Below are positions 1-64,000 of a stretch of 64,000 nucleotides of DNA, one piece after another; positions within the stretch are counted from its first letter, which is position 1, and every line of letters begins with the position of its first letter. The notes beneath the pieces were generated by a model, which worked only from the letters and a program-made list of their open reading frames with translations, searched no databases and was not told where the DNA came from. A program made the translations under genes and the position numbers. This stretch comes from Diogma glabrata (lineage: Eukaryota; Arthropoda; Insecta; Diptera; Cylindrotomidae), in contig OY856186.1 in the NCBI GenBank assembly GCA_963693315.1, positions 371,468,850-371,532,849 on the forward strand, read 5' to 3'.

Positions 1-818
1 TTTAACTGTCAATTTACAATTTTTATTAGTGGTGAATAATAAGGTGATGGTGAAAAATTTGTCGTTTCGTACGACTCACAGAATACCATTTTAGAGTCGG
101 TACGATACGAAATTATTTTTCAGCGTTAGATACGACACGACTATCAGAATAGCCCTATATAAATTTAAGATTGCATAGGATAAACCAGAACTGGTGTAGA
201 TCATAATCTTAATTGAAGTTCCATCGTCTTGCTTTTCAGTCTATTCAAATGCTTTATCTTTTCTTGGAAGCTTATTTAGGCTCTTAGCAATATAATCAAA
301 TTCTGGTATAAAACTTCGGTATTGTACAATCATTGAAAACTGCAAAGCTCTGATAAATCTTTTAACTTTAACTTTGTTGTATACAAACTAGAAGTTTCTA
401 TCTTTAATAGAACCGAATTTATGAATATTTAAAAATAACTCGACTAGCTAAAAATCACGAAATTCTCGATATTTGGAACCGCTATATACAATTTTGACTT
501 AAATTTTTTATGTAAATCACTTCTTATTGGCATGGGTCGCGTTAAACCTTGATCCGTCTCATTTGCTAATCATTTTGAACGTTCCGCATTCCGCCGACAC
601 TTGAACGATTATTTAAAAGCCAAAGTGTATAAGCACATAAAATTTGGAAAAAAACGCGCAAAGTACATTGAACCAGAAGTAAGAAGCATTATGAAGCATT
701 AAGTGACACCATTCGTTATAGGGATTGCATCTCATTGATTCCGAGTTGTTAATATTAATTACTTTACTCTGAAGATTGGGTCGATTCTGCTTCAGTTATT
801 TCAAGAAGAGTAAAGTAC
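1..818. other. No gene recognised; AT-rich repeat debris
   Basis: I see no credible coding region. Near 60-145 there are short inverted stretches built on TCGTACGA/TACGATACGA words, which look like a fragment of a foldback MITE whose other end lies outside the window. The rest is AT-rich without recognisable motifs up to the BEL/Pao 5' LTR. Confidence 0.5.
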
Positions 819-991
819 TGGTTAATTTTGAACTGGGTAACACTAATTCTTTATTAACAACAAGAAATTTTCACCTTAAAAAGTTAGTTCCTAAAATATA
901 GTATTGGAGTGAAGAACTATTGAAATAAAATAAAATCGAAAATTATAAATATAGTGTGTTTAATTCGAATAAACTAAAAGAAAATAATTTA
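819..991 (+). repeat. 5' LTR of BEL/Pao element
   Basis: A 173-bp direct repeat of 6618-6790 starting TGGTTAATTTTGAA and ending AAAATAATTTA. It is short for this superfamily. The end is set by where the two copies stop matching. Confidence 0.9.
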
Positions 992-1008
992 TGGTCCTTC
1001 GATACGGA
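992..1008 (+). other. Primer-binding-site candidate
   Basis: TGGTCCTTCGATACGG directly follows the 5' LTR. A start in TGG is expected for pairing with a tRNA 3' CCA end. I did not assign the tRNA. Confidence 0.6.
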
Positions 1009-1245
1009 TGTAGCGTCAAAAAATAGACAATAGTTATATAGTTTAAATTTAATTAAAAAAAAAAATAGTAGTGTTAAAAAATTGAAATCGTATTTCAGTG
1101 TGGAGTCATAAAAAATAGATACAACAAATTTTATAGCAACACCACATTTTAGTACATTATCGACTGCAGATTAGTTATTAGTACACAAGAACAAGTCGAT
1201 ATGGCAGTAGAAGTTTGTTGAAAGAGATTTGGCAGTACAATAAAA

Positions 1246-2551
1246 ATGGCTGAAATTAAAAAATTAAACACAAAACGAAAAAATATTAAGTCGCAATTTA
1301 CAAATCACTCTAAATTTGTAAATGAAAACGATATAAATAACGAAAAGTCGTTTTTAGAATTCAAGCTGCGAATTTTAAAATTTGACGAACTATATGTAGA
1401 ATTCAAAAAAAATAACGATGAAATAGCAGAATGGCTTATTGATACAGAGGAATCCGACGATTTTGATAAAGAAATGTCGGAATAGCATGACAAATATTTT
1501 AAAATTAAATCAGAATATAATAATAAAGTTGAAACATATGGAAAAACTAAAGGAATTGGAGTCTGGAGATAAAACGGATTTAGTAGGCAATACAACAAAT
1601 ATAAAATTGCCCGTAATCAAATTACCAGAATTCAATGGTAATTTGGAAAATTGGATTAAATTTCGCGATACCTTTACATCCATAATAATAAAAAATGACA
1701 ATATTCCGAACATCCAGAAGTTTTATTACTTAACAAACCATATAACTGGAGAGGCCAAATCTGTAATCGAAAAAATTGAAGTTTCTGATGAAGGCTTTCA
1801 ATTAGCATGGGACATCCTAATAGACAGATTTGATAACAAAAGAGCAATTATTGAGAAACTTTTATCGCAATTATTTAATTTAAAAACAGTTTATAAAGAA
1901 AATTTATACGAGTTAAGGCAATTAGCTGATAATTGCTCAATTTATTTAAAAGTGCTAGAAAAAATGGGTCAACAAATAGATTCGTGGGACATGATAATTA
2001 TCCACATAATTAAACCAAAACTAGACAACGATTCAAAAAAATTGTGGGAAGCTGAATTAGAATACAAAGAATTGCCAACATGGGACAAAATGTACAAATT
2101 TCTACAAAAACGTGCGAGAGTATTAGAAGCATTAGAAACTAGTCAATCATCAAGTACTTTAACAAAGTTTACAAAACCAAATAATAATTATAATAACAAG
2201 TGTTCAAAAACAGTGTTAGCGTCAGTAAATACAAATTATGACAGTGTGAAATGTATACTGTGTAGTGGTAATCACCAAATTTATAATTGTCAAACATTTA
2301 TGAAATTAAATCCATATGAAAGGTATGTAAAGGTAAAATGTTTGAATTTGTGCTTAAATTGTTTAAGACCACATCATAGTGTAAAAATGTGTAGAGATTT
2401 AAATCGGTGCAAATGTAAACGCAAACACAACTCAATATTACATATGGAAGAAAATGAATATAAAAAACATTTTGAAATGAATAACAATAAAAATATGAAA
2501 AGCAATAGTGAGGAAATAGACAAAATAGAAAGCAAGTCAGAAAGTTCTTGA
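1246..2551 (+). pseudogene. gag: BEL/Pao gag, broken by a stop and a frameshift
   Basis: This is the structural (capsid-like) protein of the element. Translation starts in one frame at 1246 (MAEIKKLNTKRK). An in-frame TAG falls at 1483, although residues typical of this gag (HDKYFKIKSEY) continue beyond it. Around 1540-1560 the coding frame shifts, and from there to 2551 it reads through the conserved core (LPVIKLPEFNGNLENW near 1603) to cysteine-rich C-terminal clusters near 2250-2450 (CILCSGNH, CLNCLRPHH, CKCKRKHNS) that resemble BEL/Pao nucleocapsid zinc motifs. Two lesions therefore prevent a full Gag unless both are bypassed. Family assignment is strong; the exact point of the frame change is approximate. 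Confidence 0.85.
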
Positions 2552-3051
2552 CATCAGGCTACGCTGTCTTGTAGCAATTTTGTAAATAGCGATTTAAATA
2601 AACAAATTATTCTATCAACTGCTATAATTTTAATAGTAGATTGTTATGGAAAATCACACCCAGTTAGAGCAATATTAGATTCAGCGTCGCAATCAAATTT
2701 TATATCACAATTTGTTGCAAATAAATTAGGCGTTTGTAAAAAAAAGCGGTTGATTCATTTTGTATTAGTGGATTGAATAATAGTCAAACCAATATTCAAC
2801 AAAAAATAACAACTAGGATAAAATCAAGATTTGAAAATTATACTGAAGAATTAGAATTTATGATTGTACCTGATATAATAAAAAATTTTACAAGAAACTA
2901 GATTAGGGTGGATAGTTAGTGGTAAATTACAGGAAACCAATAATAGTTTATTTTTAACATCACCACAGATGCAAATTGATATGAATGTAGTTTAAACAAG
3001 CAAATAGTAAAATTTTGGGAAATAGAACAAATAGAAGAGAAAAAAAATAGA
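2552..3051 (+). pseudogene. BEL/Pao aspartic protease region, degenerate
   Basis: Between gag and pol, readable pieces include RAILDSASQSNFI near 2669-2707, the usual site of the protease active-site motif with A where G is typical, then GLNNSQTNIQQK and LGWIVSGKL near 2907-2930. The pieces lie in different frames and part of the expected sequence is missing, so this is a remnant. It would have cut the Gag-Pol polyprotein. Confidence 0.7.
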
Positions 3052-5112
3052 ATGACTCAAGAAGAAATTTATTGCGAAAACTTTTTCGAAAAAACTGTTA
3101 GACGAAATAGTGATGGGCGTTTCATTGGTAAATTACCGTTTAACGACAGGGTTAATAGCTTGGGTGATTCGAGAATAATGGCATTAAAACGATTTAAAAA
3201 TCTGGAACAAAAATTAGAAAAGGATATTGCACTGAAAAATCAATATGATAAATTCATGAAAGAGTACGAAAACTTAAAACATATGGTACTATCTGACAAC
3301 AAGGTACTTGAAAATGAATACTTCTTGCCACATCATGCTATTATTAAACCAGAAAGTAGCACGACTAAAGTACGCGTAGTTTTTGACGCGTCTGCGAAGA
3401 CATCAACAAACTTGTCATTAAATGATACATTGATGATTGGTCCATTAGTACAACGAGACCTATTTAACACTGTTCTTCGTTTTAGAAGATATTTATACGT
3501 TTTTACATCAGACGTGGAAAAGATGTATAGAATGATATTAGTAGAAAAAGAAGATTCAAAGTTTCAAAAGATTTTTTGGCGTGAAAACAAAAACGAACCA
3601 ATAAAAGAGTATGAGTTAAAGACTATTACATATGGTACGTCTTCAGCTTCATACTTGGCGACCAAGGTAATTCAAAAATTAGCAGAAAGTGTAAAAGAAA
3701 CCAACCCAATAGTCTATGAAAAAATAAAAAATGATTTTTATATGGATGATTTGCTAAGTGGAACAAATGATTTAGAATTTGGAAAAGAAATTATTAGACA
3801 ACTTAGAGAAATATTTCAGCAAGGAAAAATGAAATTACGAAAATGGACATCAAATAGAACAGAATTACTAGAAAATATTCCAGCCAATGATGTAGAAGAC
3901 ATTTCAACAAAAATAAATAATACCATTAAAACATTAGGCTTACTCTGGAAACCTAAAACTGATCAATTTTCGTTTAAAATTGGAATTTTTGAAAAAACAA
4001 CCATGGTAACAAAAAGAACAGTATTAGCAAGTATTGCAAAAATCTTCAATTCATTGGGACTGTTAGCTCCAGTAATAATTGTTGCTAAAGTAATTATGCA
4101 AAAACTGTGGATGGCTAAAATTGAATGGGATGAACAATTACCGGAAGATATATTAAGTGTATGGATAGAGTTTCAGAATAGCTTAGATAGAGCAAGTAGT
4201 ATTAAATTGGATAGATGTTTCATAACTGAAAAACAAAAAAGCCTAGAATTACATGGGTTTGCCGATGCATCTAGCTCAGCTTATGGCGCATGTGTAGATG
4301 CAAGATCAATAGGACAAGACGATAATATTTTAATAACACTCCTATGTAGCAAGTCAAGAGTTGCTCCATTAAAGGTAATAACAATACCAAAATTAGAGCT
4401 AAATGCAGCGTTATTATTGTCGAAATTAGTTAAAAAGGTAATTGAGTCATTAAACGTTACGTGTCGAATAGTATTGTGGTCAGATTCTAGTATAGTATTA
4501 GCTTGGATAAAACAAAATTCATATAATTTAAAAACATATGTGGCTAATAGAGTAAGTGAAATCCAAGATCTTACAAAAGGAATGGAATGGAGGCATGTTA
4601 GCACTAAGAGTAATCCGGCGGATTTAGTTTCTAGAGGATTAATGCCTAAAGAAATTCAAAACTGTATGTTATGGTGGAGTGGCCCAGAATTCCTTAAAAA
4701 ATCTGAAACAACATGGCCGTCAAAATTTATAAACCTAAATTTAGAAAACTTGCCTGAAGTAAAGAAAGTTAATGAAACTTTAGTCAGTACAAATTTGGAA
4801 TATATAATAGATATAGCAAAATATGATTCATTAAATAAATTGAAAAGAATAGCAGCGTATGTTTGCCGAGCAATAAAAAGTTTTAAAACAAAGGGGATGT
4901 TACATCGTCAAACTGGCATACTAACATCAAGTGAATTAAAGGATGGTTCAAATTTAGTGATTAAAATAGTTCAACACAAGGAGTTTTTAAAGGATATAGA
5001 TACTTTAAAAAGAAAGGGAAGGCTACCAAACGATAGTAAATTGATAAGTTTAAGTCCTTTTGTAGATATTGATGGAATTTTGCGAGTTGGAGGAAGACTA
5101 ATGAGACATTAG
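3052..5112 (+). CDS. pol: BEL/Pao pol: reverse transcriptase and RNase H (partial pol)
   Basis: An open stretch of 686 codons. The start ATG is simply the first after the degenerate protease; the true upstream boundary is lost. The leading segment (CENFFEKTVRR, GRFIGKLPF) is the conserved pre-RT region of BEL/Pao. RT follows with VVFDASAKTS near residue 109, FTSDVEKMYRMI near 155 and the catalytic YMDD near 230. RNase H begins near residue 403 (GFADASSSAYGACV). The frame ends at 5112, just where the linker to integrase should continue. A near-repeat of about 20 bp there (GAGACATTAG at 5103 and again at 5123) looks like a local duplication that broke the ORF. It would synthesise element cDNA in the capsid. 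Confidence 0.9.
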   Translation: MTQEEIYCENFFEKTVRRNSDGRFIGKLPFNDRVNSLGDSRIMALKRFKNLEQKLEKDIALKNQYDKFMKEYENLKHMVLSDNKVLENEYFLPHHAIIKPESSTTKVRVVFDASAKTSTNLSLNDTLMIGPLVQRDLFNTVLRFRRYLYVFTSDVEKMYRMILVEKEDSKFQKIFWRENKNEPIKEYELKTITYGTSSASYLATKVIQKLAESVKETNPIVYEKIKNDFYMDDLLSGTNDLEFGKEIIRQLREIFQQGKMKLRKWTSNRTELLENIPANDVEDISTKINNTIKTLGLLWKPKTDQFSFKIGIFEKTTMVTKRTVLASIAKIFNSLGLLAPVIIVAKVIMQKLWMAKIEWDEQLPEDILSVWIEFQNSLDRASSIKLDRCFITEKQKSLELHGFADASSSAYGACVDARSIGQDDNILITLLCSKSRVAPLKVITIPKLELNAALLLSKLVKKVIESLNVTCRIVLWSDSSIVLAWIKQNSYNLKTYVANRVSEIQDLTKGMEWRHVSTKSNPADLVSRGLMPKEIQNCMLWWSGPEFLKKSETTWPSKFINLNLENLPEVKKVNETLVSTNLEYIIDIAKYDSLNKLKRIAAYVCRAIKSFKTKGMLHRQTGILTSSELKDGSNLVIKIVQHKEFLKDIDTLKRKGRLPNDSKLISLSPFVDIDGILRVGGRLMRH

Positions 5113-5119
5113 AAAAAAT

Positions 5120-6328
5120 AACGAGACATTAGACTACAATGCCAAACATCAGATATTGATCCCAAAAAATTATCTAGCAACAATCATAATAAGAGATGAG
5201 CATTACAAAAACTTGCATAGCGGTGTACAGAGTACACTATCAGCAGTTCGACAAAATTTCTGGATTTTAAATGGAAAAAATATGACAAAAAAGGTAATAC
5301 ACACTTTCATTACATGTTTTAGAAATAAGCCTCGACAACTAGATCAAATAATGGGTGATTTACCGGCTAGCAGAACAGATCTATGTTGTCGTCCGTTTAA
5401 TACCACAGGGATAGATTTTTGTGGACCGTTTAACATAAAATATAGAAATCAACGTAAAGATACCTTATACAAGGTATATATTTGCATATTTGTCTTTTTC
5501 ACAATAAAGGCAGTGCATCTAGAAGTGGTGGAAGATTTTACAAGTGATGCATTTATAGATTGTTTAAAAAAGTTTTTAGCAAGAAGAGGAAACGTTTCGA
5601 CCATTTGGAGTGATAATGGAAGTAATTTCATTGGAGCTAAAAACGACTTGAAGAAAATTAGAAAAATGCTTGAGTCGCAAAATTTAGAAATTTCAAATTA
5701 CATAGCTAAGAAGGATATTGAATGGAAATTTATACCGCCCAGATCACCACACTTTGGTGGACTTTGGGAGTCAGGAGTAAAAATTTTTAAGCACCACTTC
5801 AAGAGAATAGTGGGGTCTACCATATTGACTCGTCAGCAAAGAACAACCATTGTTACGCAAATAGAAGGTGTAATGAATTCGCGACCTTTAACACCATTAT
5901 CGTCAGACGTTTTAGACCCGGAACCTCTTACACCAGGGCATTTCCTCACAGGAGGTCCAATAAACAGTATAGTTGAATCTGATATTACAAATATTTCATC
6001 AAATCGTTTAATTTATTGGAAAACAACAACAAATATGGTACAAAGGTTTTGGAAACGATTTGCAAACGAATACATTCACACTCTACAACAAAAAAAGAAG
6101 TGGTTTATAGAGCGAGAAAATTTGAAGCAGAATGATATTGTTTTGATTCAAGATGATAATTTACCATCTGGAAAATGGTTATTAGGAAGAGTATTAGAAA
6201 CTATAGAGGGGAATGATGGTAAGGTTCGGGTGGCAATGATACAAACTAAAAATGGACCTATTAAAAGAGTGATAAATAAATTGGCTAAATTTCCAATTGA
6301 TATTTCGAGATCGCAAACACCTAGTTAA
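5120..6328 (+). CDS. BEL/Pao integrase (separated from pol by a frame break)
   Basis: The reading frame is open from about 5126, upstream of the TTG at 5156, and carries on the pol protein (AKHQILIPKNY). The zinc-binding region (HYKNLHSGVQSTL to CFRNKPRQ) is followed by the catalytic core with a D in GIDFCGPF (about residue 85 from 5156), a D in SDNGSNF (about 153) and an E in GLWESGVK (about 205). NSRPLTPLSSD and a C-terminal region typical of BEL/Pao integrases follow. All three acidic residues are present. It would insert the cDNA into chromosomes, but as encoded it lacks the rest of Pol in frame. Confidence 0.9.
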   Translation, partial: NETLDYNAKHQILIPKNYLATIIIRDEHYKNLHSGVQSTLSAVRQNFWILNGKNMTKKVIHTFITCFRNKPRQLDQIMGDLPASRTDLCCRPFNTTGIDFCGPFNIKYRNQRKDTLYKVYICIFVFFTIKAVHLEVVEDFTSDAFIDCLKKFLARRGNVSTIWSDNGSNFIGAKNDLKKIRKMLESQNLEISNYIAKKDIEWKFIPPRSPHFGGLWESGVKIFKHHFKRIVGSTILTRQQRTTIVTQIEGVMNSRPLTPLSSDVLDPEPLTPGHFLTGGPINSIVESDITNISSNRLIYWKTTTNMVQRFWKRFANEYIHTLQQKKKWFIERENLKQNDIVLIQDDNLPSGKWLLGRVLETIEGNDGKVRVAMIQTKNGPIKRVINKLAKFPIDISRSQTPS

Positions 6329-6603
6329 CGTTTTAGCTTAAGATTTAGTATTAAGTTCTTAGTATTTTTTGAAGTTAGAGTTTAGTTTGAATTAGAAATT
6401 AATGAGACCGAAAATTTTGAAATTGGATTACATACATAAATATTTATTGTTTTTTTTTGTAATTATTGATCTTTTTAGTTGTTTTAAGGTAACTTTAAAT
6501 TTGATCTATTTGATATACTGATATATTTGATATTGTTAATAATTAAAAGATTAAAGAAATTTTCTTGTATTTTGAAATCGAATTGATTGAAAGACTGTCC
6601 TTT

Positions 6604-6617
6604 CAACGCGGGGAATA
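6604..6617 (+). other. Polypurine-tract region of BEL/Pao element
   Basis: A purine-rich stretch containing GGGGAATA lies directly upstream of the 3' LTR, the expected primer site for plus-strand cDNA synthesis. Confidence 0.5.
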
Positions 6618-6790
6618 TGGTTAATTTTGAATTGGGTAACACTAATTCTTTATTAACAACAAGAAATTTTCACCTTAAAAAGTTAGTTCCTAAAATATAG
6701 TATTGGAGTGAAGAACTATTGAAATAAAATAAAATCGAAAATTATAAATATAGTGTGTTTAATTCGAATAAACTAAAAGAAAATAATTTA
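6618..6790 (+). repeat. 3' LTR of BEL/Pao element
   Basis: A direct repeat of 819-991, same length, one base difference seen by eye. Confidence 0.9.
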
Positions 6791-7489
6791 ATTACTATGT
6801 CTTAAAAGCTTACTATTTCTAAAGGTGTCTAAAATTTACTGTTCCTTCAGCCGGTTTACGCAATTTGTAAACTTCACATGCACGAAAACATATTTCATCT
6901 TCCAAATCAGAATAAAAAAAAAACAATAAATTCAATACATTTGTCTTGTTTTCGAATTCATATCACATCTCAAAAAGAAAAAACTATAAATTAACAACCT
7001 AGTAATAGTTTTAGTGTGGTAAATAAGACACTAGGTTTGATTATAGTATATAGCAGCATAAATCCAGCAAACTTTGGTTTTTATGCATACCAAACATAGC
7101 AAACACTCAAAAACAAAACAATTCGAAGTTTTTTTAAAGCTAGTAAAGTTTCGAATACTTTTTTATGCATACGAAAACTAGTAAACACTTAAAAAATCTA
7201 GTTACTAGGTTTTATACATATGGCCCATTTAATATTATGTGACAGTTTCTGACCATGTGAGTTTCTGGAACAGAAACAATTAAATTTTAATTGTTTTTGT
7301 TTCAGACAAAACAGAGGAATTTTCAGTTTCTGTTTGTTTCTAAATTCGGTGTCTGTTTCAGTTGCTGTCAAATTTCTATGAAATTTAGTTTCGGTTTCAG
7401 TTCTATGTGAAAGCACGGCTTTAGATTTGATATTTTCTATCAAAATTATTTATCCAAACCTACTTCTTTTACTATATTATAACTAAAAT
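6791..7489. other. No gene; MITE-like fragments
   Basis: No coding region recognised. 7240-7430 carries repeated GTTTCTG/CAGAAAC words and ends in CTATGTGAAAGCACGGCTTT, a diverged version of the terminus of the MITE at 10853-11084, so it is probably an old relative of that family. 7060-7210 has A/T-rich inverted words around GCAAACACTC and TTTATGCATAC. Confidence 0.4.
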
Positions 7490-7753
7490 TCAACTCACTC
7501 TGTAATCTGATGATCGTTTGTAACTGTCACTTGCTCTCGTCGATGATGTATATCGATCTGATGAACTTGGAGGTTATCGACTGCTTGTACTGCGAGAATC
7601 ATAAGATGTCGGATACCCATTATTATAACGAGAACTTCCACCTCTCGAAGAACTACTATTATAACTGCTAGAGGGTCGACTAGAACTACCACGATATGAG
7701 CTTGATGTTCCTCTATAACTGCCACGCGAATATCCTCTACCTCAGGACGACAT
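7490..7753 (-). pseudogene. Degenerate SR/RGG-type RNA-binding-protein-like coding segment
   Basis: Read on the minus strand from ATG at 7753, one frame gives about 87 codons rich in Ser, Arg, Gly and Tyr (GRGYSRGSYRGTSSSY, SSSRGGSSRYNNGYP, STRASDSYKRSSDYR), the composition of the disordered tail of SR/RGG RNA-binding proteins. Two stops interrupt it: TGA at 7744-7742 (where an Arg codon would fit) and TAA at 7576-7574. A GTGAGT near the end resembles a splice donor. No RNA-recognition domain is visible here. I infer a pseudogene or retro-fragment; composition alone cannot name the parent gene. Confidence 0.5.
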
Positions 7754-7936
7754 TACACTAAAACAATATCCTAATTAATTGTTTATATATAATAACAAAG
7801 AAAAAACTTAATAGTATATGGAAATAAATTATAAAAATTTAAGATAAAAGAACCCAACCGAACCCTCCCTCACACAGCACAAGGATCATGCAAAAAAAAA
7901 ATATCAAGTCTATTTTTTCATACCCATTTCCTTATC

Positions 7937-8320
7937 CAGTAAAAGCCCGATTATCCGACATTCAATTAACCAAATAATCAGTTAACCGGAATCTAAAATA
8001 CTTGAATTTTTTCCTCTTTCACAAGAAAAATGTTTTTTTGTTTGGCAATTAACAAGAAAATTTTAAAATATTCTTATTTATTTTTGGATTTGTATAAAAT
8101 ATTAATTGTAATCAATGTTATAAACAACTTGAAATACACATATAAAAATAAGTTTCTAGTATTTTATTTGAAAATATTTTGACGAGAATCCTAATAAAAT
8201 ATTATGTATATGCAGAATAACATGAAATCGTCATAAAATTTCAATTATCCGGAAGTTTCGATAATCCGGTATGCTTCAATCCCCGAGCATTCCGATTTCC
8301 GGATAATTGGGCTTTTACTG
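7937..8320. mobile_element. pogo/Tigger-like MITE
   Basis: A 384-bp non-coding element with terminal inverted repeats CAGTAAAAGCCCGATTATCC and, at the other end, GGATAATTGGGCTTTTACTG. Internal ATTATCCGG/CCGGATAAT words repeat inside both ends. TA follows the right end; the left flank is TATC, so the left TA appears to have gained two bases. CAGT termini and TA targets are typical of pogo-like Tc1/mariner relatives. Confidence 0.8.
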
Positions 8321-9633
8321 TAGTACATCTTTTATATTTTTATAAATTAACTAAATTAATTAATTCATATTTATATACGTTTTTCATAAACATAATTATT
8401 AAATTTAAAAAAAAAAAACATGAAATCATGCTTTTTCAATATACAAAATGGAGATTGTGAATACGATTCCGTTTTTTGATCAAAACCTAAATTATTGAAA
8501 TTCGATACTTACAATATTTATTACACCGCTTTTGATTAATACTTCTTAATAATGATGTTTTTTAAGTAATTTATAGTATTTTTTAGATTAAATGTTGATA
8601 TTTATACAAAGAATTATTTTTTCTTAAACGGAAGACCTTATTTACGGCGTCCAAATCGGATTTATGAAAATTGAAAATGGAATGGAAGAAAAGAAACAAT
8701 ATTATAATGAAGTTGGTTGCTTAATTTTAATTTTTATACCAACTGTTTCTTTTTATATCATTTTTCATACACTGTAAAAAGATTAAAGCAGGTTTTACAT
8801 GAGGATATAGAGACTATCCGATTGTGTTTTCATACTTCTATGTCGGATTGTATAGTCGCCAGTCGCTACAATTTACATTTTTTAACTGATATTTGATACT
8901 CTTCAACTGATTTCTTTCTTACCATATTATACTCAATTTAATGGCTAACGTTGTGGATTTCATCTCAATTATTGAGCTTTAATTAATTTTCGATGTCAAA
9001 GCGCACCAATACATGTATACAGCACTGGAAGGCAGTGATGTTGAGTTTAAGATGTAATTAATTATTGTCGGCCAGTAATATAATCTTTTGTAAATAAGGT
9101 ACACGGATAATCTGGAATAAAATTCTGCCCAACAAGTACATATATATTAAAATTCATACTTATACACTGTTAAAAATATATACACAAAATTGAAAAAAAC
9201 AAACATGGAGGTTTAATTTGAATTTATTTAAAGAATTGTAGTTCGATAAATTTAAAGTTAAACAAAGCAATTAATAATAAAATTTGTAGTGTAATAACGA
9301 AACATTATGTTCGATTTGATTTTGTTTGTATAATTTTATAATTTATATCTAATAATAAATTGGAATTTTCGTGTATCTAAATATTAAATTTTTATGCATG
9401 ACAGTTGTGTATTATAATAACTGTGACAAGAAAAATGCAAAAAAAAGATTTTCTAATATATAATAGTTGTTATTGCTTATATTAATTAAATTTATGTTAA
9501 ACTTTAATATGTATAAATTTAGTTTTTTTAGTACATATAATTTAGACATGAAGCAAAATCTGTATAATGAAAGAAATCAAACATCCCGCTCGGCATGAAC
9601 ATCGGAAAGATATCTTAATGCTATCTAAAAAAT
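8321..9633. other. No gene recognised
   Basis: AT-rich sequence with no ORF worth calling and no clear terminal repeats. It ends at the boundary of the first MULE-like element. Confidence 0.5.
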
Positions 9634-9644
9634 GGTTCTATGAT

Positions 9645-9890
9645 AAAATATCACACGAAAAAATCCCACACGAAAAATTATCACGTCGAAAATATCACAG
9701 CGAAAAAATCACACTATACGAAAATATCACATCACGAAAATATCACATCTCGAAAATATCACATCCTAAAATCACACGCGAAAAAATATCACATCCTAAA
9801 ATCACACGCGAGAAAATATCACATCCTAAAATCACACGCGTAAAAATATCACATCCTAAAATCACACGCGAAAAAATATTATGCAAAAAA
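9645..9890 (+). repeat. Subterminal tandem array, left end of MULE copy 1
   Basis: Units of about 28-30 bp: AAAATATCACATCCTAAAAT plus CACACGCG, four close copies from about 9760, preceded by diverged half-units (AAAATATCACATCACG, AAAAATCACACTATACG). Translating this array gives long ORFs that are repeat artefacts. The inverse array lies at 10400-10478 and 11930-12170. Confidence 0.85.
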
Positions 9891-10478
9891 TTTTATTGAA
9901 AAACACAGAAATATTACAAGTTTTGAGATTGCAGAAATGCTTACCTTTGATCTCTAATTTTGGAGATGTCACTACGGAAAAGAAAGAATAGCAAATATTT
10001 TTACAAATTACAGTCGTGATCAAAAAATCGAAATGTTGAGAATTGCTCATGTAGGGTACATATAAGAAATCAAAATAATAAAAATTCATAATTGTGAAAA
10101 AATGCAATCAATTTCTGTTACCGTCCGCTATCTTGCAAACTATAAATCTTTTCGATCTAAAATTTCAGATGAGTATTGCTTAAATCATTTGGGATCCAAA
10201 ATAAATTAAGTGGGAGTCAGTTGTTTGATAGGGCTATGACATGAAAACGTTTTTACTAAGTCAAATACGGTTTCATATGAAAGATTGTGTCTCAAATCTC
10301 AATGGTCGTTACAATTGTTGGCACAGAATTCGTTAAAATTTATATATAATATAACCGACGTTGTGTTTTTTTTTACAATAAAATGTTTTCCAGGATATGT
10401 TTTCGTGTGTGATTTTAGGATGTGATATATTTACGCCTGTGATTTTAGGATGCGCTATTTTTTCTCGTGTGATTTTAA

Positions 10479-11122
10479 GGTAGTCTCCACTGCACGAATA
10501 CAAACAACAAACGTAATTATGCTAATGTTTACTAAGGTTTGCTAACAATCTGTCTCCACCAAGCAAACGTTTTCTAAAAATATAAGTTTGCTAAAATTTG
10601 TTAAAGTGCCGGAAATTCTCCAATAAAAACTTTGACAGCTTTTACTTGCCAAACAAATTGATGAAATTCATTATTAAAACCAATTACACAATTTTATAAT
10701 ATTTTAACAAAAAGTATTTTTTGTTTTATTCAAAATGCAAAACCATCATGTTTGCCATGTTATTAACGGTAAACCAACAAATGTTAGCAAATGTTTGTTC
10801 GTGCTCATACTTCGTGTCTCCACTAAATAAATAAATCTTTGCAAACTTAAAGCCGGGCATTCACATACAACAGAAAGAGAATTTCATACAAATTTGACAG
10901 CAAAAAATTCTGTTGGTGTGAAATTTGTATGGAATTCTGTTTCTGTTGTATGTGATTTTCAGCCTTTAAGGTTGAAATTCTCATAAAACAGAAACAGAAT
11001 TTCATACAAATTTTACAGCAATAGAATTTTTTGCTGTTAAAAAATTTTTATAAAATTCTGTTTCTGTTGTATGTGAATGCCCGGTTTTAGCAAACGTTCG
11101 GTGCGGTTAGTGGAGACGAGCC
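10479..11122. mobile_element. MITE with TTAA target duplication, nested in MULE copy 1
   Basis: Inverted ends (GGTAGTCTCCACTGCACGAA; reverse complement of right end GGCTCGTCTCCACTAACCGC) are flanked on both sides by TTAA (10475-10478 and 11123-11126). TTAA duplications are known for piggyBac and some Kolobok elements. Removing it would rejoin the MULE array (GTGTGATTTTAA with GAAAGCGATATTTTTACGC). It is itself split by the MITE at 10853-11084. Confidence 0.8.
10853..11084. mobile_element. MITE with CCGGGCATTCACATACAACAG ends
   Basis: A 232-bp foldback element: left end CCGGGCATTCACATACAAC, right end GTTGTATGTGAATGCCCGG, a perfect inversion over about 20 bp. Interior GAATTTCATACAAATTT words are repeated and inverted. 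A diverged relative lies at about 7240-7430. Confidence 0.8.
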
Positions 11123-11147
11123 TTAAGAAAGCGATATTTTTACGCTT

Positions 11148-11921
11148 CCCTCTAAGAAAAACGTTACGAAAACGTAAGGAAAGCGAAGTCATATGTTCAT
11201 ACAACACTTCGTAAACGTAACACTAAGGCGAACCGTAAACGTACCGTAGGCGATAATGTTAGAATAAGAAGAGTGTAGAGAAAATTCCGAGACTTGTGAG
11301 TGTATTAGTAGTTCGAAAAGAGTTCGCTGACGCTGTTCGTTTACGTAACATCTAAGCAGTACGAAAACGGTTCGCAAAAAAGTTACGTTTACGCAATGTA
11401 TGTTTGATATTTAATGTACATATATATTTTAGATTTAAAAAAACAGCTCTCTATTTAAAATGTTTATTTATTATATGTTATATATATTATTTTTTTATTT
11501 ATATACATATGTATAAAATTTTTTCAAAATATATTCTATTACTGCTGAATTACCTTTTAGTTTATTTTCGTTGTACCTTGGTTGATGCCTGTAATAAAAA
11601 TATAACAATTAGAAAATATTTTAGTTTTATAATTTTATTTGTATCAAGCAAATAAACTCACAAAACAAACGAATTTCTAATCTTCCTTTAATCGTTTATT
11701 ATTTGTTATATCTTACAATAGGCCCAATTGTAAAACACGCCACGCAAAATATCAAAACTACTTTTGGTTAATAAAATTTACCAAGACTCAACATTAAACA
11801 TGGCGTCGTTTGTACAATGTACATATTATACAAATTTACTAACACAATCATATAATAATTCCTTACGTTTTCAGTTCGAATGCGTTACGTTTTTTCCGAG
11901 TACGCTAAATTTCTTAGAGGG
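11148..11921. mobile_element. MITE with CCCTCTAAGAAA ends, nested in MULE copy 1
   Basis: About 774 bp between CCCTCTAAGAAAAACGTTAC and the inverted end (CGTACTCGGAAAAAACGTAACG inside GCTAAATTTCTTAGAGGG). The interior is rich in AACGTAA words. Flanks suggest a 2-bp TT duplication and rejoin the MULE array repeat when the element is removed. Family unassigned. Confidence 0.7.
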
Positions 11922-12749
11922 TTGTTATTTTAGGATGTGATATTTTTCCAGTGTGATTTTAGGATGTCATATTTTTACGCGTGTGATTTTAGGATGTGAT
12001 ATTTTTTCGCTTGTGATTTTAGGATGTGATATTTTCTCGCGTGTGATTTTAGGATGTGATATTTTCGTGATGTGATATTTTTGTGATGTGATATTTTCGT
12101 ATAGTGTGATTTTCTCGTTGTGATATTTTCGACGTGATATTATTTCGTGTGGGATTTTTTCGTGTGATATTTTATCGCGACACCATCAATTAGAACATAA
12201 ACTTTTTATTTACTCTTAATGTGGAACACTACTTTAACCTTACTATTTATTATTTACTTTCTAGAATTTAACCGCAAAAGATATACGAAAGATATACTCA
12301 TCACTATACTAATCCTGCAAAAATGGAATACTGCGGACGATGCCAGCATAGAAGCAGTAATCAAAAACAGCGCCAGACCACTGCAGTAATATTAAAACAT
12401 TCTTTTATATGTTATTTATATTTATCATTTGCTTTGTGCGAACTCACAAATATTTGACAGATTTTGGTGAAAGTGAAATTTGTAAAAACAAAATTTTGAC
12501 ATTAGGTGAAAATTTTAATTTTTATGTTTGCTGTTAATAAATATATATAATATATATACTTATATAAATATTACTTTAGCAATTAAAAAAACTTCTGTAA
12601 TAAATTGATGTTAATTCAATGAATTATTTGTGATATTACATCACTCCGATGGAAATAATCCCATCATTTTTATAATAATAAGACTGAATCTAACAAAATA
12701 TGGTGTGCAATTTATGAAATTTTTTTGCTATCCACAAAATTGTCGATCG

Positions 12750-12828
12750 ATCTAGTTTCGAACCGATAAGAACTTTTTATTACACTTTAAAAAAGTATAT
12801 CATTCTCATCAGGGCTAGCCGACTAGAT
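12750..12828 (-). ncRNA. Hammerhead ribozyme motif, satellite unit 1
   Basis: On the minus strand, in order: stem III strand AUCUAGU, cleavage-site C (12821), palindromic stem I segment GGCUAGCC, core CUGAUGA, long stem II, core GAA, and stem III partner ACUAGAU (7 of 7 pairs). Stem II pairs GAAU-GAUA with UAUC-G-GUUC (one bulged G, one U-G) and continues as ACUUUUU/AAAAAGU. All invariant core bases are present. Cleavage would be expected after the GUC, between 12821 and 12820. Activity is inferred, not shown. Confidence 0.85.
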
Positions 12829-13202
12829 ACACTACCAAAAAAATTTTTCGCTTTATAAACCTAAAATAGGTCACTACTCTAGCGAAGTATAAGAAACCAA
12901 AAAACTTTCATAAACATATGTTTATTAGATTCAGGTTTAGTCAATTTGTTTCTCTAGTTGATCACTATTGTTGTTATACTCTAACCAAGTTAGAATTGGA
13001 TAACAAACTTGTATCGGTGAGAAGAAGATGACTATCTTCACTTGTGTGTATCGACACATTATCTACAATTAATTCAATGAATTATTTGTGATATTACATC
13101 ACTCCGATGGAAATAATCCCATCATGAATAATAAGACTGAATCTAACAAAATATGGTGTGCAATTTATGAAATTTTTTTGCTATCCACAAAATTGTCGAT
13201 CG

Positions 13203-13281
13203 ATCTAGTTTCGAACCGATAAGAACTTTTTATTACACTTTAAAAAAGTATATCATTCTCATCAGGGCTAGCCGACTAGAT
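13203..13281 (-). ncRNA. Hammerhead ribozyme motif, satellite unit 2
   Basis: Same sequence over the motif as unit 1 on the minus strand; cleavage-site C at 13274, exactly 453 nt from that of unit 1. Core CUGAUGA and GAA intact, stem III 7 of 7 pairs. Confidence 0.85.
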
Positions 13282-13655
13282 ACACTACCAAAAAAATTTT
13301 TCGCTATATAAACCTAAAATAGCTCACTACTCTAGCGAAGTATAAGAAACCAAAAAACTTTCATAAACATATGTTTATTAGATTCAGGTTTAGTCAATTT
13401 GTTTCTCTAGTTGATCACTATTGTTGTTATACTCTAACCAAGTTAGAATTGGATAACAAACTTGTATCGGTGAGAAGAAGATGACTATCTTCACTTGTGT
13501 CTATCGACACATTATCTACAATTAATTCAATGAATTATTTGTGATATTACATCACTCCGATGGAAATAATCCCATCATGAATAATAAGACTGAATCTAAC
13601 AAAATATGGTGTGCAATTTATGAAATTTTTTTGCTATCCACAAAATTGTCGATCG

Positions 13656-13734
13656 ATCTAGTTTCGAACCGATAAGAACTTTTTATTACAGTTTAAAAAA
13701 GTATATCATTCTCATCAGGGCTAGCCGACTTGAT
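13656..13734 (-). ncRNA. Hammerhead ribozyme motif, satellite unit 3 (stem III mismatch)
   Basis: Minus-strand copy with intact CUGAUGA and GAA core. The stem III strand reads AUCAAGU against ACUAGAU, which costs one central pair, and the stem II loop has one base change. Cleavage-site C at 13727, 453 nt from unit 2. It is likely weaker if active. Confidence 0.75.
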
Positions 13735-13848
13735 ACACTACCAAAAAAATTTTCGCTATATAAACCTAAAATAGGTCACTACTCTAGCGAAGTATAAGAA
13801 ACCAAAAAACTTTCATAAACACATGTTTATTAGATTCAGGTGTAGTGT

Positions 13849-13927
13849 ATCTAGTCGGCTAGCCCTGATGAGAATGATATACTTTTTTAAAGTGTAATAA
13901 AAAGTTCTTATCGGTTCGAAACTAGAT
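13849..13927 (+). ncRNA. Hammerhead ribozyme motif, inverted unit 1
   Basis: Plus-strand copy: AUCUAGU, C at 13856, GGCUAGCC, CUGAUGA, the 8-bp bulged stem II with 7-bp extension, GAA, ACUAGAU. All core bases are intact. It lies immediately after the head-to-head junction near 13840. Confidence 0.85.
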
Positions 13928-14301
13928 CGATCGACAATTTTGTGGATAGCAAAAAAATTTCATAAATTGCACACCATATTTTGTTAGATTCAGTCTTATT
14001 ATTCATGATGGGATTATTTCCATCGGAGTGATGTAATATCACAAATAATTCATTGAATTAATTGTAGATAATGTGTCGATACACACAAGTGAAGATAGTC
14101 ATCTTCTTCTAACCGATACAAGTTTGTTATCCAATTCTAACTTGGTTAGAGTATAACAACAATAGTGATCAACTAGAGAAACAAATTGACTAAACCTGAA
14201 TCTAATAAACATATGTTTATGAAAGTTTTTTGGTTTCTTATACTTCGCTAGAGTAGTGACCTATTTTAGGTTTATATAGCGAAAAATTTTTTTGGTAGTG
14301 T

Positions 14302-14380
14302 ATCTAGTCGGCTAGCCCTGATGAGAATGATATACTTTTTTAAAGTGTAATAAAAAGTTCTTATCGGTTCGAAACTAGAT
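14302..14380 (+). ncRNA. Hammerhead ribozyme motif, inverted unit 2
   Basis: Identical over the motif to the copy at 13849; cleavage-site C at 14309, 453 nt downstream of the previous site, so cleavage at both would release a 453-nt monomer. Confidence 0.85.
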
Positions 14381-14754
14381 CGATCGACAATTTTGTGGAT
14401 AGCAAAAAAATTTCATAAATTGCACACCATATATTGTTAGATTCAGTCTTATTATTCATGATGGGATTATTTCCATCGGAGTGATGTAATATCACAAATA
14501 ATTCATTGAATTAATTGTAGATAATGTGTCGATACACACAAGTGAAGATAGTCATCTTCTTCTCACCGATACAAGTTTGTTATCCAATTCTAACTTGGTT
14601 AGAGTATAACAACAATAGTGATCAACTAGAGAAACAAATTGACTAAACCTGAATCTAATAAACATATGTTTATGAAAGTTTTTTGGTTTCTTATACTTCG
14701 CTAGAGTAGTGACCTATTTTAGGTTTATATAGCGAAAATTTTTTTTAGTAGTGT

Positions 14755-14833
14755 ATCTAGTCGGCTAGCCCTGATGAGAATGATATACTTTTTTAAAGTG
14801 TAATAAAAAGTTCTTATCGGTTCGAAGCTAGAT
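14755..14833 (+). ncRNA. Hammerhead ribozyme motif, inverted unit 3 (A15.1 changed)
   Basis: Same layout, cleavage-site C at 14762, but the base after GAA is G rather than A (GAAG-CUAGAU), leaving a G-U instead of A-U pair at the base of stem III. It is probably impaired. The unit is truncated shortly after, at about 14907. Confidence 0.75.
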
Positions 14834-15344
14834 CGATCGACAATTTTGTGGATAGCAAAAAAATTTCATAAATTGCACCCCATATTTTGTTAGATTCAGT
14901 CTTATTAAATTGATGTTCCTTATGAAATTATTTGTTATGCCTACTGTCACAATTTGATGATGCTAAAAAGCTACATCAAATTTTGACGTTTCGTTATGGT
15001 GAATATAAATTCCAAAAGACAAAATTTTGACAGTTAATATTTGTCATCTGTCATTATTTCGTCAGTTCGCACACAGCAAAAGTATAAGAATTAATTTATT
15101 TTTGAATTTAATAAAAACAAAATTAAGTATTGTGTTAAGTAATGATTTTAATTATTTAAAAATAACCTAAAATCTAAACTTCAAAATCTAATAACTTTTT
15201 GATATCTCTAATATGCTATCATTCGGAGCTCAGAAAAATGCTATATATCTGATATCTTTTCGAAGAGATCTAAAAGATGTCAGCAGGTGGGGCATTAGAA
15301 GGTTTTCTGATATCTTTATGTTATCTTTGGTTTTATGATAAAAT

Positions 15345-15590
15345 ATCACACGAAAAAATCACACACGAAAGAATATCACGTCGAAAATATCACAGCGAAA
15401 AAATCACACTCCACGAAAATATCACATAACGAAAATATAACATTTCGAAAATATCACATCCTAAAATTACACGCGAAAAAATATCACATCCTAAAATCAC
15501 ACGCGCGAAAATATCATATTCAAAAATCACATGCGAAAAAATATCACATCCTAAAATCACACCCAAAAAAATATCACGTAAAAAATTTTA
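15345..15590 (+). repeat. Subterminal tandem array, left end of MULE copy 2
   Basis: Diverged units of ATATCACATCCTAAAATCAC plus ACGCGAAAAA, about 28-30 bp each, with shorter TATCACNNCGAAAA half-units toward the tip. Matches the left array of copy 1. Confidence 0.85.
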
Positions 15591-16170
15591 TTGTAAAAAA
15601 ACACAATGTCCGTATATAAAATAAAACTTTTTGAAGTACTCTAACTAAGCTACCAATCTTTCATTTGATATCGTATTTGACTTAGTGAAAAACGTTTTCA
15701 ACAACTTCACGTTATAGTCCTATCAACTCAACATTAAGTTAAAACTCTTGGATATGTTCACCACAGGAATACATCTGTTGGTGTTAGTCATTGGCGATGC
15801 AATAAATATCGCAGTCTTCGTTTAAAGTCGATTCTACCAATGAAAATCAGATTGTACGAGAGTCGCTTGATCACAACCATAGCGCAAAAAACTATGAGGG
15901 CCAAGATCATAAGCTAGTTAATGAAATGAAGCAAGCAATAGCCAATCCTGGAGCTTCAACTCATCTCACAATTGCAATTGGAATGGCTCAAACTTCGGAA
16001 GGTGTGCCCTACCCAAAAAAAAATTCACTAACTTGACGCTTATAGTACGCCAAAAGTAAAACAAATGGAAATTCTCTAGCCTATCCTAGAGATATTCATA
16101 TTTTAATATTTGAAAAATATAATATGGTATTATAAGATTCAGGAATTGATAATAATTCTTTTTGCTCATA

Positions 16171-16640
16171 CAACTTCGACAGATTTGTAACTAATGATTG
16201 TTGGTTTGCAGATGGAACATTTAAAGTGGTTCCAGAAATATTTTTATTTTTTTTAATGATATGGTTGCGTTGCATAGCCATGTATATTAGCATTATTACC
16301 AAATAAGACATGATACTTACTGTAAAATGTTGATGGCAGTTTTAGAATTAATACCTAATGCAAATCCTAGAATAATTATTACAGATTTAGAGATTGTAAT
16401 GTGTACCATCGATATGAAATTTTTTGTATTCTCAGGATTTGAAGATGTCGCTACAACATGATTATTATATGCAGCAGTGTGTTCAAGCATTGGAATCCAG
16501 TGAAATAAAGAATAGAATATTAGCAGAAAGGATAACAAATATTTTTACAAATTTCCATCCTGAGAAAGAAAATCAAAATGTTAAGAAGAAATTGCTCATA
16601 AATGGTATACGAAATCAAAACAATAAAAATACATAATTGT
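16171..16640 (+). pseudogene. MULE transposase remnants
   Basis: Three collinear plus-strand scraps. At 16171-16249 a frame reads RFVTNDCWFADGTFKVVPEI; the pattern W-x-ADGTFK-x-x-P around the first catalytic Asp is characteristic of MULE transposases. At about 16335-16400 a frame reads ALELIPNANPRIIITDLE, matching the region of the second Asp (TDLE/TDFE). At 16424-16636 a 70-codon frame begins after a splice-acceptor-like TTTTTTGTATTCTCAG and would be the C-terminal part. Large parts are missing, so it cannot encode an active enzyme. This piece sets the superfamily of both array-ended elements. Confidence 0.7.
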
Positions 16641-17339
16641 AAAAATACGCAATTAATTTATTTTTAGTTTTACTTTTATAAACCGCTTGCTGCGTGTCCG
16701 TCTGTTACCGTCCCACATGTTAACTACAAATCTTTTCGATCTAAAATTTGAGATAAATATTGATTAAATAATTTGAGATCCAAAATAAATAAAATAAGAT
16801 TAATTTGTTTGATAGGGTAATGACCTGAAGTCGTTGAAAACCTTTTTACTAAAGATTACTCTTCATCAGTCTTTTTCATCTTTTTTTCTAGTCAAAACAG
16901 AACGAGAAACCATGATTAATTTTTTAAAGAGAGAGTAAGACGAATATCACAATTTTTCATGGAAAAAATATTTTATAGGATTGGAATTGTGACATTTCAC
17001 CATCATCCAACATAGACTGTATAGTAATTTTAAATATATTTTTTCAGTGTAAAAGTCGTCTTTTCCCATAAAAAAGTCTTGCTCTATAGACTTTTTTTTA
17101 TAGTAGAACACTTTTTTATAGTATATCACTTTTTTTAAAAAAAAAAAAGTCATGGAAAATAAAAAAAGACATAGAATAAATAAAAAGTCTTCATCTTTTT
17201 TCCTTTCGTACTTATATGATTTTCATATCTTCTATTTCACAAAATACGGTATCATATGAAAGATTGCTATTTCAGAATTCTTTACAAAAATTTATATTTT
17301 ATATACGGACAATGTGTTTTTTACAATAAAATTTTTTTA

Positions 17340-17550
17340 CATGATATTTTTTGGGGTGTGATTTTTAGATGTGATATTTTATCGCGTGTGATTTTTGTAT
17401 GTGATATTTTTTCGTGTGTTATTTTAGGGTGTGATATTTTCGTGATGTGATATTTTAGTGATGTGATATTTTCGTATAGTGTGATTTTTTCGCTGTGATA
17501 TTTTCGACGTGATATTTTTTCGTGTGTGATTTTTTCGCGTGATATTTTAT
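17340..17550 (-). repeat. Subterminal tandem array, right end of MULE copy 2
   Basis: Inverted version of the left array: GTGTGATTTTTNGATGTGATATTTTNTCGC-like units ending in CGTGATATTTTATCAGGACACC at the element tip. Confidence 0.8.
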
Positions 17551-17786
17551 CAGGACACCGTTATCTTTGTGATAAATGTTTTGGATGTCAGATCTAAAAA
17601 CGGTTACCCTTAAGAGCTCATTATGATAGCTTTTTGCCGAACGGGATGGACGACAGGTATTATGATTTATGTATTAGAAATGCTTCGATATTTTCAAGGA
17701 AATTAGAGCTCTATTTAAAAATATTATTATTAAATTTTTCAATATCTTTTTAGAATTGTAGAAAAGAAAAATACTTGGTTAATAAG

Positions 17787-17968
17787 TGTAATGTATTCGT
17801 TACAATATGGCAACCCCTTTTATTATACCATTTGAATTAACAGATATGTTCATACTTTTCACATTCTACAAATGTCACTCTTGAAAATACAACTTGTAAT
17901 AACAGAATGAAAATATACGTTTGTGAAAATTATAATACGTGTTTTTATTACATTAATCAAACATAGCA
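17787..17968 (+). repeat. 5' LTR of Ty3/gypsy element
   Basis: 182 bp, TGTAATGTATTCG to CATAGCA, canonical TG...CA ends. Must contain the promoter; I did not identify a clear TATA box. Confidence 0.95.
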
Positions 17969-17970
17969 AT

Positions 17971-17986
17971 TGGCGATGAGGATAAA
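17971..17986 (+). other. Primer-binding-site candidate
   Basis: TGGCGATGAGGATAAA begins two bases after the 5' LTR and starts with TGG, as expected for a tRNA primer. Confidence 0.65.
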
Positions 17987-18088
17987 ATAAAAATAAAACT
18001 AAAACAATAACATTTTTTCTAATTACAAGTACAAGAGAGGAAAAAACATCAACATCAAACAAATATTTTTCATACATAACCTTACAAA

Positions 18089-21000
18089 ATGGAGGCTCAA
18101 GTGAAAGCATTGTTGGAAGCCATTACAACGATGACGACGGCAATGCAAATACAACAACAATCATCAAGTGGAACTGCTACTAGTTTCAACATAATTTCAA
18201 ATTTCGACGCGTTCGATCCGAAAACAGAATCTTTTAAAATGTATAGGGAGCGCATGGAGATACATTTTCAAATAAAGAAGATATTTCAAGATAAAGACAT
18301 GTGTGCAAAGTTGTTGTTGCAGTACATGGGTACATCAACTTACACATTGTTAACAACATTAGTAGCGCCTAAAAATGTAAGTGAATTAAAATATGATGAC
18401 ATTGTTTTGAAATTGGAAAGTCATTTTTGTCCCAAAAAGAACGTTTTGGTTGAGCAGCATAAATTTCTTTGCGAAATTCAAAATGAACACCAGTCGATTA
18501 CAGACTTTGTGTCAGTTTTACAAAAGCGAGTAGCTGAATGTGTATTTGTATGTGAATGCAGTAAGTCGATTGCAGATATTTTCTTAAGAGCACAATTCAT
18601 TAGAGGTTTACGTGATGGCTATATTCGAGAACAATTGTTACAGAAGCCAGAATCAACATTTGCCGAAATTCTAGAAAAAGCAACAATTCTAGAGGCAGCA
18701 AAAATAGACAATAAGTTAATATCAAATAATTCATCATGTTCAACAAGTGATATACAACAAGTGTGTCATCAACATATCGACAGTCATAGAGGAAGAAATC
18801 GTAATCGTAGCATCTCTAGAAATAGAAAATCCAAGTCATCAACGCGAATAAATTATAACGAACTAGGCATAGAAGGATTATGTCTTAGATGTGGTCGTAA
18901 CAATCATTTGGCAAGTGATTGCAGAGTACACAGAAGCAGTTTAAAATGCATTTCATGCGGTAAAGTTGGTCACGTTAAGCAGGTGTGTATAAAACACAAA
19001 TTAAAACAAAACCAACCAAATAATTCAAACAACAACAACGCTACGTCAAATTCAATCGAATCTTATACAACAATAGAAGAAGAATTTTTTGGAGTAAAGC
19101 AAATAATTGATATTTATGATACTAATGCTGCGCATGTATCATCTAAAGATGCTGATAAATTCTATGCAGATGTTTTCATTAATGGAAATAGACAAAACTT
19201 TGAAGTCGATTCAGGTGCCGGTTACACATTACTTCCGGAAAACCAATTTATGAAATTAAATGTTAAAACACCGCTGAGAAAAACAAATATTGCATTTCGA
19301 GTTTATACAAATGATGTTTTTGTACCAATTGGTGTTGTAAGTGTGGACGTAATGTACAAAAATAGAAAGTCAAAAGAAGATTTGTACATTGTATCATCCG
19401 AACGTTCAGCTTTGTTAGGACGTATTTGGATTCGTCATTTAAAAATTAGCCTGGAAGAAATCGATGAAGACAAAGCTAAAGATAATAATCAACAGAACTA
19501 CATAAACTCTATATCACAATTTGAACAACAATTTTCAGAAATTTTTGAAGAAAGAGTTGGATGTATTCCTGATTTGGTGTGTAGTTTGAAACTACAAAAA
19601 GGAGCAAAACCTGTATTTTTAAAAGAAAGGCAAGTACCGTTTGCACTTCGTGAAAAAGTAGAACGTGAACTTGATAGTCTGGAAAGAGACGGAATAATTA
19701 CAAAAATAAATACAAGTAACTGGGGATCACCTTTGGTGATAATACCAAAACCTGACGGTAATGTTCGATTGTGCGTGGACTACAAAGTCGCTGTTAATCC
19801 TCAACTAGAGTCAGCTCATTATCCAATCAAAAAAATCGATGAAATATTGAACAGTTTAAAAAATTCAAAATATTTTTGTAAACTAGATCTATACAAAGCA
19901 TATCTTCATGTCTTGGTAGATGATGATAGTAAACAAATTCAAACAATTTCAACACACCGAGGTACGTATCAAATGAATCGGTTATCTTTTGGAATTAAAA
20001 CTGCTCCAAGTGAGTTTAATCGTATTCTAGATCAAATATTACAAGGTCTTGAGGGTACCATTTCATATTTTGATGACATAATTATTCATGGTGCAACGTT
20101 AAAAGAGTGTGAAGAGCGACTTATCAAATGTTTTGAAAGATTAAACAAATATCAATTGCATGTCAACAAAAACAAATGTGAATATTTTAAAAATCAAATC
20201 AAATATCTTGGATATGTGGTAAGCTATAACAAAATATCAAAATGTCCAGATAAAGTACAGGCGATTGTTAACATGCCAAAACCAGAAAACGTGGATGATA
20301 CACGAAGATTCCTCGGAATGATTACATATTATGCAAAGTTTATACCAGATGTATCAACTCTTACGTTTCCTTTACGTCAACTTTTAGAAAAAAATAGAAA
20401 ATTCAATTGGACACAAAAATGTGAAGAAGCACTTAGAAGTTTAAAACAAGAAATTATAAAAGATAGAGTATTAGTGCCTTATAATCCATCTCTGCCGGTA
20501 ACGTTAGCATGTGATGCAAGTCCAACGGGTATAGCAGCTGTATTATCACACATTGTTGATGGAGAAGAACGTCCTGTCGCATTTACTTCAAGAGCGTTAA
20601 CAAAAGCTGAACAAAATTACAGTCAGCTCGACAGAGAAGCCTTAGCAATCATGTTTGCTGTTAATAAATTTTATATGTATTTACATGGAAGGGAATTTAC
20701 GCTTTTAACTGATAATAAACCACTTTCCAGAATTTTTCATCAAAATGCGAAAACACCAGCCATGACGTCAGCAAGACTACTTCGATATGCTTCATTCCTT
20801 CAAGGGTTCAACTATAAAATAGAACATCGTAAAGGTGAAAATAACGCTAATGCGGATTGCTTATCTAGAGCACCAATCAAAGAAACACCGCAATTTAAAC
20901 ACTTTTTAGATGAAGAAGTACGAATTATTCAAGATCAAATAATCAATCAAATTTCAACATTTTCAGTTAACGCCACAACAATTGCAAATGAAACAGAACG

Positions 21001-22228
21001 TGATGGCGAACTTTCAAAATTAAAGGAAGATTTGGTAAAAGGAGGGAAGTTCGATACCGAATATTCGATTCAAGATGGCGTTATATTCAAAGGTGATCGA
21101 GTCATTATTCCAACAAAGCTACGTAATGAAATCTTAAAAGAGTTACATCACACCCACATTGGGATCGTTAAAATGAAACAATTGGCAAGAAAGTATTGTT
21201 ATTGGAAGGGCATCGACGCCGATATAGAACATTTAGTTAGAGCATGTTCCAACTGTGCAAAGGTAAAGAAAGATCCACCAAAGGTAATAACGCATCATTG
21301 GGAAGAGCCAAATGAAAATTTTCAAAGAGTGCATATAGACTACGCAGGGCCTTTTCAAAATCATCATTTTTTCGTGCTGGTAGATGCTAAATCAAAATGG
21401 CCGGAAATCCGTATTATAAAGGATGCTCCTACATCCGAAAAATCCATAGAACTACTACAAGATATTTTCGTCACACATGGTCTACCTCAAGTAATTGTCT
21501 CTGACAATGCATCAATTTTCCAAAGTTCAACTTTTAAAGAATATTGTACTAATAACGGAATTATCCAAAAATTTATAGCTCCAGGACATCCAGCAACTAA
21601 CGGTTTAGCAGAAAGGTACGTGCAAATTCTAAAAACCAAATTGAAGGCTATGGAAGATGATAAATTACCGATAAACATCAAAGTTCAAGAAATCATTTTT
21701 CGATATAGAGCAACACCGTTAGCAAATGGTCAAAGTCCATCACAATTATATCTTGGTCGTGAGTTGAGAATCAAATTGGATGCCATACGCCCACTAAAAC
21801 ATTCGAAGTCTATATTAACAACTACCAAAGTTCGTCAAATCAGCGTGGGAGATAGGGTACAAGTACGATGGTTCGACAAAAATAAACCAACTTGGCAATT
21901 TGGTATCATAAAATCCAAATTTGGTCGTCTTCATTATCAAGTAAAGCTCGACAACGGGTATGAGTTAAAACGCCATATAAATCAACTATATAAGTCAGAT
22001 GTAAAAGAAAAGAAAAAGTCAGTAACATTTGCAGCACCAACAGTGGAGAAAAAATCAAAACCAAGAATTGAGGAGATACGCATTGAACGAGAGGTTACTC
22101 CAATCAATGAACCAGATCTTGAACCACAGTTACTGTTTCAGCCTTCAGAAATCCACGATGACAACGTTAGAAGATCCAACCGGGTTAGAAGACCTCCAGC
22201 CTATTTGGAAGACCATGTACGCAATTAA
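18089..22228 (+). CDS. gag-pol: Ty3/gypsy Gag-Pol polyprotein, full length
   Basis: 1379 codons without interruption, from the first ATG after the LTR to a stop just before the purine tract. In order: Gag capsid-like region (MYRERMEIHFQIKKIF near residue 50); two CCHC zinc knuckles (CLRCGRNNHLASDC about 266-279, CISCGKVGHVKQVC about 290-303); aspartic protease (VDSGAGYTLLP about 373); reverse transcriptase from about 515 with YFDD near 660; RNase H (ACDASPTGIAAV about 805, TDNKPL, then DCLSRAP); integrase with HHTH...C-x2-C zinc site about 1020-1055 and catalytic D (HIDYAGPF), D (SDNASIF) and E (LAERYVQ). All catalytic residues are present. The single-ORF organisation and integrase style resemble mag-like gypsy elements. 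Products would act in a cytoplasmic virus-like particle, then the nucleus. Confidence 0.97.
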   Translation: MEAQVKALLEAITTMTTAMQIQQQSSSGTATSFNIISNFDAFDPKTESFKMYRERMEIHFQIKKIFQDKDMCAKLLLQYMGTSTYTLLTTLVAPKNVSELKYDDIVLKLESHFCPKKNVLVEQHKFLCEIQNEHQSITDFVSVLQKRVAECVFVCECSKSIADIFLRAQFIRGLRDGYIREQLLQKPESTFAEILEKATILEAAKIDNKLISNNSSCSTSDIQQVCHQHIDSHRGRNRNRSISRNRKSKSSTRINYNELGIEGLCLRCGRNNHLASDCRVHRSSLKCISCGKVGHVKQVCIKHKLKQNQPNNSNNNNATSNSIESYTTIEEEFFGVKQIIDIYDTNAAHVSSKDADKFYADVFINGNRQNFEVDSGAGYTLLPENQFMKLNVKTPLRKTNIAFRVYTNDVFVPIGVVSVDVMYKNRKSKEDLYIVSSERSALLGRIWIRHLKISLEEIDEDKAKDNNQQNYINSISQFEQQFSEIFEERVGCIPDLVCSLKLQKGAKPVFLKERQVPFALREKVERELDSLERDGIITKINTSNWGSPLVIIPKPDGNVRLCVDYKVAVNPQLESAHYPIKKIDEILNSLKNSKYFCKLDLYKAYLHVLVDDDSKQIQTISTHRGTYQMNRLSFGIKTAPSEFNRILDQILQGLEGTISYFDDIIIHGATLKECEERLIKCFERLNKYQLHVNKNKCEYFKNQIKYLGYVVSYNKISKCPDKVQAIVNMPKPENVDDTRRFLGMITYYAKFIPDVSTLTFPLRQLLEKNRKFNWTQKCEEALRSLKQEIIKDRVLVPYNPSLPVTLACDASPTGIAAVLSHIVDGEERPVAFTSRALTKAEQNYSQLDREALAIMFAVNKFYMYLHGREFTLLTDNKPLSRIFHQNAKTPAMTSARLLRYASFLQGFNYKIEHRKGENNANADCLSRAPIKETPQFKHFLDEEVRIIQDQIINQISTFSVNATTIANETERDGELSKLKEDLVKGGKFDTEYSIQDGVIFKGDRVIIPTKLRNEILKELHHTHIGIVKMKQLARKYCYWKGIDADIEHLVRACSNCAKVKKDPPKVITHHWEEPNENFQRVHIDYAGPFQNHHFFVLVDAKSKWPEIRIIKDAPTSEKSIELLQDIFVTHGLPQVIVSDNASIFQSSTFKEYCTNNGIIQKFIAPGHPATNGLAERYVQILKTKLKAMEDDKLPINIKVQEIIFRYRATPLANGQSPSQLYLGRELRIKLDAIRPLKHSKSILTTTKVRQISVGDRVQVRWFDKNKPTWQFGIIKSKFGRLHYQVKLDNGYELKRHINQLYKSDVKEKKKSVTFAAPTVEKKSKPRIEEIRIEREVTPINEPDLEPQLLFQPSEIHDDNVRRSNRVRRPPAYLEDHVRN

Positions 22229-22239
22229 GCGCGGGAGAT
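22227..22239 (+). other. Polypurine tract
   Basis: AAGCGCGGGAGAT directly precedes the 3' LTR; it overlaps the stop of the gag-pol ORF. Confidence 0.7.
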
Positions 22240-22421
22240 TGTAATGTATTCGTTACAATATGGCAACCCCTTTTATTATACCATTTGAATTAACAGATAT
22301 GTTCATACTTTTCACATTCTACAAATGTCACTCTTGAAAATACAACTTGTAATAACAGAATGAAAATATACGTTTGTGAAAATTATAATACGTGTTTTTA
22401 TTACATTAATCAAACATAGCA
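22240..22421 (+). repeat. 3' LTR of Ty3/gypsy element
   Basis: Identical to 17787-17968 by eye; contains ATTATAATACG and other AT-rich stretches that may serve transcription end signals. Confidence 0.95.
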
Positions 22422-22426
22422 ATAAG

Positions 22427-23450
22427 AACCAACAAATTTTACAAGAAATTAAATTTGTAATTTTCTGTCGATAGGGTTTAGTTGCTCTCTTCCGTATAGT
22501 CTTCATTCTTGAAAAATCGCATCAAATCAAGACGCCTCATAAAATGAAAATTTTTAACGGGACCATTTTTATTTTTCACTAGTTTTGACACAGAGTGGTT
22601 CGAAATTTGCTACGAAATTTAGAGATAAGGAAAATTTAATGTTGAATCGTGACCGAACGGGTTAACCGATTTTTATAATTTTTGTTTCGTATGAAAGGTA
22701 CTAAGTAAGGCTTTATAAATATGCTACAATGATAGAAAATGTTTATGCTTTTATATAATTTTTTTAAATTTTAGTTTTTCAAACATGGTGATTTTGAAAA
22801 GTACCTCTTTTGCTTTTCTTTTTTATATTTTAAAGATTAATTGTAGCATATACATTTTTTATCTGTTTTATCACCTTTCAAACATAAAAACTTATTAAAA
22901 TCGGTTAAATCGTTTGAGCACAAATTAATTCGTTGTCGCTAAATTTCTAACCAACTTGGAGCCACCCTGTCAAAACAAGAAAAAATATGAAAAAGGATTA
23001 TTTTTTTTTATCAAGAAAATCGAAAATCGTCAAATGCCATCTATATTGGAAAAGTTTTAATACGACTACGCTTTCTTTGTCCTACTATATCAGAGAAATA
23101 CTTTAGGTGAATGACCAGATCGACAGTAGAATCTTTCGATCGACAGTAGAATTAGATATCATAAAAAGAGGAAATGCTGGTGACTTAGAGGTTGAAGGCT
23201 CACCACGCTTAGACTTGCCAGATGTCCTGTTTTTAATAGGAAAATACAGTTTTTTTCAAAATAATTTTGAATAAACTAACGAGCAGTCCATAGAATATTT
23301 ATAAAAATAGAGATCGTAAATACAAAAATGTATAAAGTAAATGTATGAGGAGAAACAATCGTGATGACTATCCTGACAAAATAGAATTATTTTTTCTCCG
23401 TTTTGATTTGTTTTTCAATTTTTATATTTACAACACAAATTATTTTATTG
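22427..23450. other. No gene recognised
   Basis: AT-rich, no convincing ORF. 22560-22980 contains a run of ATCGGTTAA/TTTCGTATGAAAGGT words with weak inversion that could be an old MITE. A short near-duplication CGATCGACAGTAGAATCTTT / CGATCGACAGTAGAATTAGA occurs near 23120-23150. Confidence 0.4.
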
Positions 23451-23992
23451 ACACCCCGATTACCGAAGGCAAGTCATGTCACTTTAAATGACTAAAGTTG
23501 CATCGCATCAATTTTGTTGAAGTCGTTTTTGACGCCTCAAGCCATTTTATACGACAGATCTCACTTTAAATAACATTTTAGTCACCTCAATTTTTAATGT
23601 GACAATATTTTTTCAAACGTCTTTAATAGTTTTTGTGAAATTGAAGAACGTAAAATGTAAGTTTTTTTTAGTTTTGGAGTCTTTTGTTCCAGAATTTTTA
23701 GTTTTAGTCGTGACCATTTTTATCGACTTCAGGCGAGCTGTACACTTGAGCTAAGCTATGCGAACTATGTTTTTTGTATATAACGTAATCAAATGGATGA
23801 CTATACACTTGAGCTAAGCTATAGCTTAGCTCAAGTGTATAGTCATCTATTTGATTACGTTATATACAAAAAATACAGTTCGCATAGCTTAGCTAAACTG
23901 TATAGCGCGCCTCAATAATACCAATTTTTAAGCGACGTGACATGACTATAGTAATGTCACCTGATGTGACACAACTTCAGTAATCGGGGTGT
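23451..23992. mobile_element. MITE with ACACCCCGATTAC ends and a central palindrome
   Basis: 542 bp between ACACCCCGATTACCGAAG and the inverted CTTCAGTAATCGGGGTGT. No coding capacity. Its middle contains an almost perfect inverted repeat (next entry). It abuts the 3' end of the mariner remnant, so it probably inserted into, or helped truncate, that element. Confidence 0.75.
23733..23910. repeat. Long near-perfect palindrome
   Basis: Two arms of about 88 bp meet with no spacer near 23821 (AGCTAAGCT-ATAGCTTAGCT). Each arm reads outward through ACACTTGAGCTAAGC-type, GATGACTATAC, TAACGTAATCAAAT and CGAACT words. It would form a long hairpin when single-stranded. Confidence 0.85.
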
Positions 23993-25140
23993 AAATTTCC
24001 AAAATTGAATTGTTGAAAGCTGATTTTTTTATGATTACTTCATCATTGGACTTAAATTTCTTTCCAGCAAGCATTCTCTTGAGATCTGAAAACAGGAAAA
24101 AGTCGCTGGGGGCTAAATCTGGAGAATATGGTGGGTGGGTAAGCAATTCAAAGCCCAATTCATTCAATTTTGCCATCGCTTTCATCGATCTGTGACACGG
24201 TGCATTATCTTGGTGAAACAACACTTTTTTCTTTTGCAAATGTGGCCGTTTCTTTGCGATTTCAGCCTTCAATCGATCCAAAAGTTCACAGTAATACTCG
24301 TTGTTGATGGTGGTTCCTTTTTGGAGATAGTCGATGAATATTATTCCGTTCGTATCCCAAAATACAGACGCCATCACCTTACCGGCCGACTGTTGCGTCT
24401 TTGCTCGCTTTGGATTCGGTTCGTTGACTGCTGTCCACTCAGCTGACTGTCTTTTGGATTCTGGTGTGTAATTGTGAAGCCATGTCTCATCCATTGTCAC
24501 ATATCTACGATAGAATTCCCTTTTATTGCGGTTTAACAGGGCCAAAGACTCCTCCGAAGCATCGATTCGTTGTTGTTTTTGGTCGACTGTGAGCTCACGC
24601 GGCACCCAATTTGCACAGAGCTTTCGCATACCCAAATGTTCATGTAAAATGGTAAAAACACTACCATCTGCTACCTTTACAATGTCAGCTATTTCGTGCA
24701 CCTTCAATTTGCGATCGTTCATAACCAATTTGTGGATTTTTTTTATGTTTTCTGGAATAACAGCCTCATTTGGGCGTCCACTGCGCTCTGCATCTTTTGT
24801 GCTGGTACGACCACATTTAAATTCAGCCATCCACTTCTCTACCATTTGTCTCGATGGAGCAGAGTTTGGATAATGTTTATCAAGCCATTGTTTGGTTTCC
24901 ACTGTATTTTTTTCATCAAAAAGCAATGCTTTATTAAAATTCGAAATTCACTTTTTTCCATTTTTTTTCAAAAACAAAAGTTGCTTTACACAAAATGCTA
25001 TAACTCACGAATAAATAGTCAGATTGCTGTCAAATTTATACACGTATCGTTTGAAGGTTAGTACTAAATAAAAATCATATGGAAAAAATTCTAGTAACGC
25101 CATCTATGTGTCATCCTACGGACTTATTGAATGACCTAGT
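23993..25140 (-). mobile_element. mariner element, 3' end lost
   Basis: The 5' end, on the right as drawn, is the minus-strand terminus TAGGTCATTCAATAAGTCCG (ending at 25140), typical of a mariner inverted repeat. The transposase gene runs leftward. I cannot find the partner repeat at the left; the coding sequence fades beside the MITE ending at 23992. Confidence 0.8.
24001..24961 (-). pseudogene. mariner transposase, frameshifted and C-terminally truncated
   Basis: The family start is the minus-strand ATG at 24961 (EKSEFRILIKHCF), but an A-run of seven near 24907-24913, where eight would keep the frame, shifts translation; the main frame then runs from 24926 to about 24020. It carries the helix-turn-helix DNA-binding region and the mariner signatures WVPRELT and YSPDLAP. 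Numbering from the ATG at 24926, the catalytic Asp residues are D146 (VTMDETW), D240 (HQDNAPCH) and D275 (APSDFF), giving the D34D spacing. After SNDEVI the sequence stops resembling mariner, so the last 40 or so residues are missing. It would have been a cut-and-paste transposase. Confidence 0.92.
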
Positions 25141-25888
25141 AATAATTAAAAAAATAAATATTTTAATTTTATGTGATTCACTCACTTATATCTTGGTTGT
25201 TATTGATTTTAGGATGGTTGGATGGATTCGATTTAATTAATTAGTTTATTTTTAATATAATTTTTGTTTCAACTAATTATTACTTGTTTTTTTTTATATA
25301 TCTAATAATAATTAGTGTTTTGTTGTTAAAATTAATTATCTATGTTTATTTTTGATTATATTATTAAATGGAAAAACACATATATCTGAATATAATAAAT
25401 ATTTTAACATAAATCCAAGAATTTCCATCCACAAATTTTTTTTTGTTTTGTTACAATTTGAAATTGTTTTCTTCATTTTCATTTTCCAAACGAATCATTC
25501 AAAAAATTTCAAATTGAGACACTTGTCGTTTGTGTGTCTTTTCACATGTCTTCGTTTTTCTGTCAAACATTCTCTCATTATCAAACATTTTTACAATAAA
25601 TATTCTTTCAATATCAAGCAAATATTCTTTTTGGTTAAAATAAATATGATGGGTTTCTTAAATATTTTTTCAGAAAATTAAACTTTTATAAATTACCACA
25701 GACAAAAATTAATATTCTAAGATTTAGCTTGAAATTTTCATTTAAAGTTTCTATGTTTTTTTTAATTAAACTTAATTTTGGTAATAAATTAAATTAAAAA
25801 AAAATATTGTTTTGTAATTGTATTTGTTGCAATAAACATATAAATAAATAATAACAACACTTGAACTTATAACTAGAGAGCATCTGCA
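25141..25888. other. No gene recognised; 3' flank of the carrier exon
   Basis: Very AT-rich. Since the exon at 25889-26087 reads leftward, this stretch may include its 3' UTR; AATAAA-like words occur (for example TTTATT near 25843 in plus orientation). An AT-rich open frame at 25352-25681 has no recognisable domain. Confidence 0.4.
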
Positions 25889-26087
25889 TCATGTCATATT
25901 TACGCCAAGGGATCGACTGGAATATTCGTACACAACATAGCTTATTGAAACAGCTGGTAACACTTTAATAAAATTTGGTGTAATACCACGATAGACTCCG
26001 AAGAATCCTTCTTTTTTAAAATACCTTGAACTGTACCAACCGTACTATGTTCGGGTTTAACGATTTGGGTGCCGGATGGAATTACTG
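25889..26087 (-). CDS. 3' terminal exon of an SCaMC-type mitochondrial carrier gene (one frame break)
   Basis: On the minus strand a strong acceptor (TTTCTTTCTTGTTTTACTTTCAG) is followed by a frame reading [11 protein letters not shown] and VGTVQGILK, then, after a one-base shift in an A-run near 26012-26017, [20 protein letters not shown] and [19 protein letters not shown] to TGA at 25889-25891. The repeat signature (GxYRGxxPN, then [11 protein letters not shown]) closely fits the last membrane repeat of mitochondrial carriers of the calcium-dependent ATP-Mg/phosphate group (SCaMC) in the inner membrane. Upstream exons are not visible. The missing A is either a sequencing error or a sign of a pseudogene. 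The acceptor argues against a processed copy. Confidence 0.75.
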
Positions 26088-26430
26088 AAAGTAAAACAAG
26101 AAAGAAAATGTTATTAGTTATCAAGAGTAAAATCTTAATCAGTAAAGACGACATATATTTCGGTAATTTAAACTAGCAAATAAACAATTAGTTTTTTTTT
26201 ACAAATTTGGCGTCTATTTTTAATATATTCCATTTTCTTGCATATAACTGATATTTTAGTTTGTTCAATTTGAATAATTCTGACTTCATAATTTTAATGT
26301 TTCAAACAAAACTCCTCCCCATTTGTATACTATTTTGACGTTTTTGATTATCAACATTATTTTTAGTTTAACTACTATTTTTGGGATAAATTTGAATAAA
26401 TATTTTATGTTTGGTAAAATTAGAAATGCA
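26088..26430. other. Presumed intron sequence of the carrier gene; no other feature
   Basis: AT-rich sequence immediately upstream (minus strand) of the splice acceptor at 26088. No further exon recognised. Confidence 0.4.
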
Positions 26431-26432
26431 TT

Positions 26433-26835
26433 ACGGAGGTGTGCTCCTAAAATCCATGATTTCGTGTTGGCAGACCGACGAGGGAAGATTATTGAGATCG
26501 CTGTGATTGAAAACATGTCTTATGAGCGCGTGCACCCATCCTACATGAGTATTTGTTATGAATAAGTTATCGGCCGGATGGGTGCCGCAAACGAAATCGT
26601 GTCACCACTTCAAAACAGTGTTTGAAGCTATTCCACTGTTCCAATCCAAATGAGTTCATGCGATGTTCCGTGACCGTCGATGAAACATAAATCCATCACA
26701 TCATGCAACACTCAAAATGGTTGAATTGCGCTACGAATTGTTGCCCCACTCACCTTATTCTCTAGACCTGGTTATCTGCAACTTGTTTTGGTTTACAAAA
26801 ATATGACTGTCAGGAAAAAAATTTAAATCAACAAT
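26433..26835 (+). pseudogene. Highly degraded mariner transposase remnant
   Basis: Plus-strand scraps in shifting frames keep mariner landmarks in order: VLADRRGKIIEIAVIENMSY, ERVH, then LSAGWVPQ (the WVPH/R position), FRDRR-like remains where the first Asp block should be, and KMVELRYELLPHSPYSLDL and LSGKKFKS matching the YSPDLAP block and the region after it. Several stops and a large internal deletion are present. It is unrelated in position to the mariner at 24001-24961 and much older. Confidence 0.75.
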
Positions 26836-28099
26836 CGCCTTTGTTTTGTGGCGCAAATAATTCATATAATTAATATTAAAAATATGATAGACTAGGCAGG
26901 ACGAACGTGCTGAGATATGGAATCTGGACTATCTATGGAGTGAGTGACCTTTTTTTTATTTTTTGTTTGATTCAATTATGCAAATAAAATCTATTATTGT
27001 GGTGAATGTGACGGTTGTGGCCTCTTCTCTTTGAAGGTCGCCAGAGTTTTCTTTTTCATTTTATTTTTTTTTCTCTGAATATTTCCGAAATGCGTGCGTA
27101 TCAGTTAATTTGTGCTGCAATGATAGATATTTTTTCGGACTCATAAGACTCGAGCTAGTTGGAAAATAACATCGCTTGGCGCGCTGTCAAATTGCATCCT
27201 ATAGATGTAAATGTAATCAATAGGCACAGTCTCCATTACAAATGTGATTTTCGTTTGGCACCCGATTATTACAAACAAATTATTTTCGCCCTCTAAGCTT
27301 TCTGTTTGTACACTACACTAAAATCAAATCATGTTCAACATTTAACATTCTTGATTTCGGAATTCTATAAAATTGTTTTTTAAGGGGAGAAAGTATTTAA
27401 AATCATAGAAAATTTTGATATTCACATCACAAAATCAAATCGACAGTCAAATTGGAACCATATTCGACAATTTGAGCTATATGTATTTTATAAAACAGTC
27501 GTTTTTAGATTCTTCTTAGATCCTTTTTGGGCGAAAGAAAATCATTTTTCACATTCAACCAATTGGAATTTTTTTTTACAATTGTGTGATGGCTCCGAAC
27601 GCATCCATGTTTATGAGTGCAAAAAATATTAAACATCAAATCAAATTTTGCAGACTTACCCCACCAAACAACTCTAAATCAAACTCGTGTTCCACATCCA
27701 AGGCATTGTGCTAAATTTTACAAATGCTTTGGAAAATATTTAAAAATAAATAATATTTGCTTGCCTTCAACACGCAGTTCAGTTTAAGCCGAATTAATGG
27801 TATACATAGATTAAATCGATAAAAATAGTGTAATTTTACAAACGCATAAATGAACCATCCAATATTGTCTAATAAACCCAAGAAAATCAGACAATCCAAA
27901 TCACGTTCTGCATCCAACGAGTTGAAACAATTTTTATCGCTTCCAAGCCAAGCTTGTTTTTTAAGAGAGAAAACATTCTGAAACAAATGCCGCATGTTCC
28001 CTTTACATAACAACGATCAATCTAATTCGTGTTCAACACTCAGTGTCCTTACTATCGCAAGTGCAACAAGGGCAATCGACTGGGCCTTCTATTTTTTTG
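26836..28099. other. No gene; weak dispersed repeats
   Basis: No convincing coding region. A loose motif (AATCAAA-T-CGTGTTC-ACAT/C-CA) recurs near 27321, 27676, 27892 and 28016, which suggests an old, diverged tandem or dispersed repeat. The minus-strand frame at 27711-28013 shows no recognisable domain. Confidence 0.35.
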
Positions 28100-28638
28100 G
28101 GCCCTTAAATAAATATTACATAAATAATTTTCTTAAATAAAATAAATAATTTTGAAAAATACAAGGAAATAAAATTTTTTCATAAATAAAATATATTTTT
28201 TCAAATCAATTAATTTACATAATTTTAGGTATAAATTAAATAAATAATTTTATATTTGTAAATATAAATTTTTGATTTCAGCATATCCGGATATAAATTT
28301 TTGATTTCAGCATACATATCTGAAAATAAATAAATAATTAAAATTAATAAATTTTATATATATGAGATAAAGATAATTTTAAGGATTTCTGTACAAAAAC
28401 ATTGTAAAGGGTGTGTCACTTTTAATTTGGAGATATTTTGTTTTTGCGTTTTTATTTGGGTTGTTCTCGTTAATCGTTTACATACCATCGGTCGAAATTA
28501 TACCGGGCGAATATTAAAATTTTTATCTTGTGTTTTACTTACATTGGTGGAATTGTTTTTGTTGATGACGTTTCTATTGGTTTTTTTCTGAGCGAATTAA
28601 ATGTTTGTTTTTGGTCGTTATAACATTTTTCTATTCAC

Positions 28639-29138
28639 TAGGTCGAATTATCTGACAGCAAACCATCCTTTTTATGGTTTAGAGGCCCTTGAATTGATGA
28701 CTGTAGGTCCAATATCAATCTCACACGTTACAGACTTAGTGACTGAATCACAAATAGTGGTGCAGGAAGTGCAGTGTATTCACAACGAAATAAGACAGTT
28801 ACAGCAACCGGTACACCATACTATATTCACCGGCTTCGCTAATTGGATCCAGCATTATTCTGGTAGGGTAAACAGGTTGGGAATGAGCAATGACGTGCTA
28901 GATGCCCGGAATTACGCCTCATCGCAACTTACAACGGCATAGGAAATAATCCGCTCATTGGCAACACCACCAGTCATTCCGAATAAGCCAGCTTTAACAT
29001 CAATACCACCATATTCACCTACATTCTAGCCAGAAGATAGGTCAACACCTGTACCAATACAACCGATGACGGATGCAATCAGGAATTTAGCCTTTCATAC
29101 TTTATTACCAACAGCCAAGACAGCCGGAACAAACAAAG
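28639..29138 (+). pseudogene. Family B gag, N-terminal part
   Basis: Homologous to the gag start of copy 2 at 46102, but the start codon position here reads AGG (28640-28642). Readable pieces include NYLTANHPFYGLEALEL, QIVVQEVQCIHNEIRQLQQP and ANWIQHYSGRVNRLGM; a TAG stop falls at 28940 and another near 29030. The ATG at 28601 is probably not the authentic start. Confidence 0.7.
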
Positions 29139-30335
29139 ATGCCAAATTACCAACAACCAGGTCTTAGGGTTGAGGACTACGCCATACCAACGATGGGTCC
29201 ATCGTTCCGAGTGGAACAATTATTTAACAATCCAAACTTAGCACCTCCAGCACAACAACCAGTATATCTACCAGTTCCAAAAACAGCACCGCCACCATAC
29301 AACCAGCTTTCTCAGTTATACCGTAACGCTGCTCCAGCGTTGGCATCAGGAGAATACCGAGTAGAACGCAGGAACAATTTGAGTCGTTATGACTCAAATT
29401 GGGTCCCGATCTTCACCGGAGACAGTTACTCTCCGGATGTTCATGAGTTTATTCACCGAGTAGAAGCGGCTGCCAGAAGAGATCGCGTGTCATGGGACGA
29501 CCTTAGGTCTATCATACCGCGATACCTTAAGGCCACTGCTGATAAATACTACCTGAATTTAACTCATAAACATCAGGTAGTGACTTATCCAGTGCTAAGA
29601 GAGCGACTCCTGCGAACTTTCGGGACTCTCACTGATGACAAAGCGATCTTACGAGTTCTTCTGAGCCGTAAACAAAAACCTAAGGAGAGCGTTTACGAAT
29701 ATCTTGTCGAAGTTGGTTCCTTAAACCGACGGTTAGCACGTCCATTTGCTGACAACGAAAAGTCGGAAATTGTTAGGGAAGGACTGAGTGTAGAACTTAA
29801 AAACGCTACTTTGGTAGCAAACATTGCTACTGTCGACGAACTTCGGACTTTATGTCGGAAGTTCGAACGACTATGGTCTACACCAGTCCCAACCAGACCA
29901 TCAAATTTTAGAGGCAGTGAAGTGCAGCAAATGGATGACTATGAGGTGGAAGTGGAAGCTGATCAATACCTAGAAGCTGTGGATTCAAGACCGATGAGGA
30001 TATTGCAAAGGCCAATCATGTCATCCGAAACCAATCAGCCTGGTCCATCGGTGCAAAGACAACAGATCATCTGTTACAAGGGGGAGAGGAGAGGAGAGGT
30101 TGGACATCGAGCTCCGGAATGCCAACAGAAACAACTGAAATTATATTGTTGGAAGTGCCATAAGCCTGATGTGATATATAGGAACTGTTCAAACTGCCAT
30201 CCATCGGTAAACTACAGACCGGGAGTACGTGTTTCGGGAACAGTACCCTCGGTTCAATATCCATCAAGCCCGAAGACGTCAACGAGAGACTTGGGGACTC
30301 AGAAAGATCTACCTCCATCAGATCAGAAGGATTAA
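29139..30335 (+). pseudogene. gag: Family B gag, central and C-terminal part
   Basis: 398 open codons. A proline-rich linker (about residues 20-60) precedes a gag capsid-like region (WVPIFTGDSYSPDVHEFIH near 88, then RKQKPKESVYEYLVEVGSLN near 180, REGLSVELKNATL near 215). The nucleocapsid zinc knuckle is damaged: CYKGERRGEVGHRAPEC has an expanded spacing, whereas copy 2 keeps a regular CYRC-x4-H-x4-C. A second C-rich motif (CWKCHKPDVIYRNC) follows. It would form the particle shell and bind RNA. Confidence 0.8.
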
Positions 30336-30415
30336 ATTCTCCAACTACATTAAATCTACCATCATCTCACCATACTTACTTCAGACGTCTTCAACGTTGC
30401 ATCAAATATTGGAGG

Positions 30416-30814
30416 ATGCGTAAATTGTTTCGGAAAGCTTGTATTTCTTCAATTCTTTCTGAATCAAAAGATCCTCGGCCGCGATTATCGATTAGAATTT
30501 TGGACAAAAACATCTCAGGACTATTGGATAGTGGAGCTTCAATCACAATACTAGGAAGAAACTCCTTGGAATTATTGGAATCAGCTGGTACATCATATCG
30601 CAAATACACTTCGTGTATTCGAACAGCGGATGGTACCGTAAATAGAGTTTTAGGTTACATCGAAATTCCAATAACTGTGAATGGCTCCACTAAACCAATG
30701 CGGTTTCATATTGTCCCTGGCCTACGAGAAGAGCTCTACCTGGGCATGGATTTCTGGGACATTTGGTATCGTTCCTTCTTTTGTCAGCGAACTGACATGT
30801 ACGTAGTCAACTAA
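30416..30814 (+). pseudogene. Family B aspartic protease
   Basis: The frame contains RLSIRILDKNISGLLDSGAS-ITILG, the retropepsin active-site loop (DSGA) near 30525, and ends in GLREELYLGMDFW before a frame change at about 30765. Same arrangement as the protease of copy 2, which is split by three insertions there. Confidence 0.8.
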
Positions 30815-30840
30815 CACACAAACACATAACCTGACCACCG

Positions 30841-32370
30841 ACTAGCTACAAGAATTAGAGAGGATCAAGGATTCTTTCCCGTCATTTGAAGTGTCTGAGC
30901 TCGGAAAGACTTCTTTGGTTGAACACGTCATCGATGTTGGTAATAACGAACCTGTCGAGCAGAGACATTATCCAACATCGCCGGCTGTTCAACTAAAGAT
31001 CTATGCCAAACTCGACCGGATGCTTCAAATGGGCGTGATAGAGGAGTTCAACAGTTCTTGGTGCTCGCCTGTGGTGTTAGTGCAAAAAGAATCTGGTAAA
31101 AACAGATTATGTATAGACAGCCGTCGTGTCAATTCCCTGACCAAAAAGGATGCATACCATCTTCCCTTGATTGACGACTTACTAGGTCGTCTAAATAGCA
31201 CGAAGTACATTTCTAGTATTGATCTCGAAGATGCTTTCTGGCAGATTCCTCTGGCCTTCACAGCCTTCACAGTGGCTGGTCGCCCATTGTATCAATTCCT
31301 GGTTATGCCCTTTGGATTGTGCAATGCCCCCCAGACAATGTGTCGGCTAATGCAAAGTGATTCCCCACCAATATCACGAGAATGTCTTCGTTTATTTAGA
31401 TGATCTATTGGTAGTCTCCCCCACGTTCCAGGAACATATGGAATTGCTGTCTAAAGTTTCTACATTGAGAAGAGTGGCTGGGTTAACGATTAACTTGAAG
31501 AAAGGTAAATTCGTCTTAAAAGAAGAAAGGTACTTAGGATTTTTAGTTGGTGAGGATGGTATGAGAACGGATCCTGAAAAGATAAGAGCTGTCGCAGAAT
31601 ACCCAGCTCCATTAAATGTTAAGCAGATACGCCGTCTTCTGGGTATGATGGCCGGCTGGTATCAACGGTTATACCAAATTATGCGAGTGTGGTATCACCA
31701 ATTACCGATTTGTTAAAAAAGAGTTCTGGTCAACTGAAATGGACTTTAGAAGCCCAATTAGCTTTTGAGAACTTGAAAGGTTTGCTGACTACAGCACCAG
31801 TTTTGATTAATCCTGACTATAACAAAGAATTCTTTATTAGATGCGATGCGAGTCTGACAGGGGTTGGTAGCGTATAGTATCAGGTTGATACAGAAGGTCA
31901 AGCGTGTCCGATAGCCTTCATGTCGAAGAAATTAAATAAAGCTCAACGAAACTACTCGGTTTCAGAGCTGGAATGTCTTGTGGCGATTCTTAATGTGAAG
32001 AAATTCAGGGGCTATGTTGAAGGGCTACCGATTTACAATTGTGACTGATCACTGAAGTGGCTTATGTCACAGAAAGACTTGAGTGGTCGTCTGGCTAGGT
32101 GGAGCCTAAAACACCAACACATGGATTTTACCATTGTCCACCAAAAAGGTACCCAAAATATAGTCCCTGATGCTCTATCCCCCCTATAAGAAGATACACA
32201 CAAAGAATTTACGGAAGCATTAACACATCACATAATGATATTAAGTTCGACAATGATGGCTATCGGCACAAAGAGTACATGGATATGATAGCTAAAGTGC
32301 GATCGTCACCCAAAGACTTTCCTTTGGTTAAAATCATGGATGATAAGCTATATACAGTAAAACTCGTTTA
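30841..32370 (+). pseudogene. pol: Family B reverse transcriptase and RNase H, fragmented
   Basis: RT begins in the frame from 30891 (LVEHVIDVG, then RMLQMGVIEEFNSSWCSPVV and SIDLEDAFWQIPL); about 12 bases present in copy 2 (encoding EASRD) are missing after IPL. A shift near 31370 leads into FVYLDDLLVV (YLDD catalytic motif) and RYLGFLVGEDGMRTDPEKIR. Further shifts precede RNase H (FIRCDASLTGVGSV near 31840, ending in a stop). 32100-32370 keeps connection-domain pieces (QKGTQNIVPDALS) and fades. Integrase is absent. Not functional. Confidence 0.85.
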
Positions 32371-32929
32371 TAAAGTACGGCCAAGAGGCCGACGCAAGCG
32401 TACGTTATACACCATGGTACGTTATATCCATGAAAATTTGAAAAGCATAAGCAAATTTGCCTGTTATTCTCAATATATCATTATATTTCATAATAAATTA
32501 TTTACTACATGTTAATTGATATAAAAGCGATCACAGAAACAAGGAACATATAGTGTTTTTAAGCTATTTAAACTATTTTAATCTTGAAAAAGTTATGTAA
32601 AAGCTAATCAAACCGACGCTACATAAACATATGTGTGTACATATATGAAAATGTCTGAATATGTGCCTACTCAGATTGAACTGCGATGGACAATTTGTTT
32701 ACTGAAAATCAGTAATTTTCTGTTATTTAAGGCAAACTTGAATTATATTTTCCACTTTAATTACAATTTGGTTGTCAATTTGCATTTGATCTTGAGTTTA
32801 TTCAAAATTTTCTCACCGACCAATACTTTTCGGTATCCATCGATGGCTTTTCTTCTGCGTCTACATTAATTTACGCTGAAATACTTCAAGGTTTAGTTTT
32901 GTCACCACATTATTTTTAATTTATATCAA
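32371..32929. other. No gene recognised
   Basis: AT-rich gap between the truncated gypsy-like copy and an old non-LTR remnant. Short open frames here show no domain. Confidence 0.4.
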
Positions 32930-33298
32930 ATGAAAATCCCCAGTAACCCAATAAATAATTTTGCAGATAGTATACTGCACAACTCGTTCGTTTTCCTATC
33001 TTTAAAGGGATAAATGCAGGAACGAATAAATCTCTGGAAAGACGCTGTAAATGTAAACGATAGCCTGGTAAAAGTAGCCGATTGGGGTGACCGAAATGTG
33101 TTCACTTTTAATTCCACCAAAACATAGCTATTGATTGTTGCCAGATCAACGAACGAGTTTTCCAAAGATATTTCGATTGGTGTGCGTGACAAACAAATAG
33201 ACGAATGTGAAAAATTTTATTGGGCGTCAAAATTTCTATCGCCTTATTCTAGAACGATCGTATAATGGCAATGGGAAAGAGCGCGCCAAGAAAACTCA
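32930..33298 (+). pseudogene. Non-LTR element C-terminal RT remnant, first piece
   Basis: Decayed copy of the same family as the element at 46780-52740. Words such as AACCCAATAAATA-TTTTGCAGA near 32945 and GAACGATCGTATAATGGC near 33252 align with 51850-52100. Frames read RERINKSLERD, VKVADWGDRNVFTFNSTKT in scattered order with stops. It resumes after the MITE at 33299-33778. Confidence 0.75.
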
Positions 33299-33778
33299 GG
33301 TATGGTATGATTGAATTTGATCGGAAATTTTTATACGAAACGAAAATACTACGACAAATTTTTTCCGACGTATGATTGAAATATTTCGTAATATTTTCAA
33401 TTCTCATATATAAACGCACCCATTTAGTACAGAATTTAAAAATGTCAAAACCTTCTAATATTCGTATTTATCATTTGTTTTGTATTGGTATTGATAGAAT
33501 ATATAGTTTAAATGGCGAGTTTAGTTTTTTTATGATTATGGATAGCTTTTCCATTGTAAAATGTTTATTAAACAAATATAAAAATAATATATAAAAAAAC
33601 ATAACGGATAACTTAATATAATTTACAACAAAACGTCAAATATAAATTTTCGACAAGCAAAATGGATTCGAAATTTTTTCCGACAGAAATGTTCGAAAAA
33701 TACTTTCAATCATATGCTATTTTAAATTTCCGGGTAGTTATAATATTTCCGAGTCGGATTTTTATTCATTCATACCAC
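33299..33778. mobile_element. MITE with GGTATGAWTGAAT ends
   Basis: Inverted ends GGTATGATTGAATTTGATCGG and GGTATGAATGAATAAAAATC (reverse complement of the right end), internal AATTTTTTCCGACG/ATTTTTTCCGACAG words repeated near both ends. It splits the non-LTR remnant at 33298/33779. No coding capacity. Confidence 0.65.
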
Positions 33779-34047
33779 CACAGTCCTCAATAGATGTAAA
33801 AAATATTTCACTCCATATCAATTATTCCACATATGAAAGTCCTACATTCGTCCTTGTATGGAGTATTATTCTCAAGTTTGAGGTGCTGCATCTGTTTCCA
33901 TCCTGAACTCTGTTCAAAAACGTGCTATACGAATTGTAGGTGATCGAAACATCAAATCTCAGTTCTCTTTTCTCTTTGTTTTTATAAATATCGTTATCAG
34001 CAGTGCTCGGATAAAATCGGATCCATCATGCGTTAACCGATTTTTTC
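33779..34047 (+). pseudogene. Non-LTR element remnant, second piece
   Basis: Continues the remnant from 33298: TTCGTCCTTGTATGGAGTA, GTGCTATACGAATTGTAGG and CAGCAGTGCTCGGATAAAAT align with 52199-52405. It stops where the younger non-LTR element inserted, and a last scrap (38993-39075, CAAACTGTCGAGATC...ACTGTCATA) continues beyond that element. Confidence 0.75.
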
Positions 34048-34314
34048 CCATTTAATGGACTTGTCACTTTGACGCAGTGATGGGGCTCAGTAGACTCAGT
34101 GATCTTAGGAGCTACAACGGTAGGGTCACCCATGCCGTTAGGTCCTTGGTGAGAATCGAAGTCAAGATCAAGTCCAAAACCCAAAGCTGAGGTGAGACAC
34201 GTACGCCGAAAGCTTAGCATGGTCAAGGGGGTGCTTGATTATTAGTATGGAACTGTGGATACCGGGCGTCCTCCAGTTTCAATAGCCTTACCACAGCACA
34301 GGGCTCTGTTGTGA

Positions 34315-36144
34315 TTGACCAATATACCTCCCTACTTTCTCCATAAATATTGTATGGAAAACTATAAAGTTTTAGATGAGAGCGATGCTTCTCCAAAGGC
34401 ATCACATAAACTAACAACAAAACTGTGCACCATGTCTTACTCTAGGATCATGCCTGATTTATCAGTTTATCCTAAACCAGACAGCACACATTCCATGTCT
34501 GATTCTAGGATCATGCCTGATTTATTAGCTTATCCTAATTCGGATAGTACACACACCATGTCTGACTCTATGGTAATGTCTGATTCACCAGCTTACTCTA
34601 AGTCAGACAGAAGACCTGCACAACATAGACAAAAATCTCTAGTACCTAAATTAAGTTGCGTTCAGATTAATCTGCACAGATCAGAAATGGCCTCAGTTAA
34701 TTTGAACCGGTTAATTGAACAGGATGCTTACGATCTTGCGTTTATACAGGAGCCGTGGGCAGACAGTAAAAGAATAAAAGGTCTATCGTCAAACAAAAAT
34801 ACAAAACTGATCTATTTCTCAGATGTGGAAAGACCGCGAACCGCGATTCTCTTCAACAAACATCTGAAAATATTTCCATTGAATGAATTTATCTGTAGAG
34901 ATCTTACAACGGTCCAGATAGAAATTCATCTTCCTCAAGGTGGATTTCGTAAATTCATTTTAGCTTCTGCATACTTCCCGAGGGATGAGGACGAGACACC
35001 ACCAGAAGTGGTAGAGAAACTCATCAAATATTGCAACAATAACCAGTATAATCTCATAATAACGTGTGATGCTAACGCTCATCACACAGTGTGGGGAAGT
35101 AGCAACATTAACACAAAAGGCGAGCGTCTGCTTCAATTTTTGTATACAAACAACATGTTTATTGCAAACAAAGGTAGTGAGCCTACCTTTAGAAACGCAA
35201 TCAGAGGCGAGGTCCTTGATCTTACATTAACTAACATAAACGCTACTAACCATATGAAGGATTGGCATGTTTCGAAGGAAGCTTCTATGTCTGATCATGC
35301 TTATATATGTTTCAACATAGAACAGTACCCAAAGAGCATCCAGTACTTTAGAAACCCAAGAAAAACCAACTGGGAATTTTACACAACATATCTTCATGAT
35401 AATGTAAATAGTTGCGGCAGTATCAAATCTACATTTGAGCTTGACTCTGCAGCAAATAATTTACAAGAAATTATCACTGAAGCATACAACCTTAATACTC
35501 CAATAACCCAATCCAAAAGATGCAGGGATATACCATGGTGGAATGGTAACTTGGAGAGGAAAAGGAATAAAGTTCGCAAGCTCTTCAACAGAGCAAAAAC
35601 AACAAATAATTGGACAGAGTACCGAGTAGCTCTAACCAATTATAAGAAAGAACTCAGACAATCAAAAAGAAATAGCTGGAAAGAGCTCTGCAATACGATA
35701 GATAATCTGCCTGCTGCAGCTCGACTCCAAAAATTGATGTCGTCTAATCACACAAACCCTCTAGGCTCAATCTGCAAACCAAGTGGTACGTATACCACCA
35801 GCTGTATTGATACACTAGATACTTTACTTCAAACCCACTTTCCGGGCTCAATAGAATGGAGCACGGAAGATAATGCCAACGAAGACGTACATCTTCTAGA
35901 TCCTGCAACTAAAAGTACTGCAGATCATTTAGCCAACACAACTTTTACCCCCAATAAAGCGAGATGGGCTATAGAATCCTTCGGTCCGTATAAATCTCCA
36001 GGAGGTGATGAAATTTTTTCCGGTATTTCTGCAAAAGGGTCTAACAATCATTCTTCCATATCTCATGCGTTTGTTCAAAGCAAGCTTTCGCCTTGCTTAC
36101 ATTCCTCAGATATGGCAAGAAACCAAAGTTGTTTTTATACCTAA
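34315..36144 (+). pseudogene. Non-LTR ORF2 N-terminal part: endonuclease and start of RT
   Basis: 609 open codons. Residues about 45-100 hold three imperfect copies of a 23-26-residue repeat (SRIMPDLSVYPKPDSTHSM and relatives). The apurinic-type endonuclease follows: CVQINLHRSEMASVNL near 117, IQEPWADS near 143 (catalytic Glu), CDANAHHTVWG near 245 and SDHAYICF near 325. A linker rich in basic residues leads to the RT palm start (NKARWAIESFGPYKSPGGDEI) before the frame changes near 36005-36015. The endonuclease would nick target DNA to prime reverse transcription. Confidence 0.88.
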
Positions 36145-37031
36145 GCCAGGAAAAAAACCTAATGAAGCCAAATCAAGAAAGAAAAGCCAAAGAAAAGCCA
36201 AAGAAAAGATGTTGGATTATCACATCCGTCATGTATGTCTTAAACAAAACCCTCTCAACTCTATCCAGCACGCCTATCAGACTGGCAAATCTACTGAAAC
36301 GGTGTTGCACCAAATGGTGAAAAAAATTCAGAGCACTCTAAACTATAAGGAGGCACTTGTTTGTACATTTATGGACATACAAAGAGCCTTTGACAATGTC
36401 CACTTCAATGCTATCATTGAAATGGCCACAAAGAAAAATATAAACCCGCTTATCGTGGATTATCAAGATGCTACAGAGTCGGAAGATAACGGCTACACTA
36501 GGTGATTATTCAGTGACTGTTACTGCATCTAGAGGCTGTCCGCAAGGGGGCGTGCTCAATCCGTTGCTTTGGCTAATGGTGGCTGATGATCTCTTCACTA
36601 AGCTAAATGATTCCGGCTTCAACACTGTAGGCTATGCCGACGACTTGGCAGTCATGGTTAGAGGGAAACATAACTCCATTGTCGCTGGTCGAACCCAGAT
36701 AGCTCTTAATATTGTATCAAAGTGGTGCAACAGATTGGGACTATCGATCAACCCACGAAAAACAAGTATTGTCGTTTTCACAAACAGGAGAAACTTTAAT
36801 TTCATTTCTCCTGTTCTAAACGGCGATCCAATACAAACATAAAAAGAAGTTAGATATTTGGGTGTGATCCTGGATAGCAAACTAACCTGGAACTCACACC
36901 TGAAATATATATCCGATAAGGCAAACAAAGTTTTCTTCACATGCAGAAACCTGTTTGGGAAAACATGGGGTCTTAGCCCTAAAATGATACTTTGGTTGCA
37001 CCAAAGTCTTATTAAGCCAATCCTAACATAT
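36005..37031 (+). pseudogene. Non-LTR reverse transcriptase, central part
   Basis: Two overlapping frames (36005-36505 and 36468-36842) carry RT motifs: WQETKVVFIPKPGKK, NSIQHAYQTGKSTETVL, CTFMDIQRAFDNVHF (motif A Asp), SRGCPQGGVLNPLLW and GYADDLAVMV (catalytic YADD). A TAA at about 36841 and a frame change near 36480 break it. The stretch MGVILDSKLTWNSHL near 36858 and GLSPKMILWLHQSLIKPILTY lead up to the insertion at 37032. Confidence 0.85.
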
Positions 37032-37656
37032 TGTAATAAACTTCGTCCAGAATGGGTTAATTTAATTTAATCATAAATAACCAATACGTTCTGCCTAAAT
37101 GTTTTCTACATTCAGACTATGGCAAAGATGAATTAAAAGTTAACCCCCTTTAACTAATACAAGTTGCATAAATTAATGTAAATTAAATTTTTACATTAAT
37201 GAATTAAAAGGAGGTGTGGCCTATTGTTTCTAGAAAATACACTGGCAACAAAAACTGAGTTACCAGACGTTTCTGCTTATTTGTTTTTGAATATAAATAA
37301 GCGAATAAAATATCAGATAGTGAGTTTTTACTTTTGCAATTAAAAGTGTTTATAAATATTCGCAAGTATAAGGAATAATCGGTGGTACTTGAGCCTGGGT
37401 ACTAAAAGGAAATAATTTGAACCTAGTGGAATAGTAAATACAGATTTTACGATTCCGACTCTCATTGATTCAAATTGTGGAAAGCGGTGAAATCTATCGT
37501 ACATAAATTGGAGACCATAGAATTTATTGTAATTAAAATCGGAAGTTGCTGTAATTGGTTGATAAATAAAGTTTGAGATTTTGTTAACTAAAGATCTGTT
37601 TTTTTTACTGTCGTATTTGCTCAATAATCGAAAAGAACCAACGATGAGTCGTTACA
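37032..37656. mobile_element. Probable solo LTR or short LTR-type insertion
   Basis: 625 bp that begins TGTAATAAAC and ends CGTTACA (TG...CA), flanked by ATAT on both sides (37028-37031 and 37657-37660). It interrupts the RT exactly between LTY and AALVWWP. No coding domain is recognised; a minus-strand frame at 37340-37624 has no known motif. The TG...CA ends with a 4-bp duplication are what a solo LTR would show, but no second copy is in the window to confirm this. Confidence 0.55.
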
Positions 37657-38907
37657 ATATGCAGCTTTAGTTTGGTGGCCTAAAACGCGCCAAATAACTG
37701 CTCAAAATATGTTTACAAAAATACAAAGGCTTGTGTCTTAGTGCCACAGGTGCTTTCAAAACCACGCCAACGTCAGCAATGGAAATTCTTCTAAAGCTTT
37801 CTCCATTGCACCTACATGTAAAATCTGTAGCGGTGTTGAGCGCTCAGACTGCAGCTCACAGAAGGGTTTAAGCCGGCTAATCTAACCGGACACCTTAAAA
37901 TCCTTTCTGAATTACAAGCTGAAATGCATACATACCATATTTCGGATTGTATGCCAAAAACAATAGATTTAGACAGGCACTTTGATGTCAAGATATTGGC
38001 CAGAGATCGTATTAAAAACTACATACGGTCACTGCCACATAACGCCAGCATCTGGTACACAGATGGTTCTCGAAACAACATGGGCACGGGAGCAGGAGTG
38101 TTTGGTCCTAGAACAAAGCAAACGGTTGCATTAGGCACTACAACAACCATATTTCAAGCCGAAATTTTTGCCATTAGCAGTTGTGCTTTGCTATGTGCTG
38201 AAAGAAAATACCAAAATATTGAAATGTATATTATCTCTGACAGCCAAGCAGCACTCTTGGCACTAAAATCTACGCGCTTTGATTCAAAACTGGTATGGGA
38301 ATGCTACCAAAATCTACTAAAAATCTCCTGCAATAATAAAGTAGCACTTGTGTGGGCACCTAGCCACACAGGAATACAAGGAAATGCTATCGCTGACGCT
38401 TTAGCAGAGCAAGGGGCCGATAAAAAGTTTGTTGAACCGGAACCATGCTTCGGAATGGCCAAGGATTCGCTCAAAAGCACAATTCAAACATGGGAACAGG
38501 AACAAAATGCTAAATTGTGGAGAAGCAGAGAGGGACTAGTACACTCTAAGAAGTTTCTAGGTAACCTCCCTGTTTCACCCTTAAAAACAATCGACTTAAA
38601 CAGAGAGTCTCTAAGAATTTTAACGTGGTGCGTTACTGAACATGGTCCTTTAAACCACCATCTTAACAAAATGGGCCTTGTTGTTTCTGACAGGTGTAGA
38701 TTCTGCTACTCGGACGCGGAGACGATGGCACACGCCATCTGCAACTGTCCTGAACTCTCTTGGCACAGATACAACCAACTTGGTCATAGAAGACTAACAC
38801 TTCCATTACCAAAAAACGTCACTCCAATTGAGCTAATTAATTTTATTAAAAGTCTCAACTTGGATGACAGAATACAACCAGTAACGGCTCAGCCGACGAC
38901 TGACTAA
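37657..38907 (+). pseudogene. Non-LTR RT thumb and RNase H
   Basis: After the insertion the protein resumes (AALVWWPKT near 37664), with a stop near 37740. The frame 37924-38907 (327 codons) contains RNase H: WYTDGSRNNMGTGAGVF (first Asp), the Glu in IFQAEIFAISSC, ISDSQAALLAL (Asp), and VWAPSHTGIQGNAIAD near the end with its His and last Asp. A zinc-knuckle-like CRFCYSDAETMAHAIC follows. RNase H would remove the RNA template after cDNA synthesis. Confidence 0.9.
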
Positions 38908-39075
38908 TAATACAATCAGGGTAAGCACAATAGACCTTCAGGTCGCAGTGCTACTTGAACTGCAAGTCTCAAGGCCCTCCAATAAAAAAAAAACGATTTT
39001 TTACAACGTTTTACTTGTCAATCAGTTTGTGCAAATAGTCAAACTGTCGAGATCACTTACTGTCATAGTGATAAA

Positions 39076-40334
39076 ATGAAGAGGGGTTTTTGGTAGATAC
39101 ATTGTAACGTGTCGAATTTACACATTCAATAATGAAACCAATTTCGAGCTCTTCGACGGTTTATTCAAAATATTTCGAATACCTTAAATAGTTCAATTTC
39201 TCTCAATCAACAGAAAACTTAAAATTTAAACATAACGAACCAACCTTTAATTTCAAAAAAAAATTTAACGGAAAAAATAGATTACTGAACTCATCCATCA
39301 TATTTAAAAAAATTGAACGAATATGTATTGTTTCAATGTTGCTACACCTTGTGTTTTGTCCATAAAATGATGATAAGGACAATGGCGATAGATTTTGATC
39401 AATTCGTGCTTCGCTTTTAAAGCTGAAACATTTAAAAAAGTTAAAAGTTTTCAAAAAATAAAAACGCATTCTGTTTTTTTTGATTATCAAGATTGTAATT
39501 TAATAATAAGTTTTTTTCTTGAACGCAGTTTGTCAATAAATATAGAAATAAAATATTCCTTACAGTTATTTTGCTTATGTGTTTCAAAAGAAAAAGAAGT
39601 ATCAAAATTTGTAAGTGGTGGTGATATTGAAAATAAAGGCAATAAAAGAACTCAAAACGATAGCATTGCGTTATTTTCTTTAATTATATTCCGAGAAAAA
39701 AAACATGGCTGCATTACAAGCGCCTAATATCCGCAACTATGGTGATGATGAGATTGAACATATTATAATAATGGCGGCATAAATAATTGACATATAACTC
39801 TACACAACAGAAATTAATATACAACTATACTATATAACTACAGTCTGCATGAGATCACAATAAAATTGTCGTGTAATAATGATCTTTAGTTACTTCTTCT
39901 ACATTTGTAAATTGTAAAGGAAATTGGAATTGATTTGCTAGTGATTGACCGTAATGAAGGATTGGCTGTTTAAAAAGTAAAAGATTTGGAGTTATCTGGA
40001 ATAAATTATCGGCATTTTCGGAGAGAAGATTACAATTATATATCAACACCAAAAATTTTAAATCGAAGACTACAATCAGCTCCAACGATTAATAAGATAT
40101 GTAAGTTTTTTTGTATCTAATACCAGTGCGTCAAATTATATTGTCTTTTGGTTTTTTTTAGTAGTTCTTATGTAATGATAGCATAAAGGTTTTAATAAGA
40201 GATTTCCAAAATTAAAGTTCGTATGGGGACAACTCGTTCGTTCCGTAGTCTTTTAATTTTTTTTGATATGATACTTTAAGATTGTGTTTGAAAAGTCCAA
40301 ATGCTAACAATTTGACGCCGAAACGAAAGGGACC
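39076..40334. other. No gene recognised
   Basis: AT-rich. A short frame at about 39704-39781 (MAALQAPNIRNYGDDEIEHI) and a minus-strand frame at 39855-40085 have ordinary composition but no motif I can name. Neither is called as a gene. Confidence 0.4.
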
Positions 40335-40640
40335 CTTTGTAAATATAATATATATTGTTTGGAATATTTAGGGCGTTGGTAACCAGTTTTGGTTTATGCA
40401 AATTGTATTGGTTTATGTAAATCGCATAACTTTTGTAAATATAATCAATTTATTTTTAATTCCGGTAAAACCAGTTTTGGTTTATGCAAATTGAATATTT
40501 TTTGTAAATATAATATATATTGTTTGGATCATTTAGGGCGTTGGTAACCAGTTTTGGTTTATGCAAATTGAATAATTTTGTAAATATAATATATATTGTT
40601 TGGAATATTTTGGGTGGTCAACCGATCGTTAGTTTTGTGG
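40335..40640 (+). repeat. Imperfect tandem repeats
   Basis: The block TGTAAATATAATATATATTG-TTTGGAATATTTAGGGCG-TTGGTAACCAGTTTTGGTTT-ATGCAAATTG occurs in full near 40338 and 40496 and partly near 40582, with shorter TTTTGGTTTATGCAAATTG pieces between. It lies just upstream of the GC-richer ORFs at 40737-41173 and could be repeated 5' sequence of an unidentified element. Confidence 0.7.
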
Positions 40641-40736
40641 TAGAACCAATTAGGTTTTTTTTTATATAAGTATATAAATATAGTTATTTTGGGAACACCA
40701 TTTTATGTCTTTTAAATTGGAACTTTTTTTTGAAAC

Positions 40737-41173
40737 ATGTACACCATTAAACGCCAAGGGTCCGTGGAGAACAACAAAGTCAGAGGGGCGATGGTGGTAA
40801 GGCGAAGGATGCGACCGTGCGGGGATCCGGAGCCACGGGAAAGTGTAGACCCGCAAACCATCGTTGACCAGATGATGGAGGAGCTTCTGGAACACGTTTT
40901 CCAGAAATTTCCACCATCGGTGCCAACGTTGGGTTGGCAGGAGAAGAGAGAGAGAGGGATAGGCTTCGCTGGATTAAGTTGAAGAGGAGACAGGAAGTGA
41001 AAAGTTGCTTGGCCGAGGAGCCGGAATTCCTTTCGACCATGCATAATTATGCGCACTGGTTGGTCGGGGAGAATTTCATCTCTTCGATCAGGCAGCAGCG
41101 TCCACGTTCCACGGCAATGCCTCCACCGGGAACCACTTGGTTCACCTTTGTGAATAGTTCAATGAAATTGTAA
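40737..41173 (+). pseudogene. GC-richer coding-like segment of unknown family, frameshifted
   Basis: Two overlapping frames share one likely protein. The first (from 40737) gives KRQGSVENNKVRG... and TIVDQMMEELLEHVFQKF-PPSVPTLG; at a GA-rich run near 40943-40955 it shifts into the second (40934-41173): RDRLRWIKLKRRQEVKS, EEPEFLSTMHNYAHWLVGEN and STAMPPPGTTWFTFVNSSMK to a stop. An AATAAA lies downstream near 41250. GC content is clearly above the neighbourhood and codons look used. I do not recognise the domain; it may be a gag-like or ORF1 protein of an element, or a captured host gene. Confidence 0.45.
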
Positions 41174-41285
41174 ATTTTTGTTGTAAAACCTTTTTGTAGC
41201 TTTTTTTAAGTATTTTGTAAATAGACCATAGATTAGCCAGGATGTTTCAATAAACATTTGGAGTTTTATATTTAATATACAGGAT

Positions 41286-42317
41286 GCTTTATGAGATTGG
41301 TATTCGAGGACATCCTCTTAAACTGTTTGCAAGTTATCTAAGAAATAGAAAGCAAGCTGTAAAAATTGATGGTATAGTGGGCGATGAAGAAACGATAAAA
41401 TATGGGGTTCCTCAAGGTTCTTTATTAGGACCATTATTATTCAATATATACGTTAACACTGCATTTTCTTTGAATCTTTGTGGTAAAATCATAATGTTTG
41501 CTGACGATATGGCTATTGTTTTCGCTGAAAAAACATTTAGCGATTTAAGATTGAAAATGCAATCGGACCTCAACGTTATCAACAACTGGGCACTTCAGAA
41601 TCATTTAAAATTAAATGAAAAGAAAACAAAGTTCATGATTTTTGAAACAAAAAACAAATGTATGCAGGATTTAATGATTTCCAGTTACTAGTAAATAATC
41701 ATACAATTGAAAGAGTTTATCATATGGATTATTTGGGTCTTACTATAGATAATTCTCTGTGTTGGTCGAAACATATTGATAAAATTAAAAATATACTAAA
41801 AATTGTCAATTTCATTCTCTATAAAATGTCTAAAATTTTGTCCCAAAAAATTAAATACTTAATTTTGCATACCCATATCTTAAGCCATGTCAGATATCTT
41901 CTCCCAATTTGGGGTATTACCTCACAATATAGACTTCAAGAAATTCACGTTTTAATTAATAAAAGTTTAAGAAATATTAAATTGGTACCACTCATCTATC
42001 CTACCCACTTACTTTATTGCGAGAAAATTCTTCCTATTAGGAAACTTGTTGAATATGAACTTGTTCTTTTCATATTTAAGATTAAGCATGATATGATCAA
42101 AAACAATTTCATCCTTCGACAAGCAAATGCTTTTCATGACTACGCAACCAGAAAAAATACTGAGTACCATACTGAATTTTTTCGAACTATCGGTGGCCAA
42201 AGCTCGCCAATCTTTCAAGGACTTAGTATGTATAACAGTCTTCCTGTTGAATTGAAAGATGAAAACAAAATCTCTTTATTCAAAACTAAATTAAGGCAAT
42301 ATATTTATTCTAAATAA
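41286..42317 (+). pseudogene. Non-LTR reverse transcriptase, C-terminal half
   Basis: The protein begins abruptly (LYEIGIRGHPLKLFASYL). RT motif B (GVPQGSLLGPLLFNIYVN) and motif C (FADDMAIVF) are clear. At about 41660-41690 the frame changes, and 41658-42317 (219 codons) gives the thumb and C-terminal region (HMDYLGLTIDNSLCWSKHI, GGQSSPIFQGLSMYNSLP). It lacks endonuclease and the RT fingers, so cannot act alone. Confidence 0.9.
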
Positions 42318-42640
42318 AACTTTTTAAATCTAAATAAAAAATATTTAATATAATCTTTGATATTATAAATCAAAATTAATTGTAACAATCAAAATAAAAT
42401 GTTAAAATTATATATATAGCTTATTCATACTTTTTAATCAATTTCAAAATTTTATATATATGTCAAATAATCCTTCAAAAATTAGATTGTAAATTAGTAA
42501 ATTTTCTTTATTTGCTCTCGCATTATATGCACTTGCAAATATTTATTTAAATAATTCTATTATCATTGTAAAACAATTGTTTTATACTTGTATTATACAA
42601 TAATAAAAAAAAAAATAAAATAATGAAAAAAAAAAAAAAA
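41286..42640 (+). mobile_element. 5'-truncated non-LTR retrotransposon (CR1/Jockey-like)
   Basis: Flanked by an 11-bp duplication ATATACAGGAT (41275-41285 and 42641-42651) and ending in an A-rich tail (42606-42640). Only the 3' half of the RT gene is present at the start, the usual result of incomplete reverse transcription. Its target was the left tip of the palindromic MITE that continues to 43438. Confidence 0.92.
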
Positions 42641-42642
42641 AT

Positions 42643-43438
42643 ATACAGGATAAGTTTTTTAAAAAATGCCAGGCTTTTATCTCGAGAACCATGCTAGATG
42701 GGACGAAATAACCCAAGGTGATATTTGTTAAGCGTCGAGGGGGACGTCCAATGGTAATATTGAATGACCTTGAAACTCATAAGTATTGGAGATATATGCC
42801 AAAATAGGTTTTTTTTAAATTAGAACCTATACATTTAAGGTTTTTTTTTAATTAATTAAATCAAACTACACACTTTTTGCTTACAAATTTTTTTTGTAAA
42901 GTGTGCGATTTTGTAGATATGATGAAAATTGATTTGCACTAAAGCAAACGTGTCTTCGCTAAGTTCTTCAGTAAAAAAATAAAATTTCGATAAATTAAAA
43001 AAAAAAACAATGAAAATCATTCATTAATTTGAATATTATTGCATCGTGGTCTACTGCGTGAAATTGATTTTCGTTTTTTTTTTTGATTTATTGAAATTTT
43101 ATTTTTTTACTGAAGAACTTAGCGAAGACACATTTGCTGTAGTGCAAATCAATTTTCATCATATCTACAAAATCGTACACTTAACAAAAAAAATTTGTAA
43201 GCAAAAAGTGTGTAGTTTGATTTAATTAAATAAAAAAAAAACATTAAATGTATAGGTTCTAATTTTAAAAAAACCTATTTTGGCATATATCTCCAATACT
43301 TATGAGTTTCAAGGTCATTCAATATTACTATTGGACGTCCCCCTCGACGCTTAACGTATATCACCTTGGGTTATTTTGTCCCATCTAGCATGGTTCTCGA
43401 GATAAAAGCCTGGCATTTTTTAAAAACCTCACCCTGTA
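42643..43438. mobile_element. Palindromic MITE with TACAGGGTGAG-type ends
   Basis: Left end TACAGGATAAGTTTTTTAAA and right end, inverted, TACAGGGTGAGGTTTTTAAA. The two arms (about 42643-43000 and 43085-43438) are near-complete inverted copies of each other around a short AT-rich centre, including AGCATGGTTCTCGAGATAAA and its complement. The left 8 bases also exist at 41278-41285, duplicated by the non-LTR insertion. No coding capacity. Confidence 0.88.
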
Positions 43439-44829
43439 TAGGTGAAGATTTGAAATATTTCGTAAATAATTTTTTTTATATTTGTAGATAGATAGAAGGC
43501 TGTTGTAAATATGTGTATATAGCTCATTGAATTTTTGCATATAATTTCGGGGTTTTTAAATTTTTTTTAGAATGAATAACTATCATCAAAAACATAGCGT
43601 TATGTTATGGTATTTCAAGGAATATTAGAAGTTATACAATTTTTATTTCTTGAGTTTTTAACATCATTGCTATTACGTTGTGTCAAATACGGAGTTTTGT
43701 TCAAGGTGTTGACACTGATAAACTTAAAAATACAATGCCTGATGTTTTCAATGATAATTAGCTGACTCAACAATGTTTTATATAAAATCAAACAATTTAA
43801 ATTGAATTTTAAAATAGTATATTAAGAAACTAGTTTCATAATCGACGATTTTATCGCACGCAATCTGTTTAGAAAACGACCCGCGCAGCGGGGAGTTTTC
43901 TAAAGGATAAGTGCGATAAAACGTCTTATGAAACGAGTTTTTTATACTATTTTTTCTATTTTGCATTTTTTGTCTTGAAATTTAAAAAAAATTTTTATGT
44001 TTTAATGTTTTAAAGAAAATTTCTAAAAATTTCAATTCAAAATAGTAAGCTCTGCGTTTCATCATATTTCTATATATTTTTTTGTTGCAAAACTAGCTTT
44101 CATAAAATGTGTATTTTATTAAAATATAGTCAATTTGATATTTTGTTATTATTACTTAATTTTTTTAATTAAGTAAAATATTTAACACTAATTTAGATTA
44201 TTTTTTAATAATAAGATTAATTAATAAGAATAATTTTATTTATATAATTATTCGTTTTAACTCTCACTGACGTTTGTTAGACCAATGTGACCAACCTTGA
44301 AAAACTAAACTTTGCGTATCTTAATGAAGGCCATTTCGATACGCATTTGGGTATCGAAATGACTTTATTTTAGACGCAAAATAGAAAAACAAATTTTTCG
44401 TTAGTACGCAGACTATACTTCTCTATTGGGTATTTTGTTTTCCTCATAGAAAAGTTTTTATAACTAACCTTTTTCTCAAACGATGCTAAATTTCATTAAA
44501 TTGTAAATTCTTGCGTATTTCGAAATAAGTTAAGATAATAGAGGAGTACGTTATAATATTGAATATATTTTATATATATGAATTCATTTTCTTCACCGTT
44601 CATATTTATTATCGAAAAAAAATCTTGTTTTCATTGGTGGTATATATATCTAACGTTTATTTAAATATTGCTATAAATTTGCAATGAAGAGGTTATTCAT
44701 CCTATTAGAAATAGGCGTTTTTAGTACTATTGGAATAACTTCTATATTTTTTTTTTGTTGACGGTTTTAGTTACGTCACTCGTGTTAGTATACATGTTTT
44801 ACATTAGATTATATAAATAAAATTTTTTT
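43439..44829. other. No gene; two hairpin MITE-like segments
   Basis: AT-rich. 43810-43955 folds on itself (AAAATAGTATATTAAGAAAC near one end; its imperfect complement near 43912-43955; a short GC core ACCCGCGCAGCGGGGAG). 44313-44379 has a perfect hairpin CATTTCGATAC-gcatttg-GGTATCGAAATG with weaker outer pairing TTTGCGT/ACGCAAA. Both are probably MITE remnants. Confidence 0.5.
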
Positions 44830-45420
44830 TTTCTCTTAACTGGTAGACCTAAAAAGCCATCCATGGGCTTCTCCCCTTAACGGTAATGATGTTCTTAGGT
44901 CGCCTCTGGCCATAGGTCATGCAATCGAAGTCCATTGGTTTCTTCTCTTCATCTCAGAGGAAGTTTTCTGGTGATAAGGGAGTGGCTACTGCTGTTTGTA
45001 TTTAGGTACAAACCAGTAGTACCATTCCCTGCACAGAAGCTTCTTCAACGGAATGAAGAGGAGAACCAACTATATTTTTCTTCAGGATCAGAGGCTTCAC
45101 CTTACACAATTTCATATTTTTCTATTTTTAACAATTTAGCTTTGCAGTAGAACAATGTTTATGGAGTTTAAGACTTGAAGTCTGGCGCTCGGGAGCGTTC
45201 TCCAGCAACAGCATTAGTTTAATGATAATTTATTTTTAGGTTGAGGAATTACAACTGGGTCAGTAAAATTGGGCCTAAGGTCTAATCGCGACTGTTGTGC
45301 TTGCCTTTATTAGGTTGGGGAGAAACTGTTCTGTTAATCTGGTCGATAGGGGCTAATCTAGTCGGTTCTCACATGCATTGTTGGTGTGGGCTCGCGAACG
45401 CGTTAATTCAAGATTAAACA
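44830..45420. other. GC-contrasting, hairpin-rich segment of unknown nature
   Basis: Base composition changes sharply to near-even GC. Clear hairpins: CTACTGCTGTTTGTA-tttagg-TACAAACCAGTAG near 44986-45020 with outer GGGAGTGG/CCATTCCC-type pairing, AGACTTGAAGTCT near 45170, and GGCGCTCGGGAGCG near 45184. No ORF of substance. It lies 0.7 kb upstream of family B copy 2 and could be its LTR or 5' region, or an unrelated structured element. No second copy is in the window. Confidence 0.35.
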
Positions 45421-46079
45421 AAATGGATATTGTAACCATACTTACTTTTTATTGTCTCCAGACGAATCTTGAGTTGGGAATCTCTTATCTATATTAAATA
45501 AAAATAAAATAAATAAAACAAAATAATTTTTGAAAATAAATAAATAAAATTTTATCAAGTAAAATAGGTTTTCTTAAAATTAAATAATTTTAGTTAATTC
45601 AATAATTTTTTTTAAATAAGGAATACACATCAAGATATAATTCAAATTAAAATAAATAAATATAAATTAAATAAATAAATATAAATTCATAAATTAAATA
45701 AATATTTCTTAGAGTTAAGACGTGACACCAAATATATTAGCAATTTTTCAAATATTTTTCCCTAGGGGTGTTGTCGTCAATAAATAATAGGTATATATAT
45801 CGCTGAATTTCAGCATATCTGAAATTAAATAAATAAATAAATTATATTATATAGAAATAATAATTTAAGGTATTTGTGTAAAAAGGTCTAGCAACATTGA
45901 TTTACATTCGTTTTTCGTTCTTTCGACAAATTTGTGTTTTCAAATCGGGGTGTTCGTTATTTTTGCATTTTTTTTATCATTATCACCGGACGAATATACC
46001 GGGCGTATTAACTCCACTATTTCATTTGGTATTTTTTTTTTGAATTGGTTTGTTTTTGTTGATCGTTGTACAATTGAAT
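45421..46079 (+). other. AT-rich leader of family B copy 2
   Basis: AAATAAATAAA-rich sequence with TTTCAGCATATCTGAAA words that parallels 28100-28600 upstream of copy 1. No gene. Confidence 0.55.
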
Positions 46080-46101
46080 TTTGTTAACTCCTATTACCGA
46101 A

Positions 46102-46536
46102 ATGTCGAATCATCTAGATCCGGACCATCCGTTCTATGGTTTGGAATCTGCTGAACTGCAAATTGAATGTTTGGTTGGGGGTGTGAATCACAGGGGGGGA
46201 GGAGGGGGGGAGGAGGGGGTGGGCGGTTGGGCGGAGGAACTGCGAAACCATGCAGTAAGTGGTGAAGTTCCAATGTCGGTATTTCACGCGAGAGATTTAG
46301 TGATAGAATCTCAAATAGTGGTTCAGGCACACAACATATTTTCAAGTAAGACGACTTCGGCAACCGTTACATCAAACCATCTTGGTTTTGCGAATCGAAT
46401 CTTACATTATTCAGGTAGAACGAAAAGGTTGGATATACGCGACGACGTACAAGAGGCCCGTCCCTACGCTGCTTCTCAACTCTCACGCGCTTGGGAAATG
46501 CTTCGGTTATTGTCAACTCCTCCAGTATCGCAGAAT
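46102..46536 (+). pseudogene. Family B gag, N-terminal part, with a G-rich insertion
   Basis: Starts at ATG 46102 (MSNHLDPDHPFYGLESAEL), the authentic position judged against copy 1. Relative to copy 1 it contains about 90 extra bases (46165-46262), including a run of G-tracts at 46193-46234. It then follows copy 1 (ESQIVVQ, FANRILHYSGRTKRL, ARPYAASQLSRAWEM) until the MITE at 46537. Confidence 0.75.
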
Positions 46537-46767
46537 AAACCTGCGGTGACATGTTGTAACATCGAAACTTTCGATGTTCGATAAACGATGTTACATGTTG
46601 TAACATTTTCAACCATCACTTTTTTCGATTCTTCGCACAAATGCTGCCAACGTAAAACATTTACTATCGAACGAAAAAGTTGTAACATACCAATTATATT
46701 TATTTTCGCTTCGATGATCACTATCGAAGCGAACGCAAGTGATGTTACAACATGTCACCGCAGGTTT
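46537..46767. mobile_element. MITE with perfect AAACCTGCGGTGACATG ends
   Basis: 231 bp. Left end AAACCTGCGGTGACATGTTG-TAACATC and right end its exact complement, 27 bp of perfect inversion. An inner inverted pair (ATCGAAACTTTCGAT; TTCGCTTCGATGATCACTATCGAAGCGAA) adds hairpins. It splits the gag of family B copy 2. The perfect arms suggest a young insertion. Confidence 0.88.
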
Positions 46768-46779
46768 ATCATCCATACA

Positions 46780-47301
46780 TTCCCGCAGGAGGGATCGATT
46801 TTGATCGATTATGATCAATGTTGATCTAAGGGTCTGACTACCCTGCGTACTCCAGTCCCTGCCATTGACATATGAGTTAGCGTGAGATATCACATACCAC
46901 TGGCAATGGCAGGAGATGTCATTCGTCAATATGATATCTTAGGGTGCTGGCGGACGAACTTTAATTAGTCAACGGCAGCACTTCCAGTCTTAGCTGGGCA
47001 GCGTTCCGTAGCGGTACCGCTCATAAGCTTTTCCGAGGAATTGGACCAACACGTAGCTATGTGTGGGATTTGTGCCTCGATTGAGGTGGTGAGCGGTGCG
47101 TCTGGGGTGCGCTGCATCAGCTGGATTATTGGCATTTAGTTTTGTTTTCTGCAAATTTCTCACAATTTGTTTTTCACTTATTATTTTGTTATTATTTCTT
47201 CATCTTATCATGAAATATTGGCATATGTCATATTTTGTTGTATGATAGGATTTTTTACTTATCCATTTTAAAATAAAACATAAAAAAATAAAATAAACCT
47301 T
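46780..47301 (+). other. 5' leader of the non-LTR element
   Basis: GC-richer than surroundings, without an ORF. It contains several small inverted words (CTGCCATTG/CAATGGCAG near 46859-46908). No clear separate ORF1 is seen before the ORF starting at 47302. Confidence 0.4.
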
Positions 47302-47586
47302 TTGATATATATGGCAGTACAACCGAAAAAAAATAAGTCTGCAAGTGGTAAAGCAAATTTGCGCAATCCACCCGCCCATAAAGCGGCACGTCCACGGAAT
47401 TTGCAGGGACAAAACATAAATGAATCAATAAAAAATTTTAAAATACATGTTCAAAACATCAGCGGATTGAACGCTAACCATGACCACGTGCAGCAACATC
47501 ATCTTGAGCACGACAAACCGAACACTTACAGAAACACGAGTTTCTGAAAATTTTCTCTTTATAGAATCGCTTAATTCCAAATATAG
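47302..47586 (+). pseudogene. Non-LTR ORF2 start: endonuclease N-terminus
   Basis: ATG at 47302 (MAVQPKKNKSASGKANL) leads through a basic segment to the endonuclease start (FKIHVQNISGLNANHDHV). A one-base frame change near 47520 is needed to read on into LTETRVSENFLFIESLN, which carries the conserved Glu. The TIR element then interrupts at 47587. The rest is at 50052-50958. Confidence 0.8.
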
Positions 47587-48479
47587 TAGTCCCTGGGCCT
47601 TCACCTACATAATTTTGTGATTACCACATATTTTATACTTCGTAAGACGCTTGTCCCTGACGAGTCCTACAACTTTTTTATCTGCTACTTTCCTTGATTC
47701 GGCCGCTTTTCCCCTCAGGAAACTCCGAAACATGGCGATTTCCCGGAATCTTGTATATTTATTACCATAATTTTGTTATTTATTATAGGGGGTGGAAATT
47801 TGTTTTAGAAAACGAGGGCAAATTTGTCCGACAAAAAATTGTCTGCTTTTGTCGAGTCCGACAACTCAAACTGGTCAAAATACCAGGGTATTGAAAATCA
47901 AACACCACAAATCTAGTTTTCACGGGATTGTTTAACAAAAGTTAGTGAAATTGAAGGGTCATATTGTCCGACGAATTTTCGGCCGTGTTTTTTCAGTCCG
48001 ACGACTGGAAGTCGGAATTCTGGCGGGGTAGTGTTTGTTGATTACCACATGTCGGACAAAAATGAAACACGATAGAAAACCATTTGCTATTATAAAAAAT
48101 CGAGTTGTCCGACAAAAATATAGCCGCGTTCGGCCAGTCCGACAAGAAAATGAAAAAAATATTTCAGGAGAACGATTATTTTTGTTTCTTTGTTAAATTT
48201 ATGAACAAATTCAATGTATACATTTATGACGTAACATTTTTTAATGAAACAGTGTTTACAGATGGCACTGTATAAGGAAAATTAGAAAATTTTGTAAATA
48301 GAACAATTATAAAAAAGGAGCATGTACCCAAAAAATGATGTAAAACATATTCTCATATGTATTTTAAAATTTTAAGGAACATTAACCAGTTGAAAAGGTT
48401 ATTTACACAATTTTAATTAAAAAGATTGAGAAGGATTAAAAATATGCGCCAATTTTAACAAGAAAAAGATATTGCCATT

Positions 48480-49058
48480 TTTTCTATTTACCAGATTTAA
48501 AACTATATGCGCCGATAGAGTATATAAATATAAATGATACTTTTACTCGCCGCGAGAACGGAAAAGTAGTATATATACGACCGATATTTTTAATCGTCGT
48601 CTTGCAATCTGGGACCAACAAAAACAACCTGCTGAATGGAAAATAACAAGCAACACAAGAAATGTGGCCGCCTAAAGTGTGCTTATTATCATGGAGTCGC
48701 ACTGATGAGCACTGCATATAAAATACTAACTAATGTCGTACTTGCTAGACTCATTCCGTTCGCCTAATCTATCATCGGTGACTATCAGTGTTGTTTTCGC
48801 CCCAACCGCAGATCAATGTTTTACCTTAAGGATGATTCTTGGAAAATATTGAGTGATTAACATCAGCATTCATCAGCTTTACGTTGATTTCAAGAAAGCA
48901 TATGATATTATTTTATCTCCGATCATATTCCTTGGTATCCCAGAGAATCTTGTTTCTCTGGGTAAACTCACAACATAGGAATCAAATTGTAGAATAGTAA
49001 TCAGTCAGTTTTTGATTCTTTTGATATAACATCTGGTGTTCAACAAGGTGATTTACAA
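48480..49058 (+). pseudogene. Remnant of a third non-LTR reverse transcriptase
   Basis: Plus-strand scraps in more than one frame: WDQQKQPAEWK near 48611, YKILTNVVLARLIPF near 48717, IIGDYQCCFRPNRR near 48769, LYVDFKKAYDI near 48878 (RT motif A) and SGVQQGDL near 49032 (motif B). The order and wording fit a CR1/RTE-like RT, a family different from the host non-LTR element. It breaks off at the GA tract. It lies within the TIR element, so was carried by it. Confidence 0.75.
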
Positions 49059-49188
<130 letters not shown>

Positions 49189-50051
49189 AATATAATTATA
49201 ATTTGAATTACAATTAACAATAATATAAATTAAAGCAATGGGTTACTGAGATACGTTTATAAATTAAACCAATAGGTTACTGAGATACGTTTAAAAAATC
49301 TACATAGTAATGACTACAGTTTGATTATTATAATGATTTCAATTATTACGAAATTATTTAATAATTTTTTATTATTATAAATAATTTTTATCAATTTATA
49401 ATATTTAAGAACAAATATCTAAAATTATTGACTAATGTTGATATATCGTGGATGATGATATTGAGCGTACGCTATCGTGTTTGAAATTATGACATTTTTC
49501 GATAGTTAGCGGTCACTAATTTGTCGGACAATTGTATCAGAGTAAAATAATATTAATTAAAACTATAAAAAAAAAAAATTAGACATGTGGTAATCAACAA
49601 ACACTACCCCGCCAGAATTCCGACTTCCTTTCGTCGGACTGAAAAAACGCGGCCGAAAATTTGTCGGACAATATGACCCTTCAGTTTCACTAACTTTTGT
49701 TAAACAATCCCGTGAAAACTAGATTTGTGGTGTTTGATTTTCAATACCCTGGTATTTTGACCAGTTTGAGTTGTCGGACTCGACAAAAGCAGACAATCTT
49801 TTGTCGGACAAATTCGCCCTCGTTTTCTAAAACAAATTTCCACCCCCTATAATAAATAACAAAATTATGGTAATAAATATACAAGACCCCGGGAAATCGC
49901 CATGTTTCGGAGTTTCCCGAGGGAAAAAGCGGCCGAATCAAGGAAAATGGCAGATAAAAAAGTTGTAGGACTCGTCAGGGACAAGCGTCTTACGAAGTAT
50001 AAAATATGTGGTAATCACAAAATTATGAAGGTGAAGGCCCAGGGACTATAG

Positions 50052-50958
50052 GCTCGAATCAGCTTTCAAACTCCATCAGGGCGTATGCGCATTCATTCAT
50101 GAGTGTTGTGTACACGCGCTTTCCAAATTTTGAACTACACGGTGACGTCTTCAATACAATGGTTTTAAAGATGTCTTCCAGAAATGATTTTTTTTACAAT
50201 AGCTTTATACCGGTCCCCCAACAAACGTAACCCAAACTTTTTTAAAGTCCCCTAATTGTGAAGTTATCGTAACCGGTGACTTCAACGTCCGCAACAAATC
50301 ATGGTTGAAATTCTCCAAATCGACCGACGATGTTGACAATAGTGGAAAACTGGCAGAAATTTTTGCCGCGTCTCAGGGCCTATTCCAAATTGTTAAAAGC
50401 CCGACTTTCACTCCCCGTAATGGAGGTGATAATAGTTTTCTTTTAGATCTCTATCTTACCACAATGCCAGATATTACGAGTGTCGATGTCGCGAAAGCTA
50501 GTATTGGAAATTCTGATCATTATTTAATCTCATCAGTTATCAAAACTGATTTACTTAAAACTACAGCTCCCAAACCCCGTAAAATATTTCACTACTCAAA
50601 AATGGATAAGAGTGGTCTTCAAAATTTTTTCCATGGTTTTCCTTTCGACCGTCATTGTTTTTACACTGACAATGTAAATGTTTCTGCTCAAAACTTTACA
50701 GAAACCATCCAATTTGCAATCAATAAATTTGTCCCTTTCTCCATAGTAAAACCCAAACAAAAATACTTGTATTTGAAAGCTGCCAAAACGGCACTTAGAA
50801 ACAAACGTAGATCATTTAATATTTGGATTCATAACAAAACTCCCACTAATCGATCCCAGTATCTAAAGGCCAACAAAATATCTAACCAGATTATCTCAAA
50901 AGAAAAGTCTGAAATTGATAGAGCGAAAGCCTCAAAACTTACGTCTGTCTGTTTCTGA
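50052..50958 (+). pseudogene. Non-LTR ORF2: endonuclease C-terminal part
   Basis: Resumes immediately after the TIR element (RLESAFKLHQG, then after a shift FPNFELHGDV). The frame 50305-50958 (217 codons) holds the later endonuclease blocks: VTGDFNVRNKSW just upstream, FTPRNGGDNSFLLDLYLT near residue 33 and IGNSDHYLISSVI near residue 68, which includes the catalytic SDH. It ends with a stop before the RT. Confidence 0.82.
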
Positions 50959-51063
50959 CAAAAGTTTCTACAGTGCCATTAATTCTTTAAATTCTGGTAC
51001 AAAATTTTCTATTCCCCAATTGATGGTGATTTAATCGACAATGATCCCGCAAGAAAAGCTAAC

Positions 51064-51987
51064 TTGTTCGCTGAACGCTTTGCTCTGAACTCCACTGTTT
51101 TGGAAACTCCTAAAGAAATACCCCAAATCCAGTCTTCAGGAGTTAATATGAATGAACTTCACTTCAAACCCAAAATAGTCGCTAAACTTTTAAAGGGGTT
51201 AAACATCAACAAAGCCTCAGGAATGGACAATATTCCACCCATTATTTTAAAAACCTTTTCCAAAGAACTTGCACCAACTTTATCTAAAATATTCTATCAA
51301 TCCTATAAATCTGGTATATTTCCCTCGTGCTGGAAGTTGGCAAATGTCCAGCCCGTCCCCAAAAAGGGACCAAAATCCAATATCTTAAATTATAGGCCAA
51401 TAGCTTTACTATCGGTCCTATCCAAAGTCTACGAGCATTATATTAATACACATATTTAAAAATTTCTGGAAGAAAATCATTTAATATCCGACAGCCAATA
51501 CGGTTTTCGAAACAAAAGATCAACTACCGATCTTTTAAACTATGTAGCGCATTGTTGGAACAGCATACTTGATAAAGGTGGTGAAACATACGTTATCGCT
51601 TTAGACATCTCCAAGGCATTCGATCGAGTCTGGCATGCCAACTTAATCACCAAGCTCGTTGCGTACGGTTTTCATCCCAATGTTGTGAGGCTGATTCAAA
51701 ATTTTCTACCCAAACGATACATTTCGGTCTCCTTAGACGGATTTTCTTCTGAGTCTAAACTAATTAACGCTGGTGTACCCCAAGGCTCAGTATTGTCCCC
51801 AACCTTGTTTTTGATTTATATCAACGAATTGTTGAAAATCACCAGCAACCCAATAAATAGTTTTGCAGATGATAGTGCTCTGCACAAGTCGTTCGAGTCA
51901 CTTCCTTCAAAAGGTAAAATGCACGAACGAATTAATCCCCAAAACATAGCTGTTGATTGTTTCCAGATCAAAGACCGAGTTACCTAA
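51064..51987 (+). pseudogene. Non-LTR ORF2: reverse transcriptase
   Basis: One frame with a single TAA at 51457-51459. RT landmarks in order: NKASGMDNIPPIILK, NYRPIALLSVLSKVYE, SQYGFRNKRSTTDLL, VIALDISKAFDRVWH (motif A), GVPQGSVLSPTLFLIYIN (motif B) and SFADDSAL (motif C, catalytic FADD). The frame ends at 51987 after a degraded stretch. Except for the one stop the core is complete. Confidence 0.9.
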
Positions 51988-52665
51988 AGATATTTTATTC
52001 AGTTTGTGTGATGAACCAATAGGTGAGAATAGGTGAGATAAAAAATTCGTTTATTGGGTGTCACTGTTTCAAATGACCTACTCTGGAACGATCATGTAAT
52101 GGCGATGGCATAAAGCGCGTCTAAAAAACTCGGCCTCCTAAATACATGCAAAAAAGTTTTTACTGCATACCAATTGCTCCATGTTTATAAGTACTATATT
52201 CGTCCCTGTATGGAGTACTGTTGTCAAGATTGGGGTGCTGCTTCTGTTTCCATCTTGGCCCTCTTGGACTCCTCAAAGCGAGCTATACGAATTGTGGGTG
52301 ATCGAGCTTTGACATCAAAGCTTGATTCCCTACAACATCGTCGCACTGTTGTTGACCTCGTTGTTTTTTACAGATATCGTCATCAGCAGTGCTCAGATGA
52401 AATCAGTAGCATCATGTCTCAAACTTATTTTTACCCCCGTTCCACTCGGAAATCGGCTACCGCAACCAGTAAAACGGTCGAGATCCCGCGCTGTCATACT
52501 GGCAGATCGCAGAAAGACTTCTTTGTCCGAACTGCATACAAATGGAATAGTCGTCCGGAATCCTTAGTCTCAGGTGGCTTCAACCCGCAGAGGTTTAAAA
52601 AAAGCGTTCATCAACACCTTAGAACGCCAGTTGTTGTGCGATCCAGGTCTAGACCTGGGTCTTAA
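51988..52665 (+). pseudogene. Non-LTR ORF2: C-terminal region
   Basis: After a damaged stretch the same frame reopens at 52174 (YKYYIRPCMEYCCQDWGAAS, RRTVVDLVVFYRYRHQQC, FFVRTAYKWNSRPESLV) to a stop at 52663-52665, followed by about 60 bp of 3' UTR and the A-tail. This C-terminal block is the part matched by the old remnants at 33779-34047 and 38993-39075. Confidence 0.85.
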
Positions 52666-52740
52666 AAGGTATTTATGTGTTGTTGTGACACATATTCTAA
52701 ACCCTATTACACAACACATTTTATTAAAAAAAAAAAAAAA

Positions 52741-53937
52741 TACAATCTGATTCACCTACATTTCAGCCATATGAGAGATCAACCCCGATTCTAGTGCAGC
52801 CAATGACTGACGCCATTCGCAGTTTGAACCAACAAAACTACCAACAGCCAAGACGTTCGGAACAAGTACAACCAGCATATTTTCAACAATCAGGTCTGAG
52901 AGCTGAGGACGCAGTACCGCAGTACCGATACTGGGTCCATCGTTCCAAGCTGAACATTTATTTAATAATCCGGCATTGGTGACACAGCAACAATTCCAAC
53001 AAAGCTATCCACAGATACAACAACCACCATTTTATCCACAGGCTCCACAAACATCAGCACCACCACCATACAACCAACCTCCTCAGGTACCTCGTATCGC
53101 TGCTCCAGCATTGTCACTGAGAGCATACAGAGGTACGTAGGAACAATTTGAGTCGTTACGACTCAAATTGAGTTCCGAACTTCATAGGGGATGGTCATCC
53201 CCCTGATGTTCATGAGTTTATTCATCGAGTAGAGGCGGCTGCCAGGAGAGACCGTGTGTCTTGGGACGACCTTAGATCTATCGTGACACGGTACCTTAAG
53301 GCAGCAGCTGATAAATATTATTTGAATTTGACTCATGAGTATGAGGTGACTTACCCAGTGCTAAGGAAAGGACTCCTTCGCCTCTTCGGTACGCTCAACG
53401 ATGATAAAGCGGTATTACGTGTTCTACTGAACCGTAAACAAAAAGCAAAGGAGAGCGTATATGAATACTTAGTGGAAGTTGGTTCGTTGAATCGACGATT
53501 AGTTCGGCCATTCGCTGCAAATGAACTATTAGAGATCGCTAGGGAAGGACTGAGTGTAGAACCTAAAAACGCTACCCTTGCAGCAACAATCACAACTATG
53601 GACGAGCTTCGGGCATTGTGTCAGAAGTTCGAACGATTGTGGTCTACACCAGTCCCAACCAGAACATCAAATTTAAGGATTAGCGAAATGCAGCAAACGG
53701 ACGACTATGAATCAGAAGTGGAACAAGAACAGGATGGATACATTGAAGCAATGGATTCACAACCAAGAACGATTTGACAACGACCTATTATGTCATCTAA
53801 TAATCAACCTGGTCCATCAATGTCCAGACAACCAATTGTCTGCTACAGATGTGGTGTGAATGGTCATCGAACTCCGGATTGCCAGCGTAAACAAATTAAG
53901 TTGTATTGCTGGAAATGTCATAAGCCTGACGTAATTT
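52741..53937 (+). pseudogene. gag: Family B gag, central and C-terminal part (copy 2)
   Basis: Resumes right after the non-LTR A-tail (TTCACCTACATTTCAGCC matches copy 1 near 29011). Frame 53256-53777 carries the capsid-like core (SWDDLRSIVTRYLKAAADKY, RKQKAKESVYEYLVEVGS). A TGA at 53776-53778 precedes an intact zinc knuckle CYRCGVNGHRTPDC near 53839 and a second motif CWKCHKPDVIYANC. A stop follows CS near 53953. Confidence 0.82.
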
Positions 53938-54339
53938 ATGCAAACTGTTCGTAGTCATCTGTCTTTAAACTATCGACCGGGAGTACGTGCTTCGGGAATG
54001 GTACCCTTGGTTCAATATCCGATGAGCCCGAAGAAATCAACGAGACATGGCGACACAGGAAGATCTGCCACCACCAAAGAAACCAGAGTAAATTCAAATA
54101 TTACATTTAATTTCCCATCATTACATCGTACTTATTTTAGACGTCTTGAACGTTGTATTAAATATTGGAGGATGAGGAAATTATTTCGCAAAGCCTGTAT
54201 TTTATCTATCCTTTCAGCAACAAAGGATCCTCGGCCGCGATTAACAATTAGGATTTTGGACAAAAACATCTCTGGATTATTGGATAGTGGAGCTTCCATC
54301 ACAATACTTGGATGAAATTCCTTGGAATTATTGGAATCG
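53938..54339 (+). pseudogene. Family B aspartic protease, first piece (copy 2)
   Basis: RLTIRILDKNISGLLDSGAS-ITILG near 54235-54312 gives the active-site DSGA; a TGA follows at 54313. The element is interrupted at 54340 inside LELLES. The remaining protease is at 57849-57906, 61233-61319 and after 61609. Confidence 0.82.
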
Positions 54340-55309
54340 TGATGCAGAAATGTACGCAATTTACGAAAATACACAGAAATGGAAAAAAATACAAGTGAAA
54401 AACGGAGACTCTGGCGACCCTTTTTGCGAAACAACCACGATCAGCGCGTCCAACCCCCACAATCACTCCCAGACGCCCACACACTCACGCTTCAAACATG
54501 CCAACATTCACCCACACACTCAGACTGCGAAGCAAGACAATTAAGCTTTAAGACCCGCAGCAAACATCGCAAGTGGTAGTAATCAAAACTTCGTTATATG
54601 GCTGTCATCTGACCCATATGATACAGCTCGTACACCACTGCCATTGCTGGTGCACCGTGAATCAAATCTTAGAGCAGTGGAGAACGTCACACGCTATATG
54701 GAAAGTCTTTATTGATTATTTCCCTTTGTCTTTATTAATAACATTTTTTTACAAATTTATAAAACCATAAGTAATTCCCAAAAAAAATATTTACAACTCA
54801 AAAAAAAAGTTATAAGTTTATTTGTAAGTTAAACAAACATGTCCAAACTAGTTTGTTTCAATACCTGTAGTTTACAGTTGGTTAATGTGTAAGATGGTTA
54901 ACAATCATAAAACATGACAAGGATTTGTTTTTTTTTGTTTGTATTACAGGTTATTCGAGAAAGATTGCTGATTTACTTAAAAATATAAATTCATAAATTT
55001 ATGCAATATAATAAAAGTAAAGGTATTTGGAATATTAAGTATTACATCGGAGCAAAAATATTTTGATTAAAATCATTTTCAATTTAGACTAAATAGGTCT
55101 CGCTACACGCACCGCCAGTTCACACACACACGCAACGACAAGCACGCCCCCATTCAATCACTGATACACCCTTTCACACGCATTCACACTTCTACGTTAA
55201 AAAAAGTAATTAAAATAAACCAAGTACACTCACCCCATGTTTAATCCCCCAGGCTTCAACGTCTTAAGGTCTTAGTTGGATAATATGTAAAATATACGGT
55301 AGCAACAGC

Positions 55310-55560
55310 AAAAATTTGATATAAATGTTGATTTGAAATAATATATGGTGGCAATAGTAAAACTTTGACACAAATGTTGCGCTGAAATAAGTAGTAACAG
55401 CAAAAATTCGATATCAATGTTGCATTGAAGTACATCAGGCACTGTTGTGACAAATAACATAAATTTTATATTAACATTGCGTTGAAATAAATCAGGTAAT
55501 TGTAGTAACAAATAATATAAATTTTGACTAGATGATGCGTTGAAACATTTCGCAATTCCA
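55310..55560 (+). repeat. Degenerate tandem repeat, about 60 bp
   Basis: Words of the type ATATNAATGTTGCGTTGAAAT and AGTAACANNAAAAATTT recur near 55318, 55377, 55410, 55466 and 55525. Minus-strand frames over this block (55256-55586) are repeat artefacts. Confidence 0.65.
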
Positions 55561-55814
55561 ATGTGATAGAATGTTATAATTTTCATAAATTATTCATTCA
55601 TTATACTAAATAGAAACCAATATGACCAATTAATATCGTAAAAGTACACAAATTCAACAAAACTTTATATCATAGAACCAGCACACTAGAGTAATTAATT
55701 TGCTTATGTTCACCATTTCCTTTATTCCATTCCAATTAATAACACAAAAATTTATTATAAATAAAAGAAATTTTGATTATATTCAATACAATTTAAACTT
55801 AGATTTAAAAAAAA

Positions 55815-56770
55815 ACAGTTTTATAGACAATTAATTACAATTAATCTCAATTTTCTTTTGATTTAATAAATGGATTTATCTCGCGCCATTGCGAAACATA
55901 CACAACATGAAAATTCTTTTTGGTTATTTTAATTAAATTAATCTTAATTTGGTTTTGATTTAATAAATAAATTTATCTAGCGCCATTGCGTACATACACG
56001 ACATAAAAATTCTTTTTGGTTATTTTAATTAAATTAATCTTAATTTGGTTTTGATTTAATAAATAAATTTATCTAGCGCCATTGCGTACATACACGACAT
56101 AATAGTACATTATGATGCTAGGACGTAAAGCTAAAGATTTTGGACGTATGTGGAGTTTGCAAATCGAGGCGCTAGCCAAGATTTGCACCCACATTAAGTC
56201 CAAAATAGCTTACGTCCGAGCATCATATACTATTTTTTATTCGCCGCAAGCAAAATAGTTTAAGAAAAGTTGTTTATTCTGAATTAAAATTATAAATTTT
56301 CATAAATTTTAAAATAAAAATATGTGGAACAAGTAACCTTTGACAAAATATTTATTATTTTTTCCAAATTATTGTGTAGCTATGACAACAAATGATAACA
56401 ACTATTTTAATTGGATAATAAAATTTTGAATTTAAGGGTTGCTTTGATTTTTCATAGAATTTAAACAAATACAAATGATTTTTACTTTTTTGGACGTAGC
56501 TATGACAACAAAATAAATAGTTGAAAAGTGATACTTTAAAGCCGCAAATCACAGTAATAAAGTAACACTTTAATATGTAGGCGAATAAAAAAATTCTTTT
56601 TGGTTATTTTAATTAAATTAATCTTAATTTGGTTTTGATTTAATAAATAAATTTATCTAGCGCCATTGCGTACACACACAACATAAAAATTCTTTTTGGT
56701 TATTTTAATTAAATTAAACTTAATTTTCTTTTGATTTAATAAATAAATTTAACTAGCGCCATTATGAATA
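55815..56770 (+). repeat. About 96-bp tandem repeat, five copies, interrupted once
   Basis: Unit: AAAATTCTTTTTGGTTATTT, TAATTAAATTAATCTTAATT, TGGTTTTGATTTAATAAATA, AATTTATCTAGCGCCATTGC and GTACATACACGACAT. Copies end near 55913, 56008, 56103, 56690 and 56765. Between the third and fourth lies a 480-bp insertion (next entry). Confidence 0.88.
56101..56587. mobile_element. Hairpin-bearing insertion inside the 96-bp repeat
   Basis: Interrupts the tandem array. Its first 140 bp fold back: GATGCTAGGACGTAAAGCTA against TAGCTTACGTCCGAGCATCA, with GATTTTGGAC/GTCCAAAAT and GCAAATC/GATTTGC further in. The rest is AT-rich. Full terminal repeats are not obvious. Confidence 0.6.
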
Positions 56771-57848
56771 AAACCGTAGAGTTTATAATTTTCCATGGCC
56801 ATACCTGAACCATGGTTGAAAGATATTTTTTTCGGATCTTTCATATATCACCATAACACTAAAAATAACCCGACGGGATTTCACTACACCAAATGTAGAA
56901 ATTAAGTTTGTCATCCAACAAAACGAAACATCGAAGAAACAATTTCGACACGTATATATCTAGAATTTAATAATTTCCGACGGACAAAACAACACGCCAC
57001 GTAAACTGTTTTAATATCTTCTTTATACCGCACTGACAGCAACCAAACAAGAATCATCCAATTGATATAAAAAATATCGAATAAGAATCTTTTTACTAAG
57101 AGAGCAAAAAAGCATATATCCATCTCTTTTATAGGATTTTTAATATCGAAAAATTCGACAAAGTGTTTCTGTTGAAAGGAAATTTATATTAATTTATGTT
57201 ATGTTAATAAATGTTAGGGCCTTTTCCGTTAAAACAAAACCGTTTGTTATTTTGTCATACATAAAATTGCAAGATAATTTAACGAAATAAGTTATTTCCA
57301 ACACATTTGTAAGAAATATTAAAATGAATTAAACGTAAGTTTAACCGATCTTATGATGTTTATGTGTTATGAAATAATAGCTTACTATAGTATTACAGTA
57401 AAATGTAGATCCCTAACGGAAAGACAAATTGATAAAAAAAAATATCGATATAAGAAATCGAATACATAACTAATTGTAGGATAATAATTTTTTTCTATTG
57501 CGACGATTGGACAAATATGCACAGCTGTTTGAGGTTTGAAAACATTCAGGGCAATTACGGTTAGTGTCCGGAGAATTCAAATTTTAATAGTATGGTAAAG
57601 TAATGCGGGTGAAAACGCAGTGTGAGTCAATAATAGGGTATTGTAAAGGAAATATTATTGTTAATTGTTTTATGCTAAGAACAAATTTATGTAACGGAAA
57701 CTATATGAAAATAGGACTATAGTGTGGATGAAAGAGAAACTATTATGAACTACGTATGGTAAGCAAAATTGTGAATTATGAGAAAACAAACATTGAATAA
57801 ATCGGGAACTTTACCGCTCTACATTATCATACTCCAGTCTACATAACA
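56771..57848. other. No gene recognised
   Basis: AT-rich right part of the 3.5-kb insertion. Short ORFs only, no domain. Confidence 0.4.
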
Positions 57849-57906
57849 ATCGATAGGTACAACCTACCGTGAATACACTTCGTGTATTCGTACGGCGGAC
57901 AGTACT
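57849..57906 (+). pseudogene. Family B protease, second piece (copy 2)
   Basis: GAATACACTTCGTGTATTCG and the following GCGGACAGTAC match copy 1 at 30604-30636 (TCIRTADGT region). Only about 58 bp stand between two large insertions. Confidence 0.8.
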
Positions 57907-57928
57907 GGGCTATTATTTTGAAAACGTA

Positions 57929-58101
57929 CAGTGAAACTTCCATAATTCGAACAACCAAAAGCCATCAATTTTAGTTCGATTTAGGGAAATTTCGAAACAT
58001 AGAAACGATTTATAAAGAAATTCAAAATTTTAATTCGAAATATTAATACGATTTATAGAGAAATTCGAATAATAGAAGTTCGATTTATGGAAGTTTGACT
58101 G
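57929..58101. mobile_element. pogo-like MITE inside the left TIR
   Basis: 173 bp with CAGTGAAACTTCCATAATTC and, inverted, CAGTCAAACTTCCATAAATC ends, flanked by TA on both sides (57927-57928 and 58102-58103). The interior is made of AATTCGAA-type words. The right TIR lacks it, so it arrived after the transposon. Confidence 0.9.
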
Positions 58102-59047
58102 TACATGGAAAAAAAAAGCTATTTTTTAAAAATCTGAAATTTTGATATATTGTTGGTATTGACGAGAGGAAAAAAGTAATTTCTGCTTTTATTTTTTGTG
58201 TACTGAATCGGAGTTATGCGCGGTTGAATTTTGAGGCTTTTTCACGTAGTTTTGGTAATGGTGTCAATGTTTTGTGAATAGGTGCCACAAATTTCATCCG
58301 ACTTACGTATATTTTTGCAAGTAAAAAGGTAAATAATTGAATAATTGAAATAAGTAAGTTTAAAATTAATAACTTATCTCTTTTCCGCTAGGCGGCGTGT
58401 AAAATCTTGGTTAACTTCAAAGCTCATCTCAAAAAGTCCCTTTTTTGTTTTTCACAAATTTTAAAGTAAACATATGCAGCTATGAAATTGAGAAATAAAA
58501 AGTCAGCAATTCAATATGGATTTTTTCTTACGATTTTTTAAAGTTTGGTATATGAAAAATTCACTGTGTTTTTTTATTAAGTTAATAATGCTGTACTAAA
58601 TGTGGATCTAATAAATTAAACATTTCATATTTTAACACCTGCAATAAATTTGAACCATTTTCTGTGCGGTTAATGGTTAAAAACTTATTAAAAATTAATT
58701 TAAGTTAAGTGGTAAAATAAAGGAATTTAAATTATTAAAAGGGTCTGTAAAATGTTTATTCATTTTAAAAAATGTGTATTCAGCCCCTTTTTACTAATTA
58801 AAATCTCATTAGAGACTCATAATTTTAACATTTAAAATTTCTAATGACGCCCACAAACGGTTTTTGGAACAAATTATGCTTGCATCCAATCAAAATATAT
58901 TAAATTGTGCCTACCTAATTTTACCTGAGTCTACCTATGTCAAAACTATTTAAAAGGTATATATATATTGATGTGATTGCCTTATAGCAAGTATATTCAA
59001 AAATATTTAGAAGAAATAACGTTTAGAAAAGATAATACATAATAGAA
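58102..59047 (+). other. Left TIR remainder and promoter-proximal region
   Basis: Up to about 58655 this is the inverse of 60640-61190. 58656-59047 is AT-rich; TATATATATATTGATGTG near 58961, about 85 bp before the gene start, is a possible TATA region. Confidence 0.45.
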
Positions 59048-59233
59048 ATGCCTTTCAAATTGTGCTGTTGCTGTAACTTGTACGGTCTCAAAAATCATAA
59101 GCGGACATCAAAAAATGTGAAACTGGTCACACCAGCTGTTATTCAAAAAGCTGCGACCCTAAATTTCACTTTGCGTGATGACCAGTTTATATGTGAAACA
59201 TGTGGCACTTATAATATCTATAAAAATAAGGTA
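59048..59233 (+). CDS. Transposon protein exon 1: zinc-binding N-terminus
   Basis: ATG at 59048 opens FKLCCCCNLYGLKNHKR... to DDQFICETCGTYNIYKNK, with Cys pairs at both ends (C-C-x-C and C-x2-C) typical of a zinc-binding unit. A donor-like AAG|GTAAAT follows at about 59229-59231. An acceptor-like TTTTCTACAG lies at 59283-59292, so the intron would be about 60 bp. Function: probably DNA binding or structural in the transposase. Family not recognised by name. Confidence 0.65.
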
Positions 59234-59292
59234 AATTTAATTTTTTTATTAAAATGAATAAAAATTCATATGCAACTAATATTTTCTACAGC

Positions 59293-59755
59293 AGCTTTCA
59301 TGTTCGGAAACTATCGATAGTGAAGTTATTTCTATAAATCAGGATGTTGAAAATGTTCCAACGAACGAAAATATTCAAATACCTCCAGCATCTTTAGATC
59401 CATCACCAGTTTCGGTTGATACTATATCTCCACCAGTTCTTGAACTACTTAATGACACTTTAGAATATATTAACAATGTTCTTGGAAGGTTAGCCGAATC
59501 TCCTATCAAACAAAAACATATTACAACAGGAAGTTATAAAAAATTGCAAGTGTCACATCGGCAATAAGTCAAAGAATATTTCAAGTAGATTCAGTTAAAG
59601 TGTTATCACCAAACGAGGAATGTGAATATACATCATGGCTTATGAACCTTAAAAAGGAATTTAAAGATGCCAGCTCTAAATCAAAACAAGTGTTTTTGTT
59701 GACAATTCTACCACGTAAATTTTGGTCAAATCAACGTATCCAGGATACTCAATGA
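59293..59755 (+). pseudogene. Transposon protein exon 2, with stops
   Basis: After the acceptor the frame gives SCSETIDSEVISINQDVENV, IPPASLDPSPVSVDTIS and LGRLAESPIKQKH, then a TAA near 59565. A different frame continues (RIFQVDSVKVLSPNEECEY, LPRKFWSNQRIQDTQ) to a TGA near 59753. So this part is damaged by at least one shift and one stop; some sequence before 59800 appears deleted. Confidence 0.6.
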
Positions 59756-59800
59756 TAACGCAGAATGAGATAGAAGCTGCACAATAAAGTTCAATAAAGT

Positions 59801-60464
59801 TCAAGCCACAATCCACCTAATCGTAATTTACTACAAGTCATGTAATGATAAACTAGAGGTCTTATCTTTTGTCATTATATCTGATCATTTAATGCATAAC
59901 ACAGTTGCAGTTCATAAATACCAGGAAAGGTGTATTGAATTCATTGAAAAACAGCAAGAAATATATCCAAGTATCAAAAAATTTTTATATTTTACTGATG
60001 GTTCAGCAGCTCAATATAAAAATAAGAAGAATTTCATAAATCTCTGCAAACATATTGATGATTTTAAGATACCTGCAGAATGGCATTTCTTTGCAACTGC
60101 TCACGGAAAGGGTCCATCCGATGGAATTGGAGGAACACTTAAAAGAGAAGCCTGGAGAGCTTCGCTTAAAGGAGAAAAAATATCAACAGCGAGGGAATTA
60201 TTTGAATGGGCGGAAATTTGGTCGAAAAAAACCAACCACGTTATGAAGTTTTCATATGTGTCTTCAGGAGATATCGAATTACAGAAGCAATTTCTTTCAA
60301 TGCGGTTTTCGGACATTAAAACCATAAGTGGAACTCAAGGATTCCACTGTTTTTTACCGGATAACACTACACCCGATAAAATAATTGCCAAAATGTTTTC
60401 TTTTTCTGATAATCATAAATATTTCAATTTAAAGGCAAAAGAAATATATAAATTAATTTTTTAA
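59801..60464 (+). CDS. Transposon protein, catalytic-like C-terminal part
   Basis: The frame is open from about 59801, upstream of the ATG at 59892, and reads QATIHLIVIYYKSCNDKL, VIISDHLMHNTVAVHKYQ, then FLYFTDGSAAQYKNKKNF, EWHFFATAHGKGPSDGIGG, LKREAWRASLKG and a C-terminal GTQGFHCFLPDN. The blocks SDHL, TDGSAAQYKN and HGKGPSDGIGG are conserved-looking, with acidic residues spaced as in a DDE/RNase H-like nuclease. I recall similar TDGxxxQYKN...HGKGxxDGIGG proteins in many animals, usually unannotated. It is the best candidate for this element's transposase, but I cannot name the superfamily. Confidence 0.7.
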
Positions 60465-61229
60465 TGTATTAATTTATATAATATTGATTAAATTATAATG
60501 TTTGTAGAAAAAATATTTTTTTAATGTTTTTTTCTAATGATAGTGTTGGTGATGTTGAAATTATAACAAAATCTTCGATCATTGGGATCTCCTATTCTTA
60601 TTCTGAATAAAAACCTGTTTCTCAATCAGAAATACACAGAAAATGATTCAAATTTATTGCAGGTGTTAAAATATGAAATGTTTAATTTATTAGATCCACA
60701 TTTAGTACAGGATTATTAACTTAATAAAAAAACACGTGAATTTTTCATATACCAAAATTTAAAAGATCGTAAGAAAAAATCCATATTGAATTGCTGACTT
60801 TTTATTTCTCAATTTCATAGCTGCATATGTTTACTTTAAAATTTGTGAAAAACAAAAAAAAAAGGGACTTTTTGAGATGAGCTTTGAAGTTAACCAAGGT
60901 TTTACACGCCGCCTAGCGGAAAAGAGATAAGTTATTAATTTTAAACTTACTTATTTCAATTATTCAATTATTTTCCTTTTTACTTGCAAAAATATACGTA
61001 AGTCGGATGAAATTTGTGGCACCTATTCACAAAACATTGACACCATTACCAAAACTACGCGAAAAAGCCTCAAAATTCAACCGCGCATAACTCCGATTCA
61101 GAGTACACAAAAAATAAAAGCAGAAATTACTTTTTTCCTTTCGTCAATACCAACAATATTTCAGATTTTTTAAAAATCAAAAATTTAAAAATCAACAAAA
61201 AAAAAAGTACGTTTTCAAAATAATAGCCC
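60465..61229 (+). repeat. 3' flank of the gene and right TIR of the 3.3-kb transposon
   Basis: From about 60640 the sequence is the inverse complement of 58655 back to 58102 and then 57928-57907, ending CGTTTTCAAAATAATAGCCC. It lacks the pogo-like MITE found in the left arm. Confidence 0.88.
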
Positions 61230-61232
61230 ACT

Positions 61233-61319
61233 GCAAATAAAATTTTGGGTTACATAGAAGTTTCAATAACCGTGAATGGATCCACTAGACCAATGCGATT
61301 TCATATTGTCCATGGATTA
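61233..61319 (+). pseudogene. Family B protease, third piece (copy 2)
   Basis: TTTTGGGTTACATAGAAGTT and CGATTTCATATTGTCC match copy 1 at 30646-30719. It ends at the duplicated target TGTCCATGGATTAC. Confidence 0.82.
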
Positions 61320-61608
61320 CCCTGGAATTAGGTCTAACCCTTCAGGTTAGATCACTTTCTGACATAGTTCTTGATAGTAGAACATACAGTTACTCTGTAT
61401 GTAAACCATCAACCTCCACGAGGTTAGGGATGGAAACGAGCAACTAAATAAATTTGACTGAGGTAAAATATAACAATTTTACTATCTGATGACAAATAAA
61501 TGTTTTAGACAAAGTTGTCTCGGCCGATCGATGGTTGAGCTTATGATAAACCTTGTAAAATTTTTTGAGCTAGGAACAGAGGTATGTGCAATGAATGGGC
61601 TATGGTGG
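61320..61608. mobile_element. 289-bp insertion with 14-bp target duplication (SINE-like)
   Basis: Flanked by TGTCCATGGATTAC (61306-61319) and TGTCCCTGGATTAC (61609-61622), a 14-bp duplication with one difference. No inverted termini. The interior has CTAACCCTTCAGGTTAG and ACATACAGTTACTCTGTATGT hairpins. The long duplication suggests a retroposed short element, but I find neither a clear A-tail nor Pol III boxes, so the class is uncertain. Confidence 0.55.
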
Positions 61609-64000
61609 TGTCCCTGGATTACGAGAAGAGCTCTACCTAGGCATTGATTTCTGGGAGAAATTTGGTATTGTTCCTTCCTTTGTTAGTGAACTGACTCGAA
61701 GAGAGCCAATAAATTTAAATACACATAGCCTCACCACTGATCAGCAACAAGAACTAGATCGGATCAAGGATTCTTTCCCGTCATTTGAAGTGTCTGAACT
61801 CGGAAAGACTTCTTTGGTTGAACATGTCATCGATGTTGGGGATAATGCACCTGTTAAACAGAGGCGTTTCCATACATCGCCGGCCGTTCAACTAAAGGTC
61901 TATGCCGAACTCGACCGCATGTTTCATATGGGCGTGATCGAAGAGTATAACAGTTCTTGGTGCTCGCCAGTGGTACTGGTACAAAAAGAATCTGGTAAGA
62001 ACAGATTATGTATAGACAGCCGTCATGTCAATTCACTAACCAAAAAGAACGCTTACCCACTTCCCTTGATTGATGGCTTACTAGGTCGTCTAAATAGCAC
62101 GATGTACATTTCTAGTATTGATCTCGAAGATGCTTTCTGGCAGATTCCTCTGACAGAAGCATCTAGAGACAAGACAGCCTTCACAGTACATGGTCATCCA
62201 TTGTATCAATTCCGGGTTATGCCCTTTGGATTGTGCAATGCTCCGCAGACAATGTGTCGGCTAATGCAAAGTGATACATCAATATCACGAGAATGTCTTT
62301 GTTTATTTAGATGATCTATTGGTAGTCTCTTCCACGTTCCAGGAACATATGGAATTGCTGTCCAAAGTCTCTTCATTAATAAGAGCGGCTGGGTTAACCA
62401 TAAACCTCAAGAAAAGTAAATTTGTTCTGAGAGGTGAAATACTTAGGATTTTTGGTTGGTGAAGATGGTCTTCGAACTGATCTTCGAACTGATCCAGACA
62501 AGGTAAGAGCTGTAGCGGAATACCCAGCTCCATCTATTGTGAAGCAAAAACGTCGTTTATTGGGAATGGACGGTTGGTATCAACGCTTTATACCAAATTA
62601 TACAAGCGTGGTATCACCGATAGTGGATTTATTAAGAGTTCTGGCAAATTGAAATGGACATTAGCTCAGATAGCTTTTGAAAATTTGAAAAAAATTGCTG
62701 TCTCCAGCACCGGTATTAGTAAGTCCTAACTATGATAAAGAATTCTTTATTAGATGCGATGCGAGTCTGCAAGGGGTAGGTAGTGTACTGTATCAGGTTG
62801 TTACGGATGGACAAGAGTGTCCGATAGCCTTCATGTCGAAGAAATTAAATAAAGCTCAAAGGAACTATTCGGTTTCTGAGTTGGAATATCTTGCGACAAT
62901 TCTTAGTGTGAAGGAATTCAGGGGCTATGTTGAAGGTCACCGATTTACAATTGTGACTGATCACTCAAGTCTGAAGTGACTAATGTCGCAGAAAGATTTG
63001 AGTGGTCGTCTGGCTAGGTGGAGCGTAAAACTCCCAACATATGGATTTTACCATTGTCCAACAAAAAGGTACCCAAAATATAGTCCCTGATGCTCTATCT
63101 CGTCTTTATGACGATACACACGAAGAATTGACGGAAGCATTATTACATCACGTCAATGATATTAAACTCGACAATGATGGCTATCGGCACAAAGAGTATA
63201 CTGATATGATAGCTAAAGTTCAATCATCACCCAAAGACTTTGCATCAGTCAAAGTCGTGAATGATAAGCTATACATACGTATTGAGCCAAGACCTGATGT
63301 AATACCTAACGATGTTCCTCGGTGGAAGCTCTGGATACCAAAACCGATGACTTCCAACATGATTCAGAAACATCATGATGATAGTACTGCTGCTCATGGA
63401 GGTGTTTAAGACATTAGAAGTACTTCGACGTCTTTATTATTGGCCGGGCATGGCGTCGCAAGTAGACAACTATGTTGTGTCCTGTGACACATGTAAACAA
63501 ACAAAAGCCACGAATCAGATATTGCATCCTCCGATGCAGTATCAATTCGAAACAGCACGTCCATGGCAGTGTCTATATTGATTTTTTGGGACCGTACCCT
63601 CGTTCTACACTTGGGAATACGGTATTGTTAATTGTTCTGGATCATGCTACGAAGTTTGTACTTTTGAAACCACTTAGAAACGCAACTTCACCGAAGGTGA
63701 ATGCTTTTCTGAAGAATGAAGTGTTTCTCACATATGGGGTACCAGAGTTTCTACGGTGACAATGGCAAGCAGTTCACTAGCAAGAACTTATCTTTTGTCA
63801 GATTTCGGCATCAAACATATCAGAACTGGTGTTTATAGTCCACAGAGTAACTCGTGAGAGCGGATCAATAGGTCAGTTCTAGCGGCAATCCGAGCATTCA
63901 TAAAGGGTCAACATACCAAATGGGATTCACAAATTGGAGAAACTGCTTATGCACTGCGGGCTGCAGTACATTCTGCCACCAAGTACTCATCGTACTATTT
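61609..64000 (+). pseudogene. pol: Family B protease end, RT, RNase H and integrase (copy 2)
   Basis: Frame to 62314: GLREELYLGIDFWEKFG, GVIEEYNSSWCSPVVLV, SSIDLEDAFWQIPLTEAS and MPFGLCNAPQTMCRLM. A shift near 62270 leads to FVYLDDLLVV (catalytic YLDD); further shifts near 62440 and 62650. RNase H: FIRCDASLQGVGSVLY (62749) with VTDHSSLK then a TGA at 62977-62979. 63041-63409 is the connection to integrase; the zinc site (QKHHDDSTAAHGG, then CDTCKQTK) and core (YIDFLGPYP, then DNGKQFT near 63756) follow in three frames. The gene runs off the window edge. It is too damaged to work. Confidence 0.88.

Follow-up and report, generated by a model that had tools for sequence, protein, structure and literature searches.

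Architecture of the insertion

Positions 12611 to 14907 of the window, by which we mean the whole 64,000-nucleotide stretch of DNA analysed, hold a single insertion that consists of two head-to-head arms within a 12-bp target duplication. TRF resolved two tandem stretches with a period of 453 and 98% matches (12611–13846 and 13842–14907). A motif with the core letters of the hammerhead ribozyme in type III order (U16.1, C17, CUGAUGA, GAA and A15.1) occurs six times, starting at 13849, 14302 and 14755 on the plus strand and at 13734, 13281 and 12828 on the minus strand. The predicted cut falls at GUC|GGC. The features are as follows:

11928–15606, no strand: older host element with the insertion inside; inverted ends at 11928–12194 and 15309–15606
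12601–12612, no strand: left-hand target-site duplication copy, TAAATTGATGTT; its last 2 bases overlap the array
12611–13841, minus strand: left arm, comprising 2.7 units of 453 bp; its hammerhead strand points outward (leftward), and its outer end lies at unit position 205
12750–12828, minus strand: hammerhead motif, core letters complete; predicted cleavage site 12821
13203–13281, minus strand: hammerhead motif, core letters complete; predicted cleavage site 13274
13656–13734, minus strand: hammerhead motif in which stem III has a mismatch, a private change; predicted cleavage site 13727
13836–13848, no strand: inner junction, arms head to head
13842–14907, plus strand: right arm, comprising 2.4 units of 453 bp; its hammerhead strand points outward (rightward), and its outer end lies at unit position 145
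13849–13927, plus strand: hammerhead motif, core letters complete; predicted cleavage after 13856
14302–14380, plus strand: hammerhead motif, core letters complete; predicted cleavage after 14309
14755–14833, plus strand: hammerhead motif with A15.1 changed to G, a private change
14906–14917, no strand: right-hand target-site duplication copy; its first 2 bases overlap the array

The preliminary description of this DNA had reported six 453-bp units with a hammerhead core in type III order, and both the motif scan and TRF confirm them. Its 453-nt spacing applies inside each arm, but the two opposite orientations were absent from that account; the complete core and 7-bp stem III that it described are found in four units, but not in those starting at 13734 and 14755, which carry the changes listed above.

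To set the chance level for the duplication, 200,000 pairs of points were drawn at random from the window, and 2 of these pairs shared a run of at least 12 bp. A search for an empty site of the window insertion found none. No open reading frame of at least 120 aa overlaps 12611–14907, so the insertion contains no such frame with a telomerase-like reverse transcriptase and a GIY-YIG domain, and ARAGORN detected no tRNA-type head in the window. The ends of the host element carry 30-bp subterminal repeats; judging by motifs in open frames near 16,136–16,461, it is perhaps a MULE-type DNA transposon.

Copies across the genome

The insertion is one of very many dispersed copies, as the 31-mer of the motif has 8,641 matches (at most 3 mismatches) in a genome of 1.33 Gb. 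All 24 two-armed loci seen are divergent, and among the first 100 motif places listed on contig C1, all of them exact, neighbours were divergent in 22 cases and convergent in none; therefore, the template was evidently single-stranded and of hammerhead polarity. By extrapolation from their density in the first 48 Mb of C1, motif loci should number more than a thousand genome-wide. Target duplications of 11–15 bp, longer than the 4 bp that retrozymes exceed, flank 18 of the 20 two-armed loci in which both outer ends are visible, and the same 18 have one outer end at unit position 205–221 and the other at 100–151. When left and right flanks of these loci were mismatched as a control, the shared runs measured 3–9 bp for 303 of the 306 combinations and 11 bp for the other 3. 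The target half-sites of the 18 loci form a dyad, with T at −8 (27/36), A at −3 (27/36) and A at −2 (25/36).

Some loci depart from this layout. Two-armed misfits are L133, with ends at 145 and about 5 and no duplication found, and L169, with ends at 153 and 404 and no duplication above 7 bp; outer ends outside the usual zones occur in L163 (358) and L131 (354), and seven loci are one-armed (L151, L162, L164, L168, L132, L134 and L147). The longest arm seen, in L163, exceeds nine units and runs beyond the stretch examined. An apparent third end zone at 32–61 proved to be an alignment break in all three loci concerned (L197–L199), where the element continues to 133–141.

In L152, L155 and L160, locus-private variants are present in every full unit of both arms, and in L153 they are present in five of the six full units, the site being deleted in the sixth. 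In loci with at least four full units, a minority letter is never shared by two or more units at the same position. Because private variants are shared across both arms, each such insertion appears to have been copied from one 453-nt monomer. Most simply, this monomer of hammerhead polarity would have been a circular RNA copied repeatedly from both cut ends. At position 226 of the window copy, the family letter is found in only one of the four full units and another letter in three, which counts against the model that we prefer below. The inner junctions, considered as possible marks of the cleavage site, are scattered without concentration there, and their phase-1 entries are partly alignment artefacts (L160, L161 and W).

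Conservation and predicted folding of the hammerhead motif

The core is intact in 152 of the 155 full-length motif copies from 30 loci. The preliminary description had named frequent core mutations elsewhere in the genome as a refuting outcome, and this count speaks in favour of the motif. The order of the elements is that of type III and not the type I of metazoan retrozymes. “Stem I” is the 8-nt palindrome GGCUAGCC, which within one motif can form at most 2 bp with a 4-nt loop and is thus too small for the three helices of a type III hammerhead; a typical stem I, as described in PMC7936874, has 6 bp and a loop of 6–8 nt. The covariance check suggested earlier spoke against the motif: neither a search of the window at the Rfam gathering threshold nor an E-value search of the region returned a hammerhead match. 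A scan of both strands of the unit for other hammerhead permutations, which required three stems of 3 bp or more and tolerated one core mismatch, detected none; no homologues of the unit were found in phages, and an exact 23-mer had no match in viral or GTDB contigs.

Depending on the settings, the descriptor was matched by 0–5 of 2000 dinucleotide shuffles of the window, and a tighter version by 1 of 40,000 shuffles of the unit. A looser scan, covering types I and III, also gave matches in 5 of 200 shuffled versions of the 64-kb window, and the motif alone is therefore not overwhelming.

The predicted free fold (−21.0 kcal/mol) is 9.8 kcal/mol better than the hammerhead fold (−11.2 kcal/mol). 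It is a strongly favoured rod that hides the core, and the preference persists in longer contexts. Stem II can be drawn as proposed previously, but its predicted probability is near zero. For comparison, the 99 type III motifs parsed from viral contigs have stem II probabilities of at least 0.187 and fold gaps of at most 7.7, each below that of the 453-bp unit. A double hammerhead formed through stem I was predicted to be better than two single hammerheads, yet at −39.6 it is not the best dimer (−56.0). The fold strength of the unit (z of −5.8 to −7.6) weighs little, because a z of −5 is likewise attained in 4 of the 80 background windows. The earlier claim of a self-cleaving ribozyme therefore keeps its core letters and type III order, but on these predictions efficient self-cleavage is in doubt, and the hammerhead probably needs help to fold, either from a protein or from a second unit that pairs with it through the GGCUAGCC palindrome.

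A second family, 19% diverged and with units of 442–449 nt, shares the layout of the first (L195), and the start zones are alike in both. Its fixed changes spare all 33 columns of the core, stem I and stem III but affect 56 of 374 columns outside the motif (p = 0.014, based on six second-family units). This count replaced a p of 0.0016, obtained with one second-family copy chosen for its unbroken motif. A hand count in the aligned sequences shows that this family retains 8 of the 9 base pairs of the rod and 7 of the 8 in stem II, and pairing therefore does not distinguish the rod from the hammerhead.

Mobilisation and relation to known systems

We consider it probable that the element is a non-autonomous, non-coding retrozyme moved by Penelope-like machinery. 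Its tandem non-coding units, a few hundred bp long with one hammerhead each, resemble those of retrozymes, a kinship already suggested in the preliminary description, and unit-length processing of a tandem transcript, also suggested there, remains the natural reading. An arm transcript would contain several 453-nt units, from which the hammerhead motifs, placed one unit apart, might release 453-nt monomers that could be ligated into circles. A Penelope-like reverse transcriptase-endonuclease would cut the two strands of an AT-rich dyad with an offset of about 12 nt, so that the 3' ends overhang. To judge from the layout, both 3' ends would prime on the same kind of RNA, near unit positions 207 and 143, and the RNA would be copied repeatedly, round after round, from each primed end. 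The two cDNAs would then be joined head to head, yielding divergent concatemers between target duplications of 11–15 bp. More tentatively, and as a plausible rather than a probable elaboration, reverse transcription of a circular non-coding RNA might begin at both 3' ends of a dimeric double cut of the Penelope type and proceed as a rolling circle, with divergent concatemers as the normal outcome; the palindromic stem I might act as an obligatory unit pair, in which each centre comprises the substrate strand of one unit and the catalytic strand of the next, or might function only with the Penelope-like protein bound.

Two alternatives place the origin of the arrays at the DNA level. An ordinary tandem satellite, homogenised through unequal exchange, would explain tandem 453-bp units with 98% identity, and “satellite” was the term used in the preliminary description. 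That term does not suit a single short insertion that has inverted arms and a target duplication: instead of long homogenised arrays at few sites, we found short dispersed loci, most with their own target duplication, and the lack of minority letters in two or more units is also contrary to it. Because of the target duplications, the satellite is refuted as the main account and has very little probability left. A foldback DNA transposon or the insertion of a DNA circle, with the inverted arms arising through transposase or repair, agrees with inverted arms and a short flanking duplication, and the window copy does lie inside a foldback-like DNA element. However, in each of the 18 regular loci the two outer ends fall at distinct points of the unit, which leaves no equal terminal inverted repeats; this, together with arms of more than nine units, the single template polarity and the similar start zones in two families, makes such an origin improbable.

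The remaining alternatives concern the motif itself. That it is a chance look-alike within an ordinary repeat is suggested by the shuffles matched in the loose scan, all the more as many windows were presumably screened, and by the missing Rfam match. We nevertheless regard this as unlikely in view of the rarity of the tighter descriptor in unit shuffles, the coincidence of motif strand and template strand, and the retention of the motif in the diverged second family. A weightier possibility, though still a doubtful one, is that the element jumps as proposed while its hammerhead is an inactive relic, the functional form being the rod, which contains the helix CUGAUGAGAAU/AGUUCUUAUCGG, and the template being uncleaved tandem transcripts. 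The strongly favoured rod points in this direction, as do the inner ends, which do not lie at the cleavage site, and the use of uncleaved RNA by the Penelope-like element PAc in vitro (PMC11167929); the pairs kept in the second family do not discriminate. On the other side, private variants common to all units of a locus call for a monomer stage, the core, stem I and stem III columns lack fixed changes in the second family, and in the rod helix of the L169 copy changes affect 0 of 11 positions in the 5' strand, which is the core, versus 4 of 12 in the 3' strand.

The retrozyme reading raises the question of the mobilising enzyme. According to PMC7761336, animal retrozymes have no conserved motif pointing to a mobilising autonomous element, and Penelope-like elements or Terminons are the likely candidates. 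In one genome, the insertions described here form a detailed record of polarity, two start zones, a symmetric target, duplications and a monomer bottleneck, and this makes the open question of how animal retrozymes move directly testable. The divergent orientation of GIY-YIG genes in the same genome (17 neighbours divergent, none convergent) matches that of the element copies and is part of the same record. An Rfam search revealed no hammerhead at 20 GIY-YIG loci (stretches of 2–3.2 kb around the domain) or in L194, the one complete Penelope-like unit read, which has neither a hammerhead core nor similarity to the 453-bp unit.

As described in PMC7229834 and PMC7761336, metazoan non-LTR retrozymes have units of 150–450 bp with type I hammerheads. 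The present element shares with them non-coding tandem units with a hammerhead, low GC content, RNA-mediated spread and target duplications above 4 bp, but differs in its type III order, its 8-nt palindromic stem I and its divergent two-armed concatemers with two start zones. Plant LTR retrozymes (PMC7761336) likewise have type III hammerheads, and they have small circular RNA intermediates of the kind we propose here; however, they are described with an LTR, PBS and PPT layout and 4-bp target duplications, in contrast to the 11–15 bp found here. The type III order is also known in insect genomes, from the termite and toad HDV-like RNAs and dipteran genomes treated in PMC7936874; those hammerheads have long helices I and II with a loop-loop pseudoknot, whereas helix I is minimal here, and the termite genomic motifs are described as isolated rather than in tandem units. 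The Dolichopoda satellite pDo500 (PMC2837043), also an insect repeat, likewise carries a hammerhead, for which a double-hammerhead form has been proposed. Unlike the 453-bp unit, its motif has a potentially active hammerhead fold in most populations and species, and it is described without a divergent-arm insertion. In the part of the literature covered, as judged by titles, we found no description of the 453-bp repeat or of divergent retrozyme insertions.

The closest parallel in layout is PAc of Anolis (PMC11167929), which likewise has a hammerhead, two internal start sites, cutting and extension of both strands, a preference for AT-rich DNA and tandem copies. PAc encodes its own enzyme, unlike the non-coding 453-bp element, and in our reading the C3/G8 of its core is located upstream of the cut, which is the type I order. 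The present layout agrees with a Penelope-type double cut, but its two ends use different zones, whereas the PAc start sites are reported to show no strand difference. The PAc hammerhead is described as cleaving only with protein; in vitro, PAc does not require hammerhead cleavage (PMC11167929). Our data suggest that the protein that mobilises the element may assist in the processing of weakly folding hammerheads such as that of the 453-bp unit.

The double array in the window

According to our analysis, the double array in the window is one insertion and not a satellite. Two arrays of period 453 (12611–13846 and 13842–14907; TRF, window) are mutually inverted, and a target duplication overlaps the double array by two bases on each side:

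12601–12612, target duplication, TAAATTGATGTT
12828, minus strand, hammerhead motif start
13281, minus strand, hammerhead motif start
13734, minus strand, hammerhead motif start
13849, plus strand, hammerhead motif start
14302, plus strand, hammerhead motif start
14755, plus strand, hammerhead motif start
14906–14917, target duplication, TAAATTGATGTT

The preliminary description had reported hammerheads embedded in a satellite; the hammerhead core stands, with all core letters intact in four of the six motifs, and the satellite label is replaced by the single flanked insertion. That description was a real finding that undersold its surroundings. The unit at 13734(−) has lost one stem III pair, and A15.1 is altered at 14755(+). 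Each variant site among the window units is a single unit differing from the rest; at unit position 226 (within the 453-nt unit), the odd unit has the family letter G and the other three have C. The insertion is nested within an older foldback-like DNA element.

Insertion anatomy and abundance in the genome

The comparison covered 20 further loci (three extended) and ten more from a genome search with the unit. Two-armed loci number 24 including the window, and their arms are divergent in all 24. Both outer ends are visible in 20; in 18 of these, a duplication of 11–15 bp (exactly 12 bp in nine) was found, and one outer end lies at unit position 205–221 and the other at 100–151 (L152–L156, L158, L159, L160, L161, L165, L166, L167, L170, the window copy W, L123, L126, L129, and L150). 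When mismatched flanks, taken from the left and right of different loci, were put through the same search, 303 of the 306 pairings reached 3–9 bp and the other three 11 bp. The positions of the inner junctions, where the arms meet, are scattered.

Two loci do not fit. L133 has two arms with outer ends at 145 and ~5, and no duplication was found in its flanks; its right arm stops ~5 nt beyond the predicted cleavage site. In L169 the second arm halts at 404, adjoining sequence of a second, diverged family. Among the four two-armed loci with one hidden end, the visible end falls in a zone in L157 (207) and L149 (132) and outside both zones in L163 (358) and L131 (354). One-armed loci (L151, L162, L164, L168, L132, L134, and L147, apparently L158 in its second haplotype) have duplications of at most 5–8 bp, apart from 13 bp in L134. 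In L158, 218 bp of foreign sequence (3341–3558) separates the arms, perhaps another RNA copied during insertion.

In the genome (1.328 Gb, 1788 contigs), the unit has at least 212 matches in the best 40 of 423 candidate places scored, with 94–100% identity among the matches listed. With up to three mismatches allowed, a 31-mer spanning the cleavage site matched 4393 + 4248 times, and its reversed control not once. In the first 100 places of the listing (exact matches throughout, on contig C1 at 0.1–47.6 Mb, in 60 clusters), motif neighbours up to 2 kb apart were divergent in 22 cases and convergent in none.

The hammerhead motif and its second family

The order of cleavage site, CUGAUGA, and GAA bears out the type III layout described previously. 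Depending on settings, 0–5 of 2000 window shuffles matched a descriptor for this layout; when the unit was shuffled 40,000 times, one shuffle did. Compared with the hammerhead family, the motif agrees in its core letters, but not in model score, stem I size, or predicted fold. The covariance check proposed earlier came out negative: no Rfam hammerhead model reported the motif in searches of the window and the region. The 79-mer folds freely at −21.0 kcal/mol versus −11.2 with the hammerhead enforced (RNAfold), and stem II probability is near zero in it and in contexts of 461, 618, and 1068 nt. As a control, a type III pattern scan of viral contigs gave at least 131 matches at at least 120 loci; among those listed, 29 had no parse, three were weak-stemmed, and 99 had stems of at least 3, 3, and 4 bp. 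In these 99, which are compact, pattern-selected, and no fair sample of animal hammerheads, stem II probability was at least 0.187 (median 0.98), and the gap between free and hammerhead folds was at most 7.7 kcal/mol, versus 9.8 here. Newt, axolotl, and Penelope-like hammerheads are described as dependent on dimers or protein (PMC6155905; PMC7229834; PMC11167929).

All 12 core letters checked are kept in 152 of 155 full-length motif copies (33 stretches, 30 loci; one copy is the second-family copy of L169), so the frequent core mutations elsewhere in the genome that would have spoken against the preliminary description were not seen. The motif is identical to the window's in 135 copies. The copies are mostly young, and what their conservation shows is therefore that the source was intact recently.

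The second family was reached through the diverged copy of L169; its units measure 442–449 nt and have 81% of positions in common with the first. A column was counted as a fixed change if five or more of the six full second-family units (L195, L196) depart from the window unit. Such changes affect 0 of 33 columns in the core, C17, stem I, and stem III versus 56 of the 374 columns that lie outside the motif (p = 0.014); including stem II, 2 of 49 versus the same 56 of 374 (p = 0.044). The rest of the motif has 7 of 30. Counting all differing cells in these six units, the values are 2/198 in the 33 columns and 411/2244 outside the motif. By hand count, three of ten listed second-family motifs carry core or stem changes. 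The helix of the rod, an alternative predicted fold that hides the core, competes with the hammerhead and is partly preserved in this family; therefore, the RNA may switch from one of these folds to the other. L195 has divergent arms and a 12-bp duplication. Across the matches to this family, partial unit rows end at 198–209 (18 rows) and 133–144 (10 rows; hand count). About 20 further rows end at 32–61; this zone was rejected as genuine, as the three such rows read all continue to 133–141. A one-armed copy of this second family, L198, has an apparent direct repeat ATATTGCTCTACTA at both ends, by eye.

Template, target site, and other features of the window

A single polarity is seen: in both arms the 3′ side of the hammerhead strand faces outward. 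Units differ by a mean of 0.50 letters within a locus versus 3.51 between loci (83 full units, 21 loci). Variants that are private (absent from the other loci read, a small fraction of all copies) fill every full unit of both arms in L152 (5), L155 (5), and L160 (9), and both full units, in one arm, in L158 (2). In L153, 350C and 357G occur in five of six full units, the sixth having a deletion there. At loci with at least four full units, a minority letter never occurs in two or more units at any position. Owing to this uniformity and these private variants, a unit mutation must pass through one monomer before insertion. The simplest account would be a circle copied repeatedly; a homogeneous linear multimer derived from a single monomer would be the alternative.

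Half-sites of the 18 loci, read toward the duplication, have T at −8 (27/36), A at −3 (27/36), and A at −2 (25/36), a dyad as would be expected of a dimeric endonuclease cutting both strands. A GIY-YIG search of the same genome scored the best 150 of 4129 candidates, all 150 above the cut-off; among these, neighbours within 12 kb were 17 divergent, 0 convergent, 6 ++, and 3 −−, Penelope-like identity being checked for L194 only. L194 is a tandem-array unit with RVT_1 and GIY-YIG domains; the unit examined has no hammerhead core and no similarity with the 453-nt unit. The array (G000, C598) is Penelope-like, with a period of ~2869 bp and long open frames of up to 840 aa.

According to PMC11167929, PAc, the Penelope-like protein of Anolis, cuts both strands and extends them, prefers AT-rich DNA, activates its own hammerhead, and has two internal start sites, the stretch between them being the known “tail”; in vitro it does not require hammerhead cleavage. 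Unlike in the two-zone element here, its start site is the same for both strands. The likeness to PAc, one of behavior, is close.

Taken together, the element is probably retrozyme-like in its working (a non-coding, hammerhead-bearing mobile element with RNA-mediated spread, here with putative cleavage and a putative RNA circle) and of the Penelope type in its insertion, judging by layout. Our confidence is reduced by the misfits L133 and L169 and because the unbiased conservation test was weaker than the first.

Other features of the window are as follows:

9609–9910, 11928–12194, 15309–15606, and 17242–17559, nested inverted ends of 30-bp subterminal repeats
around 16136–16461, open frames that we take to be reminiscent of MULE transposase
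59769–60464, 231-aa open frame with no match in a Pfam search and 111 relatives in many arthropod genomes and metagenome contigs, the named ones being mostly arthropods, as would suit a probable arthropod source
55831–56102 and 56589–56763, two arrays of a 96-bp tandem repeat
42537–43547, 1-kb palindrome with 84% self-inverted identity
17787–22423, Gypsy-type element whose open frame is 1382 aa long

The two 184-bp terminal repeats of the Gypsy-type element (17787–17970 and 22240–22423) are identical, and it is therefore a recent insertion.
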